From Candidatus Omnitrophota bacterium (GTDB lineage Bacteria; Omnitrophota; 4484-213), in assembly GCA_021158625.1 (NCBI GenBank), contig JAGGUG010000044.1, positions 1 to 35,361 on the forward strand: 35,361 nucleotides of DNA, read 5' to 3'. This document shows, piece by piece, positions 1 to 35,361 of the stretch (its first letter is position 1; each line of letters opens with the position of its first letter). Made by a program: the position numbers and the translations under genes. The notes beneath the pieces were generated by a model that was given only the letters and a program-made list of their open reading frames with translations, was not told the origin of the DNA and searched no databases.

Positions 1-14
1 AAGTAATCCCTCTT

Positions 15-1562
15 ATGTACTATCCCACTAAACAAGAATTTATAAAAAAAGCAGGTGAAGGCAATTTAATTCCGGTCTGGAAAGAGATTCTTGCTGATGT
101 TGAGACCCCTTTATCTCTGTTCAAGAGATTAGATAGAGGAGGATTTTCTTTTCTGTTAGAATCTGTAGAAAAAGGAGAAAGGTGGGGGCGTTATTCTTTT
201 TTAGGGACTAATCCCTCCTTAGTGTTTAAGAGCAAGGGTCGAGAGGCAGAGATAAGCAAGGATGGAAATCTTAGGAGATTTAAGACAGACCAGCCTTTAA
301 CAGAATTAAAAAAGCTCATCTCTCAATATAAACCAGTAGAGACACAAGACCTGCCCTATTTCTGGGGCGGATTGGTGGGTTATGTAAGTTATGACAGTGT
401 GCGCTTTTTTGAGCCAATTTTAGCCACCGGCGACAAGAATATTGACGATTTCAATCTCCCCGACATCTTTTTTATCCTTGCCGATGAGGTTCTCATCTTT
501 GACCACCTCGAGCAGAAGTTCAAGATTGTAGTTAATGCCGATATAGCAGAAGAGAAAAGAGAGGAGGTGCCAGAAGACAGATTAAGAAAAATATATGAGC
601 AGGCGACCAAAAGAATTGAACAGATTATTCAGGAAATAGGCAAACCTCTAAGAGAAAAACCGCTTCCACTTTCTCCTAATTTAAAAAGAGAGGATTGGAA
701 AAGCAATTTTTCTCAAGAAGGATTTAAAACGGCAGTCAGTAAAGCAAAGGAGCACATCCTCCAAGGGGATATAATTCAAGTTGTTCTTTCGCAGAGATGG
801 GAAAGAGAACTTGATTGTTCGCCTCTGAATATCTACCGCGCCCTGCGCTGCATCAATCCCTCGCCCTATATGTTTTACCTGAATTTTAAAGAGGTAAAGC
901 TAATCGGCTCTTCGCCGGAAATCCTGGTGCGTTCTCAGGGTGGGAAAGCAGAGCTGAGGCCAATCGCCGGCACCCGTCGGCGAGGCGAAGACCCGGCGGA
1001 AGACGCAGAGTTAATCAAGGAGTTATTAAATGACCCTAAAGAAAAGGCCGAGCACATTATGCTGGTGGATTTGGGCCGAAATGACCTTGGGCGGGTCTGC
1101 GAGTACAACAGTATTTCTATCCCGGAGTTAATGGTCATTGAAAAATATTCTCATGTGATGCACATTGTCTCTCAATGTGAAGGGAGATTAAGAAGGGATA
1201 AAGATGTCTTTGATTTGTTTAAAGCCTGTTTTCCGGCCGGCACTGTGAGTGGTGCTCCTAAGATAAGGGCGATGCAGATAATTGAGGAGCTGGAGAAAAA
1301 CAAGAGGGGACCTTATGCCGGGGCAGTAGGCTATTTTGGTTTTTCAGGGAATCTGGACTCCTGTATTGCCATCAGGACAATATTGGTAAAAGACAGCAAG
1401 GTTTATATCCAGGCCGGGGCAGGTATTGTCGCTGATTCTCAGCCGGAAAGGGAATATAAGGAGACGATAAATAAGGCCGAGGCGATGAAAGAGGCGGTAG
1501 AGATGGCGAGAGAATGGGAAGTTAAAATCACAAATTCCAAATCACAAACAAATTCCAATTGA
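15..1562 (+). CDS. trpE: Anthranilate synthase component I
   Basis: Converts chorismate and ammonia or glutamine-derived ammonia to anthranilate, the first step of tryptophan synthesis, with TrpG as partner. The 515 residues match the family. An N-terminal LLES motif near residue 47 is the region that binds feedback tryptophan in known TrpE proteins, which favours TrpE over PabB. The chorismate-binding domain carries GTVSGAPKIRAMQ near residue 415 and a C-terminal GAGIVADSQPEREYKE stretch. The start lies 14 bases into the window, so upstream control cannot be seen. The last dozen residues (KITNSKSQTNSN) come from a low-complexity repeat (caaattccaaatcacaaac) that continues into the spacer, so the natural C-terminus has probably been replaced by repeat sequence. 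Confidence 0.95.
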   Translation: MYYPTKQEFIKKAGEGNLIPVWKEILADVETPLSLFKRLDRGGFSFLLESVEKGERWGRYSFLGTNPSLVFKSKGREAEISKDGNLRRFKTDQPLTELKKLISQYKPVETQDLPYFWGGLVGYVSYDSVRFFEPILATGDKNIDDFNLPDIFFILADEVLIFDHLEQKFKIVVNADIAEEKREEVPEDRLRKIYEQATKRIEQIIQEIGKPLREKPLPLSPNLKREDWKSNFSQEGFKTAVSKAKEHILQGDIIQVVLSQRWERELDCSPLNIYRALRCINPSPYMFYLNFKEVKLIGSSPEILVRSQGGKAELRPIAGTRRRGEDPAEDAELIKELLNDPKEKAEHIMLVDLGRNDLGRVCEYNSISIPELMVIEKYSHVMHIVSQCEGRLRRDKDVFDLFKACFPAGTVSGAPKIRAMQIIEELEKNKRGPYAGAVGYFGFSGNLDSCIAIRTILVKDSKVYIQAGAGIVADSQPEREYKETINKAEAMKEAVEMAREWEVKITNSKSQTNSN

Positions 1563-1618
1563 CCCTGTTAAATGCCGCTTCGTGGCAATTTCCCTCTGGC
1601 GGAATTATTTAACAGGGT
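1562..1618. repeat. Palindromic element, ACCCTGTTAAA ... TTTAACAGGGT
   Basis: Perfect 11-base inverted ends enclose smaller hairpins (tgccgcttcgtggca and a gcc/ggc-rich part). It begins at the trpE stop codon. Elements with the same ends, but read in frame, occur inside the ITPase, rnfG and lysA genes. It could also act as a weak terminator between trpE and trpG, though no T-run follows. Confidence 0.75.
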
Positions 1619-1639
1619 GAACCCAAACAAAAAATAACA

Positions 1640-1736
1640 AAAAAATGCTTTTAAGTAGTTGTTTTTGGTCATTGGTTATTGTAATTTGGTGCTTGGTGCT
1701 TGGAATTTCTCAACTTTGACGAATGCCAAAGTTGAG
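1640..1736. repeat. Spacer repeats and 10-bp hairpin before trpG
   Basis: The right part is a hairpin with a 10-bp perfect stem, ctcaactttg / caaagttgag (1709-1736), ending 5 bases before the trpG ATG. It could cover the ribosome-binding region, because no clear Shine-Dalgarno sequence is present. The left part (ggtcattggttattgtaatt, gcttggtgcttggaa) is roughly complementary to the repeat that encodes the trpE C-terminus, so the whole spacer may fold back on the end of trpE. Confidence 0.55.
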
Positions 1737-1741
1737 TTAAG

Positions 1742-2329
1742 ATGATTTTAGTAATTGATAACTACGATTCCTTTGTTTATAACTTAGTGCAGTATTTAGG
1801 AGAGTTTGAGAAAGAAATTATTGTCCGGCGCAACGATAGGATTAGTCTCGGCGAGATTAGAAAGCTCAAGCCACAGAAGATTGTTCTCTCTCCGGGCCCG
1901 GGAAGACCCGAAGAGGCAGGGATTTGTAAAAGAGTAATAAAGACCTTTAGCAAGGAGATTCCTATTTTAGGGGTTTGCCTGGGCCATCAATGTATTGCCG
2001 AGGCATTTGGTGGGAGGGTAGTCTTGGCGGAAAAGGTAATGCACGGAAAGACCTCTCTGATTTATCATAATCAGAAAGGAATCTTCCGCAATATCCAGAA
2101 TCCCTTTGTTGCCACCCGCTATCACTCCTTGATTGTCCAAAAAGAATCTCTCCCCGATGTTTTAGAGATCATCGCCCAAACCGAGAAAGATGAGATTATG
2201 GGATTAAAACATAGAGACTATCTAACATGGGGTCTCCAGTTTCATCCCGAGTCCATATTGACAAAAGAAGGAAAGAGGATACTGAAGAACTTTCTTAATG
2301 TAAATGAAGCCCAAACTTATGGAGCTTAA
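1742..2329 (+). CDS. trpG: Anthranilate synthase component II (glutamine amidotransferase)
   Basis: Releases ammonia from glutamine for TrpE. Some bacteria use the same subunit for p-aminobenzoate (PabA). It is a class I glutamine amidotransferase of 195 residues, the usual length. Nucleophile Cys79 lies in GVCLGHQ, and His168/Glu170 lie in the QFHPES motif; the N-terminus MILVIDNYDSF is typical. It follows trpE by about 180 bases of repeat sequence, so co-transcription is likely but translational coupling is not. The last residues (QTYGA) and the stop codon lie in the left arm of an aaacttatg / cataagttt palindrome, another case of a repeat forming a protein C-terminus. Confidence 0.93.
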   Translation: MILVIDNYDSFVYNLVQYLGEFEKEIIVRRNDRISLGEIRKLKPQKIVLSPGPGRPEEAGICKRVIKTFSKEIPILGVCLGHQCIAEAFGGRVVLAEKVMHGKTSLIYHNQKGIFRNIQNPFVATRYHSLIVQKESLPDVLEIIAQTEKDEIMGLKHRDYLTWGLQFHPESILTKEGKRILKNFLNVNEAQTYGA

Positions 2330-2345
2330 GCGAACATAAGTTTGC
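2311..2345. repeat. Palindrome overlapping the trpG stop
   Basis: Left arm aaacttatg (2313-2321) and right arm cataagttt (2335-2343) flank the trpG stop codon. A similar motif (aacttacg / cgtaagtt) lies before argB, near 10664-10692. Confidence 0.6.
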
Positions 2346-2358
2346 TGGCTAAATTTAC

Positions 2359-2411
2359 CCAGCACTAATTTTTCAAAGATGTCTTTAACCAAAGCAGAAA
2401 ATTAGTGCTGG
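2359..2411. repeat. Palindromic element CCAGCACTAATTTT ... AAAATTAGTGCTGG, copy 1
   Basis: A 14-base perfect inverted repeat around about 25 bases. A second copy with identical ends but a longer, unrelated core lies at 10518-10615. Just downstream (about 2422-2463) is another inverted repeat, caatttag / ctaaattg. Together they fill the spacer between trpG and the next gene. Confidence 0.8.
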
Positions 2412-2483
2412 ATTCAATTCCACCATACAATTTAGTCTCCTTGCAGTCGCCTAAATTGTGGTGTCATTGAAGGAGGAAGTATT

Positions 2484-3719
2484 ATGCCCAAGATTTATCT
2501 TATTGATGTTACTAATCGTGATGGAGTGCAAACCTCTCGTTTAGGATTGGCAAAATTAGAAAAAACGATGTTGAATATCTTTCTTAACGAAATGGGGATT
2601 TACCAGAGCGAATTTGGCTTTCCAGTAACCAGACACGAAACCAATTACTTAAATGCCAATCTGGAATTGGCAAAGATGGGAGTGCTAAAGCCAATAATTT
2701 TAGAGGGATGGATAAGAGCGATAAGCGAGGATGTCCAGAAGGCAGTTACTTTAACCCGAGTAGAGCATCTCAATCTCTCTATCTCTACTTCTTCGCAAAT
2801 GATTAGGGGCAAGTTCCAGGGGAGAAAGACAAAGAAAGATATTATCCAGATGATGACTGAGGCGGTAGATTTAGCCCGAGAGAAGGGGATAAAGACCATT
2901 GGGGTAAACGCGGAAGACGCCTCGCGCACCCAAAAGGATTATTTAATAGAATTTGCCCTGGCCGCCAAAGAGCACGGAGCAGATAGGATTAGATATTGTG
3001 ATACACTGGGTTATGATAACCCTTTTACCATTTATGAAAGGGTTCGTTTACTGGCCGAGAAGGTTCAGATTCCTATTGAACTGCACTGTCATAATGACCT
3101 GGGAATGGCTGTTGCCTGTTCGGTTGCCGGGGCAAAAGCGGCTATTGATGCCGGCGTAGATGCCTATATAAATACTACCGTAAATGGAATAGGAGAAAGA
3201 GCCGGGAACGCCGATTTGGTTTCCGTGATACTGGCAATCAAATATTCCAGCGGCTTTAAGAATAAGTATATTCTGGATGAGAGGATTGACCTCTCTAGGG
3301 CATGGAAACTGGCTAAGTATGCTGCCTATGCCTTTGGTGTGCCCATACCTGTGAATCAGCCTGGTGTGGGCGCTAATGCCTTTGCTCACGAATCAGGGAT
3401 CCACGCTGATGGGGCACTAAAAGATAGGCGCAATTATGAACTCTATGATTTTGAAGAATTAGGGCGGGGAGAGCCGGAGATTGTAGAAACCGGCCGAAAG
3501 ATAACCGCCGGCGAATACAGTGGCATCAAGGGCTTCCGCAATGTCTATGAGCGACTGGAGATAAAGTTTAAGAACGACAAAGAGGCATCTGATATTTTGG
3601 AATTGGTGCGTTACGCCAATGTGCATACCCAGAAGCCCTTAACCGAAGATGAACTGAAGTTTATCGCCAGATACCCGGACATCGCCAAAAAGATATTTAC
3701 AATGAAACCACTGAATTAA
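2484..3719 (+). CDS. Homocitrate / 2-isopropylmalate synthase-family enzyme
   Basis: A DRE-TIM metallolyase that should condense acetyl-CoA with a 2-oxo acid. The N-terminal motif DVTNRDGVQTSR contains the conserved Arg-Asp pair, ELHCHNDLGMA supplies the H-x-H metal ligands, and HESGIHADGALKDRRNYE is the C-terminal active-site region. At 411 residues it lacks the long LeuA regulatory domain, so it is closer in size to NifV/homocitrate or citramalate-type synthases. A good ribosome site (gaaggagg) precedes the ATG. No leuB/C/D, nif or aminoadipate genes are near, and lysine here appears to use the diaminopimelate route, so the substrate cannot be fixed from context. Homocitrate synthase is my first choice. 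Confidence 0.8.
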   Translation: MPKIYLIDVTNRDGVQTSRLGLAKLEKTMLNIFLNEMGIYQSEFGFPVTRHETNYLNANLELAKMGVLKPIILEGWIRAISEDVQKAVTLTRVEHLNLSISTSSQMIRGKFQGRKTKKDIIQMMTEAVDLAREKGIKTIGVNAEDASRTQKDYLIEFALAAKEHGADRIRYCDTLGYDNPFTIYERVRLLAEKVQIPIELHCHNDLGMAVACSVAGAKAAIDAGVDAYINTTVNGIGERAGNADLVSVILAIKYSSGFKNKYILDERIDLSRAWKLAKYAAYAFGVPIPVNQPGVGANAFAHESGIHADGALKDRRNYELYDFEELGRGEPEIVETGRKITAGEYSGIKGFRNVYERLEIKFKNDKEASDILELVRYANVHTQKPLTEDELKFIARYPDIAKKIFTMKPLN

Positions 3720-5084
<1,365 letters not shown>

Positions 5085-5088
5085 TAAG

Positions 5089-5108
5089 AAGGAATTTTTG
5101 CATTCCTT
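5089..5108 (+). terminator. Small hairpin after purA
   Basis: Stem aaggaat / attcctt (7 bp) with a 6-base loop lies between purA and the ITPase gene. It has no proper T-run, so it is a weak terminator candidate or just another spacer palindrome. Confidence 0.3.
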
Positions 5109-5120
5109 GTAATTCTGTTT

Positions 5121-5792
5121 ATGTTCAAAATAGTTTTAGCCACTAAAAATCTGAATAAAAAAAGAGAAATAGAGGAGATAATTAGATTAAAAGATATTTA
5201 CCCTGTTAAGTCCCCGCCAAGGCGGGGAGCGGCAAAGCCGCTATTTAACGGGGTAAGGTTCTTATCTCTCGCTGATTATCCCTCTTTTCCTGAAATAGAA
5301 GAGGACGGGAAAGATTTTAGAGAGAATGCAATAAAGAAGGCTTTAGCCACGGCCAATTTTACTCAGGAACTTGCTTTGGCTGATGACTCCGGCTTAGAAG
5401 TAGAAGTATTAAAAGGGGAACCGGGAATCCATTCAGCCCGCTTCGCTGGTGAGAAAAAAGACGATAGAGCGAACATCAAAAAACTCTTGGAGCTATTAAA
5501 GGGCGTTCCTCAAGAAAAACGCCAGGCTAAGTTTAGATGCGTGATTGCTCTGGCTAAACCAGGAAGAGTGATTAAAGTAGCAGAAGGGGTTTGTAAAGGG
5601 TTTATTACCTTTGAACCGAAAGGGAATTTTGGCTTTGGGTATGACCCGGTTTTCTTCCTGCCTTCTTATAATAAGACATTTGCGGAGTTGGACCCGCAAA
5701 TAAAAAACCAAATCAGTCATCGAGCAAAGGCGATAGAGAAAATAAACCAATCATTGCAAAATATAAAATTAGCATTGCGAAATGCAAAATGA
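5121..5792 (+). CDS. rdgB: ITP/XTP pyrophosphatase with a palindrome-encoded insert
   Basis: House-cleaning enzyme that hydrolyses dITP, ITP and XTP to monophosphates. N-terminal IVLATKNLNKKREIEEI, central ALADDSGLEVEVL and FGFGYDPVFF are the family motifs. Length is 223 residues against about 200 for the family. The excess is explained by residues 27-45 (YPVKSPPRRGAAKPLFNGV), encoded exactly by a 57-base palindromic element inserted in frame just before the conserved FLSLADYP segment. The C-terminal NIKLALRNAK also derives from a repeat. The core motifs look intact, so the enzyme is probably functional with a surface loop. Confidence 0.93.
   Translation: MFKIVLATKNLNKKREIEEIIRLKDIYPVKSPPRRGAAKPLFNGVRFLSLADYPSFPEIEEDGKDFRENAIKKALATANFTQELALADDSGLEVEVLKGEPGIHSARFAGEKKDDRANIKKLLELLKGVPQEKRQAKFRCVIALAKPGRVIKVAEGVCKGFITFEPKGNFGFGYDPVFFLPSYNKTFAELDPQIKNQISHRAKAIEKINQSLQNIKLALRNAK
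5199..5255. repeat. In-frame palindromic element inside rdgB
   Basis: Ends taccctgttaa / ttaacggggta enclose two perfect hairpins, tccccgcc-aa-ggcgggga and gcggc-aaa-gccgc. Its 57 bases equal 19 codons and begin on a codon boundary, so the reading frame is preserved. Confidence 0.85.
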
Positions 5793-5848
5793 AAAAACAA
5801 TTCTTAGGATTATTCATTTTAAAGTGCTAATTGATAATTTTGCATTGA
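5755..5848. repeat. AT-rich inverted repeat ending rdgB
   Basis: Left part tgcaaaatataaaattagca and right part tgctaattgataattttgca are near-complementary. The left arm encodes the C-terminus of the ITPase, and the right arm ends just before tRNA-Pro. Confidence 0.65.
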
Positions 5849-5851
5849 TTC

Positions 5852-5929
5852 CGGGATGTAGCGCAGCTTGGTTAGCGCGCCTGGTTTGGGACCAGGAAGT
5901 CGCCAGTTCAAATCTGGCCATCCCGACCA
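5852..5929 (+). tRNA. tRNA-Pro (anticodon UGG)
   Basis: A full cloverleaf of 78 bases with encoded CCA: acceptor cgggatg / catcccg, D-stem gcgc / gcgc, anticodon stem cctgg / ccagg with loop tttggga (TGG), and T-stem gccag / ctggc with loop ttcaaat. C1-G72 with discriminator A73 is the bacterial proline tRNA signature. The track's start at 5868 for the next ORF lies inside this tRNA and is wrong. Confidence 0.97.
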
Positions 5930-5948
5930 ATTATTACAACAATATATA

Positions 5949-6599
5949 ATGAAAATAGTAGAAAGACAGAAAGCCATAGAATTAAGAGAGAAAGGTTTGA
6001 CTTATAGTGAGATTAGGCAGCGTTTAGATATCTCTAGGGGTTCCCTTAGTTTATGGTTACACGACATTCCTTTTGTTCTAAGTGAGAGGAGACGTAATAG
6101 ACGAAGACTAGCTAGTTTTCGCAATAGTCAAGTATTACATAAACGGAAAATCCAAAGAGTTTCTCAGATTATGAGAGCAGCAAAAGAAGAGATGCTAAAT
6201 ACAAAACTTGATGAATTAAAGTTGCTTGGAGCTATGGCATATTGGACTGAAGGCTCTAAGACAAGAGACAGCTTAGTAAAAATTACCAATTCTAATCCAG
6301 ACTTTATTAAATTTGTTCTCAAATGGCTGCGAGAAATTTGTGGTGTATCTGAAAAGAAATTACGAGTTCATCTGCGCATACATGGTGATTTAAACAAAAA
6401 AGAAGCAGAGCAATATTGGTCAAAAATAACCGGAATTCCTTTGAATAGATTCTATAAGACAACTTACAAAATAAGTGCTTCTAACGGTAAACGGTATAAT
6501 AAGCTTAAATATGGAATTGCTAGTATAATAGTATGTGACACAAATTTATTCTATAGAATTATGGGATGGATTGAGGGTATGGTCGAAAGGATAAAATAG
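5949..6599 (+). CDS. Helix-turn-helix protein with LAGLIDADG-like motif
   Basis: 216 residues from the ATG at 5949, 19 bases after tRNA-Pro; the track's longer version starts inside the tRNA. Residues 8-36 (ELREKGLTYSEIRQRLDISR...) form a resolvase/sigma-like helix-turn-helix. The remainder has LLGAMAYWTEGSK, which resembles the LAGLIDADG helix of homing endonucleases, then ITNSNPDFIKFVLKWLRE and a C-terminal IMGWIEGMVE helix. I recall similar unnamed proteins from candidate-phylum genomes but cannot assign an activity. It is AT-rich and has no clear ribosome site. Its place between an intact tRNA-Pro and a broken tRNA-Pro 3' half suggests a mobile or homing element, perhaps a tRNA-targeting one. 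Endonuclease activity is an inference. Confidence 0.75.
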   Translation: MKIVERQKAIELREKGLTYSEIRQRLDISRGSLSLWLHDIPFVLSERRRNRRRLASFRNSQVLHKRKIQRVSQIMRAAKEEMLNTKLDELKLLGAMAYWTEGSKTRDSLVKITNSNPDFIKFVLKWLREICGVSEKKLRVHLRIHGDLNKKEAEQYWSKITGIPLNRFYKTTYKISASNGKRYNKLKYGIASIIVCDTNLFYRIMGWIEGMVERIK

Positions 6600-6629
6600 A
6601 CTATTCTACTCTTGGGTCTTAAGACAAAT

Positions 6630-6669
6630 ATCAGAAAGGTCGGCGGTTCGAATCCGCCCGCCCCGACCA
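6630..6669 (+). pseudogene. Orphan 3' half of a proline tRNA
   Basis: A perfect T-arm (ggcgg ttcgaat ccgcc) is followed by acceptor strand cgccccg, discriminator A and CCA. G72-A73 again points to proline. No matching 5' half (cggggcg plus D-arm) exists upstream; the HTH gene occupies that place. An upstream tcttgggtc recalls a TGG anticodon loop, but spacing and pairing do not allow a functional tRNA. Confidence 0.8.
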
Positions 6670-6768
6670 TTCCTTGCAGATTTGCGCCGAAGGTGAGATT
6701 TGGTAGAGAATGGACAGGGTCTATTTCGCTTTGAGCAGTTTGCCCGAAGCAAATTGCGTCCTGAGTTT

Positions 6769-7713
6769 ATGCAAAATCTAATTGTTTCCTCTGCTCCCCA
6801 TATTCACTGTCGAGATTCCACAAGGAAGGTAATGTGGTCGGTAGTTGTTGCCTTAATCCCGGCCGGGATTGCCGCCGGCATTTTCTTTGGAATAAGAGCC
6901 TTAGAGATTATCTTTATCTCGGTGGTCTTTGCGGTAGTATTTGAGTTCTTGATCCAGAGACTCAGAAGACAGGAGATTACTGTTCTTGACGGGAGTGCTG
7001 TAATCACCGGGATTCTTTTGGCCTTTACTCTTCCTCCTACTGTTCCGCTCTGGCTGCCGATAGTGGGCGTATTTATCGCCATTGTTTTTGGAAAACAGAT
7101 CTTTGGCGGATTAGGAAATAATATCTTCAATCCAGCATTGGTTGGACGGGCTTTTCTGGTTGCTTCCTGGCCAAATCTGATGAGTAGGTGGGTAGCACCA
7201 TTTAGTTATCGTATGGATGCAGTTACCTCGGCTACGCCCTTAGCGTTAATTAAAGGAAACGAAACAATAAGCGGACATTTTTCTTATTGGAATCTTTTTA
7301 TGGGTAACTGTGCAGGGTGCCTGGGAGAAACCTCGGCTTTGGCTTTGCTATTAGGAGCGGGTTTTCTCTTTTATAAAAGGTATATCACCTGGCATATACC
7401 TCTTACTTATATTCTTAGTGTCGGGTTATTAACCTGGCTCTTGGGCAGAGAGGGTTTATTTAGTGGTGATTTTCTCTATAATATCCTTGCCGGTGGTTTA
7501 ATGTTAGGAGCGTTGTTTATGGCTACCGATATGACCACTACTCCCCTCGCTAATAAAGGAAAACTCATCTTTGGCCTGGGTTGCGGATGTATTACGGCTC
7601 TCATTCGGCTTAAGGGAGGCTATCCAGAGGGAGTTTGTTATTCTATTCTGCTTATGAATGCGTTTACGCCCTTGATTGATAAACTAACCACTAACCGAGC
7701 GCACACTTCATAG
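6769..7713 (+). CDS. rnfD: Rnf electron transport complex subunit D
   Basis: Membrane subunit of the Rnf ferredoxin:NAD+ oxidoreductase that couples electron flow to ion transport. The ATG at 6769 gives MQNLIVSSAPHIHCRDST, the usual RnfD N-terminus; the track's TTG at 6700 adds a repeat-derived extension. About 315 residues with many hydrophobic helices. DAVTSATPLA holds the probable covalent-FMN threonine (Thr156). MATDMTTTPLANKG and the LLMNAFTPLIDK C-terminus are typical. It starts a D-G-E set. RnfC, normally upstream, is absent, and the tRNA/HTH element sits there instead. Confidence 0.92.
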   Translation: MQNLIVSSAPHIHCRDSTRKVMWSVVVALIPAGIAAGIFFGIRALEIIFISVVFAVVFEFLIQRLRRQEITVLDGSAVITGILLAFTLPPTVPLWLPIVGVFIAIVFGKQIFGGLGNNIFNPALVGRAFLVASWPNLMSRWVAPFSYRMDAVTSATPLALIKGNETISGHFSYWNLFMGNCAGCLGETSALALLLGAGFLFYKRYITWHIPLTYILSVGLLTWLLGREGLFSGDFLYNILAGGLMLGALFMATDMTTTPLANKGKLIFGLGCGCITALIRLKGGYPEGVCYSILLMNAFTPLIDKLTTNRAHTS

Positions 7714-7735
7714 CTGGGTTGGTGTAATTTCTGGT

Positions 7736-7778
7736 TTTAAAAGCTTGTAACCTGAAGCTTGTAGCTTGCAGCCTGTAA
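7736..7778. repeat. GCTTGTAG/GCTTGCAG-type short repeat
   Basis: Tandem-like gcttgtaacctgaagcttg and tagcttgcagcctg units fill the rnfD-rnfG gap. Relatives of this repeat (aagcttcaagctgcaggcct) are found in frame inside argJ. Confidence 0.6.
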
Positions 7779-7779
7779 T

Positions 7780-8391
7780 ATGTTTAAAAAAGGACTAATT
7801 TTGGGAATAATTTCTTTTGTTGCCGCTGTTTTGCTTTCGTTTACCTATATCTTAACCAAGCCGATTATTGCCCAACAGAGCTTAAAGAGTGAAGAGGAGG
7901 CTATCTCTGCATTTTTGCCCAATGTAGATAGAATAGAAAAGATAGAAAAGGAAGGAAAGGTTTGCCCCGTTAGAAAAAACCATATTCGTAAAGGTGAGGA
8001 TGACAAAGGGGATTATAAAGAGAGAGAGGGGGAGGATGAGGGTCGTAAGTTTTCTAACGGGGTTTATTATAAATGCTATAGCCAGGGCAAATTAGTCGGT
8101 TATGCACTCATTGCCTCTGCTTCTGGTTACAGCAGTGAAATCAAAGTGATGATAGCCCTGGATAAAGATAAAGTAATAAAAGGAATTAAGATTTTGGAGG
8201 AGAAGGAAACACCGGGATTGGGGTCAAAGATTAGCGATGATTACTTTACAGGACAGTTTAAAGATAAGAAAGCCGGGGAACTAATATTAGGAGAAAGTAT
8301 TGAAGCAATTAGTGGAGCAACTATTTCTTCCAGAGCAGTGATAGAGGCGGTAAAGAAGGAAGTGGAGAGATTTCAAATCGTCAATCGTTGA
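7780..8391 (+). CDS. rnfG: Rnf electron transport complex subunit G, with insert
   Basis: FMN-carrying subunit of the Rnf complex. It has one N-terminal membrane helix (about residues 5-30) and an extracytoplasmic FMN-binding domain. SGATISS near the C-terminus (residues 178-184) contains the flavinylated threonine, Thr181. Residues about 62-95 are a charged stretch starting CPVRK and ending SNGV. It is encoded by a roughly 98-base element with ccccgttagaaaa / ttttctaacgggg inverted ends, placed between the predicted helix-proximal part and the conserved YYKCYSQGKLVGYA. With that removed the length is typical. The flavin motif is intact, so function is probably kept. Confidence 0.92.
   Translation: MFKKGLILGIISFVAAVLLSFTYILTKPIIAQQSLKSEEEAISAFLPNVDRIEKIEKEGKVCPVRKNHIRKGEDDKGDYKEREGEDEGRKFSNGVYYKCYSQGKLVGYALIASASGYSSEIKVMIALDKDKVIKGIKILEEKETPGLGSKISDDYFTGQFKDKKAGELILGESIEAISGATISSRAVIEAVKKEVERFQIVNR
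7965..8062. repeat. In-frame palindromic element inside rnfG
   Basis: 13-base inverted ends ccccgttagaaaa / ttttctaacgggg bound a purine-rich core (gagagagagggggaggatga). Its ends match those of the lysA insert. Confidence 0.8.
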
Positions 8392-8514
8392 AGGGTAGCG
8401 TAGCTGGAAACGGTAATCGGTTATCGTTGAACGTAAAAAAACGCAACCATCCGATGTCCAATGTTTCGAGTTACGCAACCGATAGACGTAAGACGAAATA
8501 TTAGATTTGGTTTT
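8392..8514. repeat. Repeat-filled rnfG-rnfE spacer
   Basis: Contains ggtaatcggttatcgttgaacg, acgtaaaaaaacg and two similar acgcaacc blocks (8443 and 8474 regions). No promoter or gene is evident. The track extends rnfE into it by an in-frame ATG at 8461, which I reject. Confidence 0.5.
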
Positions 8515-9135
8515 ATGAAAAGGTTCGCAAAAGGCATTTTTAAGGAAAATCCTATCTTTGTTCTGATGATTGGACTCTGCCCGGTGCTGGCAATAACTAC
8601 TTCTGTGGCTAACGGTTTGGGAATGGGATTACCGGTTACTTTTGTGCTTTTGGGTTCAAACACAATTGTTTCTTGTTTAAGAAAGTTTATTCCTTCTGAA
8701 ATAAGACTGCCTTGTTTTATTGTGATTATTGCCTCTTTTGTTACCATTGTTGAACTTTTGCTCAAGGCGTTTTTCCCTGCTCTCAATAGAAGTTTGGGAA
8801 TATTTGTTCCCCTGATTGCTGTGAACTGTATTATATTGGGAAGAGCAGAGGCGTTTGCCTTTAAGAATTCAGTTTTTCAATCTGTTATCGATGCTTTAAC
8901 AGTGGGGGTAGGATTTACTTTTGCTTTGTTGATAATCTCTTTAGTCAGGGAGATTTTGGGTAGCGGAGAGCTCTTTGGCTTTCGCATCCTCCATTTTCAG
9001 CCGGCTCTGTTCTTTGCCTTTCCGGCTGGAGCCTTCTTGATAATCGGAATGTTGATGGGGATACTGAACCTTGGCAAGAATTATACTCGCCCTGCGGGCA
9101 AGTCCCCTAAGCCAAGGTTCAGAAAATTCCAATGA
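8515..9135 (+). CDS. rnfE: Rnf electron transport complex subunit E
   Basis: Integral membrane subunit of Rnf, related to RnfA and NqrD. From the ATG at 8515, MKRFAKGIFKENPIFVLMIG is the expected N-terminus. GLCPVLAITTS, RAEAFA and LVREILGSGELFG are family motifs, and six or so hydrophobic helices can be seen over 206 residues. PAGAFLIIGMLMGILN is the usual last helix. The final 18 residues (NYTRPAGKSPKPRFRKFQ) are repeat-encoded. RnfA and RnfB, which normally follow, are not here; argJ follows instead. Confidence 0.9.
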   Translation: MKRFAKGIFKENPIFVLMIGLCPVLAITTSVANGLGMGLPVTFVLLGSNTIVSCLRKFIPSEIRLPCFIVIIASFVTIVELLLKAFFPALNRSLGIFVPLIAVNCIILGRAEAFAFKNSVFQSVIDALTVGVGFTFALLIISLVREILGSGELFGFRILHFQPALFFAFPAGAFLIIGMLMGILNLGKNYTRPAGKSPKPRFRKFQ

Positions 9136-9250
9136 CCAATTTTCAGATCCCAATGAAATCCCGATTTTCTAAACCCAAAACAGAAGAAAAGATACTTGGG
9201 GTTTGGGATTTGGTTGGGCATTGGGGCTTGGGCATTGAGGTTTTTTAAAA
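9084..9250. repeat. Imperfect inverted repeats between rnfE and argJ
   Basis: Aaccaatgaccaat- and cccaatgaaatccc-like segments on the left are roughly complementary to gggatttggttgggcattgg on the right. It is the same style of repeat as in the trpE-trpG spacer. The left end codes for the RnfE C-terminus. No promoter is obvious. Confidence 0.55.
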
Positions 9251-9253
9251 GCA

Positions 9254-10465
9254 ATGAAGACAATCTCTAAGAACATAGTCCCTCGAGGATTCAAATTTGC
9301 CGGAATACACTGCGGGATAAAGAGAAAAAAGAAAGATTTAGGGTTGATTTATTCCGATACTCCGGCAGTGGCGGCAGGTCTCTGGACTACTAACAAAATG
9401 CAGGCTGCGCCGATTCAGATATGCAAGAAAAATATCGAGAACAAGATTCAAGCAATAATTGTAAACAGTGGAAACGCCAATTGCGGTTTGCGCCAGGGGA
9501 GGAAAGATGCACTTTTGATAAACGAATGGGTTGGTCGAGAATTAGGGATTAACCAGGAATGTATTCTGCCTGCTTCTACAGGGATTATCGGTATTCCTCT
9601 GCCAATAGATAAGATAAAAAAGAGGGTTTCCTTTTTGGTTAGAGAGTTAAAAGAGGAGAGCGATGATTTTGCCGAGGCAATTCTGACCACCGATAAAGTG
9701 AGCAAACAGGTGGCTTTGGAATTGAAAATAGGGGGTAAAGAGGTTATAATCAGCGGAGTAGCCAAAGGGTCAGGGATGATTTCACCAAAAATGGCAACAA
9801 TGCTCTGTTTTGTTACTACCGATATTGATATTGATAAAGCGCTCCTTAAGGATTGCTTAAAAAAGGCCGTAGAGAATTCATTCAATCAGATTACTATTGA
9901 CGGCGAGATGAGCACCAATGATACAGTCTTATGTCTGGCAAATGGGAGAGCGGGGAATAATAAGCTTCAAGCTGCAGGCCTCAGGCTGCAGGCTGAAAAA
10001 GAAGAAAATAGAAATTTAGAAAAGTTTCAAGAGGGTTTAAATTATGTCACTGCTTATTTGGCAAAGGAGATTGTCAAGGATGGAGAAGGGGCAACTAAGC
10101 TTATTGAAATAGAGGTTCAGGGAGCAAAAAAAGAGGGAGATGCCGAGAAGGTTGCCCGCCGAATTGCCAACTCCAATCTGATTAAAGCAATGTTCTACGG
10201 CGAAAGCACTAATTACGGCAGAATAGCCGCGGCTATCGGCGCTACCGGCGTTGATTTAAAAAATGTGGATATTCATTTAGTCGGCAATAAAAGTAAAATA
10301 AAGATTTTTAAACAAGGATACTTTATAAATGTAGACGAAGGACTCTTAAAAAAAATCTTAGAAGAAAAGGAAATGAAACTAAAGGTAGATTTAAACAAAG
10401 GGAATTTTTCTGAGAAACTCTTGACCTGCGATTTATCCGAGGAGTATGTAAGAATAAATAAATGA
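9254..10465 (+). CDS. argJ: Ornithine acetyltransferase / N-acetylglutamate synthase
   Basis: Moves the acetyl group from N-acetylornithine to glutamate, so the arginine pathway runs as a cycle. The precursor self-cleaves before the threonine of KGSGMISPKMATML (Ala181-Thr182), giving alpha and beta chains, with Thr182 as nucleophile. PASTGIIG, GEMSTNDTVLCLANG, DGEGATKLIEIEV and GRIAAAIGATG are conserved. Length 403 is normal. Residues about 237-250 (KLQAAGLRLQAEKE) are encoded by a ctgcaggc-rich repeat inserted after LANGRAGN, in a variable loop. First of the arg run; whether it also uses acetyl-CoA cannot be told from sequence alone. Confidence 0.95.
   Translation: MKTISKNIVPRGFKFAGIHCGIKRKKKDLGLIYSDTPAVAAGLWTTNKMQAAPIQICKKNIENKIQAIIVNSGNANCGLRQGRKDALLINEWVGRELGINQECILPASTGIIGIPLPIDKIKKRVSFLVRELKEESDDFAEAILTTDKVSKQVALELKIGGKEVIISGVAKGSGMISPKMATMLCFVTTDIDIDKALLKDCLKKAVENSFNQITIDGEMSTNDTVLCLANGRAGNNKLQAAGLRLQAEKEENRNLEKFQEGLNYVTAYLAKEIVKDGEGATKLIEIEVQGAKKEGDAEKVARRIANSNLIKAMFYGESTNYGRIAAAIGATGVDLKNVDIHLVGNKSKIKIFKQGYFINVDEGLLKKILEEKEMKLKVDLNKGNFSEKLLTCDLSEEYVRINK
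9962..10000. repeat. In-frame CTGCAGGC repeat inside argJ
   Basis: Self-complementary aagcttcaagctgcaggcct followed by ctgcaggctg. It resembles the spacer repeat before rnfG and adds about 13 residues to ArgJ. Confidence 0.65.
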
Positions 10466-10517
10466 AACTTGGCTTTGCGGAGCAGGAAGTGCTTCGCAAA
10501 TTTGTTAGTTGAATTTC

Positions 10518-10615
10518 CCAGCACTAATTTTCATAGAAAGCAGTGATTATTTTGTCTAAGGTTATAATTCTGTTCAATTCATAGATTAATCTTGTGTCTC
10601 AAAAATTAGTGCTGG
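10518..10615. repeat. Palindromic element CCAGCACTAATTTT ... AAAATTAGTGCTGG, copy 2
   Basis: The ends are identical to the copy at 2359-2411, around a core of about 70 AT-rich bases. It occupies most of the argJ-argB gap. After it, caacttacg / cgtaagtt (about 10663-10692) forms another palindrome. Confidence 0.8.
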
Positions 10616-10703
10616 GTTCCTTGTCTGCCAAAGTCTTGGCGACGGCGGAAATGCGCACAGCAACTTACGTTCACTATTGTTCCGTAAGTTATGAACTTAT
10701 TGA

Positions 10704-11543
10704 ATGAAAAAAATAATTGAAAAAGCCGATGTCTTGATCGAAGCCCTGCCCTATATCAAAAACTTTCGCAACAAAATCTTTGTGGTAAAGTATGGTGGTA
10801 GCGCAATGATGGATAGGGAAAGAGGAAAAACCATTTTACAGGATATTGTGTTTATGAACTATGTGGGTATAAAGGTAATGGTAGTTCACGGTGGTGGGTA
10901 TTTTATCAATCAGAGTTTAAAGAAGAAAGGTAAGCAGTCTAAATTTGCTAACGGATTAAGAGTGACAGACAGGGAGACAATAGAGACAGTGATTTCTACC
11001 CTAAGGAAATTAAACGAGCAGATTGTGGAAGAAATTAAGGGATTAGGAGGAGAATCGGTGGGGGTAAATGGCGAAGATGTTTTTAGAGTGAGTCCCCACA
11101 GGGCAGAGATTGGTTTTGTAGGAGAAGTAGAATCTGTAGATAGCCACGAGATAAACAAACTTTTGGAAGAGAAGAAAATTCCGGTAATTTCTCCCTTAGG
11201 AAAGAATAGCCAGGATGTTTACAATATTAACGCCGACCAGGCCGCTGCTGAGATTAGCTTAGAGCTCAGAGCAGAGAAATTAGTCCTGCTCACCGATGTG
11301 CTCGGGATTTTAGCCGAAGAGAATAAAGAAAGTTCTTTAATCTCCACACTCCATATTAAAGAGGTAAACAGTTTAATTAAAAGAGAAATTGTTACCGGTG
11401 GGATGGTTCCCAAGGTTCAGGCTGGTGTGAAAGCCTTGCAGCACAAGGTAAATAAGGTGCATATTATTGATGGCAGGATAAAACACTCTCTACTTTTGGA
11501 GATATTTACTGACCAGGGAATTGGGACGGAGATAGTAAAATAG
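10704..11543 (+). CDS. argB: Acetylglutamate kinase
   Basis: Phosphorylates N-acetylglutamate, usually the controlled step when ArgJ recycles acetyl groups. Amino-acid kinase fold: VVKYGGSAM nucleotide site, VMVVHGGG, GLRVTDRETIETV substrate region, NADQAAAEIS and TGGMVPKVQAG. The N-terminal helix MKKIIEKADVLIEALPYI before KYGG is the extension found in hexameric, arginine-inhibited enzymes, so feedback inhibition is likely (inference). Length of 279 fits. The argJ-argB gap is 238 bases of palindromic repeats. Confidence 0.95.
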   Translation: MKKIIEKADVLIEALPYIKNFRNKIFVVKYGGSAMMDRERGKTILQDIVFMNYVGIKVMVVHGGGYFINQSLKKKGKQSKFANGLRVTDRETIETVISTLRKLNEQIVEEIKGLGGESVGVNGEDVFRVSPHRAEIGFVGEVESVDSHEINKLLEEKKIPVISPLGKNSQDVYNINADQAAAEISLELRAEKLVLLTDVLGILAEENKESSLISTLHIKEVNSLIKREIVTGGMVPKVQAGVKALQHKVNKVHIIDGRIKHSLLLEIFTDQGIGTEIVK

Positions 11544-11613
11544 TTGCCAGTCACCAGTCTCCAGTTACCAGTGGTTTTTCTGGTGACTTGGTGACCTGGT
11601 AACTGGTGACCTG
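11544..11613. repeat. CACCAGT/ACTGGTG inverted repeat
   Basis: Cagtcaccagtctccagtta on the left is near-complementary to taactggtgacctg on the right. It is related to the repeat before purA and fills the argB-argD spacer. Confidence 0.7.
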
Positions 11614-11618
11614 ATGTT

Positions 11619-12797
11619 ATGACTACCAAAGAAATCGCCAAACTATATGAAAAGTATGTCCTTCCTACCTATAGCCATCTTCCTTTGGCTTTGGTAAAGG
11701 GAAAAGGGGTTAAGGTCTGGGATGTCCATCAAAGAAAGTATCTTGATTTTTTTTCGGGCTGGGGAGTAAGTAATTTAGGACATTGTCACCCAAGAGTTGT
11801 AAACGCTCTCAAAGACCAGGCAAGAAAACTTCTTCACATTCCCAACAATTACTATGGCCTCTTGCAGGCAAGGTTAGCCCGGGAGATTTCTGAGGCTTCT
11901 TTTGGCGGCAAGGTCTTCTTCTGCAACAGCGGCGCAGAGGCAAACGAAGCGGCGATTAAATTTGCCCGTAAATATGGTAGAGGAGAGAGATATGAGATTA
12001 TCTCAATGCTCAAATCTTTTCACGGAAGAACGCTCGCAACTCTAACCCTGACCGGTCAGGAGAAATATCACTTAGGATATAAACCTTTGCCCAGCGGATT
12101 TAGATATGTTCCTTTTAATGATATCAAAGCAGCTAAGGAGGCAATAAATGAAAAGACAATTGCCATAATCTTAGAGCTCATTCAAGGAGAAGGAGGGGTA
12201 AATATTGCTGATGAGGATTATATAAAAGAATTGCGTCAGATTTGCAGCGAGAAGGATATTTTGTTAATTTTTGACGAAGTGCAAACAGGGATAGGAAGAA
12301 CCGGAAGATTGTTTTGTTATCAACATTACGAAGTAAAGCCGGATGTTATGCTTTTAGCAAAGGGCTTGGGGGGTGGTGTTCCCATTGGAGCAATAGTGGT
12401 AAAAAAGGAGCTCGCCGATATCTTTTCGCCGCATTCGCACGCCTCTACTTTTGGCGGGAATCCCCTGGTATGCAAAGCCGCCTTAGCCGTATTTAAAGCA
12501 ATTAAAAAGGAAAAATTATTAAAAAATGCCGTAGAGATGGGTGCTTATCTAAGAGAAAAATTAGAAGGTTTAAAAAAGAAATATTCTTTTATTAAAGAGG
12601 TTCGCGGGAAGGGCTTGATGTGGGCTGTAGAGTTAAGTATTGAGGGAGGAGAAATTGTCCGGGCCTGCCTTGAGAAGGGCTTGCTTATTAATTGCACCCA
12701 AGATAAAATTTTAAGAATTATGCCTCCCTTGGTGATAAAGAAAAAAGATATTGATAAAGGGCTCGGGATTTTGGATGAAGTCTTAGCAGCTTCTTAG
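11619..12797 (+). CDS. argD: Acetylornithine aminotransferase
   Basis: PLP enzyme that makes N-acetylornithine from the semialdehyde, and may also serve succinyl-DAP. Class III aminotransferase marks: FFCNSGAEANEAAIKFARKY, FHGRTLATLTLTGQ, FDEVQTGIGRTG, the PLP-lysine segment LLAKGLGGGVPIGA and STFGGNPLVC. 392 residues is normal. It begins a few bases after the CACCAGT repeat with no strong ribosome site. Because lysA and dapF follow downstream, a double role in lysine synthesis is possible but unproven. Confidence 0.94.
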   Translation: MTTKEIAKLYEKYVLPTYSHLPLALVKGKGVKVWDVHQRKYLDFFSGWGVSNLGHCHPRVVNALKDQARKLLHIPNNYYGLLQARLAREISEASFGGKVFFCNSGAEANEAAIKFARKYGRGERYEIISMLKSFHGRTLATLTLTGQEKYHLGYKPLPSGFRYVPFNDIKAAKEAINEKTIAIILELIQGEGGVNIADEDYIKELRQICSEKDILLIFDEVQTGIGRTGRLFCYQHYEVKPDVMLLAKGLGGGVPIGAIVVKKELADIFSPHSHASTFGGNPLVCKAALAVFKAIKKEKLLKNAVEMGAYLREKLEGLKKKYSFIKEVRGKGLMWAVELSIEGGEIVRACLEKGLLINCTQDKILRIMPPLVIKKKDIDKGLGILDEVLAAS

Positions 12798-12832
12798 CGA
12801 CAAAAATCGAGCCTTTATCCTCCGGGGGTCCT

Positions 12833-13717
12833 ATGAAAAATCTAATTTCTATAAAAGATTTAAGCATTGAGGAAATAGAAAAGATTTTCTCTCTGGCCAA
12901 TGAGATAAAGAAAAAGCCGCACAAATTTAGCCGGTATCTCAAGGGAAAGTCTTTTGCCCTTATTTTTCATAAGCCCTCTTTGAGAACACGGGTGTCCTTT
13001 GAGACCGGGATTTTTCAATTGGGGGCAAAGGCAGTTTACTTAGAGGAAGAGATTGGATTTTCTAAAAGAGAACCGGTGAAGGATATCGCCCGGGTTTTAT
13101 CGCGCTATGTAGATGGGGTTATTATTAGAACATTTTCGCATCAGCTCCTTCTTGATTTTGCTAAGTATAGCACTGCGGCGGTAATAAACGCCCTTACCGA
13201 TTCATTCCACCCCTGCCAGGTTCTCTCAGACCTTTGGACTATCAGAGAAAAAAAAGGTGAATTAAGGAAGGTAAAGATTGCCTATGTTGGCGATGGGAAT
13301 AATGTTTGCAATTCTCTGATTTATGGTTGCCTCAAGACAAAGGCGAATTTACGGATTGCTACTCCTGCGGGATATGAACCGAGGATATCAATCCCCGCTC
13401 AGAACTTAGAAATTAGAATTATGAATGACCCTGAGGAGGCAGTGAAGGATGCCGATATTATCTATACCGATGTCTGGACAAGTATGGGGGAAGAAGGAAG
13501 AGAGGATCGCAAAGAGATTTTTCAAAATTTTCAGGTAAGTAAAAGATTGGTTAATTATGCAAAGCCGGACTGCTTGATTATGCACTGCCTACCTGCCCAT
13601 CGGGGAGAGGAAATCACTGATGAGGTAATTGAGGGGAGAAACTCTATTGTTTTTGAGCAGGCAGAGAATCGCCTTTATGTCCAGAAGGCAATATTAATTT
13701 CATTAGACATACTATAA
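12833..13717 (+). CDS. argF: Ornithine carbamoyltransferase
   Basis: Makes citrulline from ornithine and carbamoyl phosphate. The carbamoyl phosphate loop reads SLRTR, a common variant of STRTR. HPCQVLSDL, YVGDGNNV, DVWTSMGEE and MHCLPAHRGEE (ornithine and catalytic cysteine motif) are all present. At 294 residues it is slightly short but complete. The start follows argD by 35 bases, with a G-rich stretch upstream. The stop codon lies in a gacatacta / taggtatgtc hairpin (13706-13731). Confidence 0.95.
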   Translation: MKNLISIKDLSIEEIEKIFSLANEIKKKPHKFSRYLKGKSFALIFHKPSLRTRVSFETGIFQLGAKAVYLEEEIGFSKREPVKDIARVLSRYVDGVIIRTFSHQLLLDFAKYSTAAVINALTDSFHPCQVLSDLWTIREKKGELRKVKIAYVGDGNNVCNSLIYGCLKTKANLRIATPAGYEPRISIPAQNLEIRIMNDPEEAVKDADIIYTDVWTSMGEEGREDRKEIFQNFQVSKRLVNYAKPDCLIMHCLPAHRGEEITDEVIEGRNSIVFEQAENRLYVQKAILISLDIL

Positions 13718-13731
13718 AAAATAGGTATGTC
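13706..13731. repeat. Hairpin over the argF stop codon
   Basis: Arms gacatacta and taggtatgtc enclose the argF stop. It is not followed by a T-run, so it is probably a repeat or an RNA-stabilising hairpin rather than a terminator. Confidence 0.55.
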
Positions 13732-13766
13732 CGATGAGATAATCGAAGATTATATCAGGAGAACAG

Positions 13767-14918
13767 ATGAAGAAAGTAGTTTTAGCCTATTCTGGCGGTT
13801 TGGATACCTGTGTCTCTATAAGATGGCTTAGAGATAAGGGCTATGATGTCCTTGCTCTCCTTGCCGATTTAGGACAGAAAGCCAATTTCGAGCTCCTCAA
13901 AAAGAGGGCAATCTCGGCCGGGGCAGAAAAGGTTTATGTCTCTGATTTAAAGAAGGAATTTGTCCAGGATTTTATCCTGCCCAGTTTAAAGGCAGAAGCG
14001 GTTTATGAGGATTATCTTTTAACCACCGCTTTAGGGAGACCTCTAATTGCCAAAGAGGTTGTTAAAATTGCCCACAAAGAAAGAGCAGACTATGTTGCCC
14101 ACGGATGCACCGGGAGAGGAAATGACCAGGTTCGCTTTGAACTCTCCTATAAGATGTTAGACCCTCGTTTAAAGGTTATTGCCCCCTTGCGCGAATGGGA
14201 ATTTAACTCAAGAGAAGAAGAGATTGAGTATGCTAAAAAGAATGGTATTAGTTTGGATCTTAAAAAGAGTGTCTATAGCATTGATGAAAATCTCTGGGGG
14301 GTGAGTATTGAATGCGGAGAATTAGAGGACCCCTATAATGAGCCATCTGCCAATGCCTGGCAGATTGGTGCTCTGAGAGAGATTTCCAAACCTACTTATC
14401 TGGAGATTTATTTTGATAGAGGTATTCCGACTGACCTGAATAATAAAAGGATAGATACCCAGGAGCTAATTGTCAGGCTAAATAAAATAGGTGGAAAATA
14501 CGCTATTGGCAGAAAGGACTTGATTGAAGACAGAATTGTGGGAATTAAATCCCGCGAGCTCTATGAAGCCCCGGCAGCAGAGATTCTTTACAAAGCCCAT
14601 CACGCTTTAGAGAGCCTGATTTTGGATAAACAAACCCTGAATTTCAAGCACCTGATTTCTTTGAAATATGGCGAACTTATTTATAGTGGACTGTGGTTTT
14701 CTACCCTAAGAGAAGCATTAAGCAGATTTGTTGATTTTACCCAGGAGAAGGTGCAAGGGACTGTTCGGATAAAGCTCTCCCCGGGAAATTGCGAGATAGT
14801 CGGTAGGAAATCAAGATATGCTTTGTATAAAAAGGAATTGGCTACCTATGGCAAAGACAGCAAATTTGACCAGAAGGCCGCTGAGGGATTGATAAAGATT
14901 TTGGGAATGGGATATTAG
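13767..14918 (+). CDS. argG: Argininosuccinate synthase
   Basis: Joins citrulline and aspartate with ATP. The N-terminal P-loop AYSGGLDT, the glycine-rich VAHGCTGRGNDQVRFE and SIDENLWGVSIECGELEDP define the family. 383 residues is within range. A clear ribosome site (caggag) lies seven bases before the ATG. No repeat-derived insert was noticed in this gene. Confidence 0.96.
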   Translation: MKKVVLAYSGGLDTCVSIRWLRDKGYDVLALLADLGQKANFELLKKRAISAGAEKVYVSDLKKEFVQDFILPSLKAEAVYEDYLLTTALGRPLIAKEVVKIAHKERADYVAHGCTGRGNDQVRFELSYKMLDPRLKVIAPLREWEFNSREEEIEYAKKNGISLDLKKSVYSIDENLWGVSIECGELEDPYNEPSANAWQIGALREISKPTYLEIYFDRGIPTDLNNKRIDTQELIVRLNKIGGKYAIGRKDLIEDRIVGIKSRELYEAPAAEILYKAHHALESLILDKQTLNFKHLISLKYGELIYSGLWFSTLREALSRFVDFTQEKVQGTVRIKLSPGNCEIVGRKSRYALYKKELATYGKDSKFDQKAAEGLIKILGMGY

Positions 14919-14978
14919 GAAAGTTGACAGTAGGCAGTTGGTAGTAGGTAACTGTAGATTGACTTCCGGAGGCACAAA

Positions 14979-16361
14979 ATGACTACAAAAAAAATGTGGG
15001 GCGGGAGGTTTAAAAAAAAGACCGATTCGGATGTAGAAAGGTTTACTAAATCAATAGATTATGATTATAAATTAGCTAAATATGATGTATATGGTTCTTT
15101 GTTGCATGTATTCGTATTAAATGCGTGTGGATTTTTAACAAAGGAAGAGGAAAAAAGTATGTCTAATGCTCTTCGTAAGATATATAATGATATTGTAAGT
15201 GGGAAGTTTAAGTATAATAAAAGGAGTGAAGATATTCATACTGATATTCAAAATAAAGTAGAGAAAGAAGTTGGTCCTTTATCTCTGAAACTGCATACAG
15301 CAAGGTCAAGGAATGACCAGGTTCTTTTTGATTTAAAGCTTTTTTGCAGAGATGAATTACTTTATGTTGGGAAATTATGCAAAGAATTGCAGAATTCTAT
15401 ATTGGAAATTTGCGAAGAACATAAAGAAACATTTATTCCCGGCTATACGCATTTGCAGCATGCCCAGATTGTTCGTTTAAAAGATTATTTAGGAAGCTAC
15501 GCCGAGATGTTCAAAAGGGATCTGGATAGATTAGATAATACGAGAGAAAGAATAAGATTGACTTTGGGTTCGGGGGCCCTTGCCGGCACGCCTATTGGTT
15601 CTACTTTGTATCAGGAAATGGCGAAAAAATTTGTTCGGGAACATAAAGAGTTAAAAGAAATTTTCAGCACAGAACATATTGACAAAGTTTCAAATACATT
15701 GGATACGGTTAGCGATAGAGATTTTGTTATTGAAGTTTTATCGGTATTATCAATAATGGGTATGCATTTATCAAGATTTGCCGAGGACCTAATTATTTGG
15801 TCAACAAAGGAATTTGGTTTTGTGGAGATTGATGACGCCTTTGCTACCGGGAGTTCTCTGATGCCCCAGAAGAAAAATCCGGATGTTCTTGAATTAATAA
15901 GGGCCTATACTGGAACCCTGTATGGCAATCTAATGAGCGTTTTGACAATGATGAAAGGACTGCCGCTTACTTATAACCGGGATATGCAGTTGGATAAACC
16001 GCCATTGTTTAGTTCATTTGAAATAATAGAACAAGAGTTAAAAATTTTCCCCAAGCTTATAAAAACACTAAAGTGGAATAAAAAAACTATTGAAAAGGCA
16101 ATAGAAAACGATGAAACCCTGTATGCTACAGACCTTGTTTATTATCTTATCAAAAAGGGTATTGCGTTTAAGCAGGCGCACGACATTATTGGAAAATTGA
16201 TTAAATTTTCTTTAGATAGCAGCAGAAAGATAAAGGAAATGAGCAATATAGAGTTAAAGAGATTTTCTGACAGATTGAAACAGGAAGAGATAGTTAAATT
16301 GCTGGATCCTGAGACATCGGTTAAATCAAGAGAATCGGTTGTTAGAACAAGCAATGTCTAA
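14979..16361 (+). CDS. argH: Argininosuccinate lyase
   Basis: Splits argininosuccinate into arginine and fumarate. Fumarase-superfamily signature GSSLMPQKKNPD, with HTARSRNDQV and TPIGSTLYQEMA, in 460 residues. Ribosome site ggagg precedes the ATG. The gene is visibly richer in A+T than argG and lysA, with many AAT, TTA and ATA codons, and it carries no palindromic insert; a more recent arrival is possible. Its last codons overlap the lysA start (ATGTCTAA), so the two are likely translationally coupled. Confidence 0.95.
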   Translation: MTTKKMWGGRFKKKTDSDVERFTKSIDYDYKLAKYDVYGSLLHVFVLNACGFLTKEEEKSMSNALRKIYNDIVSGKFKYNKRSEDIHTDIQNKVEKEVGPLSLKLHTARSRNDQVLFDLKLFCRDELLYVGKLCKELQNSILEICEEHKETFIPGYTHLQHAQIVRLKDYLGSYAEMFKRDLDRLDNTRERIRLTLGSGALAGTPIGSTLYQEMAKKFVREHKELKEIFSTEHIDKVSNTLDTVSDRDFVIEVLSVLSIMGMHLSRFAEDLIIWSTKEFGFVEIDDAFATGSSLMPQKKNPDVLELIRAYTGTLYGNLMSVLTMMKGLPLTYNRDMQLDKPPLFSSFEIIEQELKIFPKLIKTLKWNKKTIEKAIENDETLYATDLVYYLIKKGIAFKQAHDIIGKLIKFSLDSSRKIKEMSNIELKRFSDRLKQEEIVKLLDPETSVKSRESVVRTSNV

Positions 16362-17673
16362 TTTTAAATACAAAAGAAATCAACTATACTGCGAGGCTGT
16401 TCCTCTAAAGCAGATTGCTGAGAGCGCAGGGACACCTGTTTATATCTATAGCTATCAAAGTTTAGTTGGTAGATATAAGGAGTTAAAACAAGCATTTGCT
16501 TCTGCTCATCCACTTATCTGCTTTTCGGTAAAAGCAAATTCCAATCTAACAATTTGCAAGGTGCTTAGCGAGCAAGGAGCAGGTCTGGATATTGTTTCCG
16601 GGGGCGAACTTTATCGAGCAAAAAAAATCAAAGTCGATCCCAAAAAGATTGTTTTTGCCGGTGCAGGAAAAACAGAAGAAGAGATAAGAGAGGCGATTAA
16701 AGCAAAGATTTTGCTTATCAATGCCGAATCAGAACAAGAAGTAGAAGAGATTGATAGGATTGCCGGCGAATTAGGAAGGAAGATACGGGTTGGCTTACGG
16801 ATAAATCCTGATGTTCCCGGCGGAGGGCATCGCTATATTCAGACAGCCAAAGAAGAGAATAAATTCGGGATTTCCTTAAAAGAAGCAAAAGAGCTCTTTT
16901 TAAAGAAAGAGAAATTTTCCCATCTGAATATTTGCGGAATTCATTTTCATTTGGGTTCACAGATAACTACACCTCAGCCTTTTGTGAGAGCATTAAAAAA
17001 AATTGTTCCTTTAATCCAGGAACTCAAAAAGAAAGGAGTAGAGATAAGTTATTTAGACATTGGCGGCGGATTTTTTGGAGTGGCTAATAAATTTGCTCGG
17101 GCGATTCTGCCTTTGGTAAAAGGCTTAGAGATAAACCCCGTTAGAAGTAAGTCCCGATTTATGGGGACTGCTCCGGCTGAACATCAGGGGACTTCTAACG
17201 GGGTAAAATTAATATTAGAACCGGGGAGATTCTTGACAGCCGAAAGCGGGATTTTGCTGACCAAGGTGCTTTATATTAAGAAAAGAGAAGAGGGCAAAAG
17301 ATTTATTATTGTAGACGCCGGAATGAACGACTTTATTCGCCCTGCTTTGTATAACGCGTATCACGAGGTTATCCCTGTTGTCCGAAAACCGCTCAACCCT
17401 CAACCCTCAACCCTCAGCGATGTTGTCGGGCCGGTTTGTGAAAGTGGAGATTTCTTTGCCAAAGACAGAAATTTACCTTTGCTAAAAAGCGGAGACTTTT
17501 TGGCAGTAATGGAGAGTGGAGCCTATGGATTTGTAATGGCTTCTAATTACAACTCCCGTCCCCGCCCGGCTGAAATTTTAGTAAAAGAAGATAAATTTTA
17601 TCTGATTCGGGAAAGAGAAAGATATAGAGATTTAATCCGTGGAGAGTTAACTATGGAGGGTAGCCCTCCATAG
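16354..17673 (+). CDS. lysA: Diaminopimelate decarboxylase, with inserts
   Basis: Last step of lysine synthesis. I use the ATG at 16354, overlapping the argH stop by 8 bases; the track's start is a TTG further up. PLP lysine is in FSVKANSNL (Lys60), with DIVSGGEL, HFHLGSQI, LDIGGGF, EPGR and CESGDFFAKDR. Two insertions are repeat-encoded. About residues 261-284 begin NPVRSK and end TSNGV, lying between VKGLEI and KLILEPGR. A second, NPQPSTLS, derives from three caaccct units before DVVGPVCESG. The C-terminal LTMEGSPP and the stop are inside a 14-bp hairpin. Active-site segments are intact. Confidence 0.94.
   Translation: MSNFKYKRNQLYCEAVPLKQIAESAGTPVYIYSYQSLVGRYKELKQAFASAHPLICFSVKANSNLTICKVLSEQGAGLDIVSGGELYRAKKIKVDPKKIVFAGAGKTEEEIREAIKAKILLINAESEQEVEEIDRIAGELGRKIRVGLRINPDVPGGGHRYIQTAKEENKFGISLKEAKELFLKKEKFSHLNICGIHFHLGSQITTPQPFVRALKKIVPLIQELKKKGVEISYLDIGGGFFGVANKFARAILPLVKGLEINPVRSKSRFMGTAPAEHQGTSNGVKLILEPGRFLTAESGILLTKVLYIKKREEGKRFIIVDAGMNDFIRPALYNAYHEVIPVVRKPLNPQPSTLSDVVGPVCESGDFFAKDRNLPLLKSGDFLAVMESGAYGFVMASNYNSRPRPAEILVKEDKFYLIRERERYRDLIRGELTMEGSPP
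17135..17204. repeat. In-frame palindromic element inside lysA
   Basis: 14-base inverted ends accccgttagaagt / acttctaacggggt. The inner part carries agtcccgattta / tggggact. It encodes the extra NPVRSK...SNGV peptide. Confidence 0.85.
17392..17417. repeat. In-frame CTCAACC tandem repeat in lysA
   Basis: Three full ctcaacc(c) units in a row encode NPQPSTLS just ahead of a conserved active-site motif. Confidence 0.7.
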
Positions 17674-17677
17674 TTAA
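17647..17677. repeat. 14-bp hairpin at the lysA stop
   Basis: Perfect arms ttaactatggaggg / ccctccatagttaa with a 3-base loop contain the lysA stop codon and end shortly before the dapF start. It may dampen read-through or affect dapF translation. Confidence 0.7.
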
Positions 17678-17684
17678 TTAAGAA

Positions 17685-18674
17685 ATGCAGAGAATAAATT
17701 TCGTAAAAGCAGTTGCTTCGGGGAATGATTTTATAATTATTGATGCTACTCGCTACCCGCTACCCGCTACCCGTCTTTATAAAAAACTTGCTAAAGAACT
17801 TTGTAAAAGGAAATTTGGAATTGGCGCAGATGGACTCTTATTAGTTGAGCCCTCTCAGAAGGCAGATTTCAGGATGCGCATTTTTAATCCTGACGGCAGC
17901 GAAGCCGAGATGTGCGGGAATGGAGCGCGCTGTGCGGCACTACACGCTACACGCAAAAGAACACAAGAAAAAAAAATAAAAATAGAGACGAAGGCAGGAA
18001 TTGTAGAGGCGGAAATTCAAACCCGCTACCCGCAAAATATAAAGATAAAAATGCCGCAACCTAAAAATTTTAAACTTGATATTCCTCTAAAAATTGACAA
18101 CAAAAGCATATCAGTGAGTTTTGTTAATCTCGGTGTCCCACACGCAGTCGTCTTTGTTAAAAATTTAGAAAAAGTTGATGTTCAGAATTTGGGCAGAAAG
18201 ATTCGCGAGCATCAAGAATTTCAGCCCGAGGGAACAAATGTTAATTTCGTCCAGGTATTGACTGGCGAGACTGTCCGCATCAGGACTTACGAGCGTGGCG
18301 TAGAGGAGGAGACGCTTTCTTGCGGCACGGGGAGCGTAGCCGCTGCGATTATCGCAGAGCGCAAAGCGCAGAGCACAAAGCGCAAACTACCCCGAACAGC
18401 CCCGAACAGCCCCGAAGGGCAAGCCTACGGGGCAGGCAAGACTACGGGACAGGCAGAGCACAAAATCAACCCCGTGGGAAATTTTGCTAAGAACTCTCTG
18501 AATTCCAAAGGTGTATCTCACATAGCAAAGGTGATTTCTAAGAGGGTCAATGTGCACACACAAGGAGAAATATTAAAGGTTTATCTCGATGAGCAATTGA
18601 AGGATGTGTATTTAGAAGGAGAGGCGAGGATTATTTATTTTGGCAGTATAGTTAACGCAACAAAACAAGTCTGA
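17685..18674 (+). CDS. dapF: Diaminopimelate epimerase with several repeat-encoded inserts
   Basis: Interconverts LL- and meso-diaminopimelate. The two catalytic cysteines are Cys77 (MCGNGARCAA) and Cys213 (LSCGTGSVAA); GIGADGLLLVE and NPDGSEAEMCG are conserved. Length is 329 against about 275. Extra sequence is RYPLPATR near residue 23 from a ctacccg tandem repeat, smaller HATR and TRYPQ pieces from related units, and about residues 230-286 after AAIIAERKAQ. That last block is a compound repeat insert including PRTAPNSPEG and INPVGNFAKN...SKGVS. Both active-site halves are complete, but so much added sequence so near the Cys213 domain makes activity worth testing. Confidence 0.9.
   Translation: MQRINFVKAVASGNDFIIIDATRYPLPATRLYKKLAKELCKRKFGIGADGLLLVEPSQKADFRMRIFNPDGSEAEMCGNGARCAALHATRKRTQEKKIKIETKAGIVEAEIQTRYPQNIKIKMPQPKNFKLDIPLKIDNKSISVSFVNLGVPHAVVFVKNLEKVDVQNLGRKIREHQEFQPEGTNVNFVQVLTGETVRIRTYERGVEEETLSCGTGSVAAAIIAERKAQSTKRKLPRTAPNSPEGQAYGAGKTTGQAEHKINPVGNFAKNSLNSKGVSHIAKVISKRVNVHTQGEILKVYLDEQLKDVYLEGEARIIYFGSIVNATKQV
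17745..17775. repeat. In-frame CGCTACC tandem repeat in dapF
   Basis: Four units of gctac(c/t)c in tandem, read in frame as ATRYPLPATR. Single units recur at about 17941 and 18023 in the same gene. Confidence 0.75.
18369..18545. repeat. Compound repeat insert in dapF
   Basis: Contains three cagccccgaa-like units, a cctacggggcaggc block, and an accccgtgggaaatttt segment like a decayed end of the CCCCGTTA palindromes. The 11-base direct repeat cagagcacaaa (18369 and 18454) borders the first part. Confidence 0.6.
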
Positions 18675-18700
18675 CTTAAAATGTTACATTAAATAGTAAA

Positions 18701-19906
18701 ATGCCACACTTTAATTCTATTCCTGAGATAATTGAAGACCTCAAAAAGGGCAAAATCGTTATCGTTGTTGACGATGAAGCCCGCGAAAATGAGGGCGACC
18801 TCATTACCTCTGCCCAGTATATCAGCAAAGAAAAGATTAATTTTATGGCTAAATATGGCCGAGGATTAATTTGTCTGCCCATCATCGGAGAGCGTCTTGA
18901 TGAATTAAATCTTGGGCCAATGGTTTCTCCCAATACTGAGCATTTAAGAACCGATTTTTCGGTTTCTGTGGATGCCAGGAAGGGAATTACCACCGGAATT
19001 TCTGCTGCTGACCGGGCAAAGACAATAAAAACAATTCTGAATAAGAAGACAAAACCGAAGGATTTGACAAAGCCAGGTCATATCTTCCCTCTGCGGGCAA
19101 AAGCAGGAGGGGTTTTGGTGCGCGCTGGGCACACAGAAGCGGCAGTAGACTTAATGAAATTAGCCCATTTATTTCCAGCGGGTGTGATCTGCGAGATTAT
19201 GAACGAAGACGGAACAATGGCGCGCACACCCGAGCTATTCAAATTTGCCCGGAGGCATAAGCTGAAACTCTGCACTATTGCTCAGCTCATAAAATATAGA
19301 CGTCGCTCAGAGAAATTGATTAAAAGGGTAGTAGAAAGCAACCTTGTTAATGCTTATGGTAAATGGCGGCTTTTCGCCTATGAATCTATTTTAGATAAAG
19401 AGACCCATATTGCTTTGGTTATGGGCAAGTTTAACAAAAAGGAGGAGGTCCTGGTAAGGGTGCATTCGCAGTGTCTGACCGGCGATGTCTTTGGCTCTTT
19501 TCGCTGTGATTGTGGAGAGCAATTACATAAGGCAATGGAAGAGATTGCCAGAGAAAAGCGGGGTGTGGTTCTTTATCTGCAGCAAGAAGGAAGAGGGATT
19601 GGTTTACTGAATAAATTAAAGGCATATGTTTTACAGGATAAAGGCTTGGATACTGTAGAGGCAAATAAAAAATTGGGGTTTAAACCCGATCTGCGGGATT
19701 ATGGCATTGGCGCCCAGATTCTGGCAGATTTAGGATTGAAGAAGATAAAATTATTGACTAATAATCCGCAAAAAGTAATCGGTTTAGCGGGATATGGTTT
19801 AGAGATAAGCAAATGGATTCCTTTAGAAATCAAGCCCCATTTTTTTAATAAGGCTTATCTTAAAACAAAAAAGGAAAAGATGGGGCATAAACTCAGAAGG
19901 GTGTGA
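18701..19906 (+). CDS. ribBA: Bifunctional DHBP synthase / GTP cyclohydrolase II
   Basis: Supplies both riboflavin precursors. The N-terminal half (to about residue 200) makes 3,4-dihydroxy-2-butanone 4-phosphate: [30 protein letters not shown] and [10 protein letters not shown]. The C-terminal half opens the GTP ring: [11 protein letters not shown] and FRCDCGEQL hold the zinc cysteines, followed by QQEGRGIGL. 401 residues is standard for the fusion. No other rib genes are in view and no FMN riboswitch is visible in the short upstream gap. It may be read with dapF; the next gene has its own promoter. Confidence 0.95.
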
Positions 19907-19916
19907 CAAAAAATAC

Positions 19917-19944
19917 TTGACAAAAAATGAAAATATGACATAAT
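19917..19944 (+). promoter_or_regulatory. Sigma-70-type promoter for the merR-pil genes
   Basis: A perfect TTGACA (19917-19922) and CATAAT (19939-19944) are separated by 16 bases in an AT-rich spacer, about 85 bases before the regulator's ATG. The leader between holds an AT-rich stretch (catataatggtag-like on the minus strand) where a regulator might bind. Confidence 0.65.
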
Positions 19945-20027
19945 GTATGTATCAATATCTACCATTATATGTAGCACTTGTTATATGTGTTAAGGGTTAA
20001 TCACAAAAAGATTGAAGGAGATTTATA

Positions 20028-20288
20028 ATGGAGTCGGAAGTGAAGAGGTTGATTTCTGCAAGAGAAATTCAGGTTAAATATCATATTTCTCTTTCTAGTG
20101 TAAACTATTACACTAATTTAGGACTCCTGCCTGTTGCGGGTAAGCGAGGGAATAAGCGATTATATGACCCAGACCTCATAAGAAAGAGAATGAAAGAAAT
20201 CCACAGACTTAAGCGCGAAGGTTTTCCTCTTCGGTTGATACAACGCCACTTTCTTTCTTCTTCCGAAGAGATTTTTCCAGTGGGTTGA
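20028..20288 (+). CDS. Small MerR-type DNA-binding regulator
   Basis: 86 residues. ISAREIQVKYHISLSSVNYY then GLLPVAGKRGNKRLYD is the winged helix-turn-helix of the MerR family, and RMKEIHRLKREGFPLRLIQRHF is the helical tail. It lacks a long effector or dimerisation domain. A strong ribosome site (gaaggag) precedes the ATG. As first gene behind a clear promoter and immediately upstream of the pilus genes, it probably controls them and itself. This is inferred from position only. Confidence 0.75.
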   Translation: MESEVKRLISAREIQVKYHISLSSVNYYTNLGLLPVAGKRGNKRLYDPDLIRKRMKEIHRLKREGFPLRLIQRHFLSSSEEIFPVG

Positions 20289-20342
20289 ATTTTAAAGATA
20301 GTTATATAGTTTTGTGCAGTTTAGTAAGATGTGAGGGGAATA

Positions 20343-22040
20343 ATGAGAAAGAAAGGAACCGTTTCCTCGAGAGAACCTCTTCCTGCAGGGATAGATATCG
20401 GCAGTTCTGGCATCAAGTTAGTCCAGTTGGCTCTGAATTCGCAACAAGGATTAGAGATTATCCGGCTTGATCAAGCCCAATACAAAGAGGTAAACCAGGG
20501 GCTTGAGCCGAACGCCAGAAAGATAGAATTGTTGAGGAGGTTGGTGGAGCGGAACAAAATAGGACCGGCGGTGGTAACTTCTCTTTCCATCGATGAACTC
20601 CAGTTCTATAACCTGACTTTACCTTCTATGCCCAGACAGGAACTTTCGGAAGCGGTGCGCTGGAAGATAGAGGAGCTTTTGCCCCCTCATATGCAGATAG
20701 AGCAGGTAGAATTTGATTTTTTTATCCTAAATGAGAAGGAGAGTTTTGAGGTCAAGAGTCAGATAAGTGTACTTGCGGTGGTGGCGGCCAGGGCTGTGGT
20801 CGAAGAGAAGATTAATCTCCTGCAGGAGGTGGGGCTTAAACCTGTGGCGATAGAAGCCGCTCCTTTTGCTCTGGTTGGCTTCAGCCCTAAGATTTCTCGG
20901 GATGACAGGGAAGTAGTGGTGTGGTTAGACCTTGGCGCCGAGCGCACCTCTATGGTTGTTACAAAAGGAAGCAAAATATACTTTTGCCGTAGATTGGCTG
21001 TCAATTCTAACCAGCTCACAAGGGCGATCCTCGAGCATCGTCACTTGGAATGGAACAAGGCAGAAGAACTAAAGATTAAGTGCGGACTTTCTTCAGAGAA
21101 CCTTAGCCAATCTGAAGAAGATAAAACTACATCGCTCTATCTACCTATGGTTTCTACTCTTGAGAACTTGGTAGCTGATATAGAACATTCTTTCAAATAT
21201 TTTTCATATCAAATAACCCAATCTCGAGTGACAAAGTTTGTTCGTGTAGTCCTTAGCGGAGGTGGTGCCAACCTTAAAAATTTACCTCAATTTTTGAGTG
21301 AAAAATTAGAAGCCCCGGTCGAACTTGCCAATCCCTTCAGCGGTCTTAAAATCTCCGAGGAGATTTATAGCCAAAGAGGAGAATTCCTCCAGGCCCCAAG
21401 TGGTTTTGCTCTCGCTTGTGGTTTGGCAGCGAGAGATGTAGATAAAGAGGGTTTCCGTCCGAATCTGGTGCCCAAAAAGGTGGCTAAAGGTTCCAGATTC
21501 TTTTTCTTTGAAAGGGTTTTCCAGAAAACTTTACAGAAGAAGGGGATGCGAATTGGATTATGTATAGCCTGCGCTTTTTTAGTAATTGTGGGATTTCAAT
21601 TAGGTAAAGTAGAACTTTATAAGCGCAGAGTGAATTCAGCCCGAAGGCAAGTTCAGTTAGTCAAGGCCGACTTGCGACGACTCCAATCCCAGCAATTTAA
21701 GCTCGCCGAGAAACAAGCCGAGTTTCAAGATAGGAAATCAAAGTTAGAAGCCCGGCTAAACTTGTTGAAGGTATCCAGACGTCATCCTGAAGAATTCTCC
21801 AGGGTCTTAGCGGAAGTTGCCACCCTTATCCCCGAAGAGATATGGTTGAAGAAATTAATCTACTCTGAGCAAAAGCTTACTATAACTGGCTCTACTTTTG
21901 ATATACAATTGGTAGCGGAATTGATAAAAAAGTTGGAAGCCTCCCCGGATTTCTTTAACCCTGTGTTTAATTATACCCAGAAGGAACCCAAGAAAGAAGG
22001 AACCTATGATTTTGAGATAACCGTGGAGGTAAAACCATAG
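20343..22040 (+). CDS. PilM-PilN fusion protein
   Basis: One polypeptide of 565 residues joins two parts of the type IV pilus inner-membrane alignment complex. The ATG at 20343, with aggggaa upstream, is preferred to the GTG at 20331. Residues about 15-370 are an actin-like PilM/FtsA-fold domain: GIDIGSSGIKLVQL phosphate loop, WLDLGAERTSMVV and LSGGGANLKNL. A membrane helix (GLCIACAFLVIVGFQLG, about 405-425) follows, then a coiled coil and a PilN domain ending TYDFEITVEVKP. PilM is normally a separate cytoplasmic protein that grips the PilN N-terminal tail; here the two are tied together in one chain. Confidence 0.87.
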   Translation: MRKKGTVSSREPLPAGIDIGSSGIKLVQLALNSQQGLEIIRLDQAQYKEVNQGLEPNARKIELLRRLVERNKIGPAVVTSLSIDELQFYNLTLPSMPRQELSEAVRWKIEELLPPHMQIEQVEFDFFILNEKESFEVKSQISVLAVVAARAVVEEKINLLQEVGLKPVAIEAAPFALVGFSPKISRDDREVVVWLDLGAERTSMVVTKGSKIYFCRRLAVNSNQLTRAILEHRHLEWNKAEELKIKCGLSSENLSQSEEDKTTSLYLPMVSTLENLVADIEHSFKYFSYQITQSRVTKFVRVVLSGGGANLKNLPQFLSEKLEAPVELANPFSGLKISEEIYSQRGEFLQAPSGFALACGLAARDVDKEGFRPNLVPKKVAKGSRFFFFERVFQKTLQKKGMRIGLCIACAFLVIVGFQLGKVELYKRRVNSARRQVQLVKADLRRLQSQQFKLAEKQAEFQDRKSKLEARLNLLKVSRRHPEEFSRVLAEVATLIPEEIWLKKLIYSEQKLTITGSTFDIQLVAELIKKLEASPDFFNPVFNYTQKEPKKEGTYDFEITVEVKP

Positions 22041-22050
22041 AGAAGAAAAT

Positions 22051-22911
22051 ATGTTCGAGAAGTTAGCAAACTTTAAGAAGTTAACAACGAGAGAGAAGAT
22101 CCTGGTTATAGGCTTGGTCCTGGTTGTGGGGGTTAATTTGTATATTCAGCTCATCCACAAACCCATCTCTAAGAGGCTTAAGAACTATAGATTTCAACTC
22201 TTGAAGACAAAGGGAAAACTTGAAGAGCTTGAGTCCAAACTCCCCGATTTAAGAAAACAGAAGGACGATATCAATTCTATGAAGGTTGAATTCAAGAAGA
22301 TGGAAGAACATATCAAAGAAATGGAGAGAACCCTTCCTGGCCGGGGGCAGACTACTCAGTTCTTAAAGGAGCTAACTCGTGAGGCCAGCGGTCTGAATAT
22401 TGAGCTAACTTCCATCAGGCAGAAGGTCGAGCGGTACGGAGATTATTCTCGACTCTTCGTGGAACTCAAATTCAATGCCTCTTATGGAGATATAGTAAAC
22501 TACATTCGGAACTTGGAGAGCATTTCGCCTTATTTGGCTGTGGAGAAGATGGAGGTCTCGGAACCTAAAAAGATGGAAGAGAAAAGCACAGTGCAACTTG
22601 CGCTCTCGGTATTGTTGGGCGAGGCTTATCTTCCCGAGTCCTTCAAAGCGCCTCCTGAGGGTCCACCCGTCAAGGTAAGTAGAGATATATTTATCTCCTC
22701 AAGAGGTCCTGTTTCGAGTGCAAAAATTCAAGTCAGCGAGCTTAAATTGATGGGTGTGACCTGGCGAGGAGAAAGATCCACCGCAATAATAAATAATGAG
22801 GTAGTCAGGGTAGGCGATAAGGTAGGTAATCTAAGAGTCAAGCAGATACTATTAGAATCAGTTACCCTGACAGATGGGCGAGAGGATTTTGTCTTATCAA
22901 TTGAAAGATAA
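22051..22911 (+). CDS. PilO protein with a C-terminal PilP/GspC-like domain
   Basis: 286 residues. A membrane helix (ILVIGLVLVVGVNLYIQLI, about 19-38) is followed by a coiled coil and the ferredoxin-like PilO periplasmic domain (ELTREASGLNIELTSIRQK, NYIRNLESISPYLAVEKMEV). A Pro-rich linker leads to about residues 222-286 (LKLMGVTWRGERSTAIINN, VRVGDKVGNLRVKQI), which read as the PilP/GspC homology-region domain that contacts the secretin. No separate PilP gene is present. It starts 10 bases after the PilMN stop, so the genes are one operon. The fused domain assignment is from motif likeness and is less sure than the PilO part. Confidence 0.8.
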   Translation: MFEKLANFKKLTTREKILVIGLVLVVGVNLYIQLIHKPISKRLKNYRFQLLKTKGKLEELESKLPDLRKQKDDINSMKVEFKKMEEHIKEMERTLPGRGQTTQFLKELTREASGLNIELTSIRQKVERYGDYSRLFVELKFNASYGDIVNYIRNLESISPYLAVEKMEVSEPKKMEEKSTVQLALSVLLGEAYLPESFKAPPEGPPVKVSRDIFISSRGPVSSAKIQVSELKLMGVTWRGERSTAIINNEVVRVGDKVGNLRVKQILLESVTLTDGREDFVLSIER

Positions 22912-22915
22912 AAAA

Positions 22916-22991
22916 TAGAAGCGGAACAACACTAATCTAAAGGCGAATCAACGCTGAGGGCCTAAATCAGCGTTGAGAGGCACTTCTATTT
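22916..22991 (+). repeat. Nested hairpin between pilO and the secretin
   Basis: Outer arms aatagaag / cttctatt and inner arms tcaacgctga / tcagcgttga form a long two-part stem, followed by tttaaaaaggag. It may be a partial terminator or attenuator, or an RNA processing site, before the secretin gene. Confidence 0.6.
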
Positions 22992-23008
22992 AAAAAGGAG
23001 ATAGTGCT

Positions 23009-24844
23009 ATGAAATCAAAAATTATTAGTAAAAACAGGGCGAGGGTTGTGATTATCTTATTTATTGTTGCTCTCTTTCTAACAACCCCACTTGAGAATAT
23101 CAAGTATGCTTACGGAGATGAGAAGGTTTCTACCGGTGGAGAAAGTTCTTCTTTAGCAGGAGAGAAGTCTGCCACCGTGAGTGGCGTTGCTCTCCCAGGC
23201 GTGGCTCACGCCACGCGTGTTGAGTCTTTGGAAGAACGCTTGAAGAAGAAAATTTCTCTTGATTATAAGGATGCTGATCTCCACAGCGTGCTGCGCTCCA
23301 TAGCCTGGACATATGGGCTCAATTTGGTTACCTCTCCTGATATCAAGGGCAAGGTGACCATAAGTTTACAGGATGTGACCATAGAGGAAGCGCTGGATGC
23401 AATTCTCGCTATAAATGGGCTCACTTACACAAGGCGTAAAGACATCATCTTTATAGCCCCGGGCGACTCCGAGATGGTAGAGATAAAAAACGAAGTTGTC
23501 TTTCTTAAATATATCGCTGCCGGGGAAGCGCAGAATCTTTTAAGAAGAGCTCTTTCACCCAAGGGGGATATAAAAATAGATGAGTTGTCAAATAGCCTGA
23601 TAGTAAGCGATTTCTCTAGCAATATAGCGAAGTTAAAAGAGCTCTTGGGAAAGATAGATGTAGCTCCCACCCAGGTTTTGATTGAAGCAAAGATAGTAGA
23701 TATGACCTCAACCGATTTAAGAGCGTTGGGTGTTAAATGGGATGCGGACTATTCCCCGGGACATGGTATCTTTGACAGGTCTACCAAATACCCTGAACGG
23801 CTGAAAGGCACGATAGATATGACTGAGGAGTCTGCCGGCCTGAGCGGAGGGCAGCTGACCATAGATACCTTTACCCTGAAACATCTTACGGTCACCGCTA
23901 CAATAGATGCCCTGGTGAAGAATGGAAAAGCCAATCTTCTGGCAAGTCCCTCCATTGCTGTCTTGAATGGTCAGGAGGCCCGAATCATAATCGGCGAAAG
24001 ATATCCCTATAAGGAGCGTACCCAGACCGCCACGGGCACCACCGAGACAACAAAGTTTGTGGATATTGGAACCACTCTCAGGGTGACCCCTCAGGTCAAC
24101 GAGGATGGTTACATCACTATGAGAGTCCATCCCGAGGTATCTTCATTATACGCTTCTCTCGATGCAGGACCAAGGATCACCACCCGCGAAGCCGATACCA
24201 CCGTGAGAGTGAAGGAAGGAGAAACTCTGGTTATAGGAGGGCTGATTAAACAGAAGGACAACCGCTCCCGCGGAAAAATCCCCATCTTTGGTGATATTCC
24301 CCTAATCGGATTTCTATTCTCCCGAAGCGAAAGGGATATGGAACAGAAGGAATTGGCGGTATTTATAACCCCCCGGATATTAAGGTCCAGAAAGGAGATG
24401 GAACTCCTTAGCAAGGAGAAGGTCGCCAGGGAAGAGGTATATGTGACCTTGGAGAAAACTGCGCAGCTTTCAATTGTATCCAGGTTATTTAAAAAGGCGA
24501 ATAACCTGGATAAGGGTTACGGACTGGCGAGCCGCAGAAAGAGTGAGCAATTCAGAAAGGCTCAGGCTTTGAGTTTGTTTGAGCACATCTTTACTGAATT
24601 CCCCGACAGTGAGAAGGCTCCGGAGGCGAAGTTTCGGGCAGGAATGATATATTACAGAGACCTGAAGGATTATAAGAAGGCAAAAGATATTTTCTCCCGG
24701 GTAATCTCTGATTATCCAGAAAGCCCCTTCGCAACAAAGGCTAAGTATTATCTTCGCAAAATGGAACCCAAGAAACCTGAGAAAAGAAAAAAGATAAAAC
24801 GGAGACTAAAACCTGACTTAGAGCCCACCTGGAAAATAAAGTAG
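23009..24844 (+). CDS. PilQ/GspD-family secretin with a C-terminal TPR tail
   Basis: Outer-membrane channel for the pilus or secretion system. A hydrophobic N-terminal signal (VVIILFIVALFL) ends near residue 36. Residues 82-150 are an STN/N0-like domain (ISLDYKDADLHSVLRSIAW), about 165-225 an N1 fold, and about 300-458 the secretin core (LLASPSIAVLNG, VKEGETLVIGGLI, KIPIFGDIPLIGFLF, ELAVFITPRIL). After the core, residues about 512-585 form TPR/YbgF-like repeats (LFEHIFTEFPDSEKAPEAKF, IFSRVISDYPESPFATKAKY), then a basic end. A palindromic stretch (ggcgtggctcacgccacgcg) in the N-terminal linker encodes LPGVAHATR. A strong ribosome site (aaggag) is present. Confidence 0.9.
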   Translation: MKSKIISKNRARVVIILFIVALFLTTPLENIKYAYGDEKVSTGGESSSLAGEKSATVSGVALPGVAHATRVESLEERLKKKISLDYKDADLHSVLRSIAWTYGLNLVTSPDIKGKVTISLQDVTIEEALDAILAINGLTYTRRKDIIFIAPGDSEMVEIKNEVVFLKYIAAGEAQNLLRRALSPKGDIKIDELSNSLIVSDFSSNIAKLKELLGKIDVAPTQVLIEAKIVDMTSTDLRALGVKWDADYSPGHGIFDRSTKYPERLKGTIDMTEESAGLSGGQLTIDTFTLKHLTVTATIDALVKNGKANLLASPSIAVLNGQEARIIIGERYPYKERTQTATGTTETTKFVDIGTTLRVTPQVNEDGYITMRVHPEVSSLYASLDAGPRITTREADTTVRVKEGETLVIGGLIKQKDNRSRGKIPIFGDIPLIGFLFSRSERDMEQKELAVFITPRILRSRKEMELLSKEKVAREEVYVTLEKTAQLSIVSRLFKKANNLDKGYGLASRRKSEQFRKAQALSLFEHIFTEFPDSEKAPEAKFRAGMIYYRDLKDYKKAKDIFSRVISDYPESPFATKAKYYLRKMEPKKPEKRKKIKRRLKPDLEPTWKIK

Positions 24845-24866
24845 AGGGATGCTTAGGGAGGCTCTT

Positions 24867-24929
24867 ATGTTTCCTTATAGTCCCTATGAATGCCATAACG
24901 AGAGTGACCCGCGAGGAGTAAGAAAATGA
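24867..24929 (+). CDS. Possible 20-residue leader peptide
   Basis: MFPYSPYECHNESDPRGVRK follows a strong Shine-Dalgarno sequence (agggagg, 5 bases spacing). Its stop overlaps the start of the next gene as ATGA, an arrangement used for coupled translation. Part of it (tccttatagtccct) resembles units of the CCCTTAT arrays further on. No known family; it may be chance. Confidence 0.35.
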   Translation: MFPYSPYECHNESDPRGVRK

Positions 24930-27157
24930 AAAAGAACAAAATAATATATTTATTCTTTCTCGGTCTACTAATTTCTCTTTTAGGAGATTTAAGGTCAGTC
25001 TACGCGCTGGATGAGCAACCTACTCGCCTCGCTGAGTCGGCGCTTGTCTCGGGGCGCTCGCCTCTCGGCGAAGCCGAGGAAAATCAGGGGAAGCGGGTTA
25101 AACAATCCACAAGCGTAAGTGAGGCAATGGCGCATTACAATTTGGCTAAGAAGTATTTTTTATCCGGAGAGTATACAAAAGCCCGCCAGGAATTTGGCTT
25201 AGCCGCCCAATTAGATCAGAGTAAACGCAAGTCCGTTTATCGCCTTTCCCGGATGTATCTAAAGAAAATTGAGGAATTAGAAAAGAAGAGGAAACAGACA
25301 GAGGCGAGAAAGAGATGGGAAAAGATGAGGGCGGAGAAGTTAAGAAAGCAAGCCGAACTCAAAGCCAGGCGCGAAGCAGAAAGGAAAGCCAGACAGGAAG
25401 CCGCGCAGAGGGCTAAGGAAGCCACACAAAAGAGAAGAGCTGAAGTTAGAGCCAGGAAGGAAGAGCTCAAGAACTACTATACCAAAGGCAAAATCCATTA
25501 TCACAAAGGACAATATCAAGAGGCGATTGAGGAATTTAAGAAAGTTTTAAGTTTAGACCCAGAACATAAGGCAGGGAGATATATTGAGCTTTCCTTGAAG
25601 GCGATTGAAAAAAGAAAGCAGAGAAAACTTTTAGCTCAGAAGAAGGCAGAGCAACAAGCCAAGAGACAAGAGGAAGTGAGACCTCCCTCTCAAGAGCGGG
25701 AGGTTAAACCGGGCGAGAAAGAAAGTCTGAAGGAAGAAATAGAGCGACTTAAGCGTCAGATTGAAGAAGAAAATACTCGACTTAGGCTCGAGATAGAGAA
25801 ATTGAGAGAATCCCAGGAAAAGGCAAAGGAAAGGGAGTTGAGGCCAAAGGTTGAGGGGATGTTAGCGAAAAAGGAGGCCTTGGCTCTGGAAGAAGCAAAA
25901 TTAAAGGCATTCGTTGCGGGTCTTCAGAAGCTTGAAGCCAGACAGAGGAGACTTAAGCGGGAGGCCGAAGTTAGGATGAGTTTTAACAAAAAGGAGAGAC
26001 TCAAAGCAAGGGAAAGAAGAATAAGAGAAGAAGAGGCTAAGCTTAAGCTCAAACTCAAGGAAGAAAAGAACGCTCTCAGAGCCCGGCTTGAAGATGAATC
26101 AAAAAGAAAATTGAACTCTCTCCTTGAGGAAAAAGAAATTTTTTTCATTAATCAACTTGAAGAATACAAGCGAATACTCCAGGAGAAAGAAATTCCCTCT
26201 GTGGTTCAATTAAAAGAGAAAAAAAAGAAGATTTGTGCCCAATTGGCAAGTCTCCAGGAAGAGAAAAAGAGGCTTGAAGAGCTAAAACGCTCAAGGGCTG
26301 AACTAAGGAAAAAATTAGAAAGGAAATTCCAGCGACAGATTAAAGAGAAACTCACTCCCGGGCCCTCACTTCGGGTTGAAGTTAAAGAGGAGGATGAAGA
26401 ACTCAAAGCCAATTTGACAGCTGTTAATGAGAAGATAAAAAGGGTAGAGAAGATAAAGAAAGAGATAGAAGAGGAGTTACTGAATGAGGAGAAGAAACAG
26501 CAGAAGCAGAAGGAAAAGGCTCTGAAGGAAGAGAAAGCGCGAATTAAGCGAGAGTTTGAAAGGCAAAAGACTCGATTGGCTCTTGAGTTCCAAAAGGAGT
26601 TAAAGGCAAATTTTCAGACCCGGCTTAAGGCTCTGGAAGCAGACCGTAGGACCAAAATTGAGTCAATCTTAAAAGAGGAAGAAAAAAAAGAGAAGTTGGC
26701 TTCTGAATCAGAAAAGAAGTTACTTCAGGCGATTCTCAGAAAGTTAGGAGAGGTTAAACAACAAAGAGTTCAGGCCCAGGATAGACTTAAGGTCATTGAA
26801 ACTCTACGAAGAGAGCTTGAGGCACAGAGGAAAGCCGAACTCAAAGCCAGGCGCGAAGCAGAAAGGAAAGCCAGACAGGAAGCCGCGCAGAGGGCTAAGG
26901 AAGTAGAAGCCCCACCCATAGAACCCCCGGCCGGGGAATACTTAATAAGCGAGGGCGATACATTAGAGATCTTTGTTTACCTTCCTGACCTTCCAGAAGA
27001 AGTCAGCGTCAACTTGGATGGCGAGATTTCCTATCCTCTAATTGGCACGCTCCAGGCGAAAGGAAAAACCATAGACCAATTAAAGGAAGAAATCAGTGAG
27101 AGATTATCTCAATTTATAAATAATCCCTATGTCTCATTAACGATAAAAGGAAAATAG
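24926..27157 (+). CDS. Exported coiled-coil/TPR protein with polysaccharide-export (Wza-like) domain
   Basis: 743 residues. A signal peptide (KIIYLFFLGLLISLLG ... VYA) is followed by TPR-like repeats at about 68-115 (AMAHYNLAKKYFLSGEYTKA) and 184-220 (YYTKGKIHYHKGQYQEAIEE). Next come some 400 residues of highly charged Lys/Glu/Arg coiled coil and a C-terminal Poly_export fold (about 665-743: EYLISEGDTLEIFVYLPDLP, VNLDGEISYPLIG, INNPYVSLTI). The domain mix suggests a periplasm-spanning protein tied to an outer-membrane export or pilus machine; its exact role is unknown. A 72-base sequence is present twice, 1482 bases apart and in frame, encoding ELKARREAERKARQEAAQ both times. Some residues near the N-terminus (RLAESALVSGRSPLGEAEE) come from a tcgcctc-type palindrome. 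Confidence 0.8.
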   Translation: MKKNKIIYLFFLGLLISLLGDLRSVYALDEQPTRLAESALVSGRSPLGEAEENQGKRVKQSTSVSEAMAHYNLAKKYFLSGEYTKARQEFGLAAQLDQSKRKSVYRLSRMYLKKIEELEKKRKQTEARKRWEKMRAEKLRKQAELKARREAERKARQEAAQRAKEATQKRRAEVRARKEELKNYYTKGKIHYHKGQYQEAIEEFKKVLSLDPEHKAGRYIELSLKAIEKRKQRKLLAQKKAEQQAKRQEEVRPPSQEREVKPGEKESLKEEIERLKRQIEEENTRLRLEIEKLRESQEKAKERELRPKVEGMLAKKEALALEEAKLKAFVAGLQKLEARQRRLKREAEVRMSFNKKERLKARERRIREEEAKLKLKLKEEKNALRARLEDESKRKLNSLLEEKEIFFINQLEEYKRILQEKEIPSVVQLKEKKKKICAQLASLQEEKKRLEELKRSRAELRKKLERKFQRQIKEKLTPGPSLRVEVKEEDEELKANLTAVNEKIKRVEKIKKEIEEELLNEEKKQQKQKEKALKEEKARIKREFERQKTRLALEFQKELKANFQTRLKALEADRRTKIESILKEEEKKEKLASESEKKLLQAILRKLGEVKQQRVQAQDRLKVIETLRRELEAQRKAELKARREAERKARQEAAQRAKEVEAPPIEPPAGEYLISEGDTLEIFVYLPDLPEEVSVNLDGEISYPLIGTLQAKGKTIDQLKEEISERLSQFINNPYVSLTIKGK
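25350..25421 (+). repeat. 72-bp direct repeat, copy 1
   Basis: Identical at every base to 26832-26903, within the same gene and in the same frame. It codes for coiled-coil sequence. Confidence 0.9.
26832..26903 (+). repeat. 72-bp direct repeat, copy 2
   Basis: Second identical copy. It ends shortly before the C-terminal Poly_export domain. Confidence 0.9.
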
Positions 27158-27214
27158 CGTTATAGCGTAATAAAGTTATAGATTTCAACTCAATAACCCA
27201 ATAACAAAGAAAGA

Positions 27215-27273
27215 CCCTTATTTACCCTTATATTCCCTTATTCACCCTTATTTAGCCTTATTAAAATAAGGGG
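27215..27273. repeat. CCCTTAT array 1 (before the GspF gene)
   Basis: Five CCTTAT units at about 10-base spacing end in ccttattaaaataaggggag, flanked on both sides by caataaccc-type units. It shares its end (aaggggagacaataa) with array 3. Confidence 0.8.
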
Positions 27274-27303
27274 AGACAATAACCCAATAACACAATAACG
27301 AGT

Positions 27304-28521
27304 ATGCCTACTTTCACTTACAAAGCCCGAGATAGCTTTGGTGAACTTATCAGTGGGGCTATAGAAGGTGACAATAAGAAAGCCGTAGCCAAGAGCCTTA
27401 ACAGATTGGGTTATAGTGTTATCCAGATAAGCTTGCAAAAATCACTCCAACCAATCCTCACAGATTTTATCAAGGGTTTTCGTCCCATAAGTAAACAAGA
27501 AATAACCGTCTTTACCAGACAATTGGCTACCCTTAGTCGTTCGGGGATGGCTATATCCCCGGCTCTTTCCATAGCGTGTGAGCAGACCACCAATCCTAAA
27601 TTTCGCCTTATCTTAGGGGATGTGGTTAATCATGTCCAGGGGGGTATGAGCCTCTCAGAAGCCCTCTCAAAATATCCTGAGGTTTTCTCGGATCTGTTTG
27701 TAAATATGGTCAAAGTGGGGGAGACAGGTGGGATTTTAGATAAGGTCCTGGATAGACTGGTTACCTTAAGCACTCAGGAACTCGAAAGGAACACGCGCAT
27801 AAGATCAGCATTAATCTATCCTATAGTTCTGGTAGCTGTTGCCTTCTTGGTAGTAAATTTTCTTCTAATAGGAGTTCTTCCGAAGTTTGTTGCTGTATTT
27901 AGGGCATCTCAGGCGAGATTACCGCTGCCCACCCAGCTTATTCTGAGTTTTAGTTGGATTTTGAGGCATCTGTGGTTACCTCTATTGATTGGTGTGGGGT
28001 GCCTCGCAGTTTGGTTTAAGAGGTACATAAAACAACCTGCAGGAAGATACAGGTTTGATTCGAAGGTTTTAAAACTACCCCTGTTTGGTAAACTTTATAC
28101 TAAAATAATGATATCCCGTTTTACAGGTGTCCTCTCAGCGCTCATCGCCTCAGGAGTTCCCCTGCTTCAAGCCCTGGGCGTTGTGGAGAAGACCATTACC
28201 AATATGGTCATCCGCCGCATAGTTCAGAATATACGCACCTCCATCACTGAAGGACAATCTCTGGCCGGAGCATTTAAGACCAGTGGTTTCTTCCCGCCTA
28301 TGGTTGTCCAGATGATATCGGTAGGAGAAAAGACGGGCAAGCTCGATGAAATGCTTCGGGATATTTCTTCTTTTTATGACCCGGAGATAGAATACACGAT
28401 TAGAAATCTAACTACCCTCTTAGAACCATTTATGTTGTTAGCAATGGGGGCTATGGTTGCCTTCATCGCTTTGTCGGTGTTATTACCGATATTCAACTTG
28501 ATTAAAGTGTTCCGGGGATGA
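27304..28521 (+). CDS. GspF/PilC inner-membrane platform protein
   Basis: Polytopic platform that links the assembly ATPase with pilin assembly. The N-terminal cytoplasmic MPTFTYKARDSFGELISGAI is the usual start of this family. Two T2SF domains (about residues 65-190 and 268-395) each show the FTRQLATLSRSGM- or FTGVLSALIASGVPLL-type motif and GE(T/K)(T/G)G turns (VGETGGILDKVL and VGEKTGKLDEML). Three hydrophobic segments (about 168-190, 215-235 and 375-398) are visible. 405 residues is standard. The matching ATPase is not in the window. The start lies between repeat units, without a clear ribosome site. Confidence 0.93.
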   Translation: MPTFTYKARDSFGELISGAIEGDNKKAVAKSLNRLGYSVIQISLQKSLQPILTDFIKGFRPISKQEITVFTRQLATLSRSGMAISPALSIACEQTTNPKFRLILGDVVNHVQGGMSLSEALSKYPEVFSDLFVNMVKVGETGGILDKVLDRLVTLSTQELERNTRIRSALIYPIVLVAVAFLVVNFLLIGVLPKFVAVFRASQARLPLPTQLILSFSWILRHLWLPLLIGVGCLAVWFKRYIKQPAGRYRFDSKVLKLPLFGKLYTKIMISRFTGVLSALIASGVPLLQALGVVEKTITNMVIRRIVQNIRTSITEGQSLAGAFKTSGFFPPMVVQMISVGEKTGKLDEMLRDISSFYDPEIEYTIRNLTTLLEPFMLLAMGAMVAFIALSVLLPIFNLIKVFRG

Positions 28522-28525
28522 GTAT

Positions 28526-28805
28526 AACCCTTATTTTCCGGGGATGAGTATGACCCCTATTTACCCTTATAGTCCCTTATTCTTTATTGAGGAAAACCCT
28601 TATTTAATAGAAGTCCCTTATTAAGAGAAAACCCTTATTTACCCTTATTTAATAAGAATCCCTTATTAAGAGAAAACCCTTATTTACCCTTATAGTCCCT
28701 TATTGAGGGAAGACCCTTATTTACCCTTATTTAATAGAAGTCCCTTAATTCGTCCTTATTGAAAATGAAAGAAAGACTTTATTCGCCCTTATTCACCCTT
28801 ACGCC
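28526..28805. repeat. CCCTTAT array 2 (before the GspG-like gene)
   Basis: About 16 CCCTTA units. Spacing alternates between 10 bases (cccttattta) and 17 or 18 bases (cccttattaagagaaaa, cccttatttaatagaagt). It ends in the 88-bp cassette shared with array 4. Nothing else is in this 287-base gap. Confidence 0.9.
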
Positions 28806-28821
28806 ACTATGAACGCAATAA
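28734..28821 (+). repeat. 88-bp cassette with start codon, copy 1
   Basis: Identical to 29888-29975. It includes the ATG and first codons (MNAI) of the downstream pilin gene. Confidence 0.9.
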
Positions 28822-29264
28822 TGAAGAAAGGTTTTACTTTACTCGAGCTTCTAATCGTAATAAGTATAATCGCTATCCTCGCAGCTACGATGATTCCCAA
28901 CTTTATCGGCTTCGATGCAGAAGCAAAACTTGCTGCTACTCAAAGCAACCTTAATACCCTCCGCACTCGCATTGTTCTCTTTAGAACTAAAGAGGGACAT
29001 TATCCCGAAACTCTGGAAGAACTATTAGAGACCACCTATAGCGATATGGGAATAGAACGGCCATATCTGGATAGTATACCTGTGGAGTTCATCTCTTCAA
29101 AGCAGGGAAATGCTGATGTTGAGAACCAGACTTCCGAGGACCCCCTACCCGGAGACGGCGGCTGGGTCTATTTTGTAGACAAAGCAAAAGTAGTTATAGA
29201 CTGGGATATGCCCCTCGATTCAAAATGGGGAAAGTACGAGGGGGAGGTGCCATCGGAATGGTAG
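28809..29264 (+). CDS. GspG-like major pseudopilin
   Basis: Prepilin leader MNAIMKKG is followed by FTLLELLIVISIIAILAATM, the type IV pilin N-terminal helix with Glu5 after the cleavage site. The body has TQSNLNTLRTRIVLFRTKEG and a C-terminal region (GGWVYFVDKAKVVID) like GspG and other short pseudopilins. 151 residues. The first codons lie in a repeated cassette, and a second ATG at 28821 (MKKG) would also give a usable leader. Export is through the inner membrane after prepilin peptidase cleavage; the peptidase gene is not in view. Confidence 0.88.
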   Translation: MNAIMKKGFTLLELLIVISIIAILAATMIPNFIGFDAEAKLAATQSNLNTLRTRIVLFRTKEGHYPETLEELLETTYSDMGIERPYLDSIPVEFISSKQGNADVENQTSEDPLPGDGGWVYFVDKAKVVIDWDMPLDSKWGKYEGEVPSEW

Positions 29265-29286
29265 TTCGTTATTGTTATAAACGAAG

Positions 29287-29345
29287 AACCCTTATTTACC
29301 CTTATTTTCCCTTATCTTCCCTTATTAAAACTAAGGGGAGACAAT
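29287..29345. repeat. CCCTTAT array 3
   Basis: Four units at 10-base spacing (cccttattta, cccttatttt, cccttatctt, cccttattaa) ending aaggggagacaataa like array 1. Confidence 0.85.
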
Positions 29346-29355
29346 AAATGACGCA

Positions 29356-29712
29356 ATGAACACAATAACAAACAAGGGGGTTGTGCTGTTAAGCGTTGTA
29401 ATTATTCTGCTGACCATAACCTTAATCGGTGGAAGCCTTGCCGCCTTTTTATCATCGGTTAATATCTCAACGTGCAATATAGCCGACCAAACAAAGGCGC
29501 TATACCTGGCTGAAGCAGGCATTGCTCATGCGATTCATAATCTCCGCACCGAGGCAGGAGAGGGTGGCATCCTGGATAAGACGATTGGACCCATTACTCT
29601 TGGAGAAGGAACCTATCAGGTTTCAGTGGATTTTGCCCAATCGCTGATAACCTCAACCGGGGAGGTGCGCGGAACAAGGCGAACACTCCAGTTTCAGTAT
29701 AAACCCCTATAG
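29356..29712 (+). CDS. PilX/GspK-like minor pilin
   Basis: 118 residues starting MNTITNKG, then VVLLSVVIILLTITLIGGSL, a pilin-type helix. The glutamate at +5 is missing, as in GspK and PilX-type tip proteins. ADQTKALYLAEAGIAHAIHN is the characteristic PilX segment after the membrane helix. The short body ends with beta-strand-like sequence. The start codons come from a caataac-type repeat (gaacacaataacaaacaa). It is shorter than typical GspK and lacks its large globular domain. Confidence 0.75.
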   Translation: MNTITNKGVVLLSVVIILLTITLIGGSLAAFLSSVNISTCNIADQTKALYLAEAGIAHAIHNLRTEAGEGGILDKTIGPITLGEGTYQVSVDFAQSLITSTGEVRGTRRTLQFQYKPL

Positions 29713-29739
29713 CGTTATAGGGTATAGTGTTATAGACGA

Positions 29740-29956
29740 AGACCTTTATTTTCCCTTATTTACCCTTATTTAATAGAAGTCCCTTATTAAGAGAAAACCC
29801 TTATTTAATAAGAATCCCTTATTGAGGAAAACCCTTATTTACCCTTATAGTCCCTTATTGAGGAAAACCCTTATTTACCCTTATTTGATAGAAGTCCCTT
29901 AATTCGTCCTTATTGAAAATGAAAGAAAGACTTTATTCGCCCTTATTCACCCTTAC
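29740..29956. repeat. CCCTTAT array 4 (before the GspI-like gene)
   Basis: About 12 units. Its order and sequence are very similar to array 2, with cccttattgaggaaaa and cccttatttaatagaagt units, and it ends in the same 88-bp cassette. Confidence 0.9.
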
Positions 29957-29975
29957 GCCACTATGAACGCAATAA
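29888..29975 (+). repeat. 88-bp cassette with start codon, copy 2
   Basis: Identical to 28734-28821, 1154 bases apart. It provides the ATG and MNAI codons of the next pilin gene. Confidence 0.9.
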
Positions 29976-30379
29976 CAAATAAAGGTTTTACCTACATCGA
30001 GCTTCTAATAACCCTGGTGATAATGGCGGTTTTGTTTGTCCCGATGATGCAAGTATTTTCCCATTTCCTCCATTCCACCGTGGTATCCCAGGATTTCATA
30101 ACCGCAACAAATTTAGCCAGATGGGAGATGGAGCGGGTCAAAAATCTGAATATGACCAAAGCCCAACTTAGAGAAGCGGGCGATAGCATATATCCGTCGG
30201 GTGAACCGCTTGAGATGAATAATGCAAAGTGGCGGATAAGCAGAAAGGTATTCAAAGAGACTGATCCTCTGGAGGTTCGTGTTTCTGTCTTCCATGACGG
30301 TGAACCCGACAGGCCCCTCGTGACCCTGGTGACGCTAATTGAGGATACGATTTGGGAGGAAATTCGCCCATTGGAATAA
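29963..30379 (+). CDS. GspI/PilV-like minor pseudopilin
   Basis: 138 residues. Leader MNAITNKG, then FTYIELLITLVIMAVLFVPM with Glu5. ITATNLARWEMERVKNLNMT is the helix that follows in GspI and PilV proteins, which act in the pseudopilus tip. The C-terminal half has RISRKVFKETDPLEVRVSVF, consistent with a small beta-sheet domain. It overlaps nothing real; the track's ORF starting at 30352 is an out-of-frame extension of the next gene. Confidence 0.82.
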   Translation: MNAITNKGFTYIELLITLVIMAVLFVPMMQVFSHFLHSTVVSQDFITATNLARWEMERVKNLNMTKAQLREAGDSIYPSGEPLEMNNAKWRISRKVFKETDPLEVRVSVFHDGEPDRPLVTLVTLIEDTIWEEIRPLE

Positions 30380-30383
30380 AGAT

Positions 30384-30518
30384 GTTCCCTTATTCACCCT
30401 TATCAAGGAAGATCCTTATTTTCCCTTATCAAGGAAACTCCCTTATCAAAGGAAGTCCCTTATCAAAGGAAGCCCCTTATTTTCCCTTATCAAGGGACCC
30501 TTATTCACCCTTATCAAA
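30384..30518. repeat. CCCTTAT array 5 (before the GspJ-like gene)
   Basis: Units of 10 bases (cccttattca, cccttatttt) and 17 bases (cccttatcaaaggaagt). The 17-base unit is a mini-palindrome, CCTT-atca-AAGG. No stop codons occur in one frame that joins the next gene, which misleads ORF callers into a longer protein. Confidence 0.9.
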
Positions 30519-30562
30519 CCAAGAGGCAGAAATGGTCTATCAACCCAAAGACCCCTTAGGTT
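30496..30562 (+). repeat. 67-bp leader cassette, copy 1
   Basis: Identical to 32020-32086. It contains the end of the array, a gcagaa-ATG start and codons for MVYQPKDPLG. A shorter copy lies at about 32798-32853. Confidence 0.9.
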
Positions 30563-31746
30563 TTACCCTAATTGAGCTACTGATTGCTATCGCCATATCG
30601 GTAGTAATTAGCGCGGCGATATACTTCAGTCTGAGTAGTGCCCTGGAGAGCTGGGGATATTCCCGGGACCATCTTGCTCTTCAGAAGGTTATTTCAGAGG
30701 TTATGGACGAAGTTGCGGACGGGACCTTCAGAGCATATGGACTAAAAGACAGTTTAGAAATACTATCAGCGAGCGGGACAAAGATAGAGTTTGTCCCCCC
30801 CTGGACCGACGATACCCATATGTTTATCTCTGGTGACCTAATTTATACCTTGAACCGTCGACCCAAGCCCGGGTCGGCAGTGCCAGTTGGAGAGGTTAAA
30901 TTCCCCGGCTCAGATGAGTATCGAACCATACCCGTAACTCTTGTTGAAACAGAATTTATAAAAGAACCTCAGGTTAAGATTGGCTTGGTGCCGCCTGAAG
31001 GGAGCCAACTTCGCTTTACCTACCATCCTGACCCCAAAACAAACCCCGATACAATAAAGACTATCTGGTGGGACCCGGAGGAGCAACAACTCTATTCAGA
31101 GGATATAGATGGGATAGAGAATATCTCTAGGAACCCTCTTGGAGTAAAGCTCACCGATTTTCGCCTGCGATACTACGATAACGCAAATAACCCGGTAGGC
31201 GACCAGGGCGGGCTCGACCAGAATACTCTGCTGACGGTCACCGGAATCGAGGTATGGATGAAGGCTGAACTTGGCCAATATTCACAAGAATTAGTGAGTT
31301 TCGTAAACCTGCGCAATTCACCAATGCGTAAAGGTTTCCTGACTTTAAGAGAAGGCACTAAATTTCCCATTCCTGACAGCCACAACATCCACACCCTTTT
31401 ATTGACCAACTTTTCGGGTGTAGGGAATCTGGACGAACTTCAGCTTGAAGCCACTCCATCCACAGGAAAGAGCTGGGGGGTAACTATAAAGTTTTCAAAA
31501 ACGGGTTCAGCTAAAGCCATAATAGAGACTCTTATTATAGAATATCCACCTGGCCATTCCATCTATACTGAACACCCTCGCTCAAGCGTTGAGCTGGGAT
31601 TGGATCTGCTTACCCTGGGTGCCAATGGCCTCTATGACTACGATGACGACCCGGACATCGAGGACTTTGTCCTGCTGAAGGATGAGGTGGTATTAGAGGT
31701 GAAGAGGATGGATATCGAAGGTGCCGGGCTTTTCGTTAGACCATGA
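30532..31746 (+). CDS. GspJ/PilW-like minor pseudopilin
   Basis: I choose the ATG at 30532, giving the prepilin leader MVYQPKDPLG and then FTLIELLIAIAISVVISAAI with Glu5. The track's start at 30352 would translate the repeat array and bury the leader. The result is 404 residues. The N-terminal part resembles GspJ/PilW (LSSALESWGYSRDHLALQKV). The large remainder holds beta-rich segments (GVKLTDFRLRYYDNANNPVG) and an acidic end (YDYDDDPDIEDFV). It is longer than usual GspJ (about 200), so the C-terminal half may be a lineage-specific domain. The leader cassette is repeated elsewhere. Confidence 0.83.
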   Translation: MVYQPKDPLGFTLIELLIAIAISVVISAAIYFSLSSALESWGYSRDHLALQKVISEVMDEVADGTFRAYGLKDSLEILSASGTKIEFVPPWTDDTHMFISGDLIYTLNRRPKPGSAVPVGEVKFPGSDEYRTIPVTLVETEFIKEPQVKIGLVPPEGSQLRFTYHPDPKTNPDTIKTIWWDPEEQQLYSEDIDGIENISRNPLGVKLTDFRLRYYDNANNPVGDQGGLDQNTLLTVTGIEVWMKAELGQYSQELVSFVNLRNSPMRKGFLTLREGTKFPIPDSHNIHTLLLTNFSGVGNLDELQLEATPSTGKSWGVTIKFSKTGSAKAIIETLIIEYPPGHSIYTEHPRSSVELGLDLLTLGANGLYDYDDDPDIEDFVLLKDEVVLEVKRMDIEGAGLFVRP

Positions 31747-31748
31747 AA

Positions 31749-32041
31749 AGACCCTTATTGAAGGAAGACCCTTATCAAAGGAAGTCTCTTATCAAGGGAA
31801 GCCCCTTATTTCCCCTTATCTCCCTTATTCACCCTTATCAAGGAAACTCCCTTATCAAGGGAAGACCCTTATCAAGGAAAAACCCTTATCTTCCCTTATT
31901 TTCCCTTATTCACCCTTATCCAAGAAAGTCCCTTATCAAAGGAAGACCCTTATCTTCCCTTATTTTCCCTTATCAAGAGACCCTTATCAAAGGAGGACCC
32001 TTATTTTCCCTTATCAAGAGACCCTTATTCACCCTTATCAA
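31749..32041. repeat. CCCTTAT array 6 (before the four-helix-bundle gene)
   Basis: The largest array, 22 units. Spacings run 17, 17, 17, 10, 9, 10, 17, 17, 17, 10, 10, 10, 17, 17, 10, 10, 14, 17, 10, 14, 10. The 17-base units (cccttatcaagggaaga) contain CCCTT-atc-AAGGG mini-hairpins. The ORFs at 31721 and 31743 are translations of this array and are not genes. Confidence 0.92.
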
Positions 32042-32086
32042 ACCAAGAGGCAGAAATGGTCTATCAACCCAAAGACCCCTTAGGTT
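32020..32086 (+). repeat. 67-bp leader cassette, copy 2
   Basis: Exact copy of 30496-30562. Here it gives a non-pilin gene the start codon and leader MVYQPKDPLG. Confidence 0.9.
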
Positions 32087-32610
32087 ATAAGAAGCTCCTG
32101 ACCTGGAAACAGGCCGGCGAGATTTATCACAAGACAAAAGATTTTACCAAGAAATACCTCAATAGAACAACAGATAGAAGATTAATTGCTCATATGGATG
32201 ATTCCGCCCGGTCAGTTCAACGTAATATAGAAGAGGGTTATAAAAGGGCAACGACAAAGGAGTATGTTGAATTTCTTGGTTTCTCCCGCGCCTCTTTGGA
32301 AGAATTGAAGGGGGATGTTGAGGAGTTGAAAAGGGAATGGAAAGAAGGGGTAAGATGGGTCGATAAAGGGAAAATAGAGGAGTTGTTGGACCTTATTTAT
32401 GGCGAAGATTGTATGATGGGCAGGCAGATTGCATCTCTGGAGAGGAAGATGGTAGAGGAGAAGACTCTGCCGCAGAAAGAGATGATAATGAGAAGTTGGA
32501 AATTGGATAAATTGAGAGAGAAAAAGTTCTGGAGGTCTATTAAAGATAAATTTGGGCTTGAGAAGGATGAAAAAGGGAGGATAAGAAAGAATGATGATGA
32601 GAAAGAATAA
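32056..32610 (+). CDS. Four-helix-bundle protein (S23/23S rRNA IVP family)
   Basis: 184 residues. After the leader MVYQPKDPLG, the sequence YKKLLTWKQAGEIYHKTKDF and ARSVQRNIEEGYKRATTKEY, then LGFSRASLEELKGDVEELKR, is the S23 ribosomal-type four-helix-bundle family. These proteins are found within 23S rRNA intervening sequences and also free in many genomes; their function is not known. The C-terminal 70 residues are charged and not part of the family core. The first ten codons come from the cassette used by the GspJ-like gene, so its native N-terminus seems to have been replaced. No rRNA gene is nearby. Confidence 0.82.
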   Translation: MVYQPKDPLGYKKLLTWKQAGEIYHKTKDFTKKYLNRTTDRRLIAHMDDSARSVQRNIEEGYKRATTKEYVEFLGFSRASLEELKGDVEELKREWKEGVRWVDKGKIEELLDLIYGEDCMMGRQIASLERKMVEEKTLPQKEMIMRSWKLDKLREKKFWRSIKDKFGLEKDEKGRIRKNDDEKE

Positions 32611-32618
32611 GGAACAGA

Positions 32619-32819
32619 TTTCCCCTTATTTACCCTTATTAAGGAAACTCCCTTATCAAAGGAAGTCTCTTATCAAGGGAAGACCCTTATCAAGGAAAAA
32701 ACCCTTATCTTCCCTTATTTTCCCTTATTCACCCTTATCAAAGGAAGTCCCTTATCAAGGGAAGCCCCTTATTTTCCCTTATCTTCCCTTATCAAGAGAC
32801 CCTTATTCACCCTTATCAA
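32619..32819. repeat. CCCTTAT array 7
   Basis: About 14 units with the same 10- and 17-base rhythm as array 6, and many identical units. It leads into a partial copy of the MVYQPK cassette. Confidence 0.9.
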
Positions 32820-32833
32820 ACCAAGAGGCAGAA

Positions 32834-33343
32834 ATGGTCTATCAACCCAAAAACGCAATAACTCCCGCCTGCCGGACGGGCAGGCAAAAACGCAATAACC
32901 CAATAACAAATAAGTGGCTATCAGTATTATTATTAGTGGTCTTCAGTGTCCTTTTCGCTACGGTTGCCTGTGCTGACGAAAAGGTATGGAGTGCTGGCGG
33001 AGATGAAACGACCTGGAGCGACGACGACAACTGGTTTCCGGCCGTTGAACCCAACAGTGAAGACGATGTCACCATAGATATGGAGGATGCCTCTGTTACT
33101 TGCACCGAGACCTTTAAAGCAAAGTCTATCGTTGTGGGTGGCAGAACGAGTTCGACCCTTACCAGCAACAACTTTGTCTACGGAACAGTAACGCCCGATT
33201 CGGCATCTGATGTGGCATTAGACAATAAAAAGGGCGGCACGATTATCCTGAAGGGTGCTGGAACGCTCACCCTGGGAGGTCAATATAGGAGTTCAGAAGA
33301 ATCTCTCATCTCCGAGCCGAGCTTTATGTTCTGGGTAAAGTAG
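32834..33343 (+). CDS. Exported protein, probably truncated
   Basis: 169 residues from the ATG at 32834; the track's longer ORF reads through the array. The start MVYQPK again comes from the cassette. Then a gcctgcc-ggac-gggcaggc palindrome and caataac repeats encode an odd stretch up to residue 27, followed by a signal peptide (WLSVLLLVVFSVLFATVACA). The mature part begins DEKVWSAGGDETTWSDDDNW and runs into beta-strand repeats, the style of large extracellular beta-helix or adhesin proteins. The stop codon falls at the left edge of an inverted repeat that carries the next gene, so it may be cut short by that insertion. The signal peptide could in reality start nearer 32912. Confidence 0.6.
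   Translation: MVYQPKNAITPACRTGRQKRNNPITNKWLSVLLLVVFSVLFATVACADEKVWSAGGDETTWSDDDNWFPAVEPNSEDDVTIDMEDASVTCTETFKAKSIVVGGRTSSTLTSNNFVYGTVTPDSASDVALDNKKGGTIILKGAGTLTLGGQYRSSEESLISEPSFMFWVK
32861..32886. repeat. GCCTGCC-GGAC-GGGCAGGC palindrome
   Basis: Perfect short palindrome inserted between two aaaacgcaataac units. The flanking direct repeat could be the duplicated insertion site. Confidence 0.65.
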
Positions 33344-33386
33344 AAGCGGATCTCCGCGGATAGCGACGCAGAAAGACGCGGATAGA
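33342..33386. repeat. Left inverted repeat of the GxxExxY cassette
   Basis: Agaagcggatctccgcggat and gacgcggata; its complement recurs on the far side of the gene at about 33775-33819. Confidence 0.65.
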
Positions 33387-33389
33387 ATA

Positions 33390-33797
33390 ATGGGAAAGTT
33401 ACTATATGAAAAGGAGTCGTACGAGATACGCGGCGCGTGTTTTGCAGTTTGGAAAGAATTCGGCAGTGCTTTTAAAGAGACAGTAATTGAAAAAGCCTTG
33501 GCAAAAGAGTTTAAGGAGAGAGGATTGTCTATAGATCGCCAGAAACGGATAGATATATTCTATAGGGATGAAAAAGTGGGCGTTTATATTCCAGATTTTG
33601 TAATAGATAATAAAATTATTATAGAGATTAAGGTTAAACCTGTATTGATTCAAGAAGACAGGCGACAGTTTTGGCATTACCTTAAAGGTTCTCATTATCG
33701 TCTTGGGTTTTTGGTCAATTTCGGTACGAAGAAACTTGAGATTGTTAGGAGGGTATATGATTCTGCGCGCACAAGATATCAGCGTATATCCGCGTAG
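33390..33797 (+). CDS. GxxExxY-type protein
   Basis: 135 residues. LLYEKESYEIRGACFAVWKE and the following GSAFKETVIEKALAKEFKER match the GxxExxY family (Pfam name), with some changes at the naming motif. VYIPDFVIDNKIIIEIKVK has the D...ExK spacing of PD-(D/E)XK nucleases, so a nuclease role is possible but untested. It lies between inverted repeats (agaagcggat ... atctgcttct) and has different codon use from its neighbours, suggesting a mobile cassette. The C-terminal ARTRYQRISA is coded by the right inverted repeat. Confidence 0.8.
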   Translation: MGKLLYEKESYEIRGACFAVWKEFGSAFKETVIEKALAKEFKERGLSIDRQKRIDIFYRDEKVGVYIPDFVIDNKIIIEIKVKPVLIQEDRRQFWHYLKGSHYRLGFLVNFGTKKLEIVRRVYDSARTRYQRISA

Positions 33798-33819
33798 ATA
33801 TCCGCGTCTATCTGCTTCT
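33775..33819. repeat. Right inverted repeat of the GxxExxY cassette
   Basis: Tatccgcgtagatatccgcg and ctatctgcttct complement the left repeat. It overlaps the end of the GxxExxY gene. Confidence 0.65.
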
Positions 33820-33848
33820 AAATAACCCAATAACAGGAGGTAAAAGCG

Positions 33849-35361
33849 ATGAAAAAGAAAATTTGGATGTTGGTGTTAATAGCAATGGTCATCTTACTTG
33901 GCGTCCACTATCTTTACGCCGGCCAGCTCCTCTTTGACGGTGTTCCCGTGGACATCACCACGACCGACAATGAGGACCTGGTCATTGTCCCCGGCAGTGG
34001 TGGTAATACTCAAATAGGCGATGCCACCGGCGCAAATACCCACGCCACCTCAAACGACGATTTGCATGTGACAGGCGTTTTAGAAACCGACGGTGTCCTT
34101 TATTCTGACTCAGGCATAATTTCAGGTTCCACCATCCGCTCGGACACCGACTCAACAGATTCGCTCGGTTCAAGCTCAACTGCCTGGTTGAACCTCTATG
34201 TAGATTCAGTCAAGACTGTATCCGGCACGAACCTTATTCTTCTCCCAACCTCGGCATATACCATAATCGGCGATGCTGGCTCAGCAGGCCATGTCTCAGC
34301 CAACGACGACCTCTTTGTATCAGGCGCTTTGGAGGTTGACGGCACAATCTACGCAGACGGCGCGATTACCGCTGGGTCAAATATCATTTCCGATACCGAC
34401 TCAACCGACTCGCTCGGTTCCTCTAATATCGCCTGGTTGTACCTCTATGTAGATACTATCTCCACAACATCAGGGACAGACCTTTCGTTATCTCCAGCAT
34501 CAGGAAGCGGCGTGGATGGCTCGGTAACCCGTTCTGCCGCAACAGGTAACGAAATTGCCTACGACCTCGCCGCCACTGTAGAGAAAGCCTCGGGAGACTT
34601 TACCGGCCTCAGACTCAATGTCACAGATACCGCCTCACCCGGGCTGCTTAAACTGCAAGACCTGCAAGTCGGGGGGACTTCCATATTGCAGGTTTATGAA
34701 GACACAAACTCTGCCAACTATGGCCGTCTATCAGTCGGCTCTGCCCCCTGGGATGGCGAAGCATCAGGACACTTTGTTGGCTCCTCAGACGGCACCCAGA
34801 TTGCCGTAAATGCACCGGATACCTTTACCGGAAATCTTATTGACTTACAAGTCGCCGGTGTTTCCAAATACAAAGTTAGTTATGAGGGTATAGTTACCCA
34901 GGTTGGCTCCCAGACCGTTACTGGAAATATCGTTCCCTCGGCAGATTCAGAGTATAACCTCGGCTCAACCTCGGCTGCCTGGTTGAATCTTTATGCCGAC
35001 AATATCAAGACAGTGAGCGGCACGAACCTTATTCTTCTCCCAACCTCGGCATATACCATAATCGGCGATGCCGGCTCAGCAGGCCATGTCTCAGCCAACG
35101 ACGACCTCTTTGTCTCCGGAGCCGCAGAAGTCGACGGCACCCTCTACGCCGATGGCGGAATAACCGCCACCACTGTAAATGCCACCACCTTTGATACCAA
35201 TGTTGCTGCTGCCGGCCTCACTCTCTCCGGGACGACCCTTGCTGCTGACGGCACCGATACCGACATCAACATCGCGATTACCCCCCAGGGCGCAGGCGAG
35301 GTGGATATCAGCAAGGTCGATATCGATGGCGGGACTATTGACGCGACAACCATCGGGGCGA
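33849..35361 (+). CDS. Large repetitive exported protein, 3' end outside window
   Basis: Not in the ORF track because it has no stop before the window edge. An excellent ribosome site (caggaggtaa) precedes the ATG. A signal peptide, MKKKIWMLVLIAMVILLGVH..YA, is followed by at least 480 residues rich in Ser, Thr, Asp and Gly. Repeated blocks include SDTDSTDSLGSS..AWLNLYVD and LILLPTSAYTIIGDAGSAG, then HVSANDDLFVSGA and EVDGT.YADG. The pattern resembles phage tail-fibre-like and surface beta-repeat proteins of uncultured bacteria, often ending in an endosialidase chaperone domain (not visible here). The gene is clearly richer in C than its neighbours. It could be cargo or an adhesin linked to the secretion system; this is inference. 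Confidence 0.8.
   Translation, partial: MKKKIWMLVLIAMVILLGVHYLYAGQLLFDGVPVDITTTDNEDLVIVPGSGGNTQIGDATGANTHATSNDDLHVTGVLETDGVLYSDSGIISGSTIRSDTDSTDSLGSSSTAWLNLYVDSVKTVSGTNLILLPTSAYTIIGDAGSAGHVSANDDLFVSGALEVDGTIYADGAITAGSNIISDTDSTDSLGSSNIAWLYLYVDTISTTSGTDLSLSPASGSGVDGSVTRSAATGNEIAYDLAATVEKASGDFTGLRLNVTDTASPGLLKLQDLQVGGTSILQVYEDTNSANYGRLSVGSAPWDGEASGHFVGSSDGTQIAVNAPDTFTGNLIDLQVAGVSKYKVSYEGIVTQVGSQTVTGNIVPSADSEYNLGSTSAAWLNLYADNIKTVSGTNLILLPTSAYTIIGDAGSAGHVSANDDLFVSGAAEVDGTLYADGGITATTVNATTFDTNVAAAGLTLSGTTLAADGTDTDINIAITPQGAGEVDISKVDIDGGTIDATTIGA
34223..34318 (+). repeat. 96-bp intragenic repeat, copy 1
   Basis: Matches 35018-35113 with a single difference (gctggc / gccggc) at an offset of 795 bases, a multiple of three. 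Part of the surface-protein repeat. Confidence 0.85.
35018..35113 (+). repeat. 96-bp intragenic repeat, copy 2
   Basis: Second copy in the same reading frame; see the copy at 34223. Confidence 0.85.

What the first reader, a model, noticed from the sequence alone, without database searches (positions are those of the whole stretch)
30496..32853. A repeat cassette delivers start codon and prepilin leader to unrelated genes
Sixty-seven identical bases (30496-30562 and 32020-32086) end an array and encode MVYQPKDPLG. In the first gene this is a proper prepilin leader, with Gly before FTLIELL. In the second it is joined to a four-helix-bundle protein that is not a pilin, and a shorter copy (MVYQPK) begins a third, exported protein. 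The cassette seems to move or be copied together with array, translation start and leader peptide, giving new genes a ready-made 5' end. The pilin gene is the likely source.
Basis: partly seen in the sequence, partly recalled or inferred. Interest (0 to 1): 0.72.

Follow-up and report, generated by a model that had tools for sequence, protein, structure and literature searches.

The report
Borrowed gene starts via repeat arrays
In an uncultured Omnitrophota bacterium, repeat arrays fill the gaps between pilus genes, and two genes there have swapped their own beginning (ribosome site, start codon, first 6-10 codons) for that of a neighbouring four-helix-bundle gene, so the small gene is the donor rather than the pilin.

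Summary
The 67-nt identical repeat is exact. A 68-nt run links the four-helix gene to the third gene, and MVYQPK starts exactly these three genes and no others in the genome.

The direction of transfer is reversed. MVYQPKDPLG belongs to the four-helix-bundle (4HB, PF05635) gene. A 64%-identical homologue in another Omnitrophota family starts MIYKPKNPVGYK, and GYKKL is a motif shared by other 4HBs. That homologue is itself flanked by CCCTTAT arrays. Pilin homologues in four syntenic operons have unrelated leaders. The third gene's own start is still visible downstream (NPITNKWL; relatives start MNTITNKWL or MKAITNKWL).

So pilin and exported-protein genes are recipients.

Best mechanism, inferred: same-strand arrays in seven consecutive intergenic gaps give homology upstream. 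Copying runs past the array into the donor's 5' end and rejoins at microhomology. In-frame products survive because they bring their own start.

In passing: about half of 85 other Omnitrophota 4HB genes sit between inverted heptamer arrays. The window's 4HB does not; its arrays are direct.

The parts
27215..27251 (+). CCCTTAT array, gap export protein/PilC (4 units)
28528..28792 (+). CCCTTAT array, gap PilC/GspG-like (14 units)
28734..28821 (+). Second array+start repeat, copy A: array end, ATGAACGCAATAA; sits directly before an apparent older start ATGAAGAAAGG (MKKGFTLLELL)
   Evidence: 88 nt identical to 29888-29975; alignment
28809..29264 (+). GspG-like prepilin, MNAI + MKKGFTLLELL
29289..29325 (+). 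CCCTTAT array (4 units)
29356..29712 (+). Small pilus-operon protein, MNTITNKGVV start; homologue at the same place in syntenic operons L191 and L193
29753..29946 (+). CCCTTAT array (11 units)
29888..29975 (+). Second array+start repeat, copy B
29963..30379 (+). GspI-like prepilin, MNAITNKGFTYIELL
30387..30514 (+). CCCTTAT array upstream of pilin (9 units)
30496..30562 (+). 4HB-derived 5' end (array end, AGAGGC, ATG, 10 codons) fused to the pilin at GGT-T
   Evidence: identical to 32020-32086; junction shares AGGTT with sister pilins
30532..31746 (+). GspJ/PulJ-like prepilin, MVYQPKDPLG + FTLIELL; recipient
31752..32038 (+). CCCTTAT array upstream of 4HB, most units (21)
32020..32086 (+). Native 5' end of the 4HB gene: the donor
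   Evidence: homologue L033 starts MIYKPKNPVGYK
32056..32610 (+). Four-helix-bundle protein (PF05635/TIGR02436), 184 aa
32623..32816 (+). CCCTTAT array downstream of 4HB (14 units)
32784..32851 (+). 4HB-derived 5' end (array end, SD, ATG, 6 codons) fused to the exported-protein gene
   Evidence: 68 nt identical to 32006-32073
32834..33343 (+). Exported protein; MVYQPK + NAITPACRTGRQKRN + old leader NPITNKWLSVLLL; recipient
   Evidence: paralogue on C69 MKAITNKWLLMFIF and congener G001 MNTITNKWLLVFLF
32867..32885 (+). Palindrome-like insertion GCCTGCCGGACGGGCAGGC between two AACGCAATAAC copies in the third gene's leader (coordinates approximate to a few bases)
   Evidence: direct reading

Best explanation
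Gene 5'-end capture driven by repeat arrays, with the four-helix-bundle gene as donor. A 4HB gene that travels with CCCTTAT arrays came to lie in a tightly packed type IV pilus / type II secretion pseudopilin operon. Arrays of the same orientation now occupy seven consecutive intergenic gaps. Because the array lies directly before each start codon, recombination or template switching that begins in array homology can run on into the donor's ribosome-binding site, ATG and first codons. It then rejoins the recipient gene at a few bases of microhomology (AGGTT at the pilin, giving the prepilin Gly(-1)). In-frame products survive because they supply their own start. This happened at least twice with the 4HB start (pilin, exported protein) and once with a second start (ATGAACGCAATAA on the GspG- or GspI-like pilin). 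Shown: the sequence identities, the nativeness of the leader to the 4HB, other leaders or starts in relatives of both recipients, the array distribution, and an array-free syntenic operon. Inferred: the recombination route, the order of events and the use of the starts in the cell.
For: Exact repeats. Unique in the genome. 4HB leader native: L033 (GTDB genome G377, another family) aligns from residue 1, 64% identity, first 11 codons with 3 synonymous and 4 mostly conservative changes and none at second codon positions; GYKKL in L094, L112, L117, L122, L128. Array travels with this 4HB: in 10.1 kb of L033 all five sense CCCTTAT lie within 75 nt of the 4HB ORF (0.4 expected over the locus), and three of four antisense copies lie in or beside an 11-codon in-frame insertion inside it. 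In the window all 52 array-triplet matches of the genome fall in 27215-32816, + strand, none inside ORFs, with the highest counts beside the 4HB. Syntenic operon in G006: PilC, GspG, small protein, GspI, PulJ, exported protein with junctions from overlap to about 35 nt, and PulJ starting MKSSGSRGFTLVELL. The third gene's old start is preserved in a paralogue and a congener. Second repeat of the kind: 88 nt at GspG/GspI, placed directly before an ATGAAGAAAGG start.
Against: Only one genome carries the fusions; congeners G001 and G002 show no match to this operon's PulJ, so no unfused close sister was seen. Only two members of this 4HB subfamily are known. Microhomology is clear only at the pilin junction. 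The leader MVYQPKDPLG has no net positive side-chain charge and two prolines, unusual for a prepilin leader, so pilin function is not assured. The contig comes from a draft genome in 128 contigs; misjoining at repeats is unlikely (three in-frame junctions, distinct arrays) but not excluded.
Confidence: 0.72

Rival explanations
1. One reading: the pilin gene is the source, and array+start+leader was copied from it onto a 4HB gene and a third gene.
For: In the pilin the leader ends in Gly directly before FTLIELL, as a prepilin leader should.
Against: The 4HB homologue L033 has the same leader with no pilin gene recognised in its 10-kb locus; GYKKL is a 4HB motif; pilin homologues start MKSSGSRG and the like.
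Confidence: 0.05
2. Whole-element duplication then deletion: array+4HB was tandemly duplicated into three copies, and two lost their bodies by deletions that fused the remaining 4HB start to the next gene.
For: Three copies share array, leader and orientation over up to 240 nt.
Against: No trace of 4HB coding sequence beyond codon 10 at the two recipients; needs two large in-frame deletions. Same donor and recipients, so it differs only in route.
Confidence: 0.25
3. A dedicated mobile element made of array+4HB inserts at gene junctions and carries an outward start as part of its design, like a transposon with an outward-reading translation start.
For: 4HB genes of this Pfam family are flanked by inverted heptamer arrays in many genomes, several of them inside operons; the family is known from 23S rRNA intervening sequences suspected to be mobile (PMC4990558).
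Against: No terminal inverted repeat pair bounds the unit here, no target-site duplication was identified, arrays are direct, and the second repeat (MNAI) carries no 4HB sequence.
Confidence: 0.15
4. The leader is not translated in pilin and exported protein; the repeat is only a 5' untranslated region.
For: No proteomics available to exclude it.
Against: No other start lies between the array and the mature pilin or the signal peptide core; a prepilin must start just before its Gly-Phe site.
Confidence: 0.05

Closest known systems
Terminal reassortment of type III effectors (Stavrinides, Ma and Guttman 2006, doi 10.1371/journal.ppat.0020104; seen here only as a reference in PMC3136466, its content from own knowledge)
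   Same: A 5' end with its translation and targeting signal is joined to unrelated gene bodies.
   Different: There the donor is itself an effector with a selected secretion signal; here the donor start comes from a small four-helix-bundle gene with no export signal and the junctions are anchored in repeat arrays.
23S rRNA intervening sequences with S23p ORF (Coxiella IVS, PMC4990558)
   Same: Same protein family (PF05635); repeats directly upstream of the ORF. In Coxiella GACAGAT heptamers lie between a potential SD and the ATG, with terminal inverted repeats.
   Different: Here the gene lies in a pilus operon, the arrays are direct with 10/17-nt spacing, and no inverted ends are found.
Rickettsia palindromic elements and other MITEs that make in-frame fusions (reviewed in PMC10969869)
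   Same: Repeats add codons to unrelated genes in frame.
   Different: Those insert elements within ORFs; here a gene start with array is added at the 5' end and the unit is not palindromic.
Short tandemly repeated repetitive (STRR) heptanucleotides of cyanobacteria (own knowledge; name found in PMC4748335 and others)
   Same: Degenerate short-unit arrays between genes; heptamer arrays are found here also flanking cyanobacterial 4HB genes.
   Different: No gene-start transfer is known to me for them.

Membership tests
PF05635 / TIGR02436 four-helix-bundle (23S rRNA IVP) protein | Profile score above curated cut-off | tested here: met
   47.7 vs 33.8 bits and 42.4 vs 24 bits
23S rRNA intervening sequence element | Located in a 23S rRNA gene | tested here: not met
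   No Rfam match in 26500-35361; lies in a pilus operon
23S rRNA intervening sequence element | Terminal inverted repeats forming a stem around the ORF | tested here: not met
   Flank comparison inverted 0, direct 595; only short array-internal inverted pairs
MITE / transposon | Terminal inverted repeats bounding the unit | tested here: not met
   No inverted pair bounding the unit
MITE / transposon | Target-site duplication | tested here: inconclusive
   Unit ends lie within repeat arrays, so a short duplication cannot be recognised
Terminal reassortment (5'-end exchange) | Same 5' end on genes with unrelated bodies, with donor and recipients told apart by relatives | tested here: met
Type IV / type II prepilin | Gly(-1), Phe(+1), Glu(+5), hydrophobic segment | tested here: met
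   N_methyl PF07963 26.9 bits vs 21.2
Type IV / type II prepilin | Short basic leader cleaved by prepilin peptidase | tested here: inconclusive
   Leader MVYQPKDPLG has one Lys and one Asp; cleavage not testable here

The most novel reading that the evidence does not exclude
Small four-helix-bundle genes and their short-unit arrays form a widespread kind of mobile or spreading element (inverted heptamer arrays in most, direct arrays in this subfamily) that enters operons at gene junctions and hands its own translation start to neighbouring genes, making it a recurrent source of new protein N-termini.
Probability: 0.3. Interest if true: 0.78.

Novelty: new variant of a known kind. Interest (0 to 1): 0.58.

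Why it matters
It shows, with donor and recipients identified, how non-coding repeat arrays can hand a ready-made ribosome site, start codon and first codons to other genes in one step. It also points to an overlooked link between PF05635 genes and heptamer arrays: 45 of 85 Omnitrophota loci have inverted arrays against about 4% expected, and the same is seen on cyanobacterial plasmids. That link may bear on what these proteins do, which is unknown.

Tried and rejected
Pilin as source: rejected by L033 and the syntenic operons. More members of the 184-aa 4HB subfamily: none in viral contigs, plasmids or 384 phylum genomes beyond G377. TIGR04258 suffix-domain idea: no match, and its controls were silent too, so nothing follows from it. 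CCCTTAT arrays in other Omnitrophota: four genomes of 193 with one to four matches; no 4HB homologue beside those. Similar start-capture beside 85 other 4HB genes: none comparable within about 1 kb (best 24/30, in a heptamer-array locus, against 30/30 in the window). Known RNA family in the arrays: none. Literature on 4HB genes with heptamer arrays: none found apart from the Coxiella IVS note; subscription journals are mostly not covered by that library.

Full report
Observation. The stated repeat is exact: 30496-30562 equals 32020-32086 over 67 nt. The 4HB and third-gene copies share 68 nt, pilin and third gene 54 nt. All end a CCCTTAT array and contain AAGAGGCAGAA-ATGGTCTATCAACCCAAA. In the 1.18-Mb genome the 18-nt start occurs three times, only here, even with three mismatches allowed.

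Source of the leader. A scan of one genome for each of 84,980 species found one close homologue of the 4HB protein, in an Omnitrophota MAG of another family (L033 = G377). It aligns from residue 1: MIYKPKNPVGYKTLLTWKQAGEIY against MVYQPKDPLGYKKLLTWKQAGEIY. In the first eleven codons the differences are three synonymous and four amino-acid changes (V/I, Q/K, D/N, L/V), with none at second codon positions, as expected of translated sequence. GYKKL(I/L)xW is also found in shorter PF05635 proteins of other Omnitrophota. The leader therefore belongs to the 4HB gene.

Recipients. Homologues of the pilin in four syntenic operons carry other leaders (MKSSGSRGFTLVELL in G006). In G006 the operon PilC, GspG, small protein, GspI, PulJ, exported protein has junctions from overlapping to about 35 nt. 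In the window the same order holds, but seven consecutive gaps of 91-309 nt contain 77 CCCTTAT, all on the + strand and none within genes. The third gene retains its old signal peptide start as NPITNKWLSVLLL. A paralogue on contig C69 starts MKAITNKWLLMFIF and a congener's homologue starts MNTITNKWLLVFLF. The similarity of these relatives to the third gene is mainly in the signal peptide. The ancestral ATG is gone in the window gene and the cassette ATG is the only plausible start.

A second case. GspG- and GspI-like pilin genes share 88 identical nt (28734-28821, 29888-29975) that again run from the array through ATGAACGCAATAA. In GspG this lies directly before ATGAAGAAAGG, which by itself would encode an ordinary prepilin start, MKKGFTLLELL. 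So the phenomenon is not tied to the 4HB start.

Array and 4HB. All 52 array triplets of the genome lie in this stretch, with the highest counts on the two sides of the 4HB gene (21 and 14 units, the latter equalled by the PilC/GspG gap). In L033 all five sense CCCTTAT of the 10-kb locus lie beside the 4HB ORF, with 10-12-nt spacing on both sides once one-base variants are counted. An in-frame 11-codon insertion within that ORF is an inverted array piece. So array and this 4HB subfamily appear to travel together, though only two members are known.

Mechanism. Inferred: homology on the left (array), loss of homology in the donor gene, rejoining at microhomology. At the pilin the shared bases are AGGTT (4HB CTTAGGTTATAAG; sister pilins AAAGGTTTTAC), which places the 4HB Gly10 at the prepilin -1 position. 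Selection keeps in-frame products because they bring SD and ATG, which would also explain why a packed operon tolerates the arrays. Duplication of the whole element with later deletion is the nearest rival and gives the same donor and recipients.

Wider pattern. For 85 PF05635 loci from Omnitrophota, the two 250-nt flanks share inverted 8-mers (score 5 or more) in 45 loci against 3.8% of mispaired flanks; direct sharing occurs in 10 loci against 3.1%. The dominant period is 7. Several cyanobacterial plasmid 4HB genes show the same. Coxiella's IVS has heptamers upstream of the S23p ORF (PMC4990558). The window's 4HB and L033 differ: direct arrays, mainly 10- and 17-nt spacing in the window, no inverted flanks. 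I therefore do not file the window element as an IVS element.

Limits. One genome, a draft contig, two subfamily members, no expression data. Whether the pilin with leader MVYQPKDPLG is processed is open.

Noticed in passing
L081, L083, L086, L087, L093, L100, L078, L082 (other Omnitrophota); L170, L178 and others (cyanobacterial plasmids): PF05635 four-helix-bundle genes sit between inverted heptamer arrays whose unit differs from locus to locus (45 of 85 loci vs 3.8% of mispaired flanks). No published description found apart from heptamers in the Coxiella IVS.
   Followed up: partly
window 33331-33389 and 33776-33850: A GxxExxY / PDDEXK_3 gene (33390-33797) is also wrapped in inverted CGCGGATA-type repeats, so a second small gene family may share this habit.
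   Followed up: partly
L086, L083: 4HB genes with inverted arrays appear to lie inside pilus operons in other genomes too (between PilN- and PilO-like genes; beside a PilC-like gene), judged by reading the neighbouring ORFs only.
   Followed up: no
L173, L177 (Pseudanabaena and Anabaena plasmids): A four-helix-bundle gene lies between cas6 and cas4 in two cyanobacterial plasmids.
   Followed up: no
L033 6294-6336: Array sequence in reverse orientation is inserted in frame within the coding region of the 4HB homologue.
   Followed up: partly
window 28809, 29356, 29963, 32889-32913; G000 contig C69 4299-4319; G001 contig C108: MN(A/T)ITNK-type starts recur on pilins and exported proteins with unrelated mature parts in this genus, a possible second shared leader.
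   Followed up: partly
G000:C105:4711-5010 (L103): A second, decayed PF05635 gene (two stop codons) with short heptamer-period repeats exists in the same genome.
   Followed up: no
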